DNA of 64,000 nucleotides from Effusibacillus pohliae DSM 22757. Lineage in GTDB: Bacteria > Bacillota > Bacilli > Tumebacillales > Effusibacillaceae. Shown here one piece after another: positions 1-64,000 of the stretch. Position 1 is the stretch's first letter; the number at the start of each line of letters is the position of its first letter. The stretch is from NCBI RefSeq assembly GCF_000376225.1, contig NZ_AQXL01000119.1, positions 1-64,000 of the forward strand, in the 5' to 3' direction. Under the pieces are notes generated by a model. That model was not told the origin of the DNA, searched no databases, and worked only from the letters and a program-made list of their open reading frames with translations. Position numbers and translations under genes: made by a program.

Positions 1-270
1 CCACGGATGGCGACGCTCTTAGCCGGGCAACCACATCAAAAAGTTTTCCTAGCTCCCTACACGATTCAGTTTTCAAAGAACGACTTGGCCCTTCAGGGCC
101 TTAGCGTTACACAGCGCGACCTGGCGGCTTCGCCGCCTTGGCGCGACTTGTGCCCTCTGGGTACTTGTGCCCATTGGGTGCAAAGAACGACTTGGATCAC
201 ATGTTCGCCCTGGGCACTTGCCCTTGTGAGCCCAAATTACGAATCTGGTTGCTGCCGCTCAACAGCGGCA
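1..270 (-). other. rRNA operon leader, 16S gene expected beyond the left edge
   Basis: Read on the minus strand, this is the untranslated leader that follows a promoter at 277-305. It contains a BoxA-type antitermination motif at about 62-81 (GTTCTTTGAAAACTGAATCG), which in Bacilli occurs in rRNA leaders and in the 16S-23S spacer. A related core (CCAAGTCGTTCTTTG) occurs again at about 181-195. Short hairpins are also visible, for example GCCGCT/AGCGGC at 254-269. No 16S, 23S, 5S or tRNA sequence is inside the window. In B. subtilis an rRNA operon also follows lysS, which supports the leader reading over the spacer reading. That the 16S gene starts just outside is inference. Confidence 0.65.
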
Positions 271-276
271 AATATT

Positions 277-305
277 AATTTACCACATCCTCATCGGAAT
301 TGCAA
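277..305 (-). promoter_or_regulatory. SigA promoter of the rRNA operon
   Basis: On the minus strand TTGCAA (300-305) is followed after 17 nt by TAAATT (277-282). It lies upstream of the BoxA-containing leader and downstream of the lysS terminator, where a promoter for the rRNA operon is expected. Confidence 0.6.
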
Positions 306-581
306 CTAATAATTTCTAACTTCTGATCGGATGCTCTTGTTTTCGCCGTTCGAGATTCGCGTTTTTCCGCGTCTCTCGCAGCGACAAGTGAAATAATATC
401 ACCTTCAGGGATGATTCTCAATCTCTGTTTGCAAACAAACCGAAACAAAAACCAAAAATTACAGCCAACAACTCTGTTTATGATAAAAATCCCCCATCTT
501 TCCTGCAGAAAGCTTGCCGTTTTGACGGCTTCATCATGCTCTTTGGCGGATCCTCATTTCGAAAAAGACAAACGTCTCTTG
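306..581. other. Non-coding stretch between rRNA promoter and lysS terminator
   Basis: About 275 bases that are clearly more AT-rich than the genes around them. Short open frames here lack ribosome binding sites and family resemblance. They may hold further upstream elements of the rRNA promoter, but I see no second promoter or gene I can support. Confidence 0.4.
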
Positions 582-631
582 ATAATAAAAACGGCGCATG
601 CACCCTCATCGTAATGAGAGTGATACGCCGT
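582..631 (-). terminator. Rho-independent terminator after lysS
   Basis: A long inverted repeat (ACGGCGTA..., arms at about 591-609 and 613-631) is followed on the minus strand by a T-rich run (TTTTTATTAT). It lies about 75 nt beyond the lysS stop and separates greA-lysS from the rRNA operon. Confidence 0.8.
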
Positions 632-706
632 ACCGAATTCCCAACAAGCTTTACAAAAATCGAACCGGAGCCGATGCGCTGGCAGCCGACTTTGCACCAA
701 CCGTGA

Positions 707-2227
<1,521 letters not shown>

Positions 2228-2707
2228 TCAGGATTTCTTGATCTCAAGAATCTCATATTGAATAACGCCGGCCGGGACATTGACGTCGACCACCTCGCCG
2301 ATCGATCTGCCAAGCAGTGCCTGGCCGACGGGCGATTGATTGGAAATCCGGTTTTCCAACGGGTCCGCTTCGGCGGAGCCGACAATCGTATATTCCACGA
2401 CATCGCCAAATTCCAGATCTTTCAACTTGACTGTCGAACCTATGCCCACAATGTTCGTGTCGACGTCCGAATGGTTGATGATGCGGGCGTTGCGGAGCAT
2501 TTTTTCCAACGTAATGATCCGGCCTTCGATAAATGCCTGCTCGTTCTTCGCGTCTTCATACTCGGAGTTTTCCGAGATATCGCCGAAACTGATTGCCGTT
2601 TTGATCCGTTCCGCCACTTCCTTGCGCTTGACCGCCCGCAGATAGTCCAGCTCTTCTTCCAGCTTTTTCAACCCGCCTTGCGTCAGCAAAACCTCTTTTT
2701 CCGCCAC
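2228..2707 (-). CDS. greA: Transcription elongation factor GreA
   Basis: GreA rescues backtracked RNA polymerase by stimulating cleavage of the nascent RNA. The 159-residue product has the usual length and layout: an N-terminal antiparallel coiled coil (about residues 1-75) with the acidic tip around [15 protein letters not shown], then a C-terminal FKBP-like domain ending in [12 protein letters not shown]. The start is a GTG, with AAGGAG about 11 nt upstream. A near-consensus promoter at 2815-2844 drives greA and, most likely, lysS just downstream. Confidence 0.97.
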
Positions 2708-2759
2708 TGCCCCCGCCGCTCCTTACACCGTAGTTTCTGGCCAGACCCGTAAGATAGGC

Positions 2760-2795
2760 AGAAAGCACTGCCATCCTCAGGGGCAGTGCTTCTGA
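2760..2795 (-). other. Hairpin in the greA leader
   Basis: An inverted repeat with arms AGAAGCACTGCC and GGCAGTGCTTTCT lies in the 5' untranslated region of greA, about 25 nt after the predicted start point. There is no U-run on the transcribed strand, so it is unlikely to be a terminator. It may stabilise the mRNA or time translation. Confidence 0.45.
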
Positions 2796-2814
2796 TGTTT
2801 ATTTTCGATGCTTC

Positions 2815-2844
2815 ATTATACTGGTAGAATGTGCCGACTGTCAA
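2815..2844 (-). promoter_or_regulatory. SigA promoter of greA-lysS
   Basis: On the minus strand TTGACA (2839-2844), an 18-nt spacer, then TATAAT (2815-2820): both hexamers are perfect. Confidence 0.85.
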
Positions 2845-2847
2845 CGC

Positions 2848-2874
2848 TGTCACGATTTTCTTGTCACGATTTTC
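2848..2874. repeat. Tandem 14-bp repeat upstream of the greA promoter
   Basis: TGTCACGATTTTC occurs at 2848-2860 and again at 2862-2874, a period of 14 bp just upstream of the -35 of greA and directly behind the stop of the preceding gene. It could be a regulator site or a simple duplication. Confidence 0.5.
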
Positions 2875-2884
2875 AAAAAGCGGA

Positions 2885-3784
2885 TTACAGCCATTCGACG
2901 TACGGTTCCATCCCGAGCCGCTCGATCAGATTGCGGTAGTCGCTGTCGGAGAGCGACCCTCCCCGGTCGCCGGCGAGGGCCACCAACAGTGCCTCCATCA
3001 CATTGGTGCCGAAACTGCGGCCCTCCAGGTGAGGAGTTGTGGTAATCAGCAGCCGCACGCCCCTTTCTTTCAACAGCCATTTGTCGGCAGCGGTCACCGT
3101 GTTGGTCAGCACCGTTTTACCCGCAAGCAGCGGCGGCAGATGGCGCCGGATAAAATGAAAATCGCCTGCGATTACATCGGCTTCCGCATAATAACCGGCA
3201 AATTTGCTGGTGACCGCCTCCTGTTTTTCGCCAGTCGGGTACAGATAGCGAATCGGCAGCTTGGTGACCAACGGGGCAACCACCTTCGCCAGCCGTTCCA
3301 GCGCGGCCAACGAACGGATCGGGATCGGAATGCCAAGGCCAAACATCAAGTCGCCAAACACGACATCACAGCCGTGTTCCACGAGCGCTTCCGCCATGCC
3401 GAACCGGTCGACGGCGCTCACCAGCAGCACCTTTTTGCCGCGCAGTTGAATTTGCGGGTGTTCCGCCAATTTTTCCACCACATACCGTTCGAGCGTGTTC
3501 TTCAATCCGCTCCCGTCCAAAATCGGGGTGCGCTCGGCCGCCCGCGCGATCAACTCCGCTTCCCGGAACGTATAGCGGTTCCGGTTCACGTAAATGTAGC
3601 GGTCGATGCCGCCCATGCCGAACGCATCCACCAGACCATCCAATTCGCGGATCAATTGGATGAGCCGCTTGCGGTCTCCGTCCGTGCCAATCCGTTCGAT
3701 CTCCACTTCTTGCTCGAGAAACACCGTTCGCACCCGATGGTTTCGCTTTGAAGAGCCAAGACTCACACTGACGACGCGCTTCAT
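2885..3784 (-). CDS. Conserved protein of unknown function (often named quinate 5-dehydrogenase)
   Basis: I recognise the family from databases, where members carry the name quinate 5-dehydrogenase; I know of no biochemical support, and quinate pathway genes are absent here. The 299-residue product opens with KRVVSVSLGSSKR and has a distinctive block VDAFGMGGIDRYIYV followed by LDGSGLKNTLER (around residues 80-120). The middle (KKVLLVSAVDRFGMAEALVE) looks like a nucleotide-binding Rossmann-type strand-loop-helix. No signal peptide or membrane span is visible. The ATG at 3784 is preferred over one at 3832 because GGGAG lies 10 nt upstream and family members start with MKRV. It stands alone between two terminator or promoter regions. 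Confidence 0.65.
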   Translation of the reverse strand: MKRVVSVSLGSSKRNHRVRTVFLEQEVEIERIGTDGDRKRLIQLIRELDGLVDAFGMGGIDRYIYVNRNRYTFREAELIARAAERTPILDGSGLKNTLERYVVEKLAEHPQIQLRGKKVLLVSAVDRFGMAEALVEHGCDVVFGDLMFGLGIPIPIRSLAALERLAKVVAPLVTKLPIRYLYPTGEKQEAVTSKFAGYYAEADVIAGDFHFIRRHLPPLLAGKTVLTNTVTAADKWLLKERGVRLLITTTPHLEGRSFGTNVMEALLVALAGDRGGSLSDSDYRNLIERLGMEPYVEWL

Positions 3785-3850
3785 GCCGCTTCGACTCCCG
3801 CATAGGGTAGAATTTTCTTCCAGTATGCGCAACTTTTCGCATCCTAATAC

Positions 3851-3887
3851 AAAAAAGGCCAGATCCGCCTGAGCAGATGGGCCTTTT
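3851..3887 (-). terminator. Terminator after dusB
   Basis: Minus strand reads AAAAGGCC...GGCCTTTTTTGT with paired arms around an inner imperfect stem. A second inverted repeat, GCCGGCGTAA/TTACGCCGG, at about 3898-3924 overlaps the dusB stop codon and may add to termination. Confidence 0.75.
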
Positions 3888-3914
3888 CCGAAAACGGCCC
3901 GGCGTAAGCGCGCA

Positions 3915-4913
3915 TTACGCCGGCACCAGATCTTTTTGTTCCAGATAGTTCAAGTAATCGAGCAGCACTTTGCGCATGCCGTCGTGCGTTTCCTGTTCAA
4001 CGATGATCGTGCGGACTTCGGCAGAGTCGTACAGTCCCTTGATGTACCATGCCGCATGCTTGCGCATCTCTTTGACGCCGATTGCTTCTCCTTTGTGCTC
4101 AACCAACAGCTCCAAATGGCGCAGGCACACCTCAATCCGTTCACGCGCCGACGGCGGCGGCAACTCTTCCCCCGTCTCCAGATAATGCACAACCTGCTTG
4201 AAAATCCACGGGTTTCCATGCGCTCCCCGCCCGATCATCACGGCGTCGCATCCGGTCTGCTCGAGCATCTGTTTCGCCAGCTGCGGAGTCGTCACGTCCC
4301 CGTTGCCAATCACCGGAATGGAAACCGCTTCTTTCACCCGGCGAATGATGTCCCAGTCGGCTTTCCCTGTATACAACTGTCTCGCCGTCCGGCCATGCAC
4401 CGCGACCGCTTTGGCACCGGCCTGTTCGGCCGCTTTCGCGACTTCCACCGCGTTGATGTTCTGGTCGTCCCAGCCTTTGCGGAATTTGACCGTCACCGGC
4501 CGGTCGACCGTGTTGACGACCGCTTCGATAATCCGGCCCGCCACCTCCGGATCGCGGGCGAGCGCGGCACCCGCACCGTTTTTGTAAATCTTGGTCGCCG
4601 GACAGCCCATGTTGATGTCGATAATGTCGGGCGTGTGTTCCTGCTGCATCACCAGCTCTGCCGCCCGCACCATCGACTCCTTGTCGCAGCCGACGAGCTG
4701 CAGCGAAACCGGATGTTCCTCCGGCAGGATGTCCAGCTTCAAGCGTGTTTTTTCATTGCCGTGGACGATCGCTTTGTCCGACACCATCTCGGCACAGACC
4801 AACCCGGCGCCCATTTCCTTCACCAGTTTTCGAAAAGGCGGGTTGCAGACGCCCGCCATCGGTGCCAGCACCACGTTGTTTTCCATTTGCACGTCGCCAA
4901 TTTTGAACGTCAT
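3915..4913 (-). CDS. dusB: tRNA-dihydrouridine synthase
   Basis: FMN-dependent reduction of uridine to dihydrouridine in tRNA. The 332-residue product shows the N-terminal TIM-barrel signature VVLAPMAGVCNPPFRKL, the active-site cysteine in INMGCPATKI (Cys104), KFRKGWDD, AVHGRTARQLYTG, and the FMN phosphate-binding stretch PVIGNGDV / VMIGRGAHGNPWIF. A helical C-terminal domain follows. The ATG at 4913 follows the purine-rich GGAGGTGGGGAGT; an ATG at 4934 would sit before this site and is less likely. The dus gene lies between the folate operon and lysS in B. subtilis too. Confidence 0.95.
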   Translation of the reverse strand: MTFKIGDVQMENNVVLAPMAGVCNPPFRKLVKEMGAGLVCAEMVSDKAIVHGNEKTRLKLDILPEEHPVSLQLVGCDKESMVRAAELVMQQEHTPDIIDINMGCPATKIYKNGAGAALARDPEVAGRIIEAVVNTVDRPVTVKFRKGWDDQNINAVEVAKAAEQAGAKAVAVHGRTARQLYTGKADWDIIRRVKEAVSIPVIGNGDVTTPQLAKQMLEQTGCDAVMIGRGAHGNPWIFKQVVHYLETGEELPPPSARERIEVCLRHLELLVEHKGEAIGVKEMRKHAAWYIKGLYDSAEVRTIIVEQETHDGMRKVLLDYLNYLEQKDLVPA

Positions 4914-4935
4914 ACTCCCCACCTCCAATCCCATA

Positions 4936-4962
4936 TAAAAACACAGGCCTTCGCCTGTGTAA
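4936..4962 (-). terminator. Terminator between yazB and dusB
   Basis: ACACAGGC-GAAG-GCCTGTGT hairpin (4941-4960) followed by TTTTATA on the minus strand. It ends the pab-fol-yazB operon before dusB. Confidence 0.85.
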
Positions 4963-5011
4963 AAGTGTATTCATCATAACACAACCTGGTCTCAAACACA
5001 ACCAGAAAATC

Positions 5012-5218
5012 TTACGATTTCCGACCCCGCAGTTCATGTTCCGTGACGCCGAGAATTTGCGAGACCTTCTCCAGCACGTCTTTCGACGGTTCACGCGTTC
5101 CCCGTTCGATGCCGCCGACAATGGCAACCGAGATGCCAAGCAAATCGGCCAGCTGCTGCTGGGTCAAATTTTTCAGTTTTCGGTAGGCCCGCAACCGTTT
5201 GCCAAGGGCCTCTCCCAT
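5012..5218 (-). CDS. yazB: Small Cro/C1-type HTH regulator
   Basis: A 68-residue protein that is essentially one XRE helix-turn-helix domain: RLRAYRKLKNLTQQQLADLL, then GISVAIVGGIERGTREPSKD, ending LRGRKS. The ATG at 5218 has GGGAGGTG about 8 nt upstream. The gene overlaps the end of folK by 46 nt and ends the folate operon, as yazB does in B. subtilis. Its targets are not known to me. The coupling to folK suggests it reports or tunes folate operon expression, but that is inference. Confidence 0.85.
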   Translation of the reverse strand: MGEALGKRLRAYRKLKNLTQQQLADLLGISVAIVGGIERGTREPSKDVLEKVSQILGVTEHELRGRKS

Positions 5219-5721
5219 CGACGAACACCTCCCTTGCCCGGAACTTGTTCCGCCATCTCCCGCACGGTCAAGCCGGACACGGGATGCACCCAATCGGGTG
5301 CAAGATCGCACAGCGGCAACAGAACAAACGCCCGTTCTTCCAGCCGCGGGTGGGGAACGGCTAGGTCGCAGCCATCCAGTACTAGATTATCATAAAATAG
5401 CAGGTCGAGATCAAGCGTTCGCGGCCCCCATTTGACATCCCGCCGGCGGCCGCACTGCCGTTCGACAGCAAGCATCAGGCGGAGCAGTTCGTGCGGCGGC
5501 AATTCGGTCTGCACCCGCACCACCATATTCAGAAAATCCGGCTGATCGACATATCCGACAGCTTTCGTTTCATACACAGGAGATTGCGCGAGCATCCGAA
5601 TCCCCTTTTGCTGCAACGAGCAAATCGCATCCGCCAGATAACGTTCGCGATCTCCAAGATTCGACCCCAGCCCCAAAAACGCTTCATGCATACCCGTATC
5701 GGGGTTCCTCTGCCCCACCAT
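5173..5721 (-). CDS. folK: 2-amino-4-hydroxy-6-hydroxymethyldihydropteridine pyrophosphokinase
   Basis: Transfers pyrophosphate from ATP to 6-hydroxymethyl-dihydropterin, the step before dihydropteroate synthase. The 182-residue product carries AFLGLGSNLGDRERYL at the N terminus, YETKAVGYVDQPDFLN for pterin binding, and the hallmark RRRDVKWGPRTLDLDLLFYD with the catalytic aspartates (around residues 95-115), then PHPRLEERAFVLLPL. GGAGG lies 5 nt before the ATG. It sits directly after folB in the operon and overlaps yazB. Confidence 0.97.
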   Translation of the reverse strand: MVGQRNPDTGMHEAFLGLGSNLGDRERYLADAICSLQQKGIRMLAQSPVYETKAVGYVDQPDFLNMVVRVQTELPPHELLRLMLAVERQCGRRRDVKWGPRTLDLDLLFYDNLVLDGCDLAVPHPRLEERAFVLLPLCDLAPDWVHPVSGLTVREMAEQVPGKGGVRRWERPLANGCGPTEN

Positions 5722-5739
5722 CGTTCCTCCTGTCCTGCG

Positions 5740-6102
5740 CTAGTTCCGCGCGCGCTCGATCTCAACCGAAGCGCCCGCCAGAATCCCTTCAATCGGCGGC
5801 ATCACTTTCGTCACCTTGACGCGCACGCTTTCAATCCGCGAAAACTTCCGCAACAGCCGGGCAGCGATCGTTTCCGCCACCGCTTCGATCAGTTGGTACC
5901 GTTCCGCCTGGACGGTTTGTTTCACCACATCGTAAATCGCAACATAACTCAACGTATCGTCCAGATTGTCCGTTTCCCCGGCCCGGCGAAGATCCGTCGC
6001 CACCTCCAGATCGACGACAAACTTCTGCCCCAGTTTCGCTTCTTCTTCCAGCACGCCGTGGTAAGCGTAAAACTCCATCGCGTGCAAGCAAATTTTGTCC
6101 AT
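5740..6102 (-). CDS. folB: Dihydroneopterin aldolase
   Basis: Converts dihydroneopterin to 6-hydroxymethyl-dihydropterin and glycolaldehyde. The 120-residue chain matches the family: FYAYHGVLEEEAKLGQKFVVDLE with the conserved Tyr and Glu near the start, LSYVAIYDVV in the middle, and a C-terminal VKVTKVMPPIEGILAGASVEI holding the conserved lysine and proline pair. GGGAGG lies about 8 nt before the ATG. Order folP-folB-folK is as in B. subtilis. Confidence 0.96.
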   Translation of the reverse strand: MDKICLHAMEFYAYHGVLEEEAKLGQKFVVDLEVATDLRRAGETDNLDDTLSYVAIYDVVKQTVQAERYQLIEAVAETIAARLLRKFSRIESVRVKVTKVMPPIEGILAGASVEIERARN

Positions 6103-6138
6103 GATGCGCCTCCCAAAACAGAGCGTTTTGTCGCATAT

Positions 6139-7362
6139 TCATCCGGTCCCGCCTGTATCACGGCTTGGTGCAATCGTTCGTCCACGTACCAAAGCGTCCG
6201 TCATGCGAGCCACCCGCACCATCTGTTTCACGTCATGCACGCGCACGATGTCGATTCCCTGTGCAATGCCCAAAGCGACGGTCGCCGCCGTTCCCTCCAC
6301 CCGCTCGTCAACCGGCAGGCCGAGCGTGTTGCCGATCACAGATTTTCTCGATGTGCCGAGCAAAACCGGATACCCCAACCGGCAAAAATCGGCCAGGTGC
6401 CGGAGCACCAGCAAATTGTCCTCGTACGTCTTGCCGAACCCGATCCCAGGGTCCAAAATGATCCTCTCCTGTTTCACCCCGGCTGCCAGCGCCAGTTTCA
6501 CGCATTCGCGCGTCTCCCGAATCACCCCGTTCATCACGTCGGATGGGAACGGTTCGTGCCGGTTGTGCATCAGAATCACCGGCACATCCAGTTTCGCGCA
6601 CACCTTGGCCATTTCCGGGTCTTTTTTCAATCCCCACACATCATTGACAATATGCGCACCCGCTTCCACCGCCGCCTTCGCCACCGCCGCCTTGTACGTG
6701 TCGATGGAAATCGGAACTTGCACTTCCCGCGCCAAGCGCTCGATCACCGGGATCACCCGGCGCAGCTCTTCCTTCGCGTCAACCGGCGTATGTCCGGGAC
6801 GGGTCGACTCCCCGCCGACGTCCAAAATATCCGCCCCATCGTCCACCAATTGTTTCGCATGCCGGACTGCCGCTTCCACATCGTAAAAACGGCCGCCGTC
6901 CGAGAACGAGTCGGGCGTGACGTTGACGATCCCCATTACCAGAGTCCGTTTGCCGACCGGCAACTCGTACCGGCCGCAGCGAATCGTCCTCCGCCCCTGT
7001 CCCTCCGCACGCGCGATCGTTTCCTCCAGCTCCGCCGCCAGACGCTTCAGTCCGAACGGCTGGAGTTTCAGCTTCGGAAGCAAAATTTCAAACTGCCGGA
7101 CGGTCGCCATCAGTACCATCGACGAGCGCTCGATCGTCAGCGCCGCCACGTCGCGGTGCACAGCCGCGTCGCCGCCGACCGCCAGCAACTCCTGCTTCAG
7201 AATATGGGCCGCTTTCAGCCCGATATTGTCAATGCGGATCGTCAGCATGCGGCCTTTTTTCGCCATGATCCGATTGCCCGTTTCGGTTGAGCCGACCCGC
7301 CTCAGTTCTTCCAGCAGATGATGCTCCGACTGCACTTGGATCACGTAAGGATTAAACTCCAT
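6139..7362 (-). CDS. folP: Dihydropteroate synthase with N-terminal extension
   Basis: Condenses the pterin pyrophosphate with p-aminobenzoate; the target of sulfonamides. The catalytic TIM barrel fills residues ~130-400: LVMGIVNVTPDSFSDGGRF, LDVGGESTRPGHTPV, VPISIDTYKAAVA, IVNDVWGLK, LMHNRHEP, DPGIGFGKTYEDNL and LLGTSRKSVIG are all intact. At 407 residues it is about 120 longer than typical FolP. The extra N-terminal part (RIDNIGLKAAHILKQELLAV, then QFEILLPKLKLQPFGLKRLA) is a separate conserved segment found in some Firmicute FolPs; its role is unknown to me. Its start overlaps the end of pabC by 11 nt, so translation is probably coupled. Confidence 0.96.
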   Translation of the reverse strand: MEFNPYVIQVQSEHHLLEELRRVGSTETGNRIMAKKGRMLTIRIDNIGLKAAHILKQELLAVGGDAAVHRDVAALTIERSSMVLMATVRQFEILLPKLKLQPFGLKRLAAELEETIARAEGQGRRTIRCGRYELPVGKRTLVMGIVNVTPDSFSDGGRFYDVEAAVRHAKQLVDDGADILDVGGESTRPGHTPVDAKEELRRVIPVIERLAREVQVPISIDTYKAAVAKAAVEAGAHIVNDVWGLKKDPEMAKVCAKLDVPVILMHNRHEPFPSDVMNGVIRETRECVKLALAAGVKQERIILDPGIGFGKTYEDNLLVLRHLADFCRLGYPVLLGTSRKSVIGNTLGLPVDERVEGTAATVALGIAQGIDIVRVHDVKQMVRVARMTDALVRGRTIAPSRDTGGTG

Positions 7363-8236
7363 CCTGCAACTCCCCTTTTTCGCCGTCTCTGCGCCGCGCG
7401 TATGCCTCCATCAGCCGGCGGGTGAGCGGCCCGGGACACAGCGGGAACACATGCCCGTCGACCGATCGGACCGGTACAATCTCAGTCAACGAGTTGGTCG
7501 TAAACGCCTCGGTAAAATCGGCCAGGCGCTCCACGCCAAACCTCGCTTCCGCCACGGCAATCCCCAATTCGTGTGCGAGCCGGATCACATACGCGCGCGT
7601 CACACCCGGCAGGATACCGGTATCGAGCGAGGGCGTCCACAGCCGCTCCCGTTCCGCGAAAAACAGATTGGACACGGTCCCCTCCGCGATATGCCCTTCC
7701 CCGTCCAGCATCATGCCTTCCGCATACCCGCGATCGGCCGCTTCCCAGGCACCGGCCAGCGAGTTCAAAAAGTTCAGGGACTTCACGCGCACGCCTGTCT
7801 CTGGCGTATTGCGGCGGGTTTGCAAAATACACAGATCGCGCCCTTGCGCGTACGCTTCCGCCGGCGGTAGCGCCAACGGTTTTGCGAAAATCAGCACGCT
7901 CGGCGCCCCGAACGCCCCCCGCATTCCGATCGGCCCCGGTCCGCGCGAGACTGTCAAGCGCACGTATGCGTCAGCAAGCCGATTTTCCCTTAGCAGCGAG
8001 GCAATCGCCCGCGCCGCCGCATCATCCGAGAGATCAAGCGGAATCCGCAGCAGTGACGCGGACGCACGCAAGCGCTGCAAATGTTCCCGCAGCAAAAACA
8101 CCTGCCCGGAATAGGCGCGCATCGTCTCAAACACGCCATGCCCATACAGAAAGCCGTGATCAAAAACGGACAATCGCGCATCCTCCGCCAGCAAAATCCG
8201 CCCGTTCAACCAAACTTTCAGCCCAGCATCCGTCAT
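7352..8236 (-). CDS. pabC: Aminodeoxychorismate lyase (class IV PLP enzyme)
   Basis: Removes pyruvate from 4-amino-4-deoxychorismate to give p-aminobenzoate. The 294-residue product has the branched-chain-aminotransferase fold: [20 protein letters not shown] at the start, [11 protein letters not shown], and the PLP lysine in [17 protein letters not shown], then [14 protein letters not shown] and [14 protein letters not shown]-amino acid transaminases share this fold, but the position after pabB-pabA makes PabC the clear choice. The ATG overlaps the pabA stop in an ATGA. Confidence 0.94.
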
Positions 8237-8823
8237 GCCCTGACTCCCCCAGCGGTACCTGCACTCCGGACAAAATTGCGCAGCAGCGCCTTGCCGTATT
8301 CGGTCAAAATCGCCTCCGGGTGAAACTGAACACCCTCCACCGCATACTGGCGGTGCCGGATCCCCATGATTTCGCCCGTCTCCGTCCAGGCGGATACTTC
8401 CAGACAGGCAGGCAAGCTGTCCCGCTCCACCACCAGCGAATGATAGCGGGTCGCCCGAAACGGGCTGGGAATCCCGGCAAAAATCGTCCTTCCGTCATGC
8501 TCCACCAGCGAAGTCTTGCCGTGCATCGGGTTGGCCGCGCGCACCACCCGTCCGCCGAACGCCTGGGCGATCGACTGGTGGCCGAGGCAGACGCCTAGAA
8601 TCGGGATTTTTCCGGCAAAATGACGAATCGCCTCGAGCGAAACTCCCGCTTCGTTCGGTGTGCACGGTCCGGGAGAAATGACGATCCGCTCGGGCGAAAG
8701 CTGCTCAATCTCGCTGACGGTCACGCAGTCGTTGCGCTTGACGACCAGCTCCTCGCCGATTTCTCCCAAATACTGTACCAGGTTGTAAGTAAATGAATCG
8801 TAGTTGTCGATCACCAGAATCAT
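8233..8823 (-). CDS. pabA: Aminodeoxychorismate/anthranilate synthase glutaminase subunit
   Basis: Class I glutamine amidotransferase that feeds ammonia to PabB. The 196-residue chain has [31 protein letters not shown], the nucleophile elbow [17 protein letters not shown], and the His-Glu pair in [14 protein letters not shown]. Start and stop both overlap neighbours by 4 nt (ATGA at both ends), which indicates tight translational coupling. In B. subtilis the same subunit also serves anthranilate synthase; no trp genes are in this window, so a dual role here is possible but unproven. Confidence 0.96.
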
Positions 8824-10397
8824 CTTGCAACTCCCGAATCCCTATGCGCCGTCTCAAACGCTTGCCAGAGCGCCTCCGCCTTGCGCAGCGACTCTTTGTA
8901 CTCGCGCTCCGGAATCGAATCGATCACCACGCCCGCACCCGCCTGCACATAGGCTCTGCCGTTCTGCACCACCATCGTCCGAATCGCAATGTTCAACTCC
9001 ATGTCGCCGTTGAACGACCACCAGCCGAACGAGCCGGTATATACCCCGCGCCGAACAGGTTCCAATTCTTCGATGATCTCCATCGTCCGGATTTTCGGAG
9101 CGCCCGTAATCGTTCCTCCCGGAAACGTGGCGGCCACAAGATCGACCGCGTCAAATCCTTCACGCAGCCTGCCGCTGATATGGGAGACGATATGCATCAC
9201 ATGCGAATATTCCTCGATCGTCATCAGCTCGTCCACGCTGACGGTGCCGTATTCACAAACCCGCCCCAAATCGTTGCGCTCAAGATCCACCAGCATGATG
9301 TGTTCCGCCCGTTCCTTCTCATTTTCGATCAACTCTTGCAGCATCCGCAGATCGTGCTCGCGGTCGCCGCTGCGCTTGCGCGTACCCGCGATCGGACGGG
9401 TCTCCGCCTGATCGCCGCGCAGGCGAACCAGCAGCTCAGGCGAACAACTGACCAGTGACAGCTCGGGAAACTCAATCAATCCCATATAAGGCGAAGGGTT
9501 GATGCGACGCAGCTGATCATACACCGCCCGCGGAGATACCCGGATCGGTCGCGATTCGCGCAGAGACAGATTCACCTGGAACACATCCCCTGCCCGGATA
9601 TACTCCTTAATCCGCTCCACAGCCGCTTCAAATTCCGGCTGGGACAGCGACCGTTCCGAATCCTCGGGAGAATGGGTCACCCGTTGCTGGGAAGCATTGG
9701 TTCCTTCCGATGAAGTATTGGCCACCGAACCCTGTTCGATGCGCGTCCCTTCCGGCAAGGGTGCCCGCCCCGTATGCCCGTCCGCATCCCGCTGTTCCGA
9801 ATGGAGCGGTTCATCAGCGATCCACCGCCAGATCTCGTGCAACCGGCGTTCCGCCTGTTCATACTCATCGATCGACGACATCGATGTAGCCAGATACAGT
9901 TCCTCCGTCTGATGGTCGATGACGATCAACCAGCCAGGTTCCACCACATACAGATCGGGCGTCAAAAGATCATCGACTGCGATCTCCGGCAAGCGCTCAA
10001 TCGCTCGGGCCAAATCGTACGCCAAAAACCCGACCAACCCGCACAAAAAAGGCGGCAGCTCGCTTGCTCCCTGTTCGGGCGATGTCAACTCCCGGTTTCG
10101 TGGGGCCCGCCGTTCTTGCAACAACTTACGCAAAAGCTGCAACGGATGCCCGCTTGTCCCGTCACTGGCCAGCCCATTTTTCACTTGCAAAATCGTCCGC
10201 GGATCGCCGCCGATCAAACTGTACCGTCCCGCCTTGCCGCTTTCCAACAGAAAGCGGTGGTTGCCCGCAGGTGTTCGCAGGTAGAGATCCCACGGCGACG
10301 CGGCAGCTTTTCCCGCTTCCATCCAGACAGGAACGACCCTATATGTAGCGAGCAGGCGCTCTGCCGCCGCCCGCTCCGGTTTTATGCTGTTCCGCAC
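8820..10397 (-). CDS. pabB: Aminodeoxychorismate synthase component I
   Basis: Chorismate-utilising enzyme that aminates chorismate with ammonia from PabA. The 525-residue product has the conserved C-terminal half: [74 protein letters not shown] and [20 protein letters not shown]. The stretch around residues 195-240 is low in complexity and looks like a linker. The motif is PIAGT (as in anthranilate synthase and many Gram-positive PabBs) rather than the PIKGT of E. coli PabB. Operon context with pabA, pabC and folP decides for PabB over TrpE. Start is a GTG with GAGGT 7 nt upstream. Confidence 0.92.
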
Positions 10398-10453
10398 ACT
10401 CGCTACCTCATTTCAAGCCCGTTTCAATATAGGTACACTCTCTTATCATAATG

Positions 10454-10485
10454 AAAATAGCCCGTGAAAGCCACGGGCTATTTTT
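10454..10485 (-). terminator. Terminator between cysK and pabB
   Basis: Perfect AAAATAGCCCGTG/CACGGGCTATTTT hairpin with a five-base loop, followed on the minus strand by T-rich sequence. The arms end in A/T runs on both sides, so it could work in either direction. Confidence 0.85.
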
Positions 10486-10507
10486 GCTGGTGCGATGTTC
10501 GATTAGA

Positions 10508-11434
10508 TTATTCGAATTGGAACAGCGCGGTGGACAGATAGCGCTCGCCTGTCGACGGAGCAACCGTCACCACTTTCTTCCCTTTCCCCAGTTGCTTAGC
10601 CACCTGCAGTGCCGCGAAGATGTTCGCGCCGGACGAGATGCCGACCAGGATGCCTTCCTCTTTCGCCACTTTACGCGAGTATTCGAACGCCACTTCGTTA
10701 TCGACCGTTATCACTTCGTCGATCAATTCGCGATTCAGAATGTCAGGCACAAAGCCCGCCCCGATCCCCTGAATCTTGTGCGGACCCGGTTGCCCGCCGG
10801 ACAACACCGGCGAAGCGGACGGCTCCACCGCCACGATTTTTACGTGCGGCCCGATTTCTTTTTTCAACACTTCACCTACACCGGTGATCGTACCGCCTGT
10901 GCCGACACCAGCGACAAACGCGTCGACCTGTCCGTCCATGTCTTCCAAGATCTCGCGGGCGGTCGTTTCGCGGTGAATTTTCGGGTTGGCAGGGTTTTTA
11001 AACTGCTGCGGCACAAAATATTCCGGATGCTCCGCTTTGATTTCCTCCGCTTTTGCAATCGCGCCTTTCATGCCCTGCGCGCCCGGCGTCAACACCAGCT
11101 CCGCTCCGTATGCGCGCAGCAGATTGCGGCGCTCGATCGACATCGTGTCCGGCATCACGAGCACCGCCCGATATCCTTTGGCAGCCGCCATCATCGCCAA
11201 ACCGATCCCCGTGTTGCCGGAGGTCGGTTCGAGGATCGTATCACCCGGCTTGAGAATTCCTTCTTTTTCCGCCTCTTCGACCATCGACAGGGCGATCCGG
11301 TCTTTGACGGAGCCACCGGGGTTAAACGATTCGAGTTTCAGATAGATTTCCGCATCCTCCGGTCCTGCGACCTTGTGCAATTTGACAATCGGTGTGCGGC
11401 CGATCAATTCCGCAATCGAGTTGGCTACTTTCAC
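10508..11434 (-). CDS. cysK: Cysteine synthase (O-acetylserine sulfhydrylase)
   Basis: PLP enzyme that makes cysteine from O-acetylserine and sulfide. The 308-residue product has [13 protein letters not shown], the PLP-lysine motif [16 protein letters not shown] (Lys near residue 44), [14 protein letters not shown], the phosphate-binding loop [14 protein letters not shown], and [12 protein letters not shown] near the C terminus. The start is a GTG with AGGGGG about 8 nt upstream. It is a single-gene unit ended by its own hairpin. I looked for a CymR site upstream and could not identify one. Confidence 0.97.
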
Positions 11435-11488
11435 TGAATGGGCCCCCTTTAATTCCCGAGTAAACTAGTTGGTTTAATCCTTATTTTA

Positions 11489-12370
11489 CTACTTTTGTTC
11501 GATCCGGTCAATCAGCGTTTCCAATTCCTCGCCGGAGAAAGCATATTTTTCCTTGCAGAAGGAACAGACCAATTCCGCTCCCTGATCCTCTTCCAGCAGT
11601 CTGCGCAGCTCGTTCACCCCCAGCGAAACGAGTACCCCTATCAAACGTTCCCGGTTGCAGGTACAGCGAAACAAAACCGGGATGGTTTCGTGAAATTTCA
11701 CATTCCCCGGGATCAATCGGGTCAAAATTTGTTCCGGCGTCGTTCCTTCCGACAGCAGGGAGGTCACGCTCGGCAGGCCGGACAGTTGTTGCTCGATGTA
11801 TGCAATGTCCTCTTCCGCCACTCCCGGTAGCAGCTGGACGATAAATCCGCCTGCCGTCTTGACCGTATAATCCCGGTCGACCAGCACACCGACACCGACG
11901 ACCGAAGGCGTTTGCTCACTTTGTGCAAAATAGTAGGCAAAATCTTCCCCCAACTCGCCGGAGACGATCTGCACAGAACCTCGATAGGGTTCTTTCAGTC
12001 CCAAGTCTTTGATCACATACAAAAATCCGTCCGTGCCGACCGCTCCCGCCACATCCAATTTGCCCGCGGCGTTGAGCGGCAGGTCGACTTGCGGATTGGT
12101 CGCGTAGGCGCGAACTTCCCCTTTCGCGTTGGCATCCACCAAAATCTGGCCGATCGGTCCGTTGCCTTTGACCTGAATCGTCAACCGGTCATCCCCTTTT
12201 AACATCACGCCCATCATGGCGCCAGCGGTAGCCGCCCGGCCAATCGCCGCCGTTGCCACCGGAGTCGCCTGCTGCCTGCGGCGAATCTCTTCCACCAGTC
12301 GTGTCGTGATCGCGCCAAACGCCCGCAGCTTCCCCTCGAGCGCCGTAGCGCGCACAATATAATCGCTCAT
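11489..12370 (-). CDS. hslO: Redox-activated chaperone Hsp33
   Basis: Holdase chaperone switched on by oxidation of a zinc site. The 293-residue product starts MSDYIVRATALEGKLRAF, typical of the family. Its C-terminal zinc-switch is intact: a CxC (FRCTCNRERLIGVLVSLG) and a CxxC (ELVCSFCKEKYAFS), the four ligands of the redox switch. GGAGGG lies just before the ATG. It is separated from cysK by 54 nt and may be read through into it; in B. subtilis hslO also precedes cysK. Confidence 0.96.
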   Translation of the reverse strand: MSDYIVRATALEGKLRAFGAITTRLVEEIRRRQQATPVATAAIGRAATAGAMMGVMLKGDDRLTIQVKGNGPIGQILVDANAKGEVRAYATNPQVDLPLNAAGKLDVAGAVGTDGFLYVIKDLGLKEPYRGSVQIVSGELGEDFAYYFAQSEQTPSVVGVGVLVDRDYTVKTAGGFIVQLLPGVAEEDIAYIEQQLSGLPSVTSLLSEGTTPEQILTRLIPGNVKFHETIPVLFRCTCNRERLIGVLVSLGVNELRRLLEEDQGAELVCSFCKEKYAFSGEELETLIDRIEQK

Positions 12371-12500
12371 GCTGGCCCTCCTACGATCAACTGTCCTTTT
12401 CCCATCTATGTTAGCATGTTCTGCCGGCCGGAAGAAGTATGCAGGTGGTGCAGTGTGGGAATAGAGCCAGGAACAACGCGGGTTTCTGAGCGCGCAACGA
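12371..12500. other. Non-coding spacer upstream of hslO
   Basis: About 130 bases between the small-RNA terminator and the hslO start. The hslO promoter should lie here because the terminator at 12501-12524 blocks reading from upstream, but I find no hexamer pair convincing enough to annotate. Confidence 0.4.
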
Positions 12501-12524
12501 GAAAAAAGGGCCCATCAGGGCCCA
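12501..12524 (-). terminator. Terminator of the candidate small RNA
   Basis: Minus strand: six GC pairs (GGGCCC at 12518-12523 and 12508-12513) with an ATCA loop and six T at 12502-12507. Compact and strong. Confidence 0.85.
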
Positions 12525-12568
12525 CAGGAAGGAAGGTTGCCAGACAGTAACCAGACAGTACGATTCTC
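12501..12568 (-). ncRNA. Candidate Fur-regulated small RNA, about 67 nt
   Basis: Minus-strand transcript predicted from a near-consensus promoter (12575-12604) to an intrinsic terminator (12501-12524). The predicted RNA starts near 12567-12568 with GAGAAUCGUACUG, contains a tandem repeat of UACUGUCUGG, then a CU-rich single-stranded segment CAACCUUCCUUCCUGU, and ends in GGGCCC-UGAU-GGGCCC followed by six U. The CU-rich part is complementary to Shine-Dalgarno sequences, a feature shared with known regulators such as FsrA and RsaE. No ribosome binding site is present. An ATG lies at the predicted start point, so a leaderless short peptide is the main alternative. The identification is inference from promoter, operator and terminator only. 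Confidence 0.6.
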
Positions 12569-12574
12569 ATCTTC

Positions 12575-12604
12575 ATTATACTTGAGAAAGATTCTCATTG
12601 TCAA
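12575..12604 (-). promoter_or_regulatory. SigA promoter with an internal Fur-type operator
   Basis: Minus strand: TTGACA (12599-12604), 18-nt spacer, TATAAT (12575-12580). The spacer contains the 15-bp palindrome TGAGAAAGATTCTCA (12583-12597), a 6-3-6 inverted repeat that fits the Fur box TGATAATNATTATCA at 12 of 14 defined positions. A further half-site ATTCTCA lies at 12563-12569. Binding here would occlude RNA polymerase. Confidence 0.75.
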
Positions 12605-12681
12605 TTGGATTTTGGATGGAAAATTTTTTCAAACTAGAACGAATGCATGATTGCCACCGACTCCGGACGCCACCCCTATCT

Positions 12682-12709
12682 CGAACAAACTTTCCCTTTT
12701 TGTTATACT
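12682..12709 (+). promoter_or_regulatory. LexA-type box and -10 upstream of dinB
   Basis: CGAACAAACTTTCC (12682-12695) matches the Gram-positive SOS box CGAAC-N4-GTTYG/C with one mismatch in the right half. A TATACT -10 follows at 12704-12709, so LexA bound here would cover the -35 region. This fits dinB as an SOS gene. Confidence 0.6.
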
Positions 12710-12730
12710 AAAATCGGGAGGGATTGGGCG

Positions 12731-13915
12731 ATGGACAACCGTCGAATCCTGCATGTCGACATGGATGCATTTTTTGCGGCGATTGAACAGCGGGACAATC
12801 CGTCCTTACGGGGGAAACCGGTGATTGTCGGCGGATCGGTCGAATCGCGCGGCGTCGTCTCGACCGCTTCGTACGAAGCGCGGCGCTACGGCGTGCATTC
12901 GGCGATGCCGATGACGGAGGCGAAGCGGCGGTGTCCGCACGCTGTGTTTTTGCCTGTGAACGGAACCAAATATCGGCAGGTATCCCGCCAGATTTTTCGG
13001 ATCTTCCGGAGGTATACGCCATTAGTGGAGGGGCTGTCGCTCGATGAAGCGTTTCTCGACTTGACCGGCTGCGAAACCCTGTTCGGGCCGGCCATTCAGA
13101 TCGCCCAAAAAATCAAGTCGGAGATCCGAAACGAAGTCGAACTGACTGCATCCGTCGGCCTGTCTTATTGCAAGTTTCTCGCAAAAATGGCGTCCGACAT
13201 GAACAAGCCGGACGGCCTGACGGTGATCGGCCCGCACGACCTTGCCACAAAAATCCACCCGTTGCCGATCTCCAAACTGTGGGGAGTCGGCCAAAAATCG
13301 GCCCTGCAACTGGAACGGCTGGGAATCCGGACGATCGGCGACGCCGCCCGCATGGACCTGCCGGCGATCCGCCACTACATGGGCAGCTTGGCCGACCACA
13401 TTTACATGCTGGCGCAAGGAGTCGATCCCCGTCCTGTCGAGCCCGATCAGGACCGAAAATCGATCGGACAGGAAGTCACCTTTCCGGAAGATGTGGGGGA
13501 CATCAACTTTCTGCATACAACGTTGCTGGCGCAGGCGGAGACGATCGGACGGGAACTGCGCCAGCGCGGTCTGGAAGCAAAAACGGTGACGTTGAAATTG
13601 CGCTACCCTTCTTTTCAGACGATCACCCGCAGCCAGACGCTGCCCGAGCCTACCCAACTGGACGACACCATCTACCGGATCGCCCGTGCACTGTTGTTCA
13701 AGTGCAGGCTGGAACCGCTGGACAAAGTGCGGCTGATCGGAATATCCGCCAGCGGACTGGTGCCGAAGCGAGGCTACCAACAGGTCACCCTGTTTGACGA
13801 AACGCCGGAAAAATCGCAGAAACTGATGCAAGCGGTCGATCGAATCCGGGACAAATTCGGCGAGCGTGCCGTCACAAGAGCGAGGCTGGTGAAGAAAGAT
13901 CTGCCGCAAAAGTAA
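12731..13915 (+). CDS. dinB: DNA polymerase IV (Y-family)
   Basis: Error-prone translesion polymerase. The 394-residue product has the catalytic motif HVDMDAFFAAIEQRDNP with the metal-binding aspartate at the N terminus, the second acidic site in EGLSLDEAFLDLTG, SVGLSYCKFLAKMASDMNKP in the palm, helix-hairpin-helix sequence KLWGVGQKSALQLERLGI in the thumb, and a C-terminal beta-clamp-binding peptide QVTLFD. I chose the ATG at 12731 with GGGAGG about 10 nt upstream over an open extension to 12647 that runs through the promoter. It is the only plus-strand gene in the left 25 kb. A LexA-type box lies in its promoter. Confidence 0.96.
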   Translation: MDNRRILHVDMDAFFAAIEQRDNPSLRGKPVIVGGSVESRGVVSTASYEARRYGVHSAMPMTEAKRRCPHAVFLPVNGTKYRQVSRQIFRIFRRYTPLVEGLSLDEAFLDLTGCETLFGPAIQIAQKIKSEIRNEVELTASVGLSYCKFLAKMASDMNKPDGLTVIGPHDLATKIHPLPISKLWGVGQKSALQLERLGIRTIGDAARMDLPAIRHYMGSLADHIYMLAQGVDPRPVEPDQDRKSIGQEVTFPEDVGDINFLHTTLLAQAETIGRELRQRGLEAKTVTLKLRYPSFQTITRSQTLPEPTQLDDTIYRIARALLFKCRLEPLDKVRLIGISASGLVPKRGYQQVTLFDETPEKSQKLMQAVDRIRDKFGERAVTRARLVKKDLPQK

Positions 13916-13943
13916 AATGGTGTGCATTGGCACATCCCTCGCC

Positions 13944-14711
13944 CTAGTACCGATTTTTTTCCCAAATCATGCGCAACCCTTTCAATGTCAAAAACGGATC
14001 GACTTCTTCGATCGTGTACGAGTCGGCCGCGATCAGTTTGGCGAAGCCGCCTGTGGCGATCACTTTGAACGGCAGCCCGAATTCCTGTTTGATTCGGTTG
14101 ACGATGCCATCCACTTGGCCGATAAATCCGTAATAGACGCCCGACTGAATGTTGCTGACCGTGTTCCGGCCCACGACAACCGGCGGCCGAACCAATTCGA
14201 TGCGCGGCAGTTTGGCCGCCCGCTGGAACAGCGCTTCCGTCGAGATGCCGATCCCCGGTGCAATCGGGCCTCCCAAATACTGGCCTTTCTCATTGAGGAC
14301 ACAGAACGTCGTGGCCGTACCAAAATCAACGACAATCAGCGGCGGACCGTAAAGCTCGAGCGCGGCCACCGCGTTGACAATCCGGTCTGCGCCGACTTCC
14401 CGCGGATTTTCCATCTGGATGTTGAGGCCGGTTTTGATCCCGGGCCCTACCACCAGCGGCTTGATGCCAAAATATTTGTCACACATTCGCTCCAGCGCGA
14501 ACATCAAAGGCGGCACCACGGATGAAATGACGATCGCCCGAATGTCGGCAAACCGGATGCCTTTGTCGTGAAACAGATTTTTGACGATGATGCCGAGTTC
14601 GTCTTCCGTCCGTTCCCGCAACGTGGCGATCCGCCAGTGATGGGCGAGCGTGTCTCCGTCATACACACCCAGCACGATGTTTGTGTTTCCCACATCAACG
14701 ACAAAAATCAA
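13944..14711 (-). CDS. coaX: Type III pantothenate kinase
   Basis: First step of coenzyme A synthesis, phosphorylating pantothenate. The 255-residue product has the ASKHA ATPase signatures of Coa[18 protein letters not shown] at the N terminus, [15 protein letters not shown] in the middle, [15 protein letters not shown], and [16 protein letters not shown]. The start is a TTG with GGAGG about 8 nt upstream. It lies between nadC and the convergent dinB; in B. subtilis coaX lies between ftsH and hslO. Confidence 0.95.
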
Positions 14712-14740
14712 GGCGATTCCTCCCGCTCCCCTTGCCGGCC

Positions 14741-15592
14741 TTATGACGGTTCGTCGGTCAACAGCTCAAGCGTGATATCCAGATGCCTCGCTGCTGATGT
14801 CAAGGCGCTGACAGTGATATAATCGACACCCGTCTTTGCGATGTCGACGATCGTTTCCTCCGTTACGTCGCCTGACACTTCGGTGATCGCCCGGCCGCCA
14901 ATGCGGTCGACCGCCTCGCGGATCTCCTCCGGATTCATGCCGCCCAACAGGATGATGTCCGCTTTCACTTCCAGTGCGTCCTCGATCTGTTCCAGGCAGT
15001 CGACTTCGACCGCGACTTTCGTCGTGTGCGGAATGTGATGGCGGGCAGCCATGATCGCTTGCCGGGTGCCGCCGGCGATCCGAATATGATTCTGTTTGAT
15101 GACCACCGCGTCAAACAGGCCGAACCGGTGGTTGCGGCCGCCGCCGACGGTGACCGCATATTTTTCCAGCAGCCGCAGACCTGGTGTGGTTTTGCGGGTA
15201 TCCACGATTTTCGCATTGTAGTAGCGAATCAGTTCGACAAACCGGGTGGTGCGGGTCGCAATTCCGGACAAACGCTGCAGGAAGTTCAAAGCCACCCGTT
15301 CGGCCGTCAGGATGGAACGAGCGGACCCCGCGATTTCGAGGATGGCTTGCCCGGCGGCCACCGCGTCGCCGTCTTTCGCGCGGGGAGTTAGCCGCAAACC
15401 GGAATCCATCGTCTTGAACACCAGTTCCGCAATCGGAAGTCCTGCCAGGATGCCCGGTTCTTTCATCACCAGGCTGGCTTTAGCCTGCTGTTCCGGCGGT
15501 ACAATGCTGTTCGTCGTGATGTCGCCAAACCCGATATCTTCTTCCAATGCCCGGGAAATATAAGGTTTGATCACTCGCAGATCCAAATTCAT
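14741..15592 (-). CDS. nadC: Nicotinate-nucleotide pyrophosphorylase
   Basis: Makes nicotinic acid mononucleotide from quinolinate and PRPP in de novo NAD synthesis. The 283-residue chain shows [17 protein letters not shown] at the N terminus, [26 protein letters not shown], the phosphoribosyl motif [18 protein letters not shown], and the quinolinate-binding arginine region [20 protein letters not shown]. The ATG at 15592 has AGAGGTG 8 nt upstream. No nadA or nadB is in the window. It sits between ftsH and coaX, 29 nt ahead of coaX, so the two cofactor genes are probably co-transcribed. Confidence 0.95.
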
Positions 15593-15631
15593 AAACGGCA
15601 CCTCTTGCCTTCGGGAAATCCCCGTTGGGTT

Positions 15632-15662
15632 CCAGAAAAGCACCCGGTTCCCCGGGTGCTTT
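15632..15662 (-). terminator. Terminator between ftsH and nadC
   Basis: Hairpin AAAGCACCCGG/CCGGGTGCTTT followed on the minus strand by TTCTGG. The U-tail is short, so read-through into nadC is possible. Confidence 0.7.
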
Positions 15663-15691
15663 CCGATCGATTTTCTGAAAAATCGCTATCC

Positions 15692-17557
15692 CTAACTGTT
15701 TTCCTGGATCTCATCAGCCGCCTGATCATTCGTCGGTGCATCCTTCTGGTCGTCCAGCGGTTGCCCTTTCATCAGCGCCTCGATCTGCGCTTTGTCAAGT
15801 GTTTCTTTTTCCAAGAGGGTTTGTGCCAGCAGTTCCAGTTTGTCACGGTGCTCCGTCAGAACCTGTTCCGTTCGCTTGTAACAGAGATCGATCATCTCCC
15901 GCATTTCCTTGTCGATCTCATATGCGATCGCGTCGCTGTAGTTTTGCTCGGTCGCGATGTCGCGCCCGAGGAACACCTGGCCCTGGCGATGGCCGAACTG
16001 CAGCGGGCCCAATTTTTCGCTCATGCCGAATTCGGTGATCATCCGGCGGATAATGCCGGTCGCCCGCTCCAAGTCGTTGTGGGCTCCCGTCGAAATCTCG
16101 CCCAGCACCAACTGTTCCGCCACCCGGCCGCCGAGCAGCCCGCACACTTTGTCAAGCATTTCGCCTTTGGTCGCAAACCAGCGGTCTTCCTTCGGCAGCA
16201 TGACCGTATATCCACCCGCCATACCGCGCGGGATAATCGTCACTTTGTGCACTTCGTCGGCGCCTTCCAGGAAGTAGCCGACCACCGCATGGCCCGCTTC
16301 GTGGTAAGCCACCAGCCGGCGCTCCTTTTCCGAAATGACGCGCGATTTTTTTTCCGGTCCGGCGATCACCCGGTCGATCGCTTCATCGATTTCCGGCATC
16401 CCGATTTCTTTCTTGTTCCGTCTGGCCGCCAGCAGGGCCGCTTCGTTCAGCAGGTTCTCCAGGTCCGCGCCGGTGAACCCTGGCGTCATTTTGGCGATGC
16501 GGTCCAGATCGATTTCGTCCGCCAACGGCTTGTTCCTGGCGTGCACTTTCAGGATCTCTTCCCGTCCCTTGACATCCGGCCGGTCGACGGTGATCTGCCG
16601 GTCAAACCGTCCCGGACGCAGCAGTGCCGGGTCGAGAATATCCGGACGGTTGGTGGCGGCGATGATGATAATGCCTTCGTTCGCACCGAATCCGTCCATC
16701 TCAACCAGCAACTGGTTCAACGTTTGTTCCCGCTCGTCGTGGCCACCGCCCAGACCCGCTCCGCGGTGACGGCCGACAGCATCGATTTCGTCGATGAAGA
16801 TGATGCAAGGCGCGTTTTTCTTCGCCTGCTCAAACAGGTCGCGAACGCGTGACGCACCGACCCCGACAAACATCTCCACAAAATCAGAACCGGAGATGGA
16901 GAAAAACGGGACCCCCGCTTCCCCGGCGACCGCCCGCGCCAGCAGCGTCTTCCCGGTGCCGGGAGGCCCTACCAGCAGCACCCCTTTCGGGATGCGCGCC
17001 CCCAATGCGGCAAATTTGCGGGGGTCTTTCAGGAATTCGACCACTTCGACCAGTTCGTTCTTCTCTTCATCGGCGCCGGCCACATCGTTGAACGTGACTT
17101 TCTTTTTGTCTTCGGTGTACAGTTTCGCCCGGCTCTTGCCGAAATTCATCACCTTCGAGCCGCCGCCCTGCGCCTGGTTGAGGAAGAAGAAAAACAGGAC
17201 AAACATGATGATAAACGGCAAGATCCCGGTAAAGATCGTGATCCATACCGAATCGCGAGGAGGCTCGTTGATCTTGACATCCGCCTTGGTGGTCAACAGT
17301 TCCTGCGACACCACTTCGCTGATGATCGCGCGGGAAGTGATTTTCTCGCCGTTCGCCAGCGTTACGTTCATCCGCAGCGTCAGGCCGTCCGGCGTCACCT
17401 CAACGGATCGCACGTTCCCCGTGCGCAATTGCTCCATCACATAGTTGAACGGTTTTTCGGCCGTTTCTTGCGTACCGTTCGTGATAAAGCTGACAATCCC
17501 CACAATGATCAGGAAGATCATTAGATAAAATCCGAGATTCCGGAAAACTTTGTTCAT
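15692..17557 (-). CDS. ftsH: ATP-dependent zinc metalloprotease FtsH
   Basis: Membrane-anchored AAA+ protease for quality control. The 621-residue product has two N-terminal transmembrane segments (about 8-26 and 104-127) flanking an extracellular domain, a Walker A GPPGTGKT at 197-204, Walker [12 protein letters not shown], the second region of homology [20 protein letters not shown], and the zinc-binding HEAGH at 419-423 with the downstream Asp in [18 protein letters not shown] lies just before the ATG. As in B. subtilis it follows tilS-hpt. Confidence 0.98.
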
Positions 17558-17612
17558 CTTTACCTCCTCCCGGTCACAACCCGGAAAACATAGCAGCGAC
17601 CTTTCTACTTTG

Positions 17613-18149
17613 TCAACTGTATACTTGCGGCTTCAAAACCCCGACGTACGGCAGATTCCGATATTTTTCCGCATAATCGAGACCGTACCCGACGATAAAT
17701 TCATCCGGCACTTCGAATCCTGTATAGTCCGGTGTAATTTCGATCTTGCGGCCGCCGGGTTTGTCAAACAGAGCGACGATCTTGACGGATGCCGCGTTGC
17801 GACGAAGCAGGGAGTCCCGCAGATACGACAGAGTCAGTCCTGTATCGACTATGTCCTCTACAATCAGCACATGCCGGCCCTCAACGCCCGTTTCCAAGTC
17901 TTTCAGGATTCGCACGACACCTGACGACTTGGTCGATGCGCCGTAGCTGGAGATCGCCATAAAGTCCATTTCCACGGGAACGTCGATGCGTTTCACCAAA
18001 TCGGCCATGAACATCACAGCGCCTTTCAGAACACAAACGACCAGCGGATTTTTGTCCTCGTAATCCCGGGCGATCCGCTCTCCCAGTTCGCGAATCCGGG
18101 TCTGAATCTGTTCCTCGGTGAACAGGATTTCCTTGATATCACCGTGCAT
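17613..18149 (-). CDS. hpt: Hypoxanthine-guanine phosphoribosyltransferase
   Basis: Purine salvage: joins hypoxanthine or guanine to PRPP. The 178-residue product has [19 protein letters not shown], the PRPP-binding loop [14 protein letters not shown] around residues 95-110, [14 protein letters not shown], and the C-terminal [20 protein letters not shown] typical of HPRT. AGGAGG lies about 10 nt before the ATG. It lies 24 nt after tilS and 55 nt before ftsH, the conserved tilS-hpt-ftsH order. Confidence 0.97.
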
Positions 18150-18173
18150 TCTGGTTTGTACCTCCTGAACTGT

Positions 18174-19616
18174 TCAAGTCACCTCTGAACCGTACCGATC
18201 GACGCGAATGCGAAGCGTTCGTCTGGTTTCGGGGCGCACCAGCGCCAGCTGCGCGCGGCGAATTCCCGTCACCCACACGATTTCATCCGCCAGCAGCCAG
18301 ATCGGCCAGCAATCCCGCTGCTGCTTTGGGATTCGCGCTTCCATCAGAACGTCTTTGATCTTTTTTCTGCCCGGCATGCCGTGTGGCCGCATGGAATCGC
18401 CGTGGCGGCGGGTACGGATAAGAAATTTTTGTCCGCGCACCGCCTCATAATCAAACACCGCCTGCCACCGGTTGGCTGGCCCAACCGATCCTTCCAGCAA
18501 TTCGATCGTTCCGTACAAATCGAGTTCCGGGATCGCAAACGGCTGCTGCCAAGCCGGCGAATCGGCCGGCCATTCGGGGACTGCCAATTCTGCTTCCGCA
18601 CGATCTGTCGGACAGATCCATCCGACCTGCTTTCCGATATGTAAAAAACCGTACTCCCTCCATGCCCGAATGCCGCCTGGCAAATCGATGCCGGCAGAAG
18701 GGGACGAGCGAGCGGCCAAGCGCAAAATCTGCTCGATATGTTTCGCTTCCCACTCTCTGGTATGTCCGCACAGATAATATAATATTAGTGTAATTGCGCG
18801 GCGTTGTAAAGCAAGCCCAGCGTTCAAAAGCTCCGCGATTCGGACGGTTACGCGGCCATCCGATTTTTCCGCCGTTACGCGGTCCAGCAAGGCTGACGCC
18901 TGTTGCTGCAGGAAGCGGTCCTCGTCGGCGGCAATTCTCCCCAATTGCAGCAAAGCCTGTTTGATATTCCCATTATATTCCGATTGGAGTAAAGGTAGTA
19001 GCTGTAGTCGTATCTTATTTCGCAAATAATCGGTTGATGCATTCGACGCGTCCATTCGGAAGGGAATATGAGCCATTTCGCAATACGCCTCGATTTCCTT
19101 TCTGCCTATGTGCAAAAACGGCCGAACGACCTCCACCCCATCCAGTTGCCGGCGCAGCGGAATTCCAGCCAGTCCGGAAACGGACGTTCCCCGCAAGATT
19201 CGCATCAGCACCGTTTCCGCCTGATCATCCGCATGGTGAGCCAATGCCAGTTTGCCGGCCCCGATTTTTCGCGCGGTTTCCTGAAAAAATCGGTAACGCA
19301 GTTCCCGCGCCGCCACCTGTGTCGAAACTCCTTGCTGCCTGGCAAACTGTTTCACGTTCGGTTGTCCGAGGTGGAACGCAACATCCAGCCTGCGGCACAA
19401 CTCTTCGACGAACCGGGCGTCGGCGATCGATTCCTCTCCCCGCAGCCCGTGTTCGACGTGCGCCACGTGCAACTCCCAGCCGGTCGCTTTGGCCAGTTCA
19501 TGCAGCACGAAGAGCAGGGCAACCGAGTCGGCCCCGCCGGAGACCCCCACCAGGATCCGCTCCCCGTCTGCAAAAAGCCGGTATTGCTCAATCGTCCGTT
19601 TGACCTTTTGCAACAC
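18174..19616 (-). CDS. tilS: tRNA(Ile)-lysidine synthetase
   Basis: Converts the wobble cytidine of the CAU-anticodon tRNA-Ile to lysidine so that it reads AUA. The 480-residue product starts with the PP-loop ATPase motif ILVGVSGGADSVALLFVL (SGGADS at 26-31), followed by HVEHGLRGEES, LALAHHADDQAETVLMRI and RNKIRLQLLPLL. The C-terminal part (about 380-470) carries the lysine/tRNA-binding domain with RPHGMPGRKKIKDVLMEARIP. The start is a GTG with AGGAGG about 6 nt upstream and overlaps the end of the preceding ThrE-C gene by 29 nt. Confidence 0.96.
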   Translation of the reverse strand: MLQKVKRTIEQYRLFADGERILVGVSGGADSVALLFVLHELAKATGWELHVAHVEHGLRGEESIADARFVEELCRRLDVAFHLGQPNVKQFARQQGVSTQVAARELRYRFFQETARKIGAGKLALAHHADDQAETVLMRILRGTSVSGLAGIPLRRQLDGVEVVRPFLHIGRKEIEAYCEMAHIPFRMDASNASTDYLRNKIRLQLLPLLQSEYNGNIKQALLQLGRIAADEDRFLQQQASALLDRVTAEKSDGRVTVRIAELLNAGLALQRRAITLILYYLCGHTREWEAKHIEQILRLAARSSPSAGIDLPGGIRAWREYGFLHIGKQVGWICPTDRAEAELAVPEWPADSPAWQQPFAIPELDLYGTIELLEGSVGPANRWQAVFDYEAVRGQKFLIRTRRHGDSMRPHGMPGRKKIKDVLMEARIPKQQRDCWPIWLLADEIVWVTGIRRAQLALVRPETRRTLRIRVDRYGSEVT

Positions 19617-20034
19617 GCCGCTTCCTCCTGTCCATGCGTACCAGTGCTCCTGCCAGCACCAGTCCCGCCGCCACGCCGCCCGCCATCAGTAATGTCTGGG
19701 TGGCATTGGCAATTCCCGATAAATAATCTTGCTGCACGAAAGCGCGCATCGTATTCAGCGCGCTCGTCCCCGGCACCAACATCAAAATGCCGGAGATGGT
19801 GAACACAGTGCCCGGCAATTTTTGTACGCGTGCCAAGATCTCGCTGGCGATCGACACAAAAAAAGCGCCCAAAAATACGCCCGCCACCGGATTCATCTCC
19901 CACCGTTCCGCCGACGTCCGGATCAAAAGCGCCCCCGTCCCGACGAATCCGGCCGGAATCAACGCCCGCTTGGGCACATTATAGATGACGGCAAACGCGA
20001 TCGTCGCCAGGAATCCCATCAACAGCCGAATCAC
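19588..20034 (-). CDS. ThrE-type exporter, C-terminal half subunit (YjjB-like)
   Basis: A 148-residue integral membrane protein with about four hydrophobic segments: LLMGFLATIAFAVIY, VAGVFLGAFFVSIASEIL, TVFTISGILMLVPG and TLLMAGGVAAGLVLAGAL. The motif MLVPGTSALNTMRAF is typical of the ThrE C-terminal family (threonine/serine or dicarboxylate export). The GTG start overlaps the stop of the preceding gene in a GTGA, with GGGAGGGG about 7 nt upstream; this frame stays open far upstream, but that part is the shadow of the first ThrE gene. With its upstream partner it forms a split two-subunit exporter. The substrate cannot be read from sequence. Confidence 0.85.
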   Translation of the reverse strand: MIRLLMGFLATIAFAVIYNVPKRALIPAGFVGTGALLIRTSAERWEMNPVAGVFLGAFFVSIASEILARVQKLPGTVFTISGILMLVPGTSALNTMRAFVQQDYLSGIANATQTLLMAGGVAAGLVLAGALVRMDRRKRRVAKGQTDD

Positions 20035-20807
20035 CGGAATACCCCTCCCATCTGCAGCGCGAACACCAGGGCAACGGCGATCGCGATCGCAAAAGCGGTC
20101 AAAAACGCCTCCGCCGAACGGGCAACGCCAGACAACAGATCGTTTGCCATCAGGTCGCGCACCGAGTTCGTGACGGCCAAACCGGGCAGCAACGGCACCA
20201 GCGTACCCAAGCTGATCGGGTAGAAGCGTTCGCCGAAGCCGAATTTGACCAACAGTCCGGCCAGCAGCGTACCGCAGAAAGCGGCGAAAAAGACAGCCAA
20301 AAAACGAGGCATTCGGCGGTCGAACACCTCCATCAGGTAGTTGGCCAACCAGGCGCAAATCGCTCCCGGCAGAAAATCGGCCCAGCCCCCGGCATACAGG
20401 ATGGTGAAACCGCCTCCCGACAAAGCGGCACACAGCTGCCTCAGCCACATCGGGTATTCCGGCTGCGCCGTTTCGATTTCCAGCAGTTGCTCCCAGACCT
20501 GTTGCAGCGTGATTTGACCTCGTTCCAGCCGGCGCGACAGCTCGTTGATCCTGGCGACTTTCGTCAAATCTACCTGCAGCCCTTCCCCGATCCGGTACAT
20601 CCGCGTTTCATTCCCCGCATCGGTCGTAACGCTGATAAAAATCCCGGTCGGAGTGACAAAACTGTAAACCGATTTGACGCCGCTGGCCACGCCGATCCGT
20701 TCGATCGTCTCTTCCACCCGCGCCGTTTCCGCCCCATTTTTCAGCATCAACGCGCCCGCTTTCAGGCATATTCGAACTGTTTGCAGAATCTGGTCTTGTG
20801 TTGTCAT
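20031..20807 (-). CDS. ThrE-type exporter, N-terminal half subunit (YjjP-like)
   Basis: A 258-residue protein of the DUF1212/ThrE N-terminal family. The soluble start carries GALMLKNGAETARVEETIERIG, the family signature, followed by FVTPTGIFISVT and RINELSRRLERGQ. Five or so transmembrane segments follow (for example RFLAVFFAAFCGTLLAGLLV and AFLTAFAIAIAVALVFALQM), with GTLVPLLPGLAVTNSVRDLM between them. No clear ribosome binding site is seen; the ATG is 4 nt after the yabT stop, so translation is probably coupled. It works together with the next gene. Placement of ThrE genes between yabT and tilS differs from B. subtilis. Confidence 0.87.
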   Translation of the reverse strand: MTTQDQILQTVRICLKAGALMLKNGAETARVEETIERIGVASGVKSVYSFVTPTGIFISVTTDAGNETRMYRIGEGLQVDLTKVARINELSRRLERGQITLQQVWEQLLEIETAQPEYPMWLRQLCAALSGGGFTILYAGGWADFLPGAICAWLANYLMEVFDRRMPRFLAVFFAAFCGTLLAGLLVKFGFGERFYPISLGTLVPLLPGLAVTNSVRDLMANDLLSGVARSAEAFLTAFAIAIAVALVFALQMGGVFR

Positions 20808-20811
20808 ATTG

Positions 20812-21789
20812 CTATTTTATCATAAACAGACGCAAAATCATGGACATCCAAAGCACCACCGAGCCGATCGCCGCCCAATGCGACCAATCCCATTCGCGCT
20901 CCAGCTCCCGGTCGATTTTTTTGTAAAATCGGCTTGCCCGTTTCCGCCAAGCCCCGCCTGTTTCCGCTGCTTTCACCCGGACTGCGGCCCGGCGCATCTC
21001 ATCGGCGCTGTGAAAGCCGCCGCGCCACGCTTTTTCTACTACCGGCAGCCAACAGCGGGCGAACGGGTGGCCGGACAGCAAGCGGCGGACCGTTCCCCAA
21101 TCCTTTTGTCCCGTTGCCGAAGCCAGTTTGTTTTTGCCGTTCGGCTGCAGCAAATCCACGATCAGCATGGCCGCCGCAAACAGGTCATACTGGCGGTCCG
21201 CCCGCCGGGAACCGACGTTCCAACTGGCACGGTCATACCATTCGGTGTATTGCCGGATCGCCTCCCCGAAGCGGCTGACCCCGCCAAAATCGACCAGCCG
21301 CACCTCCCCGGTGATCGGATTGACCAACACGTTCTCCGCTTTCAGATCGCCGAACGCATACCCCATATCGTGCAGTTGTTGCAGGAAAGCAAGCAATTGC
21401 AGCAGAATGCCGCACACGGCGCTCGGTCCTTTTTCCCGGACGTAGACGCTGGCTGGGATGCCCGGGATATATTCCATCGCATAAAAGAAAACCGGTTGGC
21501 CACTGTCTGTCACGCAATCGTCCAGATCGGAAACAAAAGGTCCGAGGCGAAGGCCTTGGACCGAACGGGACGCAGTATATTGCAATTGGGTCTGCAGTTG
21601 TTTCAGCAACCTGTATTCAAGCGCGATGCCGGTTGCGTCGGTTGACAGCTTCAACGCGTACTTCCGCCCATTTTCCTGCACCAAATAGACCTGTCCGTTG
21701 GCGCCGGAACCGAGCGGCCGCACCATTTTGTAAGAACGGCCGTTCCAGCGCCCTTTTATCTTAAACAACGTAGCTGCGGGCGCTGCCAT
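20812..21789 (-). CDS. yabT: YabT-like Hanks-type Ser/Thr kinase with C-terminal membrane anchor
   Basis: A 325-residue protein kinase: glycine loop RPLGSGANGQVYLVQ, catalytic lysine in KYALKLST, HDMGYAFGDLKAENVLVNP (the usual HRDLK is FGDLK here, with the catalytic Asp kept), and VDFGGVSRFG in place of DFG. The C terminus has one hydrophobic anchor (HWAAIGSVVLWMSMILRLFM). This matches YabT of B. subtilis, a sporulation kinase with a C-terminal membrane segment, and the gene lies in the same spot after spoIIE and yabS. The ATG at 21789 has AGGAG 8 nt upstream and overlaps yabS by 29 nt. Confidence 0.88.
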   Translation of the reverse strand: MAAPAATLFKIKGRWNGRSYKMVRPLGSGANGQVYLVQENGRKYALKLSTDATGIALEYRLLKQLQTQLQYTASRSVQGLRLGPFVSDLDDCVTDSGQPVFFYAMEYIPGIPASVYVREKGPSAVCGILLQLLAFLQQLHDMGYAFGDLKAENVLVNPITGEVRLVDFGGVSRFGEAIRQYTEWYDRASWNVGSRRADRQYDLFAAAMLIVDLLQPNGKNKLASATGQKDWGTVRRLLSGHPFARCWLPVVEKAWRGGFHSADEMRRAAVRVKAAETGGAWRKRASRFYKKIDRELEREWDWSHWAAIGSVVLWMSMILRLFMIK

Positions 21790-22474
21790 CGGCGATCTCC
21801 TTTCCCGCAAGCAACAACTCGATTGCTTGTTCCAATGCGGGCCCCGTCGGTGTACCGCCGGCGGCCGACAGCCCGCTGCTCAAAGCCGCCAGTCCAGGGT
21901 TTTCGCAAAATTGCGACACCACTTTCGCCACAGCACCCGCCGCCGGGTAGGTCATCACCGCGATCTGATGTTTTCCCTTGCGGGCATCCAGGCCGATTTC
22001 CAAATCGCGAATCGCTTCCCGTACCTGCGGCAGTTTGCCCTGCATGCTCGCCGACACATCGACCAGCAACACCAAGCGAAGTTCCGCTTCCTCGCCTGCC
22101 TGATCGATCAGATGGGCGACGTCCATCCGTTTTTCGGGCGGCAAGTCGGTCATTTCCGTACCGACGATCGACCGCAGCTCCTGGTTCACCACCTGTTGAA
22201 TCGTGAGTTGCATCGTATAACGGGTCATCATATGCATCGTCCGGGCCAGTTGCTTCACTTCCACGATCCGGCTGATGCCGCCTCCTGCGTTGGCGATTTC
22301 CTGCACTTCCCGCTGTCCGTCGGCGCCCAGCGACCCGCCGTCGACGATTCCGATCACATTCACCGCAATCCCGTGCCGCCGGGCCGTTTCAGCCGCGTGC
22401 ACCGGGTTGCAGCCGATATTGGAACAACCGTCGGTGATCAGCAAAATTTGCTTGACTGTCACTTGTTCCCACAT
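21761..22474 (-). CDS. yabS: YabS-like von Willebrand factor A domain protein
   Basis: A 237-residue protein that reads as two VWA-like halves. The first (ILLITDGCSNIGCNPVHAAE, then VNVIGIVDGG) and the second with a full MIDAS-type start (LRLVLLVDVSASMQGKLPQV, then AGGTPTGPALEQAI and RSYVV). The position between spoIIE and the yabT kinase is the same as yabS in B. subtilis. A role in sporulation signalling with YabT is plausible but not established. The ATG at 22474 has GAGGAG about 10 nt upstream; a GTG at 22483 is too near that site. Confidence 0.82.
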   Translation of the reverse strand: MWEQVTVKQILLITDGCSNIGCNPVHAAETARRHGIAVNVIGIVDGGSLGADGQREVQEIANAGGGISRIVEVKQLARTMHMMTRYTMQLTIQQVVNQELRSIVGTEMTDLPPEKRMDVAHLIDQAGEEAELRLVLLVDVSASMQGKLPQVREAIRDLEIGLDARKGKHQIAVMTYPAAGAVAKVVSQFCENPGLAALSSGLSAAGGTPTGPALEQAIELLLAGKEIADGSARSYVV

Positions 22475-22544
22475 CAGTTCCACTCTCCTCGCAACAACTT
22501 CTTTTTCTAGTATGTCCGAGGAGATAGACTCTCAAACTCTCCCA

Positions 22545-22591
22545 CCAAAGTGAAGGTAGCCTTCGCAGCAAATTCCGAATACTTTGGTGTG
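22545..22591. repeat. Branched inverted repeat between spoIIE and yabS
   Basis: CACCAAAGT (22545-22553) pairs perfectly with ACTTTGGTG (22583-22591) and encloses a smaller GAAGG-TAG-CCTTC hairpin. No U-run follows on the minus strand, so it is not a classic terminator. It may be a processing or stability element separating spoIIE mRNA from yabS-yabT mRNA. Confidence 0.55.
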
Positions 22592-22596
22592 CGCCC

Positions 22597-25146
22597 CTAC
22601 ACCCCATGCTCATCCACACCCGCCTGAACCGGAACCGGTTTGACGGGCGCGGTTGGCTTGCGCTTGATCCGTTTCATGCCGGGCAGCTTGATTGTCGCCC
22701 ATTCGGGGTGGTATTTTTCGATTTTCGCCACCAACGCGGTCATATCGTCGACGATCTTGCCGTGGTTGACGCGGACCGCCAGTTCCACCAGCAGATCGGC
22801 GATCACTTGCGGGTCGGTCGAATCGAACCGTTCAATCTGCTTCTTGAACCAGTCATCCTTGTCAAACACATGTTTCGGAGCGTCGTAAATCCCATCCGAC
22901 ATCAAAATCAACAGATCCCCCTCCTGCAAATCGGCCACCACCGTCTGGATGTCGATGTCCTGTAAAATGCCGATCGGCACGTTCTCGCCGCGGATCGAAA
23001 TGACTTCCCGGCCCCGTTTGATAAACGAGGGGACAGAGCCGATTTTCAGGAATTCGGTTTGGGCGGTGAACTGATCGATCAGCGCCAGATCGAGCGTGGT
23101 AAAAATCTCGTCCCGCGATCGCAGCAGCAGTACCGAGTTGACCGTTTTGATGGCCAACTGTTCGTCAAAACCGGCTTTCAGCAGCTGCTGCAGCAGCCGG
23201 ATGGCGGCGCTCGATTCCTGCATCGCCCGTTCTCCGTTGCCCATGCCGTCGGATACGGCGACGGCAAATTTTCCGTTGCCGACATCCAGCGTCGTATACG
23301 AATCGCCACTCAGGATTTTGCCGTCCTTGGCCGCCGACGTCACCGCCGTTTCCACATGATAGACTTTGGCGGATCGGAACACTGCGGTCAGGCAGCCCTC
23401 TCCGTTCGTCCGCTTTTCCGCGACGGTGATATTCTCGCCGACGATTTCAGATAACAGCGGCGCGATTAGTTTCTCGCATTCGTTCATGTCGCTTGCCAGC
23501 GTCTGCGTCACCTCGATTTCCACCTTGCCTTCGTCGAGGCTGATGATGTCGACCGAGCGGATCGACAGCCCCAACTGTTCCAAAGACGCGACAATATGTT
23601 CCTCATGGTCGGCCGACGCGTGGTTTTCCTTTTGCAATTCCTCTGTCAATCCCCGCATGATGCCGGATACGCCGTGCAATTGGGCAGCCACCAGATCGCG
23701 GCTCTCCTGCAGCCTCGCCTGCCACATCATATCCCGTTTGATCGAATCGGTCGCTTGGTACAACACCGGCAGTACCTGTTCCGTCCGGACACACCGTTTC
23801 CGCAGTTCCGCCGGCATCGTTTCCTTTGTCACCACGACGGTCGAATCGATCATTTCGACCGTTTCCCGCAGCGCGTGGTAGGTGGGGTAAAAATCCATGT
23901 CCCAGCACTGTTCCCGTTTGTAACAGGAGGCGCAAACCCGATTGGCGACCACATCCAATGCGGTGTACAACGCCTCTTCCTGATCCTGGTGTCCGATCGC
24001 CGTAAGCTGCGAAAAGGAGCGGGCCAACTCCTGAAATACGTTCGAAACTTCGCGAATCCGACCGGCCATCAGTTCCCGCACCCGGCGTGCGTAATCCTGC
24101 TGCGAAAGATAGTGTTGGTGGGTACCCGGAACATAGCGCGACACCTGGTCGATGAACGCTTTGGGGGTCAGCAACAGCATCAGGAACGCGGCCAACGTCT
24201 CGCCCACCGCAGTCAACACCTGCGGCAGATCCTGCACATAAACGGACAAAATCGCCGTGCCGAGCACGAATCCGATCCCCATCCCGATCCTGCCCGCATC
24301 TTTCAGGATGCCGCCGAGCAAACCGGAAAAAGCGAGCATGCCGATCTGCGCCACGGCGGCCAAATTGGCCATCGCCAAAATGATGCCGGTCACCACCCCC
24401 ACGCTTGCTCCGACACCGGCCCCGCCGATAAACGCGAACAGCATGATCAGGTAGCGGCTGAATATATTTTCGAATGCAAGAGGTCCTGCATGAATCCCGG
24501 AAAGACCGGTCAGCACAGACGCCATCAGGATGATCAGGCAAAATATCTCTTCATGCCGCAGTTCCTTGACGCCCCGTTGAAACGTAAAGATCGGCAGCGA
24601 TTGAATGAAAATCAGAGTCAACACCATCGCCAGAAATCCTTCGATCAACCCCATCATCAGCGCATAGCGGGAAAGATCCCCTAGCGCCATGGCAGAACCG
24701 AGCTTCGCCCCGGCATCGACAAGAAACACAACAAACGGAACTGCGTTCAGACTCAACGCTTTCTTTCTCGTCAGGATGCTGTACACCCCTCTGTAAAGCA
24801 CCAACGCGCCCGCCAACAGCAGCACATTCGCGATGCTGTGGACGGTGGCGGTGCCCGCCAGCAACGCGATCATCACTTTGCCGGCCGCCCCTTTTTTTAA
24901 CCGCAGCATCACCGCGTACAGCGCCAATGCAAACGGCGAAATCTCGCCCAGAATCTCCGCCCGCCCGAGAAAAAACGCCATGATCACTAGGAAGAAGCCC
25001 GGGGTGGCCAACAGGTTCCTCTCCCGCATTTTTTTCAAGCTTGTCCACCATCCGCGAACGCCTGCCCGCCCCTGCACCACCGCTCCGTTGTCCCCCTGCC
25101 CGGTCGCCGCCGTCTCAACTGCCGCCTGCCAAATCCTTTTCCACAT
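22597..25146 (-). CDS. spoIIE: Stage II sporulation protein E, SigF-activating phosphatase
   Basis: Dephosphorylates the anti-anti-sigma factor SpoIIAA at the polar septum and so releases SigF in the forespore. The 849-residue product has about ten hydrophobic segments in residues ~40-320, a central region with a Cys cluster (VCASCYKREQCW), and a C-terminal PP2C-type phosphatase from about residue 590 with LSGDSYTTLDVGNGKFAVAVSDGMGNGERA, GEDLLILMSDGIYD-like ending and MTALVAKIEK. The ATG at 25146 has GGAGG 8 nt upstream. A Spo0A-type promoter lies just upstream. Its neighbours yabS and yabT follow as in B. subtilis. Confidence 0.97.
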   Translation of the reverse strand: MWKRIWQAAVETAATGQGDNGAVVQGRAGVRGWWTSLKKMRERNLLATPGFFLVIMAFFLGRAEILGEISPFALALYAVMLRLKKGAAGKVMIALLAGTATVHSIANVLLLAGALVLYRGVYSILTRKKALSLNAVPFVVFLVDAGAKLGSAMALGDLSRYALMMGLIEGFLAMVLTLIFIQSLPIFTFQRGVKELRHEEIFCLIILMASVLTGLSGIHAGPLAFENIFSRYLIMLFAFIGGAGVGASVGVVTGIILAMANLAAVAQIGMLAFSGLLGGILKDAGRIGMGIGFVLGTAILSVYVQDLPQVLTAVGETLAAFLMLLLTPKAFIDQVSRYVPGTHQHYLSQQDYARRVRELMAGRIREVSNVFQELARSFSQLTAIGHQDQEEALYTALDVVANRVCASCYKREQCWDMDFYPTYHALRETVEMIDSTVVVTKETMPAELRKRCVRTEQVLPVLYQATDSIKRDMMWQARLQESRDLVAAQLHGVSGIMRGLTEELQKENHASADHEEHIVASLEQLGLSIRSVDIISLDEGKVEIEVTQTLASDMNECEKLIAPLLSEIVGENITVAEKRTNGEGCLTAVFRSAKVYHVETAVTSAAKDGKILSGDSYTTLDVGNGKFAVAVSDGMGNGERAMQESSAAIRLLQQLLKAGFDEQLAIKTVNSVLLLRSRDEIFTTLDLALIDQFTAQTEFLKIGSVPSFIKRGREVISIRGENVPIGILQDIDIQTVVADLQEGDLLILMSDGIYDAPKHVFDKDDWFKKQIERFDSTDPQVIADLLVELAVRVNHGKIVDDMTALVAKIEKYHPEWATIKLPGMKRIKRKPTAPVKPVPVQAGVDEHGV

Positions 25147-25181
25147 CGTCGGTTCCTCCCGTTCCAAAATTCAGTAGCCAC

Positions 25182-25215
25182 ATTATAGCAGGGGATGTCC
25201 ACAAAGTTTGTCGGA
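25182..25215 (-). promoter_or_regulatory. Spo0A-dependent promoter of spoIIE
   Basis: A perfect -10 TATAAT (25182-25187) has no -35 at 17 nt. Instead a 0A-like box (TCCGACA on this strand, TGTCGGA at 25209-25215 on the other) lies 21 nt upstream. A second copy lies at 25240-25246 region (CCGACAGAAA). The wide spacing with a 0A box at -35 is the arrangement known for B. subtilis spoIIE. Confidence 0.7.
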
Positions 25216-25415
25216 ATGCGCTGCAATCCGTCTCATTTTTCCGACAGAAATCCCGTTTTCGCCAAAGCTGAATGGTCTCTGGAGCGGTTGCGGCACGCAA
25301 CAGGGAACGCCGAAAGCGGTAGCGTCTGTTCGAAATCTGAGCGGTATCCCGCTGTCATCCCGGAATACGCCGCTTACCGCCAGCTTTTCGCCGATTGCTG
25401 AATCGGGGCCGTCTG

Positions 25416-25442
25416 TGTCGAAACCTTTTTTGCCAGTCGACA
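25416..25442. promoter_or_regulatory. Pair of Spo0A-like boxes in the spoIIE/deaminase intergenic region
   Basis: TGTCGAA (25416-25422), a perfect 0A box, and GTCGACA (25436-25442), one mismatch in opposite orientation. They lie about 80-105 nt upstream of the deaminase start and about 230 nt from the spoIIE promoter. Which gene they serve is unclear. Confidence 0.45.
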
Positions 25443-25519
25443 GAAAAACTGAAAATCGGTATCGTAGTAAATAATAGACCGGTAAGTTAGGGATAGTGGA
25501 AACACGAGGAGCGAGCAGG

Positions 25520-26011
25520 ATGCGGCCGATCAAATATTCAATCTATATGAACATTGCGGAAGAGTTGGCCCGCGCGTCCACCTGCCGGGTGCACGTCGGT
25601 TGTGTGGTGGTGGGCCGGGATGGGGTGATCCACGGACTGGGCTACAACGGTTCGCTGCCGGGACACCCGCATTGCGAAGATGTCGGATGCGAGTTTGACG
25701 AATATGGACATTGCCGCGCCACATTGCACGCCGAGCGGAACGCTCTCCGCCGGGCTGCGGAAAAAGCGCGGGGAGGCATCGCCTTTGTCACCCATTTTCC
25801 CTGCCCGGATTGCGCGAAAGAACTGGTCGATTACGGGATTTCGGCCGTGATTTTCAAAAACGACTACCGCCGCAGTCCGATTTCCGTCCGCATTCTGGAG
25901 CGGGCCGGCTTGCTTGTGGTGCCATTCGCGGGCAAACAGGCGGAAGACTGGATCGCGCTTGAAGAAAAAATCGGTTGGCGGCAGCCGATATCAGGAGGAA
26001 CGGTGCGATGA
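25520..26011 (+). CDS. Cytidine/deoxycytidylate deaminase family protein
   Basis: A 163-residue zinc-dependent deaminase, most like dCMP deaminase (ComEB-type). The zinc site is complete: the histidine and catalytic glutamate in LHAERNALRRA and the two cysteines in THFPCPDCAKELVDYG; an extra CEDVGCEFD/GHC cluster as in dCMP deaminases lies before it. dCMP deaminase supplies dUMP for thymidylate synthesis. The ATG at 25520 follows GAGGAG; the frame is open 24 nt further up without a better site. It overlaps the following MazG-like gene in an ATGA. Confidence 0.88.
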   Translation: MRPIKYSIYMNIAEELARASTCRVHVGCVVVGRDGVIHGLGYNGSLPGHPHCEDVGCEFDEYGHCRATLHAERNALRRAAEKARGGIAFVTHFPCPDCAKELVDYGISAVIFKNDYRRSPISVRILERAGLLVVPFAGKQAEDWIALEEKIGWRQPISGGTVR

Positions 26012-26319
26012 CATCATCTATGAAAACGATCACGCTTCCCCGTTTGAACAGGCTGACTCCCACCCTCGAATCGACCGCGCTCAAACTGTTGGAAGAAGCA
26101 GGGGAGCTGGCGCAGGCGATCGGCAAGCTGCGCAACCTATCGGGAGAAAGCAACGAAGTGAACGACCAAGTGATGGAGCGGATCGCCAGCGAGCTGGCCG
26201 ATACGGCGCAAACCTGCATCACCATGATGTATGTGCTGGAGGAAAAATACGGAGTCAATATCGACAAAGTGTTGGAAGCACACATCGCAAAATTGAAACA
26301 AAAAGGCTACTGCGACTGA
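26008..26319 (+). CDS. MazG-like nucleotide pyrophosphohydrolase
   Basis: A 103-residue single-domain protein of the all-alpha NTP pyrophosphatase superfamily. The motif pattern is KLLEEAGELAQAIGKLRN, then ERIASELADTAQTCITMMYV, with the paired acidic EExxE and ExxD metal ligands. The last part VNIDKVLEAHIAKLKQKGY is typical. It is translationally coupled to the deaminase by an ATGA overlap and has AGGAGG about 10 nt upstream. Together they would act on deoxynucleotide pools: one makes dUMP, the other removes unwanted NTPs. Substrate is not known. Confidence 0.8.
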   Translation: MTSSMKTITLPRLNRLTPTLESTALKLLEEAGELAQAIGKLRNLSGESNEVNDQVMERIASELADTAQTCITMMYVLEEKYGVNIDKVLEAHIAKLKQKGYCD

Positions 26320-26347
26320 CCGACGTTTGGCCAGGCGGCCAATTCGG

Positions 26348-26376
26348 GCACATTTCCCCCGGGTAATGCGTATACT
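26348..26376 (+). promoter_or_regulatory. SigE-like promoter of cmpA
   Basis: GCACATT (26348-26354, 6 of 7 matches to KMATATT), 14-nt spacer, CGTATACT (26369-26376, 6 of 8 to CATACAMT). It ends 34 nt before the cmpA start. CmpA is expressed in the mother cell early, which fits. Confidence 0.5.
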
Positions 26377-26410
26377 AGAGCACCAGCCTAGTGATCAGGA
26401 GGGGAATGAC

Positions 26411-26545
26411 ATGCCGAGTTGGCTGCGAAACCAACTGCAGCGAGCCTTCCGCGAACGGGACAAACATTCGGTTGTGATGTTAAACCGCGTGTTTTACAAA
26501 TACAGGAGAAACCTGCACGGCAACGCGTCCCACAAAGCGACGTAA
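26411..26545 (+). CDS. cmpA: Cortex morphogenetic protein CmpA
   Basis: A 44-residue protein, MPSWLRNQLQRAFRERDK... then LLNxxFxxYR-type sequence (VMLNRVFYKYRRN). This is the recognisable pattern of CmpA (37 residues in B. subtilis), a small mother-cell protein that delays cortex assembly until coat assembly is complete by targeting SpoIVA for ClpXP degradation. AGGAGGGG lies about 8 nt before the ATG, and a SigE-like promoter precedes it. It stands 91 nt after the MazG-like gene, so a separate unit is likely. Confidence 0.85.
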   Translation: MPSWLRNQLQRAFRERDKHSVVMLNRVFYKYRRNLHGNASHKAT

Positions 26546-26588
26546 AGAGCAGCCGTGAGTTTGCCCATAGTGGAAAGCAGAACCTCTT

Positions 26589-26617
26589 TTGACAGGGTGC
26601 CGCTTCAGGTCTATAAT
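26589..26617 (+). promoter_or_regulatory. Consensus SigA promoter of the 60-residue membrane protein gene
   Basis: TTGACA (26589-26594), 17-nt spacer, TATAAT (26612-26617): fully consensus. Remarkably strong for a 60-codon gene. Confidence 0.85.
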
Positions 26618-26667
26618 GGAATCGACTCTGGTTGTTGTGGAAATCCTGTAATTGAGGTGAACGTCAG

Positions 26668-26850
26668 ATGCCATTACATCCCTTTTTGACCGCCGTTGTC
26701 ATGATCATTTTCGGTCTGCTGGCGGTGCCGCCGATGCTTTCGCTGGCTCGCGAACGCCGTTTCTTTTTGGCCGGACTCATGTTTGTGACGTTTGTCGTGT
26801 TCGTTGCAGCAGGCATCGTTGCCTCCAAGGTTCCTCCCGGGGCGGCGTAA
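26668..26850 (+). CDS. Small two-span membrane protein of unknown function
   Basis: A 60-residue protein with two hydrophobic segments (HPFLTAVVMIIFGLLAVPPM and FFLAGLMFVTFVVFVAAGIV) separated by the basic loop SLARERR. GAGGTG lies about 9 nt before the ATG, and a fully consensus promoter at 26589-26617 drives it, so it should be abundant in growth. I do not recognise the family beyond a resemblance to small Bacillus membrane proteins such as DUF2759. It converges with a second tiny membrane gene across a shared hairpin. Confidence 0.75.
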   Translation: MPLHPFLTAVVMIIFGLLAVPPMLSLARERRFFLAGLMFVTFVVFVAAGIVASKVPPGAA

Positions 26851-26852
26851 AA

Positions 26853-26901
26853 AGAAACCCCGCATGGCGCGTGCAGGATCGTGCCGGTTGCGGGGTTTTC
26901 C
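26853..26901. terminator. Bidirectional terminator between two small membrane genes
   Basis: GAAACCCCGC...GCGGGGTTTTCC: arms at about 26862-26869 and 26890-26898, with A-rich sequence on the left and T-rich on the right. It can serve the plus-strand 60-residue gene and the minus-strand 37-residue gene. Confidence 0.75.
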
Positions 26902-26905
26902 GTTT

Positions 26906-27019
26906 TCATTCCGCTTTGTCTCTCCGCCTGTAATTGGCGATCATCCACCACAGCGGAACCACCAGCAGCGCAATCACTGTGATGGCAATTCCGATGTAGG
27001 ACCAAATCAGTGGATCCAT
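26906..27019 (-). CDS. Very small single-span membrane protein
   Basis: A 37-codon frame, MDPLIWSYIGIAITVIALLV..., with one transmembrane helix (about residues 6-28) ending VVPLWWMIANY and a charged tail RRRDKAE. GGGAGG lies about 10 nt before the ATG, and a terminator follows 5 nt after the stop. The clean site, the membrane helix with positive-inside tail and the terminator together make a real gene likely. I do not recognise a family. Possible roles of such proteins include modulation of larger membrane complexes; nothing here decides it. Confidence 0.65.
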   Translation of the reverse strand: MDPLIWSYIGIAITVIALLVVPLWWMIANYRRRDKAE

Positions 27020-27124
27020 CCTCGCCGCCCTCCCGATCAGAATATCCGCTCTCCTTTACGCACACTCGTTCAGCCGGGTTCTGCTTCTAGTTTGGCTTGC
27101 AGGCGGCAATTCATGCATAAAAAT

Positions 27125-27152
27125 CAGAAAAGCATTCCGCAAGCGGAATGCC
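27125..27152 (-). terminator. Terminator after yabR
   Basis: Perfect GCATTCCGC-TT-GCGGAATGC hairpin (27132-27151), then TTTTCTGATTTTT on the minus strand. Confidence 0.85.
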
Positions 27153-27172
27153 GGATTTACCATGTGTTTGCT

Positions 27173-27598
27173 TTATCCCCTGCGGCCGCCGCGCCCGCCG
27201 CGTTTGCTTTCGCTGCGCTTGAGCGCCATCAGCCGGTCTTCACTTTCTTTCAAAAATTTGGACAGCTTGTCTTCGAACGATTTCTGCGCAGGGCGCGATC
27301 CGCGCTCGCGCGGTCCGCGATCCCGTTCATAGCGACGCGGAGCGCCTGCCTGGTCGGCCGGTTTATCGATCGCTTGCCGGATGGAGAGTCCGATCTTGCC
27401 GTCCTTATCCACGTTCAAAACTTTGACTACGACGGTATCATTCACCTTAAGGTGTTCGTTGATGTCTCTTACATACGAATCAGCGATCTCCGAAATGTGC
27501 ACCAATCCGGTGACACCTCCGGGTAGCAGCACAAACGCCCCAAAATGAGTAATACCCGTAACTTTGCCTTCCAGTTTGCTACCCAATTCGATCGACAT
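27173..27598 (-). CDS. yabR: S1 RNA-binding domain protein
   Basis: A 141-residue protein with an N-terminal S1 domain (residues ~3-75: GSKLEGKVTGITHFGAFVLL, then GLVHISEIADSYVRDINEHL and VKVLNVDKDGKIGLSIRQA) and a basic Arg/Gly-rich tail (RYERDRGPRERGSRP ... GGRGGRRG). This is YabR/general stress protein 13-like; the B. subtilis gene sits after divIC as here. It probably acts on ribosomes or RNA. The ATG at 27598 has a GGGGG about 12 nt upstream, a little far; an in-frame ATG at 27640 lacks a site. Confidence 0.9.
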   Translation of the reverse strand: MSIELGSKLEGKVTGITHFGAFVLLPGGVTGLVHISEIADSYVRDINEHLKVNDTVVVKVLNVDKDGKIGLSIRQAIDKPADQAGAPRRYERDRGPRERGSRPAQKSFEDKLSKFLKESEDRLMALKRSESKRGGRGGRRG

Positions 27599-27680
27599 GA
27601 AAAAGAAGTTCCCCCTTAGATTTGAAAAACCATTTACCATTTCAAATTATATGCGACGGCCGGAAAAAGTGTCAAGCGCG

Positions 27681-28091
27681 CTATTCCCCGGGGCGGTAGA
27701 CGATTTCCCCCTGCTTGATCATATTATAGTATTTACGGGCAAGCCGAGCGATATAAGAATCATCCTGCAAATTCTTGTATTCGGTGTTCAGCTGCTGCTC
27801 CTGCTGACGCAAATCGGACAATTGCCGTTCCAGCCGCTGCCGCTCCTGCTCCAGCCGAAGATGGTTCGGCCAGATCACGAACGCAAACGTGTACAATGCC
27901 CACAGCGAAAAACACGCCAAAAACAGCAGCCGCAGATTCAGCTTCCGTTTTTTGCGCTCGGCCGGCGCCGCCTGCCGAGCGACCGGTCCCAAAGCGGGAT
28001 TGACGTATACGATTTTCGCGGCGGTCGGTTTCGCATGACGATCTTTTTTCACCGGCATCACCTGATCAAGGTTTGGGCGGTTTGTCACCAT
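27681..28091 (-). CDS. divIC: Cell division protein DivIC/FtsB family
   Basis: A 136-residue bitopic protein: a basic cytoplasmic start (KKDRHAKPTAAKIVYVNP, then RKKRKLNLR), one transmembrane helix (LLFLACFSLWALYTFAFVIW), and an extracytoplasmic leucine-zipper coiled coil (HLRLEQERQRLERQLSDLRQ...). It ends DSYIARLARKYYNMIKQGEI, the septum-formation-initiator signature. DivIC forms the DivIB-FtsL-DivIC complex of the divisome. Start is uncertain: the ATG at 28091 overlaps yabQ by 26 nt, and an ATG at 28058 is also possible; neither has a strong ribosome binding site. Confidence 0.92.
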   Translation of the reverse strand: MVTNRPNLDQVMPVKKDRHAKPTAAKIVYVNPALGPVARQAAPAERKKRKLNLRLLFLACFSLWALYTFAFVIWPNHLRLEQERQRLERQLSDLRQQEQQLNTEYKNLQDDSYIARLARKYYNMIKQGEIVYRPGE

Positions 28092-28746
28092 CCCTGTTCA
28101 ATAACCAATTCGCCAACCTCGCCCAAATTCCTTTTTCTCCCGCCAAAAAGGCGCGAATCAGCCACGCAATCGGTTGCAGCAGCCGCCCGGCGCGTTTCAC
28201 ATAAGGCTGCAGATACGGCACAAACGGCCGGATCAGCCGTTTCGCCAGTTTCCAGGCAATCCCCCCCAACCACAGCAACATTTTCCCGAGCGGCTGAAAC
28301 GGCCACAAAATCAACCTTTCCAGCATTTGCAGCAAGCGGTCCAGCGTCCGCAGCAAACTCTGCAGCAGCCGCCAGGCCCATGCCAGCGGGCCGATCACAA
28401 CCACCAGGAAGCCGCGGTAGATCGTCAGGCAGAAATAACGAATCGCCAAGATGATGCCGACAGTGCTGCCGACGACCAGCCGCTGCAGAAAAATCCGGTA
28501 GAGCACATACCCGATCATCATCACGACGAATACATACATCCGCAATTCCCCGTCGTTGGCCCACATCAGGCTCGAAAACACCAAAAAGATCGCCACAATC
28601 CAAAACGCGAAATCAAAAATGGGCCCTGCCCAGCGCAAAAACCTCCAATGCCGCAGAACCACCCGGTACATGTCGTGGACGGCCCCTAGAACCGCACCGT
28701 TGATGCTCATGACCAGCAGGGTCATGTATTGCGCTTCGAGTGTCAC
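28066..28746 (-). CDS. yabQ: Sporulation membrane protein YabQ
   Basis: A 226-residue protein with the YabQ signature in the first 115 residues: TLEAQYMTLLVMSINGAVLG, HDMYRVVLR, several hydrophobic helices (FDFAFWIVAIFLVFSSLMWA, YVFVVMMIGYVLYRIFLQR). YabQ of B. subtilis is needed for spore cortex formation. The C-terminal half (about 120-220) is longer than usual and rich in Trp, Leu and Arg with amphipathic repeats such as LLQSLLRTLDRLLQMLERLI. The start is a GTG with AAGGGG about 11 nt upstream. It lies between yabP and divIC as in B. subtilis. Confidence 0.9.
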   Translation of the reverse strand: MTLEAQYMTLLVMSINGAVLGAVHDMYRVVLRHWRFLRWAGPIFDFAFWIVAIFLVFSSLMWANDGELRMYVFVVMMIGYVLYRIFLQRLVVGSTVGIILAIRYFCLTIYRGFLVVVIGPLAWAWRLLQSLLRTLDRLLQMLERLILWPFQPLGKMLLWLGGIAWKLAKRLIRPFVPYLQPYVKRAGRLLQPIAWLIRAFLAGEKGIWARLANWLLNRDGDKPPKP

Positions 28747-28785
28747 AGCGTCTAAGCCCCTTTCTTTGCGACCGCAGGACCGTGT

Positions 28786-29085
28786 CTATTTGAACAGTTT
28801 GCCGAAGAACCCTTTCGCCTTCTCCGTCGCCGGCACCTTTTCGTCAAAGTAGCCGAGATCAAACACCATCCCCTCGATCGACACAATGCCGTTTTCCAGG
28901 TTGAGCGTTTTGATATGCAGGTTGTCGCCGCGGATCACCAGCAGTCCGTATCCCGTTTGCAGCACAAATTCGTGCGCGTCGAAACTTTCCACGTTCAAAA
29001 CCCCGGTCACCTGCACCGCCTGCCGGTTGAAAAGCGTCACCTCGTGCCGCTCGAACTGTTTATGCATACGCGTCCTTTCTTCCAT
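28786..29085 (-). CDS. yabP: Sporulation protein YabP
   Basis: A 99-residue protein of the YabP/YqfC family: RHEVTLFNRQAVQVTGVLNV, ESFDAHEFVLQTGYGLLVIR, then GDNLHIKTLNLENGIVSIEG. YabP of B. subtilis is required for spore formation in the mother cell. The ATG at 29085 has GGAGGG 7 nt upstream. The end (KAKGFFGKLFK) is a short basic tail. It forms a unit with yabQ 39 nt downstream. I looked for a SigE promoter and did not find a convincing one. Confidence 0.93.
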   Translation of the reverse strand: MEERTRMHKQFERHEVTLFNRQAVQVTGVLNVESFDAHEFVLQTGYGLLVIRGDNLHIKTLNLENGIVSIEGMVFDLGYFDEKVPATEKAKGFFGKLFK

Positions 29086-29178
29086 CGAGATCCCTCCGGT
29101 GGCAAAAATCAACGCTTTGGCGGACCTTCCATCCGCACGTCTTCGCTACACTCTATGCAGGCATAGGACAAGAAAGAA

Positions 29179-29210
29179 CAAAAAATGGACGACCTATTCC
29201 TGGTCGTCCG
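29179..29210 (-). terminator. Terminator after hup-rqcP
   Basis: Perfect GGACGACC hairpin (29187-29194 with 29202-29209) followed by ATTTTTTG on the minus strand. Confidence 0.88.
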
Positions 29211-29217
29211 CATCGTC

Positions 29218-29487
29218 TTATTTCGGATCTCCCTCGATCCGCTTTTCCGACACGACAGTATACAGATCGGCCGCCTGTTCTTTCGACGCGTGTTCCGCAA
29301 CCGTGTTGACTTTTACTTCGACGATCTTCGTGCCAAACGTAATCGTCAGCACATCCCCCGCTTTGACCTCCGAAGACGCTTTAGAGGGGCGCCCGTTAAT
29401 CCGGATGCGCCCCTGCTCGCAGACTTCTTTCGCCAAAGTCCGGCGCTTGATCAAGCGCGACACTTTGAGAAACTTGTCCAGTCGCAT
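29218..29487 (-). CDS. rqcP: S4-domain RNA-binding protein RqcP
   Basis: An 89-residue S4 RNA-binding domain protein: MRLDKFLKVSRLIKRRTLAK, EVCEQGRIRINGRPSKASSE, VKAGDVLTITFG. This is YabO/RqcP (Hsp15 family), which acts with RqcH in ribosome-associated quality control by promoting alanine tailing on stalled 50S subunits. Only five bases separate it from the hup stop and no strong ribosome binding site lies there, so it is likely translated by coupling to hup. Confidence 0.93.
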   Translation of the reverse strand: MRLDKFLKVSRLIKRRTLAKEVCEQGRIRINGRPSKASSEVKAGDVLTITFGTKIVEVKVNTVAEHASKEQAADLYTVVSEKRIEGDPK

Positions 29488-29492
29488 GTTGC

Positions 29493-29765
29493 TTACTTGG
29501 TCATTTCCTTCAGCTTCGCACCGGGCTTGAATGCCGGCACGCGGGTGGCAGGGATCGTGATGACCGCGCCGGTTTGCGGGTTGCGGCCGCTGCGGGCAGC
29601 CCGCTTGCGGGTTTCAAACGTGCCAAAGCCGATCAATTGCACTTTGTCGCCTTGCTTCAACGCTTCTCCGATCGCGTCCAGCAATGCGTTAACTGCTGCC
29701 TCCGCATCCTTCTTTTTCAAGCCGGTTTTTGTCGCAACAGTGGCAATCAGTTCGATCTTGTTCAT
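29493..29765 (-). CDS. hup: DNA-binding protein HU
   Basis: Nucleoid-associated protein that bends and wraps DNA. The 90-residue chain is standard: [20 protein letters not shown], the core [20 protein letters not shown] and the DNA-contacting arm [28 protein letters not shown] lies about 9 nt before the ATG. It is co-transcribed with rqcP. A pair of 16-bp direct repeats lies about 50-95 nt upstream. Confidence 0.98.
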
Positions 29766-29816
29766 TCGGAAATCTCCTTTCCAAGCAACGGATTTGTTGG
29801 GGTTTCAGCTGAACCT

Positions 29817-29861
29817 ATCCTGCATATTCGCGGGGCGATCCGAAAATCCTGCAAATTCGCG
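29817..29861. repeat. Two 16-bp direct repeats upstream of hup
   Basis: ATCCTGCATATTCGCG (29817-29832) and ATCCTGCAAATTCGCG (29846-29861) differ at one base and start 29 bp apart, close to three helical turns. They lie between the yabN stop and hup start, where hup control would be expected. Confidence 0.6.
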
Positions 29862-29886
29862 CGAAATATTTCCAAATCCCAAAGCC

Positions 29887-31347
29887 CTACCGTTTTTCGA
29901 GTCCTTTCGCTTCGTTCCACCCGGCGTCCATCTCGTCCAGGTTGCTGTCGGCAAACGTTTTGCCCTGTTCTGCAAGCTTTTGTTCGATATAGCCGAATCT
30001 CCGGCGGAATTTCAAATTCGCCTTGGCCAGCGCTGCTTCCGGATCCACCTTCAGATAGCGGGCCAAATTGACCAGTACAAACAGCACGTCGCCGAGTTCT
30101 TCCGCCTTGTCTTCGGAAACGCGCAGTTCCTCCACCTCTTCCTTCAGCTTCTCGAAAACCCCTCCGATATTCGGCCATTCAAAGCCGACAGCAGCCGCTT
30201 TTTTCTGCAGCTTGTATGACACCATCATGGCCGGCTGACCGCCCGGCACTGCATCGAGAATCGAATTCTGCTGCGGCAAGCCTTTGTCCTGTTTTTCCCG
30301 CAGCTTGATCGCTTCCCAGTTCGTCAGTGCCGCATCCGCGTCTGCCGCATGCTTGTCGCCGAACACGTGCGGGTGCCGGCGGATCAGTTTCTCGTTGATC
30401 GCCTGAATCGTGTCGTAGACGGTAAACGTGCCTTCTTCCGCCGCGATTTGCGCGTGCAGCGCCACCTGCAGCAGCAGATCTCCCAATTCTTCGCACAATG
30501 CGTCCGGATCGTCCCGGTCGATCGCTTCCGCCACTTCGTACGCTTCCTCGATCACATGTTCGCGGATCGATTGATGAGTTTGCTCCCGGTCCCAGGGACA
30601 GCCGCCGGGAGAGCGCAGGATTCCCACGATTTCCAGCAGCTTGGAAAATTGGCGATGGGCAGCGGGCGGCTTGTCCGTTCCAGCTATGTAGAGAGTGGTT
30701 AAATGATCCACCCAATCGAGCCTGTCCAACTCATAAAGCGGCACCCGCTCGATTCGCTCTTCCCCGTCGACTCCGACTGCTCGCGCCACAGTGACTGGAT
30801 AGTCGTCCGGGTAGATTTCCATCAGGCTGAGCTTGACATCGGCCGCCACGTCCTGATTGTACACCTGCACGAGCACCGTATGAATGGCAGGATTCAAATG
30901 CTGCACATGCAAGCCGGTACCGTCGAGAATCAGTAGCCCATCGGTCGGATCCACACCGACCCGCAGCAGCAGCTCGTCCAGAAACGAGTGGCCCGGTCCC
31001 AGTTTGATTTGCACACCGGCGGCAGGCCCTTTTTCCAGCGCGATTTGCACAGTTCGTTCCGCCACGCCGGGGTGGCCGGGAACCGCATAGACGATCTCCC
31101 CGCGCTGTTTGGCTTCCCGCAACAAGAACTCGACGATTTCCCGATACAAAGACTCAAAATCCTCCGCCCGCTCATACAACTCGTCGAGCGGTTGAAACGG
31201 AATGCCTCTGCGCTTCAGTTCCTGCACGACCGGATGGCGCTCTGTGCGCAGAAAAATGGGCTTGCCTTCCTGCAAAATCTGATATGTCCCGAGCGGCAGT
31301 CCCGCCCAGGAACCGGGACCGAGTCCGACGATATGAACCGTTGCCAT
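29887..31347 (-). CDS. yabN: Fused tetrapyrrole-methylase-like/MazG protein YabN
   Basis: A 486-residue two-domain protein. The N-terminal part (about 1-225) is a SAM-dependent tetrapyrrole methylase fold (VHIVGLGPGSWAGLPLGTYQ, VYAVPGHPGVAERTVQIALE, LLILDGTGLHVQHLNPAIHT). The C-terminal part (about 230-485) holds two MazG repeats, with CPWDREQTHQSIREHVIEEA then YEVAEAIDRDD and EELGDLLLQVALHAQIA as metal-binding EExxE/ExxD sites. MazG hydrolyses NTPs to NMP and pyrophosphate; the role of the methylase part is unknown. The fusion is the usual form in Bacilli. AGGAG lies about 9 nt before the ATG. It follows yabM by 12 nt. Confidence 0.95.
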   Translation of the reverse strand: MATVHIVGLGPGSWAGLPLGTYQILQEGKPIFLRTERHPVVQELKRRGIPFQPLDELYERAEDFESLYREIVEFLLREAKQRGEIVYAVPGHPGVAERTVQIALEKGPAAGVQIKLGPGHSFLDELLLRVGVDPTDGLLILDGTGLHVQHLNPAIHTVLVQVYNQDVAADVKLSLMEIYPDDYPVTVARAVGVDGEERIERVPLYELDRLDWVDHLTTLYIAGTDKPPAAHRQFSKLLEIVGILRSPGGCPWDREQTHQSIREHVIEEAYEVAEAIDRDDPDALCEELGDLLLQVALHAQIAAEEGTFTVYDTIQAINEKLIRRHPHVFGDKHAADADAALTNWEAIKLREKQDKGLPQQNSILDAVPGGQPAMMVSYKLQKKAAAVGFEWPNIGGVFEKLKEEVEELRVSEDKAEELGDVLFVLVNLARYLKVDPEAALAKANLKFRRRFGYIEQKLAEQGKTFADSNLDEMDAGWNEAKGLEKR

Positions 31348-31359
31348 GATTCCACACTC

Positions 31360-32982
31360 CTAACGAACAAGTCCGATTTTTGCCAAGATGGATGCCAGTT
31401 GCGGCCCGATTCGCGGCAGCGAATGGATATCTTCCCTTGTTAAACTGCCCGACGCCAACAGCGCCAATCCGTATACGAAAGCGGCGATGCAGATCGCGGT
31501 CAGTGTAAAGCAGGCGAACGCCAGACGCTCCGACAGAGCACTGTGCAAGAAGTGGGGCAGGCCCTCCCGCAGCGCAACGTACACGGCCACGCCCAGCAGA
31601 AACGAAGCGGCCAGCGGTCGCCAAAACAGCAGTGAAGTATCGAACGGAACACCACTGTGCCGGTAGACATCCCACAAATTCAGCACCGCCGCGACGAAAA
31701 ACGACACCATAGTCGAAACGGCGGCTCCCTCAATCCCCCACAGCGGCACCAGCAGCAAATTGAATGTGAATTTGCAAACTCCGCCAATCAGCAGGTTGCG
31801 CACCGGCATATAAACGAACCCCATCCCCTGCAAAATGGCAGAGGTGGTCAATTGCACCGATGAAAACAAAGTGGCGAACGAGATCGCCCGAATCGCCGAA
31901 ACGCCTTCCGCATCTTTAAATAACATAATATCAATCGGCCCGGCCAGCAAGAGCAGGCCAATCGAGGCAGGCAGCGCGATCAGAACCGTCATCCGCATCG
32001 CCAGTTCCATCCGGTTGCGGGCGGCACGCATGTCCCGAACGGCCAGCGCTGACGCGATGGCCGGCATCAGTGCAGCACCGATCGCCGTCGCGATCGTTGT
32101 CGGCAGCATCATTAACTTGAACGCGCGGCCGGACAGCAGGCCGAACAGTTCGGTCGCCTGGTCCTGGCTGTACCCGGCCTGCTTCAGCAGATTGACGACG
32201 GTAATCACATCCACGTTGTTCATGAGCGGGACCACCATCGCCCCCAACGACACCGGGATCGCGTAGTAAAACAATTTTTTCACGACCGTCCGGTTACGCT
32301 CGGAAGGCACTTTGTTCGGCATCCGAACATCATGCCGGAACAGCTGCCGCTTTTTCCAAATGTATCCCCACAGCAACACAAACGAGACGCATGCACCTGT
32401 CACTGCGCCAAACGCTGCCCCGGCGGCCGCCCACTCTTCGCCGTATCCCCACCGCAGCAGCAGCCAGGAGGCGATGATGATCGTCCCGACGCGGGCAAAC
32501 TGCTCCACCACCTGCGAAACAGCGGTCGGCTCCATCACTTGCCACCCCTGAAAATAACCGCGAACCGCCGCCATCACCGGCACCACAAGCAGCGCCGGCG
32601 CCACCGCCCGGATCGCGTAGATCGCATCCGGATCGCCGGCAACCTGCGCGAACCACTCCGCCCCCCACCACAACAGCAGGAAACAGGCCGCGCCCGAGGC
32701 GAGCAACAAACCAGCAGCGATGCGAAACACTTTTTTCGCGCCCCGATAATCGCCGATCGCCACTCGTTCCGCCACAAACTTCGACACAGCCACCGGGAAC
32801 CCGGCGGTCGAGAGGATCAGCAAGGTGGAGTAGATCGGGTAGGCCATCTGGTACAACCCGAGTCCGCGATCGCCGATCATATTTTGCAAAAAGATGGTGT
32901 ACACCGACCCCATAATCTTCGATAAAATGCCCGCTACAGCCAAAATCAGGGCACCCCGCAGAAACACGTTCCGCTCCGACAT
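31360..32982 (-). CDS. yabM: Polysaccharide/lipid flippase, SpoVB/YabM family
   Basis: A 540-residue MOP-superfamily membrane protein with about 14 hydrophobic segments. Typical features are FLRGALILAVAGILSKIMGS, MIGDRGLGLYQMAYPIYSTL, LSTAGFPVAVSKFVAER and LGAMVVPLMNNVDVITVVNL. Family members (SpoVB, YabM, MurJ relatives) move lipid-linked sugars across the membrane; the position between spoVT and yabN matches YabM of B. subtilis. A role in cortex or cell-wall precursor transport is inference. The ATG at 32982 has GAGAGGG about 8 nt upstream, and an extended -10 promoter lies directly ahead. Confidence 0.9.
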   Translation of the reverse strand: MSERNVFLRGALILAVAGILSKIMGSVYTIFLQNMIGDRGLGLYQMAYPIYSTLLILSTAGFPVAVSKFVAERVAIGDYRGAKKVFRIAAGLLLASGAACFLLLWWGAEWFAQVAGDPDAIYAIRAVAPALLVVPVMAAVRGYFQGWQVMEPTAVSQVVEQFARVGTIIIASWLLLRWGYGEEWAAAGAAFGAVTGACVSFVLLWGYIWKKRQLFRHDVRMPNKVPSERNRTVVKKLFYYAIPVSLGAMVVPLMNNVDVITVVNLLKQAGYSQDQATELFGLLSGRAFKLMMLPTTIATAIGAALMPAIASALAVRDMRAARNRMELAMRMTVLIALPASIGLLLLAGPIDIMLFKDAEGVSAIRAISFATLFSSVQLTTSAILQGMGFVYMPVRNLLIGGVCKFTFNLLLVPLWGIEGAAVSTMVSFFVAAVLNLWDVYRHSGVPFDTSLLFWRPLAASFLLGVAVYVALREGLPHFLHSALSERLAFACFTLTAICIAAFVYGLALLASGSLTREDIHSLPRIGPQLASILAKIGLVR

Positions 32983-33007
32983 GGTTTCCACCCTCTCCCA
33001 CTCTGCC

Positions 33008-33016
33008 ATTATAGCA
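33008..33016 (-). promoter_or_regulatory. Extended -10 promoter of yabM
   Basis: TGCTATAAT on the minus strand: a perfect -10 with the extended TG. No -35 is recognisable. The resulting leader would be about 20 nt. Confidence 0.5.
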
Positions 33017-33257
33017 AAACCACGTGCCCCGAGGGACGTGCCAGCTTGCCTACCCTACTGTATGCCGCATGTCCAGCGAAAAATGACCAATTGGTCTTCC
33101 ATCGTATAGCAAAATTCCCGCCGCAGTTTCGCTTAAATGTTTTTAAGGCGAGCCTTCCATGTTACAAATCCTAAAAATTGAGATGAAACAACTTCTAAAA
33201 ATTGAAGGATTTCCATATACAAATAGCGAATGGATAGAGACGGGGAGGAGGGATAAC

Positions 33258-33383
33258 GTGGAACAGTTTGAAAGAATCATCAAAATCGTTTGTTTGATCA
33301 TTTTCACTTGGAGCTTTGTGTATTTCACTCTGAGGTTCGTTGAATTCTCCCGGAACCTCACCACTGTTTTGGTCGGCAAATAA
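33258..33383 (+). CDS. Small single-span membrane protein in an AT-rich islet
   Basis: A 41-codon frame from a GTG with a strong GGGGAGGAGGG site about 5 nt upstream. It encodes EQFERIIKIVCLIIFTWSFV then YFTLRFVEFSRNLTTVLVGK, one amphipathic start and one transmembrane helix. The surrounding sequence (about 33120-33720) is much richer in A and T than its neighbours, and codon use differs, which suggests acquired DNA. I do not recognise the family. A frameshifted gene follows 19 nt downstream with its own ribosome binding site, so the two probably formed an operon. Confidence 0.55.
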   Translation: MEQFERIIKIVCLIIFTWSFVYFTLRFVEFSRNLTTVLVGK

Positions 33384-33402
33384 CTTTTTGGGAGGGTTGG
33401 TT

Positions 33403-33677
33403 TTGATCGACAAACCACACGTTTACTATGCACTTTCCATCGAAGATCAGAGCAGCAAGATCTACGATCAGGGTGCCTGGTGGGTGCAAGCCACGGTTGG
33501 CGATCTTGCTGACACAACCAATTTTGGCCGGGGATAGCCGAATTTTCCTATGGCACAATGGCTTCCATTGACTTAAATCGGACGGCTGGGTTCCGATATT
33601 ACTATACAATCGATGGTCGTAGTTACTACGACGACTATACCGTCACACAAAACCGCCCAATCCGGTATGACTATTGA
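33403..33677 (+). pseudogene. Frameshifted small gene, unknown family
   Basis: A TTG start with GGGAGGG about 8 nt upstream opens a frame encoding IDKPHVYYALSIEDQSSKIY and DQGAWWVQATVGDLADTTNF, then stops at 33535-33537. One base out of frame, a protein-like sequence continues as IAEFSYGTMASIDLNRTAGF and RYYYTIDGRSYYDDYTVTQN to a stop at 33675-33677. Adding one base in the GGGG run near 33530 would join them into a 91-residue protein. So this looks like a single-base deletion (or a sequencing error in a homopolymer). The product is rich in aromatic residues and has no signal peptide. Function unknown. Confidence 0.55.
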
Positions 33678-33748
33678 TGACGAATGCTGTTTTCAGCCCA
33701 CTTAGTACCCCTCATTACACAATAGCTGAAAGCCTGATGTTATAATAA

Positions 33749-33784
33749 AAATGGGATGGGAATAGCAAATTCCCCACCCCATTT
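33749..33784 (-). terminator. Terminator after spoVT
   Basis: AAATGGGGTGGGGAAT and ATTCCCATCCCATTT pair (one mismatch), followed by TTATTATAAC on the minus strand. Strong. Confidence 0.85.
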
Positions 33785-33803
33785 ACAGTTTAGTACGGAT
33801 CGA

Positions 33804-34346
33804 TTATTGCTCCATCTGTTTGGCCAGGAAACCGGCTGCCGTTTCCGCCAGCTTGCTTTCCAGTTCCCCCATTTTGACGTTCTCATCGCGGGAGAGGAGA
33901 ACGACCGTTCCGATCGGGTCTCCTTGCGCGATAATCGGTGCCACCACGCGGGAGGTGAACCGTTCGCTGCGCTCTTTCAGGATCGACATGTCGGCCGGGG
34001 CGGATACAAGCGAAGTTTTGCGCTCTTCCATCACTCTTTCGATATCGGCGCCGATCTGCTTATCCATAAACTCCTTCTTGGAAGCACCCGCCACCGCGAT
34101 CACCACGTCCCGGTCAGTGATGAGGGTGATGTGGCCGAGGCTCTCATAGAGGGAATCAGCATATTCTTTGGCAAAATCCCCCAGTTCACCGATCGGCGAA
34201 TATTTCTTCAGAATCACTTCCCCGTCACGGTCTACAAAAATTTCCAGCGGATCTCCTTCGCGAATGCGAAGCGTGCGGCGGATTTCCTTCGGGATCACGA
34301 CGCGACCCAAATCATCGATTCTGCGGACGATACCCGTAGCTTTCAT
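33804..34346 (-). CDS. spoVT: Stage V sporulation protein T
   Basis: AbrB-family regulator active in the forespore, where it tunes SigG-dependent genes. The 180-residue product has the AbrB/SpoVT swapped-hairpin DNA-binding domain in residues 1-50 (MKATGIVRRIDDLGRVVIPK, EIRRTLRIREGDPLEIFVDR) and a C-terminal GAF-like domain (ITLITDRDVVIAVAGASKKE, VVAPIIAQGDPIGTVVLLSR). Length equals B. subtilis SpoVT. GAGAGG lies about 13 nt before the ATG. A SigG-like promoter lies about 170 nt upstream, directly after the terminator of the preceding gene. Confidence 0.97.
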   Translation of the reverse strand: MKATGIVRRIDDLGRVVIPKEIRRTLRIREGDPLEIFVDRDGEVILKKYSPIGELGDFAKEYADSLYESLGHITLITDRDVVIAVAGASKKEFMDKQIGADIERVMEERKTSLVSAPADMSILKERSERFTSRVVAPIIAQGDPIGTVVLLSRDENVKMGELESKLAETAAGFLAKQMEQ

Positions 34347-34518
34347 GGATGATGTTCGACCTCTCTTTCATGGTGTAAAGTTCTGTATGCGGGATGAGGA
34401 TGATCGCTTGCTTATTGGACTCTGTTGCCATTATTTTGTCCGAATGACCGATTTATTACATTGGAATATAATGGTCTCCTGCCTCGCCGTAAGCTGCATG
34501 TTCAGGGGAAAGTGGAAT

Positions 34519-34548
34519 TAGTATCTACCCGATTCAATGGAATATGCA
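34519..34548 (-). promoter_or_regulatory. SigG-like promoter of spoVT
   Basis: Minus strand: TGCATA (34543-34548), 17-nt spacer, GATACTA (34519-34525). This fits SigG TGMATA-N17/18-CATACTA with one mismatch. The spoVT leader would be about 165 nt, longer than usual, which lowers my confidence. Confidence 0.5.
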
Positions 34549-34600
34549 ACAAAAAATAACAATCCCGGCAGAACGCGATGGCAGCGTCCCGCCGGGATTG
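34549..34600 (-). terminator. Terminator after the parvulin lipoprotein gene
   Basis: CAATCCCGGC and GCCGGGATTG arms with a 21-nt structured loop, then TTATTTTTTG on the minus strand. Confidence 0.85.
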
Positions 34601-34616
34601 CAAGCATCCGTTTCCA

Positions 34617-35558
34617 TTATCTCGAGTCGGCCGGCAATGTGATTTTGATGTTGGCGTTTTTCTTCAACTCGTCCATGTAGCTGTTCCATTCGGTTTCCAG
34701 CGCTTTTTCATTCTTTTTGAAATACATCTGTTTCAGGTCTTCTTTAACCGTGTCAAACGGTTCCGGATCGCCACGTTTTTCCACTTTCAGAATATGGAAT
34801 CCGTATTCGGTCTGCACCGGATCAGACAGTTTGCCGACTTCGATGCTCGCCGCTGCTTCCCGGAACGGATCGACATATTGGCTGAGCAGCCCTTCCATTT
34901 TGCCGCCGTTTTCTTTCGCAGTCGGGTCAATCGACACTTCCTTCGCCACCTTTGCGAAGTCTTCGCCGTTTAACACGCGCTGCTTCGCTTTCACCGCGTC
35001 TTCTTTGGTTTTCGTCAGGATATGATAGACGGTTGCGCTGCGAAAAGCCGATTTGTTTTCCTCATAGAATTTTTTCAGCTTGTCGTCAGGCATCAGTTTC
35101 GTTAGCTGGAACTGTTGCGCATACAGGGAATTCTCCACCAGCGCCTTGATATCCTGGTCCTGGATGCCGAGTTTCTTCATCTGGTCGTTCAGCTTTTTTT
35201 GGTCGCCGCCGTACGCAAATTGCGTCAGCATGTCCTTATACTGCTGCAGCATGGCATTCACCTGGTTCGGGTCCACCTTGACGTCCGCTTCCTTCGCCTT
35301 CGCCACCATCACCTTTTGGTACAGCACATACTCTTCGAGAAAATCCTGCTTGCTCTGCCCTTTCGCCTGATCCAATTCAGCCATCAGCTCATGCCGGATG
35401 TTGTACTGCTTTTGAAATTCGCCCTGATACACCTCACCGCCGTTGTAGGTGGCGACCACCGGACCCGACGTGTCGGCCGTGTTGCCGGAACATCCGGTCA
35501 ACGCGGCACATAAGGTGAACGCTGCCGCAATTGTTTTCCATCGGTTGGTTTTAGACAT
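34617..35558 (-). CDS. Lipoprotein peptidyl-prolyl isomerase (PrsA/SurA-like parvulin)
   Basis: A 313-residue exported foldase. The N terminus is a lipoprotein signal peptide (KTNRWKTIAAAFTLCAALTG followed by the lipobox cysteine, CSGN). Then a SurA-N-like helical region (residues ~35-180) and a parvulin rotamase domain (about 185-280: TVYHILTKTKEDAVKAKQRV, GEDFAKVAKEVSIDPTAKEN, GGKMEGLL, TEYGFHILKVEKRG). Such proteins sit on the outer face of the membrane and help secreted proteins fold. The ATG overlaps the end of mfd by 8 nt with GGAGG inside mfd, so it is co-transcribed with mfd, an arrangement also seen in some relatives. Confidence 0.9.
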   Translation of the reverse strand: MSKTNRWKTIAAAFTLCAALTGCSGNTADTSGPVVATYNGGEVYQGEFQKQYNIRHELMAELDQAKGQSKQDFLEEYVLYQKVMVAKAKEADVKVDPNQVNAMLQQYKDMLTQFAYGGDQKKLNDQMKKLGIQDQDIKALVENSLYAQQFQLTKLMPDDKLKKFYEENKSAFRSATVYHILTKTKEDAVKAKQRVLNGEDFAKVAKEVSIDPTAKENGGKMEGLLSQYVDPFREAAASIEVGKLSDPVQTEYGFHILKVEKRGDPEPFDTVKEDLKQMYFKKNEKALETEWNSYMDELKKNANIKITLPADSR

Positions 35559-38500
35559 TCTGCAATTCCTCCTGATTTTTTAGGACTCCTTTGTAGGCGA
35601 CCAGAAATTTTTCCACCATTTCCAGCATCTCGGGTCCTTTCAGCCCTTTGGCGCGCAAAGTGATGGTAATGTGCGTCCCCGCCATCAGCTTCAAACGATC
35701 CGGAAACTGCTGGGTGAGCGCAAACAGTTTTTCGCCGTGAATCCGCGCGTTTTGCCGTTCCGACAATTTCATCACGATATCATGGCCTTCCTGCACGAGC
35801 GACGTAAAATCATACTGGATCGCATACGCCTTGATCCGCGTGACGGTCAGCAGATTGCGCACCGGCTGCGGAATATCGCCGAACCGGTCCTCAATCTCCT
35901 CCTCCAGGTCCTGGATGTCAGAGAGAGTACGGGCCGCCACAAATTTTTTGTAAATCTCGATCTTTTGCATCGTGTCCGCGATATACTCGCTCGGAATGTA
36001 CGCGTCCGCAGCCAGCTCGACCTGCGGTTCCGGCGGCGTTTCCTTCTTCTCGCCCTTCAACTCCTGAATCGCTTCCGCCAACATGTTGGAATACAGATCG
36101 AATCCGACCGACGCAATAAAGCCGTGCTGTTCCGCCCCGAGCAGGTTGCCTGCTCCGCGGATCGCCAAGTCCCGCATCGCGATCTTGAAACCGGAACCAA
36201 GTTCCGTAAACTCCTTGATCGCCTGCAGCCGCTTCTCCGCCACTTCGGTCAGGACCTTGTCCCGCTGGTAGGTAAAATAGGCATAAGCGATCCGGTTGGA
36301 ACGGCCGACCCGCCCGCGGAGCTGATACAACTGGGAGAGTCCCAGATGATCCGCATCGTAGACGATCAGCGTGTTGACGTTCGGGATGTCGATGCCCGTC
36401 TCAATGATCGTCGTCGATACAAGCACATCGGCCCGCCCTTCGAGAAAATCGAGCATCACCCGTTCCAGCTCTTCCTCTCCCATCTGGCCGTGTCCGACGA
36501 GCACTTTCGCGTCAGGCACCAGCGCCCGGATACGTTCCGCCATGCTGTCGATATCTTTCACTTTGTTATAGAGAAAATAAACTTGTCCGCCGCGTCCCAT
36601 CTCCCGCTCAATCGCTTCCCGCACCAGGATGTCGCTGTACTCCACCACGTACGTCTGAACGGGAAAGCGGTTTTCCGGCGGCGTCTCGATCACCGACAAA
36701 TCGCGGATGCCCAGCATCGACATGTGCAGCGTTCTGGGAATGGGGGTTGCTGTAAGCGTAAGGCAATCAATATGATTTTTCAACTGTTTAATTTTTTCCT
36801 TGTGGGTGACTCCGAACCGCTGCTCCTCGTCGATAATCAAAAGACCGAGATCCTTGAACTTGATGCTCTTGTTCAACAGGCGGTGGGTGCCGATCACGAT
36901 GTCGACCGTTCCGTCCGCCAGCCCCTTCGTCACCTCTTTCATCTGCGCTTGCGTGCGAAAGCGGGAAACCACTTCCACCCGCACCGGAAAGCCGGCACAT
37001 CGTTCCTTGAACGTTTCATAATGCTGCTGCGCCAAAATGGTGGTGGGCACCAGCACGGCCACCTGCTTTCCGTCCATCACCGCTTTGAACGCGGCGCGAA
37101 TCGCCACTTCCGTTTTGCCGTAGCCGACATCTCCGCACAGCAGCCGGTCCATCGGCCGCGGCTTTTCCATATCTTTCTTGATTTCCTCGATCGCTTTCAG
37201 CTGATCGGGCGTTTCGTCATACGGGAACATCGCTTCAAATTCCCGCTGCCAATGGGTGTCCGGGCTAAACGCATGGCCGGGCGTCGCTTGCCGGGCGGCA
37301 TACAATTTGATCAAGTCTTGGGCAATGTCCTTCACCGAATTCTGGACTTTCGACTTGACCCGCGCCCATTCGTTGCCGCCAAGCGAATACAGCTTCGGTT
37401 CCTTCTCTTCCGCCCCGACATATTTTTGGATCAGGTCGATCTGCTCGACCGGGACGTACAGTTTGTCCTTTCCCTTGTATTTGATGTGCAGGTAGTCTTT
37501 GTGATTCCCGTCAATGACCAGTGTTTCGATCCCCAGGTACTGTCCGATCCCGTGGTTGACGTGCACCACATAGTCGCCCACTTTCAGGTCCTGGTAGCTT
37601 TTCAACTTCTGGGCATCGGACAGCGCTTTCATTTTTTTCGCTTTGCGCTTGGCGGCAAATACCTCGTTCTCGGTGATCACGGCCAGCTTGAACGACACCA
37701 GCTCAAAACCGTTCGCCAGATTGGCCTGCAAAATCACCGGCCGCTTCCCTATCCCCGCAAGGCTGCTCACCCGGTCGGCCTGCATCCCGTAGTCCTCGAG
37801 TACCCGTTGCAGACGCTCCGCCCGTTCCGCGTTCGCGGCCAGAAACACAACCCGCACGTTTGACCGGTGCCAGCGCTCCAGCTCCGCTTTTAAAACGGGC
37901 ATCTGCCCGTGGAAGTTCTGCCCCGCCTTGGCGGATATGTTCACCAGTTGGTGCAGCGGAACACCCGGAATGCTCCGCGGGAACAGCGACAAGAAGAGGC
38001 GTCGCCAGCGTTTGCCGACAAAGAGCTTGCTGCGGTCGACAGCCGGGATGATGCCTGGCAGGATTTCGCCGTGTTCGAGCGCGGCCGTCTCCCATTCCGC
38101 CTGTTCCTTCTCGAGCATCTGAATCGACTCCCGGAGGCGGGTCGGTTCATCCAATACAAGAATCGTGTTTGACGGCATGTAATCGAGCAAATTGGCCGAT
38201 TGCGGATCGACGAGATGCGCATAGCGAATCAGTCCGGAAAACGGAATGCCCTCCCGCATTTGCTCGATTTCCCGGCTGATGTGCTGATCCAATTTTTCCG
38301 CGAGCGAGGCGTCGCGGATCTTTTTCTTGTGCGCTTCCAGCCGCTGCTGCAGTTCATCGGCCAACGCCTGCAGCTGTTCCGGCCGCACGAGAATTTCGCG
38401 AATTGGCCAGAGTGACACACTGTCCAATTTTTCGGTGGAGCGTTGCGTGGTCGGATCAAACAGACGGATCGAATCCACTTCAATATCAAAAAATTCGATC

Positions 38501-39078
38501 CGCACGCCCATGTCCATCGTCAGCGGAAAAATGTCGAGGATGCCTCCGCGAACCGAGAACTCGCCTTTCGATTCAACCATCTCCACCCGCTCATAGCCCA
38601 AATACAGCAGTCGTTCAATCAGTTCTTCCAGGCGGATCTCATCGCCGACCTTTACATGTATAGCAGCACCAACAAAAGTTTCTTTAGCCGGCAAAGACTG
38701 ATGGACAGCCGCAATCGGAGCGATCACGACGGACGCTTTGCCTCTTGCAAGCGACTCCAATACGCCCAGCCTTGCGGCCGCCTGTTCAGGAGAGTAGGCC
38801 AGAATATCAAGATAGGACAATTCGCGGTCGGGAAACAGATGAACTTCCTCGCTGCCAAGCAGTTCCGACAAATCTTCATAGACTTGTTGGGCCTGCTGCA
38901 GATTGTGCGTGACAATCAGCAAAGGCTGCAACAAACAGGCGCGCAACGCGGCAATATACAAATGTCGCGCGGAACCGCTGATTCCCGCCGCCCACTGTTC
39001 TGACAAGGTTCCTTCAAACCCTTTCAGGATCGACTGAAAATCCGGATCGGACCGAATTAAATCAACCAACGGATGCAA
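35551..39078 (-). CDS. mfd: Transcription-repair coupling factor
   Basis: Removes RNA polymerase stalled at DNA damage and recruits UvrA. The 1175-residue product has the UvrB-homology N-terminal modules (residues ~1-350), the RNA polymerase interaction domain (about 480-550: VGDYVVHVNHGIGQYLGIET), and a RecG-like helicase core with Walker A in MDRLLCGDVGYGKTEVAIRA, DEEQRFGV (DEEQ box), LTLTATPIPRTLHMS, and the TRG motif region near QLRGRVGRSNRIAYAYF. The TRCF C-terminal domain completes it. The start is a TTG at 39078 with GGAGGGG about 8 nt upstream; an ATG at 39129 has no such site. Confidence 0.97.
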   Translation of the reverse strand: MHPLVDLIRSDPDFQSILKGFEGTLSEQWAAGISGSARHLYIAALRACLLQPLLIVTHNLQQAQQVYEDLSELLGSEEVHLFPDRELSYLDILAYSPEQAAARLGVLESLARGKASVVIAPIAAVHQSLPAKETFVGAAIHVKVGDEIRLEELIERLLYLGYERVEMVESKGEFSVRGGILDIFPLTMDMGVRIEFFDIEVDSIRLFDPTTQRSTEKLDSVSLWPIREILVRPEQLQALADELQQRLEAHKKKIRDASLAEKLDQHISREIEQMREGIPFSGLIRYAHLVDPQSANLLDYMPSNTILVLDEPTRLRESIQMLEKEQAEWETAALEHGEILPGIIPAVDRSKLFVGKRWRRLFLSLFPRSIPGVPLHQLVNISAKAGQNFHGQMPVLKAELERWHRSNVRVVFLAANAERAERLQRVLEDYGMQADRVSSLAGIGKRPVILQANLANGFELVSFKLAVITENEVFAAKRKAKKMKALSDAQKLKSYQDLKVGDYVVHVNHGIGQYLGIETLVIDGNHKDYLHIKYKGKDKLYVPVEQIDLIQKYVGAEEKEPKLYSLGGNEWARVKSKVQNSVKDIAQDLIKLYAARQATPGHAFSPDTHWQREFEAMFPYDETPDQLKAIEEIKKDMEKPRPMDRLLCGDVGYGKTEVAIRAAFKAVMDGKQVAVLVPTTILAQQHYETFKERCAGFPVRVEVVSRFRTQAQMKEVTKGLADGTVDIVIGTHRLLNKSIKFKDLGLLIIDEEQRFGVTHKEKIKQLKNHIDCLTLTATPIPRTLHMSMLGIRDLSVIETPPENRFPVQTYVVEYSDILVREAIEREMGRGGQVYFLYNKVKDIDSMAERIRALVPDAKVLVGHGQMGEEELERVMLDFLEGRADVLVSTTIIETGIDIPNVNTLIVYDADHLGLSQLYQLRGRVGRSNRIAYAYFTYQRDKVLTEVAEKRLQAIKEFTELGSGFKIAMRDLAIRGAGNLLGAEQHGFIASVGFDLYSNMLAEAIQELKGEKKETPPEPQVELAADAYIPSEYIADTMQKIEIYKKFVAARTLSDIQDLEEEIEDRFGDIPQPVRNLLTVTRIKAYAIQYDFTSLVQEGHDIVMKLSERQNARIHGEKLFALTQQFPDRLKLMAGTHITITLRAKGLKGPEMLEMVEKFLVAYKGVLKNQEELQNV

Positions 39079-39107
39079 GTTACTATCCCCTCCATACAAC
39101 AAGAAAA

Positions 39108-39127
39108 CTTGGCATTTGCCAAGCCTC
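39108..39127 (-). terminator. Short terminator-like hairpin in the mfd leader
   Basis: CTTGGCA-AA-TGCCAAG followed by TTTTCTTGTT on the minus strand, ending about 30 nt before the mfd start. It may attenuate mfd transcription or stop residual read-through from fin. Confidence 0.45.
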
Positions 39128-39196
39128 ACTCAGAAAAATGCCTGGTATCTCCCGCTTGTCACTGATAGATGCTAGTTTCCAATTTTTGACAAGTAC

Positions 39197-39230
39197 AAAA
39201 AAGCCTGAAGGTCGAAGACCTAGGCTTCCT
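39197..39230 (-). terminator. Terminator after fin
   Basis: AAGCCTAGGTC/GACCTTCAGGCTT stem with a TTC-centred loop, then TTTTTTGTAC on the minus strand. Confidence 0.8.
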
Positions 39231-39248
39231 GCTCTTGACTTTGCCTTC

Positions 39249-39482
39249 TCATTGCAGCGGATTTTCCAGCAGCACCAGTTCCGGATGCGCTTCGATCGCT
39301 TCCTGGCAATAATCGCAAATCGTTTTCACGTATGCAACATCCTCATCCGAATTATACGTTATTATATCGGCCTGCTCTTCCGCCGTCAAGGAAGTGAACC
39401 CGAGCCTCGTTTCGTCCACCCGGCCGTGATCGACTCTGCCCAAATACGATCGGCAATGTCTGCACACATAGATGAATTGCAC
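39249..39482 (-). CDS. fin: Anti-sigma-F factor Fin
   Basis: A 77-residue zinc-ribbon protein with two CxxC pairs: FIYVCRHCRSYLGRVDHG and VAYVKTICDYCQEAIEAHPE, separated by ETRLGFTSLTAEEQADIITY. This matches Fin (YabK) of B. subtilis, which is made in the forespore under SigF and inhibits SigF to help the switch to SigG. The gene lies between pth and mfd in both. The start is a GTG at 39482 with GAGGAGG 7 nt upstream; an upstream in-frame ATG would place the promoter inside the gene. Confidence 0.92.
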   Translation of the reverse strand: MQFIYVCRHCRSYLGRVDHGRVDETRLGFTSLTAEEQADIITYNSDEDVAYVKTICDYCQEAIEAHPELVLLENPLQ

Positions 39483-39511
39483 AAAAATTCCTCCTCCATC
39501 TTCTTCTGCAT

Positions 39512-39541
39512 TAGTATGGACGAGGAAGCGATTCACCATAC
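39512..39541 (-). promoter_or_regulatory. SigF/SigG-type promoter of fin
   Basis: Minus strand: GTATG (39537-39541), 15-nt spacer, GTCCATACTA (39512-39521). This fits SigF GYWTA-N15-GGNRANAMTA at 4/5 and 6/8, and its core CATACTA is a perfect SigG -10. It ends 29 nt before the GTG, matching the forespore expression known for fin. Confidence 0.6.
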
Positions 39542-39606
39542 CCCGTTGTTCCACTGCGGTGGGAAGCTGCGATACCCGGTGCCGAATGTCGGACGTAAAC
39601 GATTCA

Positions 39607-40167
39607 TCATGAATTGTGACGGTTCATCGCCGTTTGAAAGCTGTCTTCGATGTAGGTTTGCAAAGCGGACGCCGCGTTCCGGATCGCCTGTTCAACCAGC
39701 GGGCGCTGTTCTTTGCAAAAAGCGGACAGTACATGATCGACGACGGTGACTCCCGGATCGGGACGGTCGATGCCGACCCGGATCCGCAGAAAATCCTGCG
39801 TTCCCACACAGGATATGATCGACTTGATCCCATTGTGCCCGCCCGCGCCTCCCTTGACGCGCAGCCGGATTTTGCCCAAGGGAAGATCCATGTCATCGTA
39901 CACCACCACCCATTCGCTTGCATCCGGCTTGTACCAATCCAACACCTGCCGCACCGCTTGCCCGCTCAGGTTCATATAGGTCATCGGCTTGACCAGCACA
40001 ATTTTCTCACCCTGATACGTGCCTTCCCCGTACAGAGCCTGACACTTGCTTTTGCGCACGTCGATGCCGAGCGCGTTCGCCAGCTCGTCTATCACCATAA
40101 ACCCCACATTGTGCCGGGTACCTTCATATTCTTTTCCAGGATTGCCCAAACCGATTACGATTCGCAC
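39607..40167 (-). CDS. pth: Peptidyl-tRNA hydrolase
   Basis: Recycles peptidyl-tRNAs dropped from ribosomes. The 186-residue product has RIVIGLGNPGKEYEGTRHNV (with the catalytic histidine in RHNVG), LVKPMTYMNLSGQAV, VYDDMDLPLGKIRLR and KGGAGGHNGIKSIIS. The GTG at 40167 has GGGGGATGGAG just upstream and family members begin at this point (VRIVIGLGNPG); earlier ATGs add unrelated sequence. The preceding gene here is a sigma factor, whereas B. subtilis has ctc directly before pth. Confidence 0.96.
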   Translation of the reverse strand: MRIVIGLGNPGKEYEGTRHNVGFMVIDELANALGIDVRKSKCQALYGEGTYQGEKIVLVKPMTYMNLSGQAVRQVLDWYKPDASEWVVVYDDMDLPLGKIRLRVKGGAGGHNGIKSIISCVGTQDFLRIRVGIDRPDPGVTVVDHVLSAFCKEQRPLVEQAIRNAASALQTYIEDSFQTAMNRHNS

Positions 40168-40281
40168 GCTCCATCCCCCTAGCTGGTCGGTCTCCTTTTC
40201 TAGAGTAGCGTTCCCGCCAGAAGGATGCAACGTTGGCGCGAAAAAAAACCTCCCTTACGGAAGGTTTGTTCAGATCGCTGC

Positions 40282-40953
40282 TCACATCGCCGCCTGGGCG
40301 CTGAGTACTTCGAAAATCTCTTGCAGTTGTTGATTTTTCGCCAGCTTGCGACGGACGCGGGTCAATGCGTTATCGACCGCTTTCCGACTGGGAAGTTCCA
40401 AAATATTCTGGATTTCCAGGTGACTGCATTCTTCAAAGTAGAACAGCACCAGGCAATTGTACTCCAGCGGCGTCAGGTTTTCGTTTTTCAGGATTGTACG
40501 AATGTTTTGCAAGGAGTCTTTGCGCAGCAGGATCTGATATGTAGACTTGCCGGGGTTTTCGATAACTCCCTCAAGATATGATGTATCGCAGGCAACGCCG
40601 TCTTCGTTTACCGTAGGACCATCCAACCGCATCGCCGTCCGGTTTGGCACATTGGCTTGTCCATACAATCGGCGAAGCCGCGATTTGATGTGATTCTCCA
40701 CTGTCAGTTTACAATAAGAGAAGAATGACATCTTGCCGGGTTCAAACGACTTCACTGCATTCCAGACCTCAATCCTTGCCCACTGAAAAATCTCGTCCCG
40801 ATCCGCCATCCAGCACGCATAGCGATAAGCGATTCGGCGGCACATCGGTTCCACGCGCTTCAACGTTTCCTGAAACGCATCCTCACAGGTTTTGGCTTTT
40901 AGCGCAAGAGCATTCAAATCCAGAGATGCGAAAGCGTTTGGATCCAGAGACAT
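40282..40953 (-). CDS. SigH-like RNA polymerase sigma factor
   Basis: A 223-residue sigma-70-family protein with region 2 (about residues 35-90: RRIAYRYACWMADRDEIFQW, then SFFSYCKLTVENHIKSRLRR) and region 4 (about 155-210: LTPLEYNCLVLFYFEECSHL, EIQNILELPSRKAVDNALTR, VRRKL). The end closely parallels B. subtilis SigH (VKSIDNALQRVKRKLEK), but region 2 is diverged, so it is probably not the housekeeping SigH itself. GGAGGA lies about 8 nt before the ATG at 40953. A perfect Spo0A box lies 35 nt upstream. It sits between ctc and pth, where B. subtilis has no gene. Targets unknown. Confidence 0.85.
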   Translation of the reverse strand: MSLDPNAFASLDLNALALKAKTCEDAFQETLKRVEPMCRRIAYRYACWMADRDEIFQWARIEVWNAVKSFEPGKMSFFSYCKLTVENHIKSRLRRLYGQANVPNRTAMRLDGPTVNEDGVACDTSYLEGVIENPGKSTYQILLRKDSLQNIRTILKNENLTPLEYNCLVLFYFEECSHLEIQNILELPSRKAVDNALTRVRRKLAKNQQLQEIFEVLSAQAAM

Positions 40954-40987
40954 TCTCATTCCTCCTTCCGCAAATACTGACGAAATC

Positions 40988-40994
40988 TGTCGAA
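40988..40994 (+). promoter_or_regulatory. Spo0A box upstream of the SigH-like gene
   Basis: Perfect TGTCGAA, 35 nt upstream of the minus-strand start codon. A lone 7-mer can occur by chance, so the support is modest. Confidence 0.35.
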
Positions 40995-41031
40995 ACGAAT
41001 CCTATCTCTAAAATACATCGCAAGCACCGTT

Positions 41032-41061
41032 AGGAAACAGGTACGAAACGCCCGGTTTCCT
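41032..41061. repeat. Inverted repeat upstream of the SigH-like gene
   Basis: AGGAAACAGG and CCCGGTTTCCT flank nine bases. No U-run follows, so a regulator site is more likely than a terminator. It lies between the ctc terminator and the SigH-like gene. Confidence 0.4.
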
Positions 41062-41120
41062 TAAATTCCATAAAACTTTTGGATTATTTTTGCATAGGCA
41101 GAAAGTCCCGGCATTTCCAC

Positions 41121-41152
41121 CAAAATAAAAATACCCGCCAAAAAGGCGGGTC
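41121..41152 (-). terminator. Terminator after ctc
   Basis: ACCCGCC-TTTTT-GGCGGGT hairpin (41133-41151) followed by ATTTTTATTTT on the minus strand. Confidence 0.9.
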
Positions 41153-41215
41153 AAAAGCTTCTGATGTTGCATGAACGAGCCCGAACAAAACCTGATATCA
41201 AGGGGTTCCGCTGTG

Positions 41216-41869
41216 TCAGTCGTGGGCGCCAGGTGCTTCGTGCGCACCCACACCCTCGCCTTCCGTATCGTGCACCAAATCCGGTTCCTTTGGTTCGATT
41301 TCCGTGTCAGGCGGCGCATTTTTCGCTGCGATGACGGAAACAATGACTTCCTCGGGGTCGGACTTGATCTCGCATTTTGCCGGAACCTGCAGATCTTTCA
41401 CGCGCAAATTGTTCCCGATGTCCATGTGCGAAATGTCTTCCACCAAATACTCCGGCACATCGACCGGCAGCGCCCGCACCAACACTTCCCGCATTTGTTG
41501 CTGAATCACCCCTCCCCGCTTCTCCACTGCCTCCAGACCATTTAGATATACGGGTACTTCGACGTCAACCGGCTCATCAAGAGAAACTGCGTGAAAATCG
41601 ATGTGCAGCACCTGCCGATTCAAGGGATCGCGGTCGATATGGTGAATGATCGCGTGGTGCCGGCCGATTCCCTCAATGTCCAATTCGACCAGCCCACGGC
41701 CGTTCTGGGCGGCGATTGTTTTGAACGAGTCGGCGTCGATCGAAATCGGGGTGGATTCGACATTCCGGCCATACAGCACGGCCGGCACCCCTCCCTCACG
41801 GCGAATCCGGTTTCGCTCCCCCTTCGTCAGTTTGGTGCGAATTCTGCCTCGAATCGCAACTTGTTCCAC
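41216..41869 (-). CDS. ctc: Ribosomal protein bL25 / general stress protein Ctc
   Basis: A 217-residue two-domain (TL5/Ctc-type) 5S-rRNA-binding protein. The N-terminal L25 domain holds KGERNRIRREGGVPAVLYG and VLHIDFHAVSLDEPVDVEVP; the C-terminal beta domain has REVLVRALPVDVPEYLVEDI and LRVKDLQVP; an acidic tail follows. The GTG at 41869 has GGAGGG about 6 nt upstream; an ATG at 41908 would put the ribosome binding site inside the gene. In B. subtilis ctc is induced by SigB, and a SigB-like promoter is present here too. Confidence 0.94.
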   Translation of the reverse strand: MEQVAIRGRIRTKLTKGERNRIRREGGVPAVLYGRNVESTPISIDADSFKTIAAQNGRGLVELDIEGIGRHHAIIHHIDRDPLNRQVLHIDFHAVSLDEPVDVEVPVYLNGLEAVEKRGGVIQQQMREVLVRALPVDVPEYLVEDISHMDIGNNLRVKDLQVPAKCEIKSDPEEVIVSVIAAKNAPPDTEIEPKEPDLVHDTEGEGVGAHEAPGAHD

Positions 41870-41919
41870 TCCAATCCCTCCAACGTCGTTCGTCTCAGTT
41901 TGTTCCATTCCCTATAGCG

Positions 41920-41945
41920 ATATCCATTTTGCAGGGAGTTCAAAC
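41920..41945 (-). promoter_or_regulatory. SigB-like promoter of ctc
   Basis: Minus strand: GTTTGA (41940-41945), 14-nt spacer, GGATAT (41920-41925). SigB consensus is GTTTAA-N12..14-GGGTAT, so each hexamer has one mismatch. The position parallels the well-known SigB promoter of B. subtilis ctc. Confidence 0.5.
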
Positions 41946-42086
41946 GCGTTTCGGAGAATTCTGTGAGGATTCGGGGAGGGGGAGAGAACAAGATAACTCC
42001 GCAGCCGGATCGAATCGCCCGGCACCGCGACAGACTTCTGGATGCCCGGTGCCAAGCGAACATCCAACCGCGGAGTGGATTTGCAC

Positions 42087-43031
42087 CTATTCAAACAGCA
42101 GGGAAACCGATTCTTCGTTGTGGATTCGCAGGATCGCGTCAGCGATCAACTTCGCCACGGAACGGACGACGATTTTGGCTGAACGCTTTTCGTCGGCCAG
42201 CGGAATCGAGTTGGTCACCACGACTTCCTTGATGACAGAATCGTTCAAGCGCCGGATGGCAGGACCCGAAAAAACAGGGTGTGTGCAGCACGCATACACT
42301 TCGCGCGCACCGAGTTCAATCAGCGCTTTCGCCCCGTGCGTAATCGTTCCCGCCGTATCGATGATGTCATCGATCATAATCGCGGTCTTTCCTTCAATGT
42401 TCCCGATCACGTTCATCACTTCGGCCACGTTCGGTTCCGGGCGGCGTTTGTCTATGATCGCGATCGGAGCACCGAGCCGTTCCGCCATGCTGCGAGCCCG
42501 GGTAACGCCCCCCATGTCGGGGGACACGACGACCACGTCCTGCAGATTTTTGCTCTTGAAATAGTCAGCCAAAATCGGCTCTGCATAAAGGTGATCGACC
42601 GGGATGTCAAAGAATCCCTGAATCTGCCCCGCATGCAGGTCCATCGTCACCACGCGGGTGGCGCCGGCAGTCTGGACCAGATTCGCCACCAGCTTGGCCG
42701 TGATCGGATCGCGCGCCCGCGCTTTCCGGTCTTGGCGGGCATACCCGTAATACGGGATGACCACGTTGATCCCGGCTGCCGACGCCCGCTTCAGCGCATC
42801 GACCATTATCAGTAGCTCCATCAGATGCTCATTGGCGGGAGCGGAGGTCGGTTGGATGACGAACACGTCACAGCCGCGCACGCTTTCTTCCAGTTTGATT
42901 CGAACCTCGCCGTCGGAAAAACGGGTCACATGCGAAACGCCCAGTTCGATTCCCAGATGCTGCACGATTTCTTTTGCCAACTCCGGGTTGGCGTTGCACG
43001 TGAACACTTTCAGCTTTTTATCCCGATACAC
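42087..43031 (-). CDS. prs: Ribose-phosphate pyrophosphokinase
   Basis: Makes PRPP from ribose 5-phosphate and ATP for nucleotide, His, Trp and NAD synthesis. The 314-residue product has [20 protein letters not shown], the flexible-loop region [20 protein letters not shown], the divalent-ion signature [19 protein letters not shown], and the PRPP loop [19 protein letters not shown]. The GTG at 43031 has AGGGG about 7 nt upstream; the TTG one codon earlier is also possible. It lies 10 nt after glmU, as in B. subtilis. Confidence 0.97.
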
Positions 43032-43041
43032 CAATAACCCC

Positions 43042-44433
43042 TCACTTTTTTGGGCCCCGCTCGCGCAACTTGGCCTCTAATTTCGACTTGTACCCCTCTT
43101 TGACCACCTGTTTTTCCCGTGCGATCGCCAAAGCTCCATCCGGCACATCGTCGGTGATGGTGGAGCCTGCCGCTACGTACGCATCGTTGCCAACCATCAC
43201 CGGCGCCACCAGGTTGGTGTTGCAGCCGATAAAACTGTTGTTGCCGACAACCGTGCGGTGTTTGGTAACGCCATCGTAATTGACGGTGATCGTTCCGCAC
43301 CCGATATTCGTTCCGGCTCCCACATCCGCGTCCCCGATGTAGGACAGGTGGGGAATTTTACTGCTTTCGCCGATTCTGGAATTTTTCACTTCGACAAAAT
43401 CGCCGATTTTCACTTTGTCAGCCACCGACGAACCGGGACGGACATAGGCGAACGGCCCGATCTGGACGTGCGTACCAAACGTCGAATCGAGCAGCACCGA
43501 TTGCATGACAACGCTCTCATCCCCAACCGTGCTGTTGTGAATTTGCGTATACGGACCGATCACACACCCCCTGCCGATTGTGGTGTTGCCCGTCAAAATC
43601 GTACCGGGATGAAGGATCGTATCGGCTCCGATTACAACGTCCGTATCGATGTAGACAGTTGCCGGATCCACCAGTGTGACACCGTTTTTCATATGCTGCA
43701 GCCGGATTTTTTCGCGCAGGATGTTTTCCACCATCGCCAGCTGCGCCCGGTCATTCACATTCAGAATTTCGTCCGCATCCTCAACGCAGCAGGCGGCGAC
43801 CCGTTTTCCTTGACGCCGCAGGATGTCCAGACAATCCGTCAGGTAGTATTCCCCTTGCGCATTCTCGTTGGTCAGCGATTTCAACGCTTCGACCAGCGAG
43901 CGGGTATCAAAACAGAAAGTTCCCGAGTTGATTTCACGAACCGCTTTTTCGTTCGGAGACGCGTCTTTTTCCTCGACGATCCGCAAGACCGAACCGTCTT
44001 CGCCCCGAATGATGCGGCCATATCCGAACGGGTTGTCCACAACGCCGGTGAGCACCGTCGCGGCCGCTTGCTGGTCCCGATGGAGTGCGATCAGTTGCGT
44101 CAGGCTCCCGGCAGTGATTAACGGCGTGTCTCCGTTGCAAACCAGCGTGATTCCGTCCTCTCCCTCCAGCAAAGGAACCGCCTGCATCACCGCATGTCCG
44201 GTTCCCAATTGCTCCGCTTGCCACACAAATTCCACTTCGCCTTGCAGCGCCGCTTGCAGCTGGTCCCCGAAACTCCCGATCACCACAATCCGGCGGGAGA
44301 TGCCGGCCGCTTGTTGGGCATCCAACAGGTGGCGAATCATCGGTTTCCCGCATATCGGATGGAGAACCTTGTGCATTTGGGATTTCATGCGGGTGCCAAG
44401 GCCTGCAGCCAGGACAATGGCCGTAATTGACAT
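43042..44433 (-). CDS. glmU: Bifunctional UDP-N-acetylglucosamine pyrophosphorylase
   Basis: Makes UDP-GlcNAc for peptidoglycan and teichoic acids. The 463-residue product has the N-terminal uridyltransferase with [20 protein letters not shown] and GDTPLI, and the C-terminal left-handed beta-helix acetyltransferase from about residue 250 ([40 protein letters not shown], then [20 protein letters not shown]). The ATG at 44433 has GGAGGA about 11 nt upstream. The order spoVG-glmU-prs-ctc is the same as in B. subtilis. Confidence 0.97.
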
Positions 44434-44489
44434 TGTAAACGATTCCTCCGTCCTTCTCCGTCTAGAATCCACCCCTCATTGTACCCGAA

Positions 44490-44525
44490 CAAAAATGATC
44501 CCGCAAGAAAACTCCTGCGGGATCC
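44490..44525 (-). terminator. Terminator after spoVG
   Basis: GATCCCGCA and TGCGGGATC arms (44516-44524, 44498-44506), then ATTTTTG on the minus strand. Confidence 0.8.
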
Positions 44526-44545
44526 GGAATGGCCGATTTTTCCTG

Positions 44546-44818
44546 TTATGCCCCTTCCTGCACTTCCTCCGCCCGGTGATACACGTCCAGGATCGCCATT
44601 TGGATTTTCTGCCGGGCTTCCGATGAAATCGGATGGGCGATGTCCCGGAACTCTCCGTCCGGCGTGCGCTTGCTTGGCATCGCCACAAACAGTCCGTTGT
44701 TTCCGTCAATCACACGAATGTCATGAATCACAAACTCATGATCAATCGTGATCGAAGCGATCGCTTTCATGCGTCCTTCCGTGTTCACTTTGCGCAGTCG
44801 TACATCGGTGATTTGCAC
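44546..44818 (-). CDS. spoVG: RNA-binding regulator SpoVG
   Basis: A 90-residue Spo[78 protein letters not shown]. In B. subtilis SpoVG affects septation during sporulation and binds nucleic acid. The C-terminal tail is slightly shorter than the B. subtilis protein. The start is a GTG; the closest ribosome binding site is AAAGGGG about 10 nt upstream. A near-perfect SigH promoter lies 45-70 nt upstream. Confidence 0.97.
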
Positions 44819-44862
44819 CCTCTGGCAACCCCTTTCTCGATGTTATGCCCCTTGCCTCATAT

Positions 44863-44893
44863 ATTCGATAACCGATTGATTTTTCCTGTCGAA
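44863..44893 (-). promoter_or_regulatory. SigH promoter of spoVG with overlapping Spo0A-like box
   Basis: Minus strand: ACAGGAAAA (44881-44889), 11 nt, ATCGAAT (44863-44869). Both elements fit SigH (RNAGGAWWW and RNNGAAT) without mismatch, and the AGGA-to-GAAT distance of 17 nt equals that of B. subtilis spoVG. A perfect TGTCGAA (44887-44893, plus strand) overlaps the -35. Confidence 0.8.
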
Positions 44894-44944
44894 AAAATAA
44901 AAATAGACGAATAAATTTTTCCCGACATAAATCGATTTTAAGTG

Positions 44945-44975
44945 ACAAAAAGCACAACCGCGGACGGTTGTGCTT
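44945..44975 (-). terminator. Terminator after ridA
   Basis: Perfect AAGCACAACCG hairpin with a TCCG loop (44950-44975), then TTTTTGTC on the minus strand. Confidence 0.9.
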
Positions 44976-44996
44976 GCAGGTCGCCGATTCTATTTT

Positions 44997-45377
44997 TTAC
45001 GCGCGGACGGCGATCAGTTCGATTTCCACGCCCACATCCTTCGGCAAGCGGGCAACTTGCACGGTCGAGCGAGCCGGGCGGTTGTCGCCGAAATACTCGG
45101 CGTACACCTCATTCACTTTCGCAAAATCGTTCATATCCGCGATAAAGACGGTCGCTTTCACGACATCCCGGAACGTACAGCCCGCCTCGCGCAGCACCGC
45201 CTCCAGATTTTTGAACACTTGGCGGGTTTGCGCCTCGATATCGCCGGTCACCAGTTCCCCTTCCGGGGTCAGCGGGATTTGACCGGAGGTAAACAGCAGG
45301 TTGCCGACTTGCACCGCCTGCGAATAGGGACCGATCGCCGCCGGCGCCTGAGTGGTGGAAATGATTTTCTTATCCAT
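44997..45377 (-). CDS. ridA: Enamine/imine deaminase RidA (YabJ)
   Basis: Hydrolyses reactive 2-aminoacrylate-type enamines released by PLP enzymes. The 126-residue product is typical: [57 protein letters not shown], and the catalytic arginine in [27 protein letters not shown] lies about 8 nt before the ATG. It overlaps the purR stop by 8 nt; B. subtilis yabJ likewise follows purR and is needed for full PurR function. Confidence 0.97.
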
Positions 45378-46200
45378 CCGAATTCTCCTTTCGTGCGAGC
45401 TGAAAATTGCCCGGTACGACGTGAATTTCCCGGGTCAATTCGTCGACTTGCGACAACACGGTGAGCGCCACGTAATCGTCGAGCAGTTTCGGCACCGGCT
45501 CGGAAGTGGACATAAACACGCCGACTCCGACCACCTCCGCCTTGAACTCTTTCATCATGTCGGTCATGGCCTTCGCTGTTCCGCCCGCTTTCATAAAATC
45601 ATCGATGATCAACACCTTGGAATGCTCCGGCAGCGAACGTCGGGACAACGACATCGTTTGGATGCGCCGGGAACCTGACACATAATTGATCGAGACGGCC
45701 GACCCCTCCGTCACCCGATGATCCCGCCTGACAACCACGGTTGGCACGTGCAGATAGCGAGCGGTCGACACCGCCAGCGGAATTCCTTTTGTTTCCACCG
45801 TCAGCACGTACTCGGCGCCAGCCCCGGAGAATACATGGGCAAAAATCCGGCCTGCCCTGTCCAGCACATCCGGCCTGCCCAAAATATCGGAGATATACAG
45901 GTAGCCGCCGGGCAAAATCCGGTCCGGATCAGCCAAAAGCCTGCACATCTCCGCCACAAAATCGGTCATCTGCCGCGACGGGATGCCCGGTATGTAGCGG
46001 ACGCCGCCAGCCGCCCCTGCTTGCGTTTCGAGCGAGCCGGTGCCTTCCTTCAGCAACACGTCCCGAATGATCGCCAGATCCTCCGATAACGACGATTTGG
46101 CGGAGCCCAATTTTTCCGCCATCTCGGTCAGGGACAGCAAGCGATACGGTTGTTCCAGCAAGGTTTGTGTCAATCGCACGATACGTTCGCTTCTACGCAA
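45370..46200 (-). CDS. purR: Purine operon repressor PurR
   Basis: PRPP-sensing repressor of purine biosynthesis genes. The 276-residue product has an N-terminal winged helix (residues ~1-70: [40 protein letters not shown]) and a phosphoribosyltransferase-like effector domain with [45 protein letters not shown] and the PRPP loop [17 protein letters not shown]. The start is a TTG at 46200 with GGGGG about 8 nt upstream; alignment with B. subtilis PurR supports it. It is coupled to ridA by overlap. Confidence 0.96.
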
Positions 46201-46280
46201 GCCGCTTACCCCCAGAAAACACGAACATTTAACACAAATAATACCACAATTTTCGTAACAGCAACAGGTGCCGCAGCCGC

Positions 46281-46973
46281 TTACCCTGACAGCATTTTCT
46301 GCGCCCACCGCAGATCGTCGGGGCGGTCGATATCGTTGGCGATTTCCGGATAGGGGGAGATAACGGCCCGCGCATCGATCTGGAACAGTTCCGCCACGCG
46401 GCTTTCCAGCCGTTCGATCGTCAGCATCCCGGTCAATTTTGAAAATAACAGGCTGAACACAAACCGCAGCCCCAATTCGGCTGACAGCGCCAGCGGACTC
46501 TTGCGGAGTTCCAGCAATCTTTCCACCCGCTCCAAAAGAGGCAACAGTTTGGCCGGCTTCACAAGAAACAGGTTGCCGCCCGTAAACGTTCCGTCCTTGA
46601 GTTTTACAAACGTCCGGCGTACACCGGGAAAACGCTGTTCATGCACCCGCTTGTCCACGATCGGGTAATACAAGTCTGCATCCGACCGGCATCGATCAAG
46701 AAAATCTTCCACCGCCTGCGATGTCAGAAACGGGACGTCGCAGGTGACAATCAACAGGTATTCACTCGGATCGGGGCTTTGCTTCAAAGCGGTCGCAACA
46801 CCGTCAATCAACCGCCCCTGCTCTTGCACGATGATGATGTTGTCGATTCCCGAGGCGCCCGCGAGAGCCTCCACCACGTAGTCGATCATCTGTTTTCCGT
46901 GAATTCGGGCAAACGCTTTTCCTTCCGGAGTGAAGCCCGTCTGTTCACCGCCGGCGAGAACACAAGCTAACAT
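46281..46973 (-). CDS. MobA-like nucleotidyltransferase family protein
   Basis: A 230-residue protein of the NTP-transferase (GT-A-like) fold. The N-terminal loop MLACVLAGGEQTGFTPEGKA is a variant of the LAGGxSxRxGxxK nucleotide-binding motif, followed by IHGKQMIDYVVEALAGA and the metal site LLIVTCDVPFLTSQAVEDFL. The rest (GGNLFLVKPAKLLPLLERVE, RPDDLRWAQKML at the end) fits molybdopterin-guanylyl-type transferases. Its substrate is unknown. The ATG at 46973 follows GGGGAG. It sits between ispE and purR, where B. subtilis has no gene, so it may have joined the ispE unit. Confidence 0.8.
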   Translation of the reverse strand: MLACVLAGGEQTGFTPEGKAFARIHGKQMIDYVVEALAGASGIDNIIIVQEQGRLIDGVATALKQSPDPSEYLLIVTCDVPFLTSQAVEDFLDRCRSDADLYYPIVDKRVHEQRFPGVRRTFVKLKDGTFTGGNLFLVKPAKLLPLLERVERLLELRKSPLALSAELGLRFVFSLLFSKLTGMLTIERLESRVAELFQIDARAVISPYPEIANDIDRPDDLRWAQKMLSG

Positions 46974-47010
46974 GGTATCACTCCCCATACCCCATTTTGC
47001 CCAAATTCTT

Positions 47011-47859
47011 CTATAAGAATCTCGTCAGGTACACCTCCTTGGAAAACCCCCGCAGCGCGTTATACACCCGTTGCGCGCGGCTCTCCCGATCCGTGATGCC
47101 GAACACGGTGGGACCGGACCCGGACATGAGGGCCCCCATCGCTCCGAACTTGACCATTTGCTGTTTCAGCCTTGCCACTTCCGGATGCAATCGGAACGTC
47201 ACCTGTTCCAACACGTTGCCGAGGTGGCTCACAATACGCTCTACGTCCCCCGTCCGTAAAGCCTGCGCCATGCCGTTGGCGTCCGGATGGATGACGATTT
47301 CGTCAACCTTCAGGTTGCGGTACACGTCGGCAGTTGAGACAGCAATCGGCGGCTTGACCAGCACCACCCACAGCGGGCCGGCAGCCGGCAGCCGTTCGAT
47401 CATTTCGCCTCGCCCCCGCGCGATTGCCGTTCCTCCATACACGCAAAAAGGCACATCCGAGCCGATCTCCGCCCCCAATTGTGCCAGCTCGTCCGGCGTA
47501 AGCCCCAGCTCCCACAGCCGATTGAGGCCGCGCAGCGTCGCGGCGGCATCGCTGGAACCGCCGGCAAGTCCGGCGGCCACCGGGATCTGCTTGTCGATCG
47601 CAATATGCACCCCTTTGCGGATGCCAAAGCGCTCGCGCAACAAAACGGCCGCCTTATAGACCAGGTTGCGGCAGTCCAACGGGATGTAGGACACCCCGCA
47701 TGACAGCGTGATGTGGTCATCCTCCCGCGCTTCGAACACCAGATGATCTGCCAGGTCGACCGTTTGCATCACCATTTCCACTTCGTGATATCCATCCGGC
47801 CGTTTATACAGCACGTCAAGCGTCAAATTGATCTTCGCCTTCGCTTTTTCCCGAATCAC
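47011..47859 (-). CDS. ispE: 4-diphosphocytidyl-2-C-methyl-D-erythritol kinase
   Basis: GHMP kinase of the MEP isoprenoid pathway. The 282-residue product has [20 protein letters not shown], the ATP-binding glycine motif [20 protein letters not shown] (around residues 90-110), [20 protein letters not shown] and the C-terminal [14 protein letters not shown]. The start is a GTG with AGGCGGTGGAG just upstream. It is separated from the cph genes by a terminator. In B. subtilis ispE follows sspF directly. Confidence 0.96.
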
Positions 47860-47894
47860 AACTCCACCGCCTGCTCCACATTCTTACACCATCA

Positions 47895-47934
47895 TAAACA
47901 AAGAACCATCCTCCCACAAGCAAGGATGGTTCTT
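47895..47934 (-). terminator. Terminator after cphA
   Basis: Perfect 12-bp stem AAGAACCATCCT/AGGATGGTTCTT (47901-47912, 47923-47934), then TGTTTATG on the minus strand. The U-tail is short but the stem is long. Confidence 0.8.
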
Positions 47935-47940
47935 GCCCAG

Positions 47941-50601
47941 TCAAAGCTTGGCAATGCTCAACTGCTGCACCAATCCGCCAATCGTCGAGACGGGCACCGC
48001 CCCGGCTCGCTTCAGCAGTTCCAGTACAGGTTCCAGCTTTTCGTAAAAAACGACCACGATCTCCCCGTTTTCCATCTGCTGCAGCGCCTTGCTCAACGCT
48101 TCCCGTTCATCCAATATGATCTCGCAGTCCAGATCCGGTACTTCCTGCTTCGCCGCGCGCTCCATCAGACCGGAGATTTCGCCCCGCAAGCGGCCCCGCA
48201 AATCCTGGTCTTCCTTGATGATCAGCCGACTGAATCCTCTTGCTGCGACTCGGGCCGATTGTTCCACGATCCGATTGTCGCGGTCGCCCGGTACACCGAT
48301 GATGCCGGTTACCTTGCGTCCGTGCCAGCGGGCGGCCATCCGGCAGATCGCCTCGAACGAATCGGGATTGTGGCCGTAGTCGACCAGCACGTAGCCGCCT
48401 CCCACCCGGAACAGATTCGTCCGTCCCGGATTGTGCCAATCACTGCGAAAACTTTTGATCGCCGCCGCGATCCTTTCCCGCGACATCCCGCACCCTCTGC
48501 AGGCAGCGATCGCGGCCATCGCGTTCGCCACGTGAAACTCTGCTGTTCCGCTCATGGTGACAGGGATATCGGCGGCTCTGACAATTTCGCGTTCGCTGTG
48601 TCCGACCGCTTCCACAATCCAGCCCTGTTTGGCATAATAGGCCGTGCCGCCCACCGCAAGATGCCGTTTGATCAGCGGATGGTTCGCGTACAGCGAAAAA
48701 TAGACGACCTGCTTTTTCACTTTGCGGACGCGAGGGATCTCCATCAAGCGGGCCAGATGTTCGTCATCTGCGTTCAGCACCAGGATGCCCCCTTCGCACA
48801 CGCGTTCCGCCAGCAACGACTTGATATGCACCAGGTCTTCGATCTGTTCGATTCCGTCCTGCCCGATATGATCCGGTTGGATATTGGTAATCACCGAGAC
48901 GTCCGACCAATCGTAAGCGAGCCCCGCCCGGACGATGCCGCCGCGGGCCGTCTCCAACACCGCGATCTCGACAGTAGGATCGGACAAGACCGTTCTTGCC
49001 GAGCGCGGGCCTGTCATATCCCCTTTCGCGATACATTCCCCGGCGATAAAGATGCCGTCTGTGGTCGTCATCCCAACCTTCTTGCCGGTAGCGGCCAAAA
49101 TGTGCCCGATCATGCGGGTGGTGGTCGTTTTTCCGTTCGTGCCCGTCACCGACACGATCGGAATCCTCGCGGGCGAACCGGCCGGGTACAGCATCTCGAC
49201 GATCGCCTCCCCGACATCGCGCGCTTCCCCCTCGCTCGGGAACAGGTGCATGCGGATGCCGGGCGCCGCGTTTACTTCGATCACGCCGCCTTCCCCGGTT
49301 TTCAGCGGCTCGCCGATATTGGGCAGGACCAGGTCGATTCCGCAAATATCGAGTCCGATCACCCTCGCTGTCCGCTTGCACAACCTCGCCACTTCCGGAT
49401 GCACGTTGCCGGTCACATCCTTCGCCGTACCGCCGGTGGAAAGATTCGCGCTCTCCCGCAAAAAAACCACCTCCCCCTCCGCCGGAACATCCTGCAAACG
49501 GCGGCCGGATTTGCGGACATAGGCCACCAGGATCGGATCGATCTCAATCCGGGTCAGGGGCTTTTCATGGCCGTCCCCGCGAAGCGGGTCCCGGTTGGCC
49601 AGTTCGATCAGTTCCCCGATCGTATGGGCCCCATCCCCCACCACATGCGCCGGAATCCGTTCGCTTGCAGCCACCACCTGGCCGTTGATCACAAGCACCC
49701 GATAATGTCTGCCGCGAAAAAACTCTTCCACCAGCACGTCGGTCGCATACTCGCGGGCTATCTCGTACGCCTGTTTCACTTCCGCCGGGGTGGTGAGATT
49801 GAGGGATACCCCTCTGCCTTGGCATCCATTTAGCGGTTTCACCACCACTGGCGCCCCGACTTCCTGCAAAAAGGCGACCGCTTCCTCCTGAGTCCGAACG
49901 ATCTTTCCGCGCGGTACCGGAATGGATGCCTCTTCCAGGAGGAGTTTCGTCAACCCTTTGTCACTTGCAATATCGACGGCGATCGCACGGGTTTGGTCAC
50001 CGATCGTCGCCTGGATCAGCTTGCGGTGCTTCCCGTAGCCCAGTTGCACCAAACTGCCCTGGTTAAGCCGTATCCAGGGAATCCCCCGCCGCTCCGCCGC
50101 CTCCACGATCGCCCGCGTGCTGGGGCCCAGCTCTGTTTCCGCCGCGATGCGTTTCGCCTGTTCGATCCGTTCTTCCAACGGGAACGGTCTTCCTTTGATC
50201 AAGGCGTCCACCAGTTCCACCGCCGCTTGCAGCAGAAAGCGGGTGCTTTGTTCCGCCTTGTACTCCACTACCACATCGTAAATCCCCGGTCCGCCCGCAT
50301 ACAACGTTTTGCCGTAGTAGGCAGGGATCCCGGCCAGCTCTGTCAATTCAAGCGCCACATGCTCAACAATGTGCCCGAAGTAGGTACCGCCGTACAACCG
50401 TTCGACAAATCCGCCGGGACGGCCCTTGGCGCAATGATGATCACGAACTCCAGGCAAGAATTTCAACAATCGCTCGATAAAACCGGGAACCTGGTAACTT
50501 TCGACTTCCGTCAACTCTTCCAGGTACAGCTTCATCAAGAGAACAGGTTTATGATTATAGATATTCGGACCCGGCAAAGTCCGAATCTCACCGATTTTCA
50601 T
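47941..50601 (-). CDS. cphA: Cyanophycin synthetase
   Basis: Builds cyanophycin, a polyaspartate backbone with arginine side chains, as a nitrogen reserve. The 886-residue product has the standard layout: an N-terminal domain (KIGEIRTLPGPNIYNHKPVL), an ATP-grasp domain (about 215-480: KGLTKLLLEEASIPVPRGKI, VVVKPLNGCQGRGVSLNLT, VEEFFRGRHYRVLVINGQVV, IEVNAAPGIRMHLFPSEGEA) and a Mur-ligase-like domain with PIVSVTGTNGKTTTTRMIGH and LDYGHNP-type ending (VLVDYGHNPDSFEAI). GAGGAG lies about 10 nt before the ATG, in the 4-nt gap after and overlapping the cphB end. It is one unit with cphB. Confidence 0.95.
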   Translation of the reverse strand: MKIGEIRTLPGPNIYNHKPVLLMKLYLEELTEVESYQVPGFIERLLKFLPGVRDHHCAKGRPGGFVERLYGGTYFGHIVEHVALELTELAGIPAYYGKTLYAGGPGIYDVVVEYKAEQSTRFLLQAAVELVDALIKGRPFPLEERIEQAKRIAAETELGPSTRAIVEAAERRGIPWIRLNQGSLVQLGYGKHRKLIQATIGDQTRAIAVDIASDKGLTKLLLEEASIPVPRGKIVRTQEEAVAFLQEVGAPVVVKPLNGCQGRGVSLNLTTPAEVKQAYEIAREYATDVLVEEFFRGRHYRVLVINGQVVAASERIPAHVVGDGAHTIGELIELANRDPLRGDGHEKPLTRIEIDPILVAYVRKSGRRLQDVPAEGEVVFLRESANLSTGGTAKDVTGNVHPEVARLCKRTARVIGLDICGIDLVLPNIGEPLKTGEGGVIEVNAAPGIRMHLFPSEGEARDVGEAIVEMLYPAGSPARIPIVSVTGTNGKTTTTRMIGHILAATGKKVGMTTTDGIFIAGECIAKGDMTGPRSARTVLSDPTVEIAVLETARGGIVRAGLAYDWSDVSVITNIQPDHIGQDGIEQIEDLVHIKSLLAERVCEGGILVLNADDEHLARLMEIPRVRKVKKQVVYFSLYANHPLIKRHLAVGGTAYYAKQGWIVEAVGHSEREIVRAADIPVTMSGTAEFHVANAMAAIAACRGCGMSRERIAAAIKSFRSDWHNPGRTNLFRVGGGYVLVDYGHNPDSFEAICRMAARWHGRKVTGIIGVPGDRDNRIVEQSARVAARGFSRLIIKEDQDLRGRLRGEISGLMERAAKQEVPDLDCEIILDEREALSKALQQMENGEIVVVFYEKLEPVLELLKRAGAVPVSTIGGLVQQLSIAKL

Positions 50602-50605
50602 TCTG

Positions 50606-51439
50606 TCAGCTCCTCGTTCTGTCTGCCTTGTCAGAGTTTTGATCGATCACCGGCACCCGATCCCGCAAGTTGAACCGGTATCCGCCCGGCAGCACGTGCA
50701 GGGTAACGCCGCACAACGCTAGGTCGTCATTTTTTCGCAATCCGGGCAAATTCGAGTATGTAAGGGCGCCCGCATCGATCACGGTGACCGCCCCGGCCCC
50801 AATCACCACAAATTCGTCATCCTGCAGGACAAACGCGGTATTCTCATCGATCCCGATTCCCAAATGATGGGGATATTGTGCGACGGCCGACAACAATCGT
50901 CCGAGCCGCCCCCGTTGGGCGAAATGCTGGTCAATCACCACACCCGAGATAAATTCCATGCCGGGCGCCATATCCACGATGCCGATCCGCGGGTTGGTCT
51001 CAGGCACGCCTTCGATGATCATCGTGTTGGACATCATCGAAGCGCCCGCGCTGGTTCCTGCCAATACCATGCCTTCTTGGTGCCGTTTGTGCAGCAGCGT
51101 ATCGATTTTCGTACCGCCCAAAAGACTGGTGATGCGAACCTGATCGCCGCCAGTGAAAAAAACGCCGGTCGCCTGTTCGATCGCTTTCACTGCACTGGGG
51201 GCGTTCGCATTTTCCCGGTTGGAAACGTCAAATGTTCGCACATCCTCCACACCAATCCGGTCAAACGCTTCCAGGTATTGAGCCCCGACTTCCAACGGGA
51301 ACTCCGTCGCAACGGTCATCACGACAATGCGGGCGTGAGCGCCTCCAGCCAAACGGACAAACTCCCGCAGGATCCGGCACTCCCCCTGCTTGTCTTCCGC
51401 CCCGCCGATGACCACCAATGGACCGGGGGTTTGACTCAC
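50606..51439 (-). CDS. cphB: Cyanophycinase
   Basis: Serine peptidase of family S51 that breaks cyanophycin into beta-Asp-Arg dipeptides. The 277-residue product has PLVVIGGAEDKQGECRILRE, the motif GVFFTGGDQVRITSLLGGT, the nucleophile elbow MVLAGTSAGASMMSNTMI (Ser near residue 130), DQHFAQRGRLGRLL, and GIGIDENTAFVL. No signal peptide is visible, so it acts in the cytoplasm. The start is a GTG with AAGGAGG upstream. It is followed by cphA after 4 nt. Confidence 0.95.
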   Translation of the reverse strand: MSQTPGPLVVIGGAEDKQGECRILREFVRLAGGAHARIVVMTVATEFPLEVGAQYLEAFDRIGVEDVRTFDVSNRENANAPSAVKAIEQATGVFFTGGDQVRITSLLGGTKIDTLLHKRHQEGMVLAGTSAGASMMSNTMIIEGVPETNPRIGIVDMAPGMEFISGVVIDQHFAQRGRLGRLLSAVAQYPHHLGIGIDENTAFVLQDDEFVVIGAGAVTVIDAGALTYSNLPGLRKNDDLALCGVTLHVLPGGYRFNLRDRVPVIDQNSDKADRTRS

Positions 51440-51512
51440 CGTTTTGCGCCTCCTTCAAACAGAATCATAAAATTCAGCTTCACCCAAGGAAATTCCGGAT
51501 ATTCATGCAGAT

Positions 51513-51537
51513 GGAAAACCAGGGCGCATGCCCTGGT
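51513..51537 (-). terminator. Terminator after sspF
   Basis: Perfect ACCAGGGC hairpin with an ATGC loop (51518-51537), then TTTTCC on the minus strand. Confidence 0.75.
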
Positions 51538-51561
51538 CCGGGTACGCCTTTCAGGAGTCGG

Positions 51562-51741
51562 TTAGCGATTTTGTTTGGCCATCGCCTCTTCCGCAATCTC
51601 AATCGCGCGCTTGACCATGTTCCCCGCGTCCACGGCCCGGATATACTTCCAGCCTTCCTGTTGAACAGTGTCATAAAAGCCGAGTTCCTTGGCCAATTCC
51701 ACTTTCAACTCGTCCGACATGATCCCGCGGCGTCGAGCCAT
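51562..51741 (-). CDS. sspF: Small acid-soluble spore protein, SspF-type
   Basis: A 59-residue alpha/beta-type SASP relative: [58 protein letters not shown]. Such proteins coat forespore DNA and protect it. The ATG at 51741 has AAGGAGG 8 nt upstream; the ATG two codons earlier is too close to that site. It lies after veg, as sspF does in B. subtilis. A SigG-like promoter lies just upstream. Confidence 0.93.
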
Positions 51742-51774
51742 CGTCATCGCCTCCTTGGCTGTGGCGTACACCAG

Positions 51775-51805
51775 TAGTATGAAACAATGGCAAAAGAAAA
51801 ATGCT
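51775..51805 (-). promoter_or_regulatory. SigG-like promoter of sspF
   Basis: Minus strand: AGCATT (51800-51805), 18-nt spacer, CATACTA (51775-51781). The -10 is perfect for SigG; the -35 fits TGMATA at 4 of 6. The -35 lies inside the veg terminator hairpin. Confidence 0.55.
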
Positions 51806-51826
51806 TCCGCTGCCGGAAGCATTTCC
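51791..51826 (-). terminator. Terminator after veg
   Basis: AAATGCTTCCG/CGGAAGCATTT stem (51799-51824) followed by TTCTTTTGCC on the minus strand. Confidence 0.85.
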
Positions 51827-51843
51827 CCATACTCCTATCGATA

Positions 51844-52122
51844 TTATCCCTGTACGTAAGTAACCCGGATGTGTTCATTATCTCTGCAGACCGTCAGTTC
51901 GACGGTTTCCGTAAGGATATCCGCATAGCTGTAAGACACGCGTTTAAAAGAGTTGCCGTTGTTCTCGAGCTTCACAACGAAAACGGACGGATACGTTTCC
52001 TCAAGCACACCCATCCGTTCGATCGTCTTGCGACGCCCTCCGTTGGCCCGAAGCAAGATTCTCTCTCCGATAAATCCGTCGAGATTCCGTTTAATCTCGC
52101 TGAGAGGGTTTTTCGTTGCCAT
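51844..52122 (-). CDS. veg: Veg protein
   Basis: A 92-residue protein: [77 protein letters not shown]. This is Veg, a small beta-barrel protein that in B. subtilis stimulates biofilm matrix genes by affecting SinR. AGAGGTGG lies about 6 nt before the ATG. A perfect SigA promoter precedes it, as for B. subtilis veg, one of the strongest promoters known there. Confidence 0.96.
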
Positions 52123-52146
52123 TCGACACCACCTCTTTCCATGACA

Positions 52147-52175
52147 AGTATATCACCGGAAATAGGTTATGTCAA
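52147..52175 (-). promoter_or_regulatory. SigA promoter of veg
   Basis: Minus strand: TTGACA (52170-52175), 17-nt spacer, TATACT (52147-52152). Near-consensus and 25 nt from the veg start. Confidence 0.88.
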
Positions 52176-52309
52176 ATCAAGTCAAATATTATAGCAACGC
52201 TTTCAAATCCTTGTCAATGGGGCTTTTGTCGCCTGATTCGATTTTTTTCACCCGTCCAACACCCAAAGTTCCAATTTTCCCAATTTTCCACTGTATTTCA
52301 TTTTCCCTA

Positions 52310-53170
52310 TCAGCGCGAACTTCGCGGCAGTCCCAGCCGGAATTTCCCCCTTGACTCGAGCCCTCCCAGCCCTTCCGTGCCGGTAATCGTCGATTGGACG
52401 ATGTCATAAATGTTAATGGTTTGATTGATCGGGGTATAGGCGATTTTTTCGGCAACCAGCACCGGGTCCAAGGCGTGTATCAGGATCCGCTTCGGAGACG
52501 AGGCAAAATTGGCACCGGCGTCCAAAATCGCTTCATAGTGAGACTGGCAAGCCCCGGCAAAGATCACCAGTTCATCGAGACTTCGTTCATACTTGCGGGC
52601 CACTTGCACCGCCTTGATAAAATTTTCCGAATTCCGGTAATTGTAGAGGTTCATGTCATCCTGACCTTTCCGAATCAGTCCGTCATGGCCGGTGATCACC
52701 AGAATGTCAGGATGGTACGCTTCAAGAAAATGGGGCAACACCTCGGCCATCCGCGATTCACTGACGTGATGGCCGTTCGCCTGCAGCCCCAATTCCTCGT
52801 AAAACAGCATACATTTATTCAGATAAGAGCCGTCTCCATCAAGATGGAGAATCCGCCCCGGACGTTCGTAAAACTCCTTGCCCTCCTGCAATTTGATCCC
52901 GGAGCGAAGCATCTGCTTCTCCTTGTCCACCAGCCGCCGCATCCGGATCAAGCGCAGGCTGTCCGCCTCCTGGCGCGAGTGCTGCAGCATGTAGGACTGC
53001 CATTCCGCATCCGCCACCCGCTCCAGATCTTCGAACGGAGCGTCTGCCAAAAGCCGTACTTCCATGCCCTTTAACGTGGCAATCCGCGTCGCGGGATCGA
53101 CATCGATGATAATAAAAAAAACGTCTTTGCCATATGATTTACGGGCAACCCGGTCACCGACCCTCCACAT
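52310..53170 (-). CDS. yabG: Sporulation-specific protease YabG
   Basis: Peptidase made in the mother cell that trims coat proteins for cross-linking. The 286-residue product has WRVGDRVARKSYGKDVFFII at the start, PGRILHLDGDGSYLNKCML, the probable catalytic region DILVITGHDGLIRKGQDDMN and ELVIFAGACQSHYEAILDAG, and ends TPINQTINIYDIVQSTITGT. The ATG at 53170 has GGAGGG about 6 nt upstream. It lies before veg as in B. subtilis and has a SigK promoter. Confidence 0.95.
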   Translation of the reverse strand: MWRVGDRVARKSYGKDVFFIIIDVDPATRIATLKGMEVRLLADAPFEDLERVADAEWQSYMLQHSRQEADSLRLIRMRRLVDKEKQMLRSGIKLQEGKEFYERPGRILHLDGDGSYLNKCMLFYEELGLQANGHHVSESRMAEVLPHFLEAYHPDILVITGHDGLIRKGQDDMNLYNYRNSENFIKAVQVARKYERSLDELVIFAGACQSHYEAILDAGANFASSPKRILIHALDPVLVAEKIAYTPINQTINIYDIVQSTITGTEGLGGLESRGKFRLGLPRSSR

Positions 53171-53197
53171 ACGCATCCCTCCGCAACTCAACTAGGA

Positions 53198-53226
53198 TAT
53201 CGTATGTCGCGACCAACTGTCCGGTG
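53198..53226 (-). promoter_or_regulatory. SigK promoter of yabG
   Basis: Minus strand: CACC (53223-53226), 16-nt spacer, CATACGATA (53198-53206). This fits SigK mACm-N16-CATAnnnTA without mismatch and ends 27 nt before the yabG start. B. subtilis yabG is SigK-dependent. Confidence 0.65.
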
Positions 53227-53269
53227 CACAACAGGATCACCGGCACCACGGCGGTCGCCGCCATGCGAC

Positions 53270-54211
53270 CTATTCGGTCAACCGGTCATGGAAAACGCGC
53301 AGGATCTCATCAAAAATCAGGTCGAGCTGTGCATGATCGCTGCGAAACCCGGCGAACAGCGAGTAGCCCCACGTTTTTCCCTTTTTCATCGACGGGGCGC
53401 TGCGGAACACATCGTGCGCCTGCATCCCGCAATTTTCCAGCAACTCGTGGCGCAAATACATGCGGACTTCCACTTCCTGGCCATTGCGGTAGCCGACAAC
53501 GCTCGCGTCCGCTCCCAAATCAAACAGCGCCCGCGCGGCATAGGTCGGAATGTTGGTGTCCACTTCCGCCACCAGAATGTAGTAGCCACCAAACGTGGAC
53601 TTTCGCGCAGTCAGCGCCGAGTCGATGATCGCGCTGCGATGCCGCCGGTCTTCCACGATATACAGGTTCTGCACATCCTGATAGCGCAAGCCGCCGATCT
53701 GCAGCAGATCGCCGAACGCCTGGAACGCCTCGGCATCTCCCCGGTGGAAATGGATCGTATCCGTCAGGATGCCAGCGCACAGGGCGAGCGCCATTTTTTT
53801 GTCGATCGGCACTTGCAGTTCCCGCAACATCCGATAGACCAGTTGGCTCGTGGAAGACACGGTGTCATACAGCGCGGCGTCCGCTTTTTCGATCAGATGA
53901 TTGTTCGGATGGTGGTCAATCACAAAAAAGTGCTGCGGCTTCGTGTCGCACAACTGTGCGGCGTGCGCGGTGTCGACCACTACGATATTCGGATAGTCGC
54001 AGACGTTGGGTCCGTGGATCACCGACATCCCGAGTTCCTCGATCAACTTTTTCGTATGGCTGGCAACCGCCTGTGGAACCCCAATATCGCCGCCGATCCA
54101 GCGGGACAACGCGTAAGCAGCGCCGATCGCATCGCTGTCCGCCTGATCATGACAAAGAATCAGATTTTTGCCGCCCCGAATCTTTGTCAGTTCTTCCAAA
54201 AACGACTTCAT
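53270..54211 (-). CDS. DHH-family phosphoesterase
   Basis: A 313-residue protein with the DHH motifs in order: LILCHDQADSDAIGAAYAL (motif I), NIVVVDTAHAAQLCD (motif II), HFFVIDHHPNNHLIEKADAA (motif III, DHH) and LALCAGILTDTIHFHRGDAE (motif IV). A DHHA1-like substrate domain with GADASVVGYRNGQEVEVRMY follows. Relatives include NrnA-type nanoRNases and bacterial RecJ-like proteins; the exact substrate (short RNA, pAp or cyclic dinucleotide) cannot be told. The ATG at 54211 follows CAGGATGGTG. It is monocistronic and divergent from psd. Confidence 0.85.
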   Translation of the reverse strand: MKSFLEELTKIRGGKNLILCHDQADSDAIGAAYALSRWIGGDIGVPQAVASHTKKLIEELGMSVIHGPNVCDYPNIVVVDTAHAAQLCDTKPQHFFVIDHHPNNHLIEKADAALYDTVSSTSQLVYRMLRELQVPIDKKMALALCAGILTDTIHFHRGDAEAFQAFGDLLQIGGLRYQDVQNLYIVEDRRHRSAIIDSALTARKSTFGGYYILVAEVDTNIPTYAARALFDLGADASVVGYRNGQEVEVRMYLRHELLENCGMQAHDVFRSAPSMKKGKTWGYSLFAGFRSDHAQLDLIFDEILRVFHDRLTE

Positions 54212-54270
54212 GTCACACCATCCTGTTTCAGGACCGAAGATCGTCCGATAAGTCAAGTCAGAACGAGTCG

Positions 54271-54279
54271 ATTGTACCA
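54271..54279 (-). promoter_or_regulatory. Possible extended -10 promoter of the DHH gene
   Basis: TGGTACAAT on the minus strand, about 60 nt before the start codon. No good -35 is seen. Confidence 0.35.
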
Positions 54280-54280
54280 T

Positions 54281-54605
54281 TTGTCGATGCGGCCATGCTA
54301 CATTTTTCTAGTACAATATGATTTTCCAAACGAAAAGGTGATAGCTCCGGAATGACCAACTTCCTACTCACATAGTATGTCCCCCTATCGGAATTGGATG
54401 TAGCAAAGGCGTATCGCCCGCTGTCTAGAGAATTCGGTTTCGCCCGGTAAATCCCTTCCGCAATTTCATGTTTTTTGCGTGAAAATTCCCGCTCCTCTTC
54501 GCGGCGATACCTCCTGGCCGCCCCGCAGGTTTCTTCGCGCAGGTTCCCAAAGCGGCTGCCCGCCCGGCTGTCGGTTCCGTCGTCCAGGCTCCTCCGGCCG
54601 CATGC
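54281..54605. other. Non-coding stretch between the DHH gene and psd
   Basis: About 325 bases with no frame that has both a ribosome binding site and coding character. The right half is GC-rich with several short hairpins; the left half is AT-rich with a 7-codon plus-strand frame behind AAAAGGTG. I see no riboswitch or repeat family I can name. Confidence 0.4.
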
Positions 54606-54634
54606 TTGCATGCAGGTGCCCGGACCGATATATT
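54606..54634 (+). promoter_or_regulatory. SigA promoter of psd
   Basis: TTGCAT (54606-54611), 17-nt spacer, TATATT (54629-54634), ending 33 nt before the psd start. Confidence 0.6.
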
Positions 54635-54667
54635 GGAAATTGTACAAGCCAATCGGAGGATATCGAC

Positions 54668-55519
54668 ATGAACGACCGTTTTCGACTCACCTTGCTGCGT
54701 TTGCTCCCCACCCACGCGATTTCCCGCCTGGCAGGCCGGTTCGCGGGCAGTCGGCTGTCCAAGTGGCTGATTCCGATCTACGCGCGCCACTTTCAGATCG
54801 ATTTGCAGCAAGCGGAAAAACCGCTCGAGGCATATCAAACGCTGACCGAATTTTTCACCCGGAAATTGAAAAGCGAATGCCGGCCGATCGCGGAAGGAGA
54901 GCGGGTGCTGGTATCGCCGGTCGACGGGGTGGTGTCGCAATCGGGGCCGATTCGGAATGGCACGCTGTTACAGGCGAAAGGAGTCAGCTATTCGCTGGAA
55001 CAATTGCTGGGTGATCGGCAAAAGGCCGAATCGTACGAAGGCGGAGTTTTTTTGACAATTTACTTGTCGCCGCGGGATTACCACCGCATTCATACCTGCC
55101 TGAAAGGGACCGTCACCGGCTATTCCTACATTCCTGGCACACTGTTCCCGGTCAATCCGTTCGGCGTCCGCAACATCCCGGGCCTGTTCGCCAAAAACGA
55201 ACGGTTGACGACGTACATCGCCACCCCGTTCGGCGAATATGCGATCGTCAAGGTGGGAGCGACCATCGTCGGTTCGGTGCAGGTGGTGTACGACGAAAAA
55301 CTCACTACCAACGTGCGGCATGGCCGCATGACGCATGCAACCGTTGCCGGGCCTACTTTGGAAAAAGGGGCGGAACTCGGCCTTTTCCGGTTCGGTTCGA
55401 CCGTCATCTGCCTGTTCCAGCCGGGCATGGTGCAGTTGGATGATTTGCAGGAAGGGCAGTTTGTGCAAATGGGCCAGCGGATCGGAGAAATCGCACCTGT
55501 TCAAGCGGCAGACCGGTGA
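54668..55519 (+). CDS. psd: Phosphatidylserine decarboxylase
   Basis: Makes phosphatidylethanolamine from phosphatidylserine. The 283-residue proenzyme shows EAYQTLTEFFTRKLKSECRP, VSPVDGVVSQSGPI, YLSPRDYHRIHTCLKGTVTG (with the conserved His), GTLFPVNPF, FAKNERLTTYIATPFGEYAI and near the C terminus LFRFGSTVICLF, where Ser becomes the pyruvoyl group after cleavage (the family motif is LGST; here FGST). GGAGG lies 7 nt before the ATG. No pssA is nearby. The gene stands alone on the plus strand. Confidence 0.94.
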   Translation: MNDRFRLTLLRLLPTHAISRLAGRFAGSRLSKWLIPIYARHFQIDLQQAEKPLEAYQTLTEFFTRKLKSECRPIAEGERVLVSPVDGVVSQSGPIRNGTLLQAKGVSYSLEQLLGDRQKAESYEGGVFLTIYLSPRDYHRIHTCLKGTVTGYSYIPGTLFPVNPFGVRNIPGLFAKNERLTTYIATPFGEYAIVKVGATIVGSVQVVYDEKLTTNVRHGRMTHATVAGPTLEKGAELGLFRFGSTVICLFQPGMVQLDDLQEGQFVQMGQRIGEIAPVQAADR

Positions 55520-55541
55520 CCCTCCGCACACCTGCAGGCCT

Positions 55542-55559
55542 GGGGTTCTTCGGAGCCCC
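55542..55559 (+). terminator. Weak hairpin after psd
   Basis: GGGGTTC-TTCG-GAGCCCC with one G-U pair, 22 nt after the psd stop. It lacks a U-run, so termination is uncertain. Confidence 0.35.
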
Positions 55560-55694
55560 TCTCAACGGGTCTGCCGCCTGTGGGACGGGCAATTCGTGAC
55601 AGAGCAGTGGCCTTCACGGACCCGTCCAATTTACCCCATCTCATGTGGTGGTTTTAAAAGGTTCCCCTGCGGATCATTTCGATAAATTCTGTTT

Positions 55695-56024
55695 TCAACA
55701 TTTGCAGCGCCCTTTTTTCTTCCATTTGTTCACCGCCTGCTGGCATACATTCAGCTCTTGGGCGACTTCTCTTTCGGTCATTCCGTCCAGGATCACCCGG
55801 CACACCACGTACCTCCCCTTAGGTTCCCGAATTTGATGGATCAGTTGCTCGACATGCAGCTTCTCAATCACCGCCTGATCAAAACTGCCGGTCGCCCACA
55901 GGGATTCGGCCGCCTGTAACAGCTCTCTGTTTTTTTGCGAACGCACCCTGTATTGAATCCGCCAAGCAATGCGCTTAAGTGAGTGGCGACACCGTTCCAA
56001 AGCCATCGCATCATCACTCGACAT
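55695..56024 (-). CDS. Small HTH protein with sigma region 4-like end
   Basis: A 109-residue basic protein. The N-terminal part (ALERCRHSLKRIAWRIQYRV) is helical; the C-terminal part (PKGRYVVCRVILDGMTEREV, AQELNVCQQAVNKWKKKGRC) is a helix-turn-helix like sigma-70 region 4 or small phage regulators. I do not recognise a named family. The ATG at 56024 has a strong GGAGGGAGG about 8 nt upstream; the open frame extends to 56138, but those first codons look like the start of an IS3-family OrfA and probably joined by deletion. It may be mobile-element cargo or a local regulator. Confidence 0.6.
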   Translation of the reverse strand: MSSDDAMALERCRHSLKRIAWRIQYRVRSQKNRELLQAAESLWATGSFDQAVIEKLHVEQLIHQIREPKGRYVVCRVILDGMTEREVAQELNVCQQAVNKWKKKGRCKC

Positions 56025-56051
56025 TTCGCATACCTCCCTCCAATTTCGCCA

Positions 56052-56201
56052 ACCGGGTTCGGGTACGGATGTACTTTCAACAATTTGCACTTTGAACTCT
56101 TGTGAATGCTTCCGGTGACGAGACCCTTTTTTGGACATAAAAACACCCTCTATGTAGACAAGTTCTTCAGAGGATTTAATTTACCTGTCTACATAAAGGG
56201 T
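56052..56201 (-). mobile_element. IS3-family insertion sequence remnant
   Basis: Minus strand: TGTCTACATAGAGGGT (56145-56160) looks like an IS terminal repeat starting with TG, followed 6 nt later by codons MSKKGSRHRKHSQEFKVQIV, which resemble the N terminus of IS3-family OrfA (IS150 group). After about 29 codons the resemblance ends in the HTH gene. A second end, TGTCTACATAAAGGGT (56186-56201), faces the other way across 25 nt, with one mismatch. So two element ends lie back to back with nearly all of the element missing. The pair could also act as a hairpin terminator after ykuK (GTTTTTAT follows). Confidence 0.55.
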
Positions 56202-56230
56202 ATCAGTTCAAAACAGAGGCCGATCGCGCT

Positions 56231-56713
56231 TTATCCAAACGATCTCGTATAGCGGTCCGCCACCTTCGAGGCGCCAAACGCGTTGGGTTTCACCTTCGCT
56301 GTGTAGCCGGAAGCTGTCACCCACCCGACGATCTCCTTGATCAGCGATTTGGTGGCGCCTTTTTCCCCGATATCGATATGAATCTCCAGGTGATCGCCGC
56401 AGATTTGCGGAATCTTTTTGGACAATTCCTGACACAACAGCAGGGAGTAAGACGTTTCCGTGAACATCCGTTGTTTCAAAGACCGGATTTCGCGGGAAGG
56501 TCTGCGATGAATGTAATAGCGGGCCCCCTTGCCGACACGGTGCACGATGATCGCTGTGACAAACATCGTAATGCCCCGGTCATATCGGTTTTGTGAATCG
56601 GAACCGATAATCACCTTGTACGCGTCATCAGGCCCGGTTCCCACGAACTCACAAATGTCTGCCACCACGTCGTCCAGCGTCAGCGTTCCTTTCGTCGGAT
56701 TGAGGAACTGCAC
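56231..56713 (-). CDS. ykuK: RNase H-like fold protein YkuK
   Basis: A 160-residue protein of the DUF458/YkuK family: VADICEFVGTGPDDAYKVII, GSDSQNRYDRGITMFVTAII, RPSREIRSLKQRMFTETSYS, HIDIGEKGATKSLIKEIVGW. The acidic residues in the GSDSQ and HIDIG segments are consistent with a ribonuclease-H-like fold; function is unknown, and members are common in spore formers. The start is a GTG with AAGGGCGGTGG upstream. Its place after ksgA differs from B. subtilis. Confidence 0.87.
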   Translation of the reverse strand: MQFLNPTKGTLTLDDVVADICEFVGTGPDDAYKVIIGSDSQNRYDRGITMFVTAIIVHRVGKGARYYIHRRPSREIRSLKQRMFTETSYSLLLCQELSKKIPQICGDHLEIHIDIGEKGATKSLIKEIVGWVTASGYTAKVKPNAFGASKVADRYTRSFG

Positions 56714-56887
56714 GCGACCACCGCCCTTTTCTATAGCATATTCGTTGCCATCGGTCAGGATGTGGGCTGTACCAAAGCTTTACACGACATTCGGTGCCTG
56801 ATGCGCTTTTTTATTTATTTCGCCAACTGCCGATTGACTCCTGTCTCTTTATTTTAAGAGTTTGCAAAAAGCAAAGCCCGCATGTGA
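56714..56887. other. Spacer between ksgA and ykuK
   Basis: About 170 bases, AT-rich in the middle, with no gene I can support. A promoter for ykuK is expected here but not clear. Confidence 0.35.
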
Positions 56888-56914
56888 GAAAACAAAAGGC
56901 AGATGAACCTGCCC
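56888..56914 (-). terminator. Terminator after ksgA
   Basis: GGCAG-GTTCAT-CTGCC followed by TTTTGTTTT on the minus strand. The stem is short, but the T-tract is good. It touches the ksgA stop. Confidence 0.6.
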
Positions 56915-57780
56915 TATGACAATCGGGCAAATTCATCCGCCAGCCGTGCAAACTCCTGCAACGACAGCGTTTCGCCGCGGCGCGTCGGTTCGATTCCCAC
57001 ACGCTCCAACATCCGGATGATGACTTCCTTGCCTCCGGCCGGCGAAAAAGAATGCTGCAGGTTATTGAGGATCGTCTTCCGCCGTTGCGCAAATCCGGCC
57101 CGCACCAGTCTGAAAAAAAGCCGCTCGTCCTGCACCGGCACCGCCGGTTGGTCGCGCAGTTTCAGTTTGATGACGATCGATTCCACATTCGGTTGCGGCA
57201 AAAAAGCCGTTTTCGGAACCCGGCACACCACTTCCGGCTCTGTGTAATATTGCACCGCGATCGTCAGGGCGCCGTAGTCCTTGCCGCCGGGGACGGCCGC
57301 CATCCGTTCCGCCACCTCTTTTTGCACCATCACCACGATGGCGTGCAACGGAAGGCGCTCTTCCAACAATTTCATGACGATCGGGGTGGTGACATAGTAC
57401 GGCAGATTCGCCACCACGCTCACCTTGCGGCCGTCAAACCGTTCGGCAAACAGCCGGTGCAGATCGGCTTCCAACACATCTGCATGATAAACGGTCACAT
57501 TCGGGTACTCACGCAGCGTTTCGGACAAAATCGGAATCAGCCGGTCATCCTTCTCTACCGCTACCACAATTCCCGCCTGTTCCGCCAGTGCTTGGGTCAG
57601 CGTGCCGATGCCGGGACCGATCTCCAGTGCGCCGTCCGCTTTCGATAGGTCGGCTGCTTCGACAATTTTGCCGAGTATATTGGCATCGATCAGGAAGTTT
57701 TGTCCCAACTGTTTTTTGAATTGAAAACGGAACCGGTCCACCACTTCGCGGGTGACCGACGGATTCACCAGCCGTTTCAT
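56914..57780 (-). CDS. ksgA: 16S rRNA dimethyladenosine transferase
   Basis: Dimethylates A1518 and A1519 of 16S rRNA during 30S assembly. The 288-residue product has KKQLGQNFLIDANILGKIVE, the SAM motif GALEIGPGIGTLTQALAEQA, VEKDDRLIPIL, the catalytic VANLPYYVTTPIVMKLLE and KTAFLPQPNVESIVIKL. The ATG at 57780 has AAGGTGG about 8 nt upstream. It follows rnmV as in B. subtilis. Confidence 0.97.
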   Translation of the reverse strand: MKRLVNPSVTREVVDRFRFQFKKQLGQNFLIDANILGKIVEAADLSKADGALEIGPGIGTLTQALAEQAGIVVAVEKDDRLIPILSETLREYPNVTVYHADVLEADLHRLFAERFDGRKVSVVANLPYYVTTPIVMKLLEERLPLHAIVVMVQKEVAERMAAVPGGKDYGALTIAVQYYTEPEVVCRVPKTAFLPQPNVESIVIKLKLRDQPAVPVQDERLFFRLVRAGFAQRRKTILNNLQHSFSPAGGKEVIIRMLERVGIEPTRRGETLSLQEFARLADEFARLS

Positions 57781-57821
57781 GCAAAGCCACCTTTTTCGAA
57801 ACTGTCCAATCCCGGCCGCGG

Positions 57822-58391
57822 TTATCTCCCGCCGTTCGGTTGCGGTTCGGCCTGCGACCCGAGTTGTTTCCACGCCGCTTCCCATTCGGCCCGGCTGACG
57901 CCGAGCATGTTCAGCCTTTTCCAGAACGTTTTCGCGTTGCAGCGACCGATCCCGAGAATTTGGCCCAGCCGATCGCGCAGCTCCGCCGAATGCGGCAGTC
58001 CCGTTAAACCGCGCTCCTGCATCTCCAACCAGGTGAACCGCTCTTCCGTACCGGCCCATTCGGTGCGAACCGATGCAAGCGCCCGGCGAATGCTTTCCGG
58101 CGACGCGTTTTCAATCCCGACATCGCCGTTGGCCAGCGCCTCTTCCTTTGGCAAAAACGCGTGTTTGCACCCCGGCACCCTGGCGGCAATGATTTTGCGG
58201 ATTCGCTCTCCCGGATAATCCGGGTCGGTAAAAATAATCACGCCCCTCTCCCGTTGCGCCCGTTCCACCTGTTTCAGAAACGTTTCCGAGACGGCGGAAC
58301 CGCCCGAGATGAGACAGTCCGCGGCGACCGCCCGATCGATCGCCGCTTTGTCGTGCAGACCTTCGACTACGATGATTTCCTTGATCTTCAT
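57822..58391 (-). CDS. rnmV: Ribonuclease M5
   Basis: Toprim nuclease that matures 5S rRNA. The 189-residue product has the toprim glutamate in KEIIVVEGLHDKAAIDRAVA and the DxD in VIIFTDPDYPGERIRKII, then GCKHAFLPKEEAL and a C-terminal domain (LGIGRCNAKTFWKRLNMLGV). GTAGGTG lies 3 nt before the ATG. Order tatD-rnmV-ksgA is conserved in Bacilli. Confidence 0.95.
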   Translation of the reverse strand: MKIKEIIVVEGLHDKAAIDRAVAADCLISGGSAVSETFLKQVERAQRERGVIIFTDPDYPGERIRKIIAARVPGCKHAFLPKEEALANGDVGIENASPESIRRALASVRTEWAGTEERFTWLEMQERGLTGLPHSAELRDRLGQILGIGRCNAKTFWKRLNMLGVSRAEWEAAWKQLGSQAEPQPNGGR

Positions 58392-58396
58392 AACAC

Positions 58397-59185
58397 CTAC
58401 AAAGAGACGAACGGATTCCGAACGCGAAAAATCCGCTCGGCGTTGTCCGATGTAATTTTGCAGATTTCCGCAAATTCCATGCCGCGCAGTTCGGCGATTT
58501 TTCCCGCCACGTGCCGGACGTAGAGCGGCTGATTGCGTTTACCGCGATACGGCTCCGGCGTGAGATAAGGCGCATCGGTCTCCACCAGCAGGTAATCGAG
58601 CGGCACTTTGCTGGCCACTTCCTGCGGCCGTTTAGCGTTCTTGAACGTGACCGGTCCGCCAAACGAAATCAGAAAGTTCATGTTCATGCATTCCTTCGCC
58701 ATCTCCCAGGAGCCGGAAAAGCAGTGCATGATCCCGCCGACTTCCTGCGCGCCCTCCTCCCGCAATATCTGCACGATGTCGCCATGCGCCTCGCGGTCGT
58801 GAATGATGATCGGCAGGTTCACCTCTTTCGCCAGCCGGATTTGCCGGCGAAACACTTCAAACTGGACTTCTTTCGGCGTCGTTTCCCAATGGTAATCGAG
58901 GCCGATCTCGCCGATCGCCACCACCTGCGGCAGTTTTGCCCACTCCCGAAGCTGCTCATACGCTTCTTCCGTGGCCTGTGCCGCATCGTTCGGATGGATC
59001 CCGACTGCCGCATACAGCCCTTGCCAACTGTCGGCCAGTTCCACCGCCCGCTGGGACGACGCAAGATCATACCCGGGTACTAGAATCTGCACCACGTCCT
59101 GGTCACGCGCGGTATGAATCATCTCCAATACATCATGTTCGTCGAACTGATCGCTGTTTAAGTGACAATGCGAATCAAACAGCAT
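58397..59185 (-). CDS. tatD: TatD-family metal-dependent hydrolase
   Basis: A 262-residue TIM-barrel phosphoesterase/DNase. The metal ligands are visible: LFDSHCHLN (HxH), VVAIGEIGLDYHW (Glu), PIIIHDREAHGD (His), GIMHCFSGSWEMAKE (His) and LLVETDAPYLTP (Asp). Family members have 3'-5' exonuclease activity on DNA and RNA. The ATG at 59185 has AGGTG about 6 nt upstream; the GTG at 59194 and TTG at 59191 are less likely. It follows metG by 88 nt. Confidence 0.95.
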   Translation of the reverse strand: MLFDSHCHLNSDQFDEHDVLEMIHTARDQDVVQILVPGYDLASSQRAVELADSWQGLYAAVGIHPNDAAQATEEAYEQLREWAKLPQVVAIGEIGLDYHWETTPKEVQFEVFRRQIRLAKEVNLPIIIHDREAHGDIVQILREEGAQEVGGIMHCFSGSWEMAKECMNMNFLISFGGPVTFKNAKRPQEVASKVPLDYLLVETDAPYLTPEPYRGKRNQPLYVRHVAGKIAELRGMEFAEICKITSDNAERIFRVRNPFVSL

Positions 59186-59273
59186 CTCCAACACCTGCTT
59201 TCACTGCATGACTGCGGCCTTCCTGCCCGGGCGCCACATCCCGCCGCAACATCCCTCGTCACTTTGCGGGGTA

Positions 59274-61391
<2,118 letters not shown>

Positions 61392-61467
61392 TTACAGATC
61401 AGATCCGTTCCGATGTAAAATAAATTTAAGTTATTTATATATGAAAAAAGGTGTTAAAGATTCCCTA

Positions 61468-61517
61468 TTGACGGTTATGGGAATTACTGGTATGATTGCC
61501 TTATAAGGGGTGTCGAT
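61468..61517 (+). promoter_or_regulatory. SigA promoter of abrB with downstream Spo0A box
   Basis: TTGACG (61468-61473), 17-nt spacer, TATGAT (61491-61496). TGTCGAT (61511-61517), one mismatch from the 0A box, lies about 10-15 nt after the expected start point. In B. subtilis Spo0A represses abrB from boxes downstream of the promoter. Confidence 0.7.
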
Positions 61518-61550
61518 ATTTGTAGTTTTTTCTAAGGGGAGAGGAATTTC

Positions 61551-61790
61551 GTGAAATCAACAGGTATTGTACGAAAAGTGGATGAATTGGGACGCGTCGT
61601 CATTCCGATTGAATTGCGGAGAACCTTGGGGATCGGCGAAAAAGACGCACTGGAAATCTACGTCGATTCCGACCGCATCATTCTGCGGAAGTACGAACCG
61701 GCCTGCATCTTCTGTGGACAGGCAGATGAAATCGTGCACTTCAAAGGCAAGAACATCTGCCCCAACTGCATCAGCGAGATGACGCAATAA
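61551..61790 (+). CDS. abrB: Transition-state regulator AbrB
   Basis: Global repressor of post-exponential genes. The 79-residue product has the AbrB swapped-hairpin DNA-binding domain (KSTGIVRKVDELGRVVIPIE, LRRTLGIGEKDALEIYVDSD, RIILRKYEP), nearly identical to B. subtilis. Its C-terminal part differs: shorter, with CIFCGQADEIVHFKGKNICP then NCISEM, two CxxC pairs 17 residues apart that look like a zinc knuckle. The start is a GTG with GAGAGGA about 6 nt upstream. It is the only plus-strand gene near metG. Confidence 0.95.
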   Translation: MKSTGIVRKVDELGRVVIPIELRRTLGIGEKDALEIYVDSDRIILRKYEPACIFCGQADEIVHFKGKNICPNCISEMTQ

Positions 61791-61800
61791 AGCGTGCGGG

Positions 61801-61842
61801 AAAACCATTGAAAATCCGGACCATCCGGTTTCAATGGTTTTC
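61801..61842. terminator. Bidirectional terminator between abrB and rsmI
   Basis: AAAACCATTGAAA (61801-61813) pairs with TTTCAATGGTTTT (61829-61841), with A-rich and T-rich flanks on both sides. It overlaps the rsmI stop codon. Confidence 0.8.
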
Positions 61843-62724
61843 TTGTTCCTGAGCAAGCACTTGGTTATACACATCCCGTTTCGGCACACCACGATCTTTC
61901 GCCGCCTGTTTGACCGCCTCTTTTTTGCTCATGCCTTGCATGACCAACCGCTCGACATGCGCCGCCGCCGTCAGGTTTGCCCACCAAACCTCATCCGGTC
62001 CGTCCGCTGCTGCTTCACCGGCTCCGGCAACGACCAGCACATATTCTCCTTTTGCCGGTTCTGTCTGCAGAAGTTCCGCCAGCTCCGACAATGTACCGCG
62101 GGCGAATTCCTCATACCTTTTCGTCAGCTCGCGGGCTACCGTCACTTGCCGATCGCCGAGCACGTCCAACAAGTCGTTCACCGTTTCCCGCAACCGGTGA
62201 GGGGCTTCATAGAATACCAGCGTTTCCCGCTGCCGGTTCCACCGCTCCAGTTCCCGTTTGCGGTCTTTGCTCACCCGCGGCAAAAACCCGACAAACGAAA
62301 ATTGCCCGGTCGGCAACCCGGAAGCCACCAATGCGGCAATCCCCGCACAGGCCCCCGGAATCGGCACCACCCTATATCCTCGCACCACGGCGGCCCGTAC
62401 GATGTCCTCCCCCGGATCCGAGATGCCGGGCGTTCCGGCGTCCGATACGAGCGACACAGCCAGACCCTGCTCAAGCATCGCCAAGATTTCCGCTGCCGCC
62501 CGCTGCTTATTATACTCATGATAAGAGATCAGTCGCGGGCCCTCGATGTGAAAATAGGACATCAACTTGCGCGTTTGCCGGGTGTCCTCAGCGGCAATCA
62601 CAGCCGATTGCCGCAGCACCTCGACGGCACGAAAGGTCATGTCCTGCAGGTTGCCGATCGGTGTCGCAACCAGGAACAACGTGCCTGCTTTCGTTTCTTC
62701 TCGGTAACTAAAGATCCTCTTCAT
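61831..62724 (-). CDS. rsmI: 16S rRNA 2'-O-ribose C1402 methyltransferase
   Basis: SAM-dependent methylase of the tetrapyrrole-methylase fold. The 297-residue product has GTLFLVATPIGNLQDMTFRA, AAEDTRQTRKLMSYFHI, VSLVSDAGTPGISDPGEDIV, VPIPGACAGIAALVASGLPT and SFVGFLPR, then FYEAPHRLRETVNDLLDVLG. The C-terminal tail ends in DVYNQVLAQEQENH. The ATG at 62724 has GGGAGGCGG about 5 nt upstream and overlaps the upstream methyltransferase gene by 17 nt. Convergent with abrB. Confidence 0.96.
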   Translation of the reverse strand: MKRIFSYREETKAGTLFLVATPIGNLQDMTFRAVEVLRQSAVIAAEDTRQTRKLMSYFHIEGPRLISYHEYNKQRAAAEILAMLEQGLAVSLVSDAGTPGISDPGEDIVRAAVVRGYRVVPIPGACAGIAALVASGLPTGQFSFVGFLPRVSKDRKRELERWNRQRETLVFYEAPHRLRETVNDLLDVLGDRQVTVARELTKRYEEFARGTLSELAELLQTEPAKGEYVLVVAGAGEAAADGPDEVWWANLTAAAHVERLVMQGMSKKEAVKQAAKDRGVPKRDVYNQVLAQEQENH

Positions 62725-63478
62725 CGCTCCGCCTCCCGCCGTTGTAGAGTGCTTCGATTTCCGGCGTCCAGTTGCCGTCCGGCCCATAGATGATCAAAGG
62801 CGGATCGATCCGCAAATCAGGTTTTCCGTTTTTGATCGCTTCCACCAGCACGATGTTCGGCCTTTGCTGCAGCCGCGGATGCACCAGGCGCAGCCGCTTC
62901 GGTTCCAATCGGGCGCACCGCAGTTCGTGCAGCAAATCGGCCAGCCGGTCCGGCCGATGGACAAACGCCGTTTTGCCGCCCGATTTGACCATCTTCGCCG
63001 CCGCTTGTACCGCATCGCGCAACGTGCATGTCACTTCATGCCGGGCGATCCGCACCGATTCGTTTGCATTCGGATCCCCTTGTCCTACTGGCCGGTACGG
63101 CGGATTGCAGGTAACGAGATCGAATTCTTCATAGCCGAACAGGGAAGCGGCGTCCCGCAAATCACCCTGGACGATTTCGATCAAATGCTGCAACCCGTTG
63201 CCTTCGACGCTCCGCCGTGCCATGTCCGCCAGCCGTTCCTGCAGTTCCAGCCCGACGATCCGTTTCAGCGGGCGGCGGGTCCGGGTGGTCAACAGAATCG
63301 GGATCACACCGTTTCCTGTTCCCAGATCCAACACGGAATCATTCGGGCGAACCGTCGCAAAATGGGCGAGCAGCACCGCGTCCATCGAAAACGCAAACAC
63401 TTCATCGCTCTGGATCAAACAAAGTCCCTTCGTCATCAGATCATCCAGCCGTTCGCCCGGCTTAAGCCGAAATGCCAC
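62708..63478 (-). CDS. yabB: tRNA1(Val) adenine-N6 methyltransferase family protein
   Basis: A 256-residue class I SAM methyltransferase like TrmN6/YabB, which modifies A37 of tRNA. Visible are RLDDLMTKGLCLIQSDEVFA, the SAM motif SVLDLGTGNGVIPILL, DLVTCNPPYRPVG (the NPPY motif of N6-adenine methylases) and ARHEVTCTLRDAVQAAAKMV. The GTG at 63478 has GGAGGG about 6 nt upstream; earlier ATGs lack family sequence. In B. subtilis yabB also precedes the rsmI-like gene. Confidence 0.93.
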   Translation of the reverse strand: MAFRLKPGERLDDLMTKGLCLIQSDEVFAFSMDAVLLAHFATVRPNDSVLDLGTGNGVIPILLTTRTRRPLKRIVGLELQERLADMARRSVEGNGLQHLIEIVQGDLRDAASLFGYEEFDLVTCNPPYRPVGQGDPNANESVRIARHEVTCTLRDAVQAAAKMVKSGGKTAFVHRPDRLADLLHELRCARLEPKRLRLVHPRLQQRPNIVLVEAIKNGKPDLRIDPPLIIYGPDGNWTPEIEALYNGGRRSDEEDL

Positions 63479-64000
63479 GTGATTCCCTCCGCATCTGTCG
63501 TACCTCCCACCGCAGCACCAGTCCAAAAGCGAACGCTCCCAACAGCCGGATCGTCCCCGACACAAAAAACGCCGTGTTCATCGTCGCCGCTTTGTAGATC
63601 GCCACACCGGCGATCGGCGCGAAGATGCCCGATACGCCAACCGCCACCGCGTGGATCGCGAGATAAAAAGCCCGGTGGTCAGGCGGGGCGAGATCCAGTT
63701 GGCGATTGAACAGGGTTTGCACAAACCCCGCGACAAACAAGCCGATCAAAAAATTGATCGCCACCACCGCCCAGGCGTTGCTGGTGAACATGTACAGGAA
63801 CGGATTCAAGGCCATGCCGATCCCGGTAACGACCAACACTTTTCCGTTCCCCCAACGCTCCGCCAGCCGTCCCCAGCGGCCGAACGCCAGCATTTGCGTC
63901 AGGCTGTTCACCACCGTAACGATCGACAGCCACAGCGCGTTCATGTTCACATACCGCTCATCCACCTGATAGATGTTAAACAACGGCCACGCCATCTGCC
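63462..64000 (-). CDS. MFS transporter, C-terminal part (cut by window edge)
   Basis: At least 179 residues of a major-facilitator protein; the start lies beyond the window. About five hydrophobic segments are visible (NALWLSIVTVVNSLTQMLAF, VLVVTGIGMALNPFLYMF, AWAVVAINFLIGLFVAGFVQ, AIHAVAVGVSGIFAPIAGVA, IRLLGAFAFGLVLRW), with RWGRLAERWGNGKVLV between two of them as the conserved MFS loop. The substrate is unknown. Its stop overlaps the start of the methyltransferase gene by 17 nt. Confidence 0.85.
   Translation of the reverse strand, partial: QMAWPLFNIYQVDERYVNMNALWLSIVTVVNSLTQMLAFGRWGRLAERWGNGKVLVVTGIGMALNPFLYMFTSNAWAVVAINFLIGLFVAGFVQTLFNRQLDLAPPDHRAFYLAIHAVAVGVSGIFAPIAGVAIYKAATMNTAFFVSGTIRLLGAFAFGLVLRWEVRQMRRESRGISA

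Follow-up and report, generated by a model that had tools for sequence, protein, structure and literature searches.

A cyanophycin operon with a predicted forespore promoter at a conserved spore-gene site of the Bacillota

Why should a spore-forming bacterium carry the genes for cyanophycin, a polymer known mainly from cyanobacteria, inside a block of sporulation genes? The question is raised by the window analysed here, a stretch of 64,000 nucleotides from Effusibacillus pohliae DSM 22757, in which the cyanophycinase gene cphB and the cyanophycin synthetase gene cphA lie between sspF and ispE. A first-pass annotation of this DNA had taken the pair to be inserted at that place and had proposed a link to sporulation.

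The cphB-cphA pair and its borders

The two genes are separated by 4 nt on the minus strand, with sspF, veg and yabG following one another upstream of cphB and ispE lying downstream of cphA (Table 1). CphA scored 1220 bits against the cyanophycin synthetase profile TIGR02068 (cut-off 850), with positions 1-860 of 862 covered; its Pfam domains reproduce the full-length architecture of N domain, ATP-grasp and Mur ligase, and it can be aligned from end to end with the solved structures 7lg5 and 7wac. CphB scored 315 bits against the cyanophycinase profile TIGR02069 (cut-off 126.6) and aligned over nearly its full length with the solved cyanophycinases 7uqv and 3en0. The small acid-soluble spore protein encoded by sspF passed PF00269 with 23.9 bits (cut-off 22). 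The profile scores, the alignments and the 4-nt gap thus bear out the first-pass description of intact, coupled cphB and cphA genes between sspF and ispE. The catalytic sets, which had also been called intact, are so: CphB has its catalytic serine (in GTSAGAS), histidine and glutamate, and 17 of 18 CphA positions were identical to those of the solved enzymes when literature-defined active-site residues (PMC9262961, PMC9427784) were mapped onto the window protein. In the M domain, all four residues corresponding to K499, T500, T522 and E558 of TeCphA1 are identical (K491 and T492 of the window enzyme lie in the Mur ligase), and in the G domain the same is true of seven of the eight corresponding to K220, K261, H267, R309, R323, N394, S396 and R458. 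The N domain keeps the zinc-site motif Cx19HxxEH (C57, H77, E80, H81), which marks primer-independent CphA enzymes (PMC9262961), so that the window CphA is predicted to start the polymer without an added primer. A CphA2, the dipeptide-repolymerising type that has only one active site and lacks the N-domain motif, was ruled out by the presence of both ATP sites and of that motif.

The window CphA differs at one of these positions, having Gln261 where TeCphA1 has the P-loop His267. Because this histidine is replaced, the enzyme could make a polymer akin to cyanophycin but distinct from it, for instance one with Lys or with an altered addition of Asp. The histidine is found in the cyanobacterial and gammaproteobacterial structures, its change to Ala abolishes activity in cyanobacterial enzymes (PMC9427784), and Gln stands at this position in 129 of 135 Bacillota relatives. 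On the other hand, the remaining tested Asp, ATP and M-domain positions are all kept, and the title of Ziegler 2002, as cited in PMC5532821, suggests that a Firmicute enzyme, from Desulfitobacterium hafniense, has been expressed and the polymer it makes characterised. A different product is considered very unlikely, and the exchange of His for Gln is a feature of the lineage.

Table 1. Features of the cphB-cphA site, with positions in the window
Feature	Position	Strand	Remarks
ispE, downstream flank of the site	47011..47859	-	profile and Pfam searches
Terminator-like hairpin 3' of cphA	47901..47934	-	13 pairs, z -4.9; terminator scan and folding
cphA, cyanophycin synthetase 1, 886 aa	47941..50601	-	N domain, G domain (ATP-grasp), M domain (Mur ligase)
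cphB, cyanophycinase, 277 aa	50606..51439	-	peptidase S51; GTG start; S130, H172, E199
Predicted sigma-F-type promoter	51475..51504	-	GAATA (51504-51500), N15, -10 GGTGAAGCTG (51484-51475); 9/11
Hairpin 3' of sspF	51518..51537	-	ACCAGGGC-ATGC-GCCCTGGT then TTTT; terminator-like; z -1.6
sspF-like small acid-soluble spore protein gene	51562..51747	-	ATG start 51747; PF00269
Sigma-G-type sspF promoter	51775..51804	-	GCATT-N18-CATACTA; score 10 of possible 11
veg, flank	51844..52122	-	sigma-A promoters at 52217-52188 and 52175-52147, internal control
yabG, sporulation peptidase, flank	52310..53191	-	sigma-K control gene

The hairpin behind sspF was formed on folding yet missed by a simple terminator scan, and hairpins are found at the matching place behind sspF in relatives too. 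This terminator-like element with its short T-run probably divides sspF from cphB, and the terminator-like hairpin 3' of cphA, a strong one, would end the two-gene unit before ispE. With a border of this kind on either side, the pair is best seen as a forespore unit of its own.

Distribution and ancestry of the site

CphA was sought in 14 genomes of the window's order, 399 of its class and 299 of its phylum, and was found in all 14, in 61 and in 95, respectively. Outside the cyanobacteria cyanophycin had been thought of as a matter of scattered cases, a view not supported by the occurrence of cphA in 95 of the 299 sampled genomes of the phylum. Neighbouring genes were mapped at the loci of the 61 cphA-carrying class genomes and at 80 loci from the wider phylum. 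The pair occupies the veg/sspF-ispE site in 55 of the former, and ispE lies directly downstream of cphA in 72 of the latter, often with an NTP-transferase gene, purR, spoVG and glmU behind it. A cyanophycinase gene accompanies cphA in nearly all mapped loci. In about 17 clostridial loci, neighbour clustering also revealed a gene for a SPOCS-LysM (SipL-like) coat protein on the upstream side of cphB.

Two observations favour the recent horizontal arrival of cphBA as a cassette at the sspF-ispE junction. Among 16 class genomes lacking cphA, one per family, which were inspected at ispE, sspF adjoins ispE in 13 (roughly 70-260 bp apart), and in the three where sspF was not found veg is present, giving the same flanks without the pair. 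Moreover, the CphA of one Acidobacteriota MAG is nested within the window's order, which indicates that transfers of CphA do occur. Against an insertion stand the recurrence of the same site in dozens of families, a base composition close to that of the neighbours (GC3 of 0.71 for cphA and 0.68 for cphB, compared with 0.65-0.75 for neighbouring genes) and the congruence of the trees. In the CphA tree, the Bacillota form one well-supported clade with respect to eight outgroup rows from cyanobacteria, Proteobacteria, Deinococcus and Bacteroidota. Host families, coded from genome-wide taxonomy, are monophyletic in 21 of the 22 cases with at least two rows, and the single exception has a second, off-site copy of cphA. 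Across 72 loci and 69 splits, CphA shares 39 splits with IspE and 37 with GlmU, and IspE shares 36 with GlmU (distance correlations of 0.76, 0.75 and 0.76 for the pairs among the three proteins); these genes are linked, so that the sharing of splits alone is also compatible with movement of the whole block. The phylogeny of CphA, which the first-pass annotation had proposed as a check, thus agrees with that of the hosts and speaks against its own reading of the pair as inserted, as does the conservation of the site across the sampled phylum. A recent insertion is the least credible of the explanations considered here and can be given very little weight. The simplest reading, since the site is the same in class and phylum, the CphA tree matches those of IspE and GlmU, and families are monophyletic, is that the pair would be an old resident of the block that was lost many times, for example in the line of B. 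subtilis, the direction of change being read from the congruence.

The cphB promoter and the association with sporulation

The gap between sspF and cphB in relatives contains TGAATA or TGCATA and a GGNNANANTR-like block about 15 bases apart, mostly 40-70 bases before cphB, a pairing typical of sigma-F promoters in B. subtilis. The general form of the sigma-F promoter is supported by PMC3789822. In the window, the predicted sigma-F-type promoter sits 36 nt before the cphB start, and its score is below the strict threshold; all four species of the genus conserve the element, and when the genus was aligned with its nearest relative, TGAATAT and TGGG were the longest invariant blocks between hairpin and ribosome-binding site. 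The sigG gene, whose B. subtilis counterpart is a sigma-F target, carries GCATA-N14-GGAAATACTG in the same genome where such a promoter would be expected.

About 120 loci were scanned with fixed consensus strings modelled on B. subtilis and compared with dinucleotide shuffles. Upstream of cphB, the sigma-F model (GYATA-N15-GGNNANANTR) reached a Z of about 20 in Bacilli (51-52 loci) and of 16-18 in other Bacillota (67-69 loci), values that were computed regardless of sequence relatedness. At the same place, neither set showed a signal for sigma-A or sigma-K, and for sigma-E there was none (Z 0.9) or almost none (Z 2.4). The scan is calibrated internally, because veg returned sigma-A (Z 37), yabG sigma-K (Z 19) and sspF sigma-G/F (Z 13), in keeping with their known classes, and the sigma-F signal was absent at ispE, purR, spoVG and, in Bacilli, cphA. 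The strict sigma-F threshold was passed by 72 of 133 loci and by 2.9% of shuffles. At least half of the loci are positive in 25 of 47 families; the other 22 lack the motif or have it in weak form, among them family f25, where next to nothing separates cphB from the sspF hairpin. In family f123, where the pair is located elsewhere, a perfect sigma-G promoter (GTATA-N18-CATACTA) was found at two of three loci. The element upstream of cphB has the form of the sigma-F regulon and is accordingly predicted to be a forespore promoter of the sigma-F type. A vegetative sigma-A promoter for cphB was ruled out, none being found in the set-wide scan or in the window.

The distribution of cphA points in the same direction. 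Within the phylum sample, spoIVA is present in 93 of the 95 genomes with cphA, and in the other two completeness is 75% and 61% (Fisher p 5e-7 for the co-occurrence, not corrected for relatedness). Since just 93 of 249 genomes with spoIVA also have cphA, the pair is a trait of spore formers without being needed for spores. The window genome itself carries sigF, spoIVA and argH. The proposed tie to sporulation has therefore gained support, both from this co-occurrence and from the conserved promoter of predicted forespore type. The cyanophycin could also serve growing cells as a plain nitrogen store of the cyanobacterial kind, with its spore-gene neighbourhood an accident of gene order; the enzymes are a standard CphA1 and CphB, and granule-like bodies have been described in growing cells of C. 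ljungdahlii (PMC13241827). However, a vegetative role fits poorly with the near confinement of cphA to spoIVA-positive genomes, and also with the scan of about 120 loci, in which the region upstream of cphB gave a strong forespore signal and no enrichment of sigma-A motifs, and is held to be improbable.

A forespore polymer, its breakdown and related systems

The best explanation of promoter, site and distribution is the synthesis of cyanophycin in the forespore. Sigma-F, or sigma-G in some families, would switch on cphB-cphA in this compartment, where CphA would build cyanophycin from Arg, Asp and ATP, initiating the polymer primer-free through the metallopeptidase site of its N domain. The polymer would be deposited in the forespore and enclosed in the spore, CphB would cut it to beta-Asp-Arg at germination, and the dipeptide would be split by an enzyme not yet known in Bacillota. 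The sequences show the genes with their active sites, the conserved location, the inheritance of the pair together with the block and a conserved promoter of forespore type; from these we infer forespore transcription, polymer formation, the timing of CphB and the use of Arg and Asp as a reserve. An old operon of spore formers, expressed in the forespore under sigma-F or sigma-G, which places cyanophycin in the spore for release by CphB at germination, is on balance the probable account. Cyanophycin in spores has been proposed previously, for C. perfringens and in PMC5532821, PMC9482736 and PMC13241827, and in C. ljungdahlii granules were reported and cphB was among the upregulated sporulation genes (PMC13241827). 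In the open literature that was searched, no account of a phylum-wide fixed locus with co-inheritance and a conserved forespore promoter was found.

The last step of the pathway has no visible counterpart in the window genome, where neither IadA (TIGR01975) nor IaaA (PF01112) nor an AstE/AspA-type hydrolase (PF24827) was found. This absence is in line with the statement that the beta-Asp-Arg dipeptidase of Firmicutes is undiscovered (PMC10206079). IadA and IaaA are both absent from 12 of the 14 cphA-carrying genomes of the order. A location of the missing dipeptidase within the window's own cluster was ruled out, since none is encoded around ispE in the window, and neighbour clustering gave no peptidase-like neighbour common to ispE-site loci. 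IadA is linked to cphBA mainly in off-site clusters (f74, f22, f15), away from ispE, and no forespore promoter was found at these iadA clusters. An exception is f133, where IadA shares its stretch of DNA with a cphBA pair located at ispE.

These results bear on the main rival, in which forespore cyanophycin is a spore matrix and not a reserve, a filler or structural material for assembly whose nitrogen is incidental. The C. perfringens cphA has been linked to spore assembly (Liu et al. 2016, as cited in PMC5532821 and PMC13241827), the predicted forespore promoter would fit a matrix equally well, and with neither IadA nor IaaA in most genomes of the order a dedicated recycling is not visible. 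In contrast, almost every locus pairs cphA with a cyanophycinase gene, which fits a polymer meant for breakdown. A purely structural role is rated as unlikely, though it deserves more weight than any other rival.

A more far-reaching reading goes back in time: cyanophycin may have been an endospore component in the ancestor of the sampled Bacillota, made under sigma-F from a fixed locus, used at germination through the undiscovered dipeptidase, and lost in B. subtilis and others. This reading is put forward tentatively, as a serious possibility that falls somewhat short of an even chance. If true, a polymer known chiefly from another phylum would be an old, compartment-specific sporulation product in a large part of the Bacillota, missing from the standard picture of the spore because B. 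subtilis and other lines lost it. It would also explain the closeness of cphBA to ispE and the spore block, make a spore role of cyanophycin testable in thermophiles and steer the hunt for the missing Firmicute dipeptidase.

Several known systems resemble the window pair in part. Bacillus horikoshii 20a is likewise a spore-forming Bacillus with CphA-like genes, but these are three tandem CphA2-like copies without the Arg-site residues, whereas the window CphA keeps the tested M-domain residues (PMC5532821). The off-site cphB-cphA-iadA clusters encode the same enzymes as the window pair; they differ in their distance from ispE, in the isoaspartyl dipeptidase alongside and in the lack of a detectable forespore promoter. 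Clostridium perfringens, according to the citations of Liu et al. 2016, has cyanophycin genes tied to spore assembly in a spore former, and the window organism belongs by comparison to the Bacilli side; for the C. perfringens genes, the papers searched contained no phylum-wide comparison of promoter or locus. In segmented filamentous bacteria, cphAB adjoins ispE within a cphAB-ispE-ger arrangement and a germination reserve was suggested (PMC9482736), in a remark on one genus without promoter or phylogeny; unlike there, the window shows no ger operon next to ispE. The cyanobacterial cphB-cphA1 systems (Synechocystis SuCphA1, 7lg5; Trichodesmium TeCphA1, 7wac) share with the window pair the three-domain CphA1, the Cx19HxxEH motif, both ATP sites and the cyanophycinase partner. 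In contrast to them, the window CphA has Gln in place of the P-loop His and belongs to a separate clade, and the pair has a fixed place beside ispE and a promoter predicted to be of the forespore and not the vegetative type.

cphBA pairs away from ispE

A second type of cluster, in which an IadA-like gene adjoins cphBA, is not located at ispE and is without a forespore-type promoter. One of its representatives, L009, belongs to a Pyrinomonadaceae MAG (Acidobacteriota), and its CphA, which is 63% identical to that of the window, is placed inside the order Tumebacillales, so that either transfer or a misbinned contig may account for it. The pair also lies away from ispE in host family f123 (loci L122, L123 and L125), where L123 and L125 carry a predicted sigma-G promoter that perfectly matches the B. 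subtilis consensus (GTATA-N18-CATACTA). Searching the window organism's own genome, alongside 13 relatives of the order, revealed no IadA, IaaA or AstE/AspA-type dipeptidase in it, which leaves the final step of cyanophycin use unaccounted for. Among the sampled loci, the CphA reading frame of L096 (genome G217) is interrupted into two pieces, and two contigs of genome G003 (L061/L062) each bear part of cphA.

Neighbouring genes

The MobA-like NTP transferase gene between ispE and purR has the same arrangement in many clostridial loci and was not seen at this position in the 16 cphA-negative genomes of Bacilli checked, a distribution suggesting that it, too, may have belonged to the block for a long time. 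In L120 and about 16 further clostridial loci, cphB is preceded upstream by a gene for a SipL-like spore coat protein with SPOCS and LysM domains. The first sigma-A promoter of veg is perfect (TTGACA-18-TATAAT; B. subtilis consensus), and the second, near-perfect, lies about 40 bases downstream.

Coordinates of the features discussed
Feature	Location	Position	Strand
MobA-like gene	window	46281-46988	
cphA	window	47941-50601	minus
veg sigma-A promoters, two	window	52217-52147	minus
IadA-like + cphBA clusters	L139, L141, L177 (f74); L075 (f22); L074 (f15)		
cphB-cphA plus IadA-like gene	L009	4952-9846	
SPOCS-LysM gene	L120	9298-10878	

The P-loop residue of CphA

The G-domain P-loop position His267 (cyanobacterial CphA numbering) is Gln261 in the window CphA, and Gln occupies it in 129 of 135 CphA sequences from Bacillota, the window's relatives. 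In cyanobacterial CphA, replacement of this His by Ala impairs the enzyme (PMC9427784).
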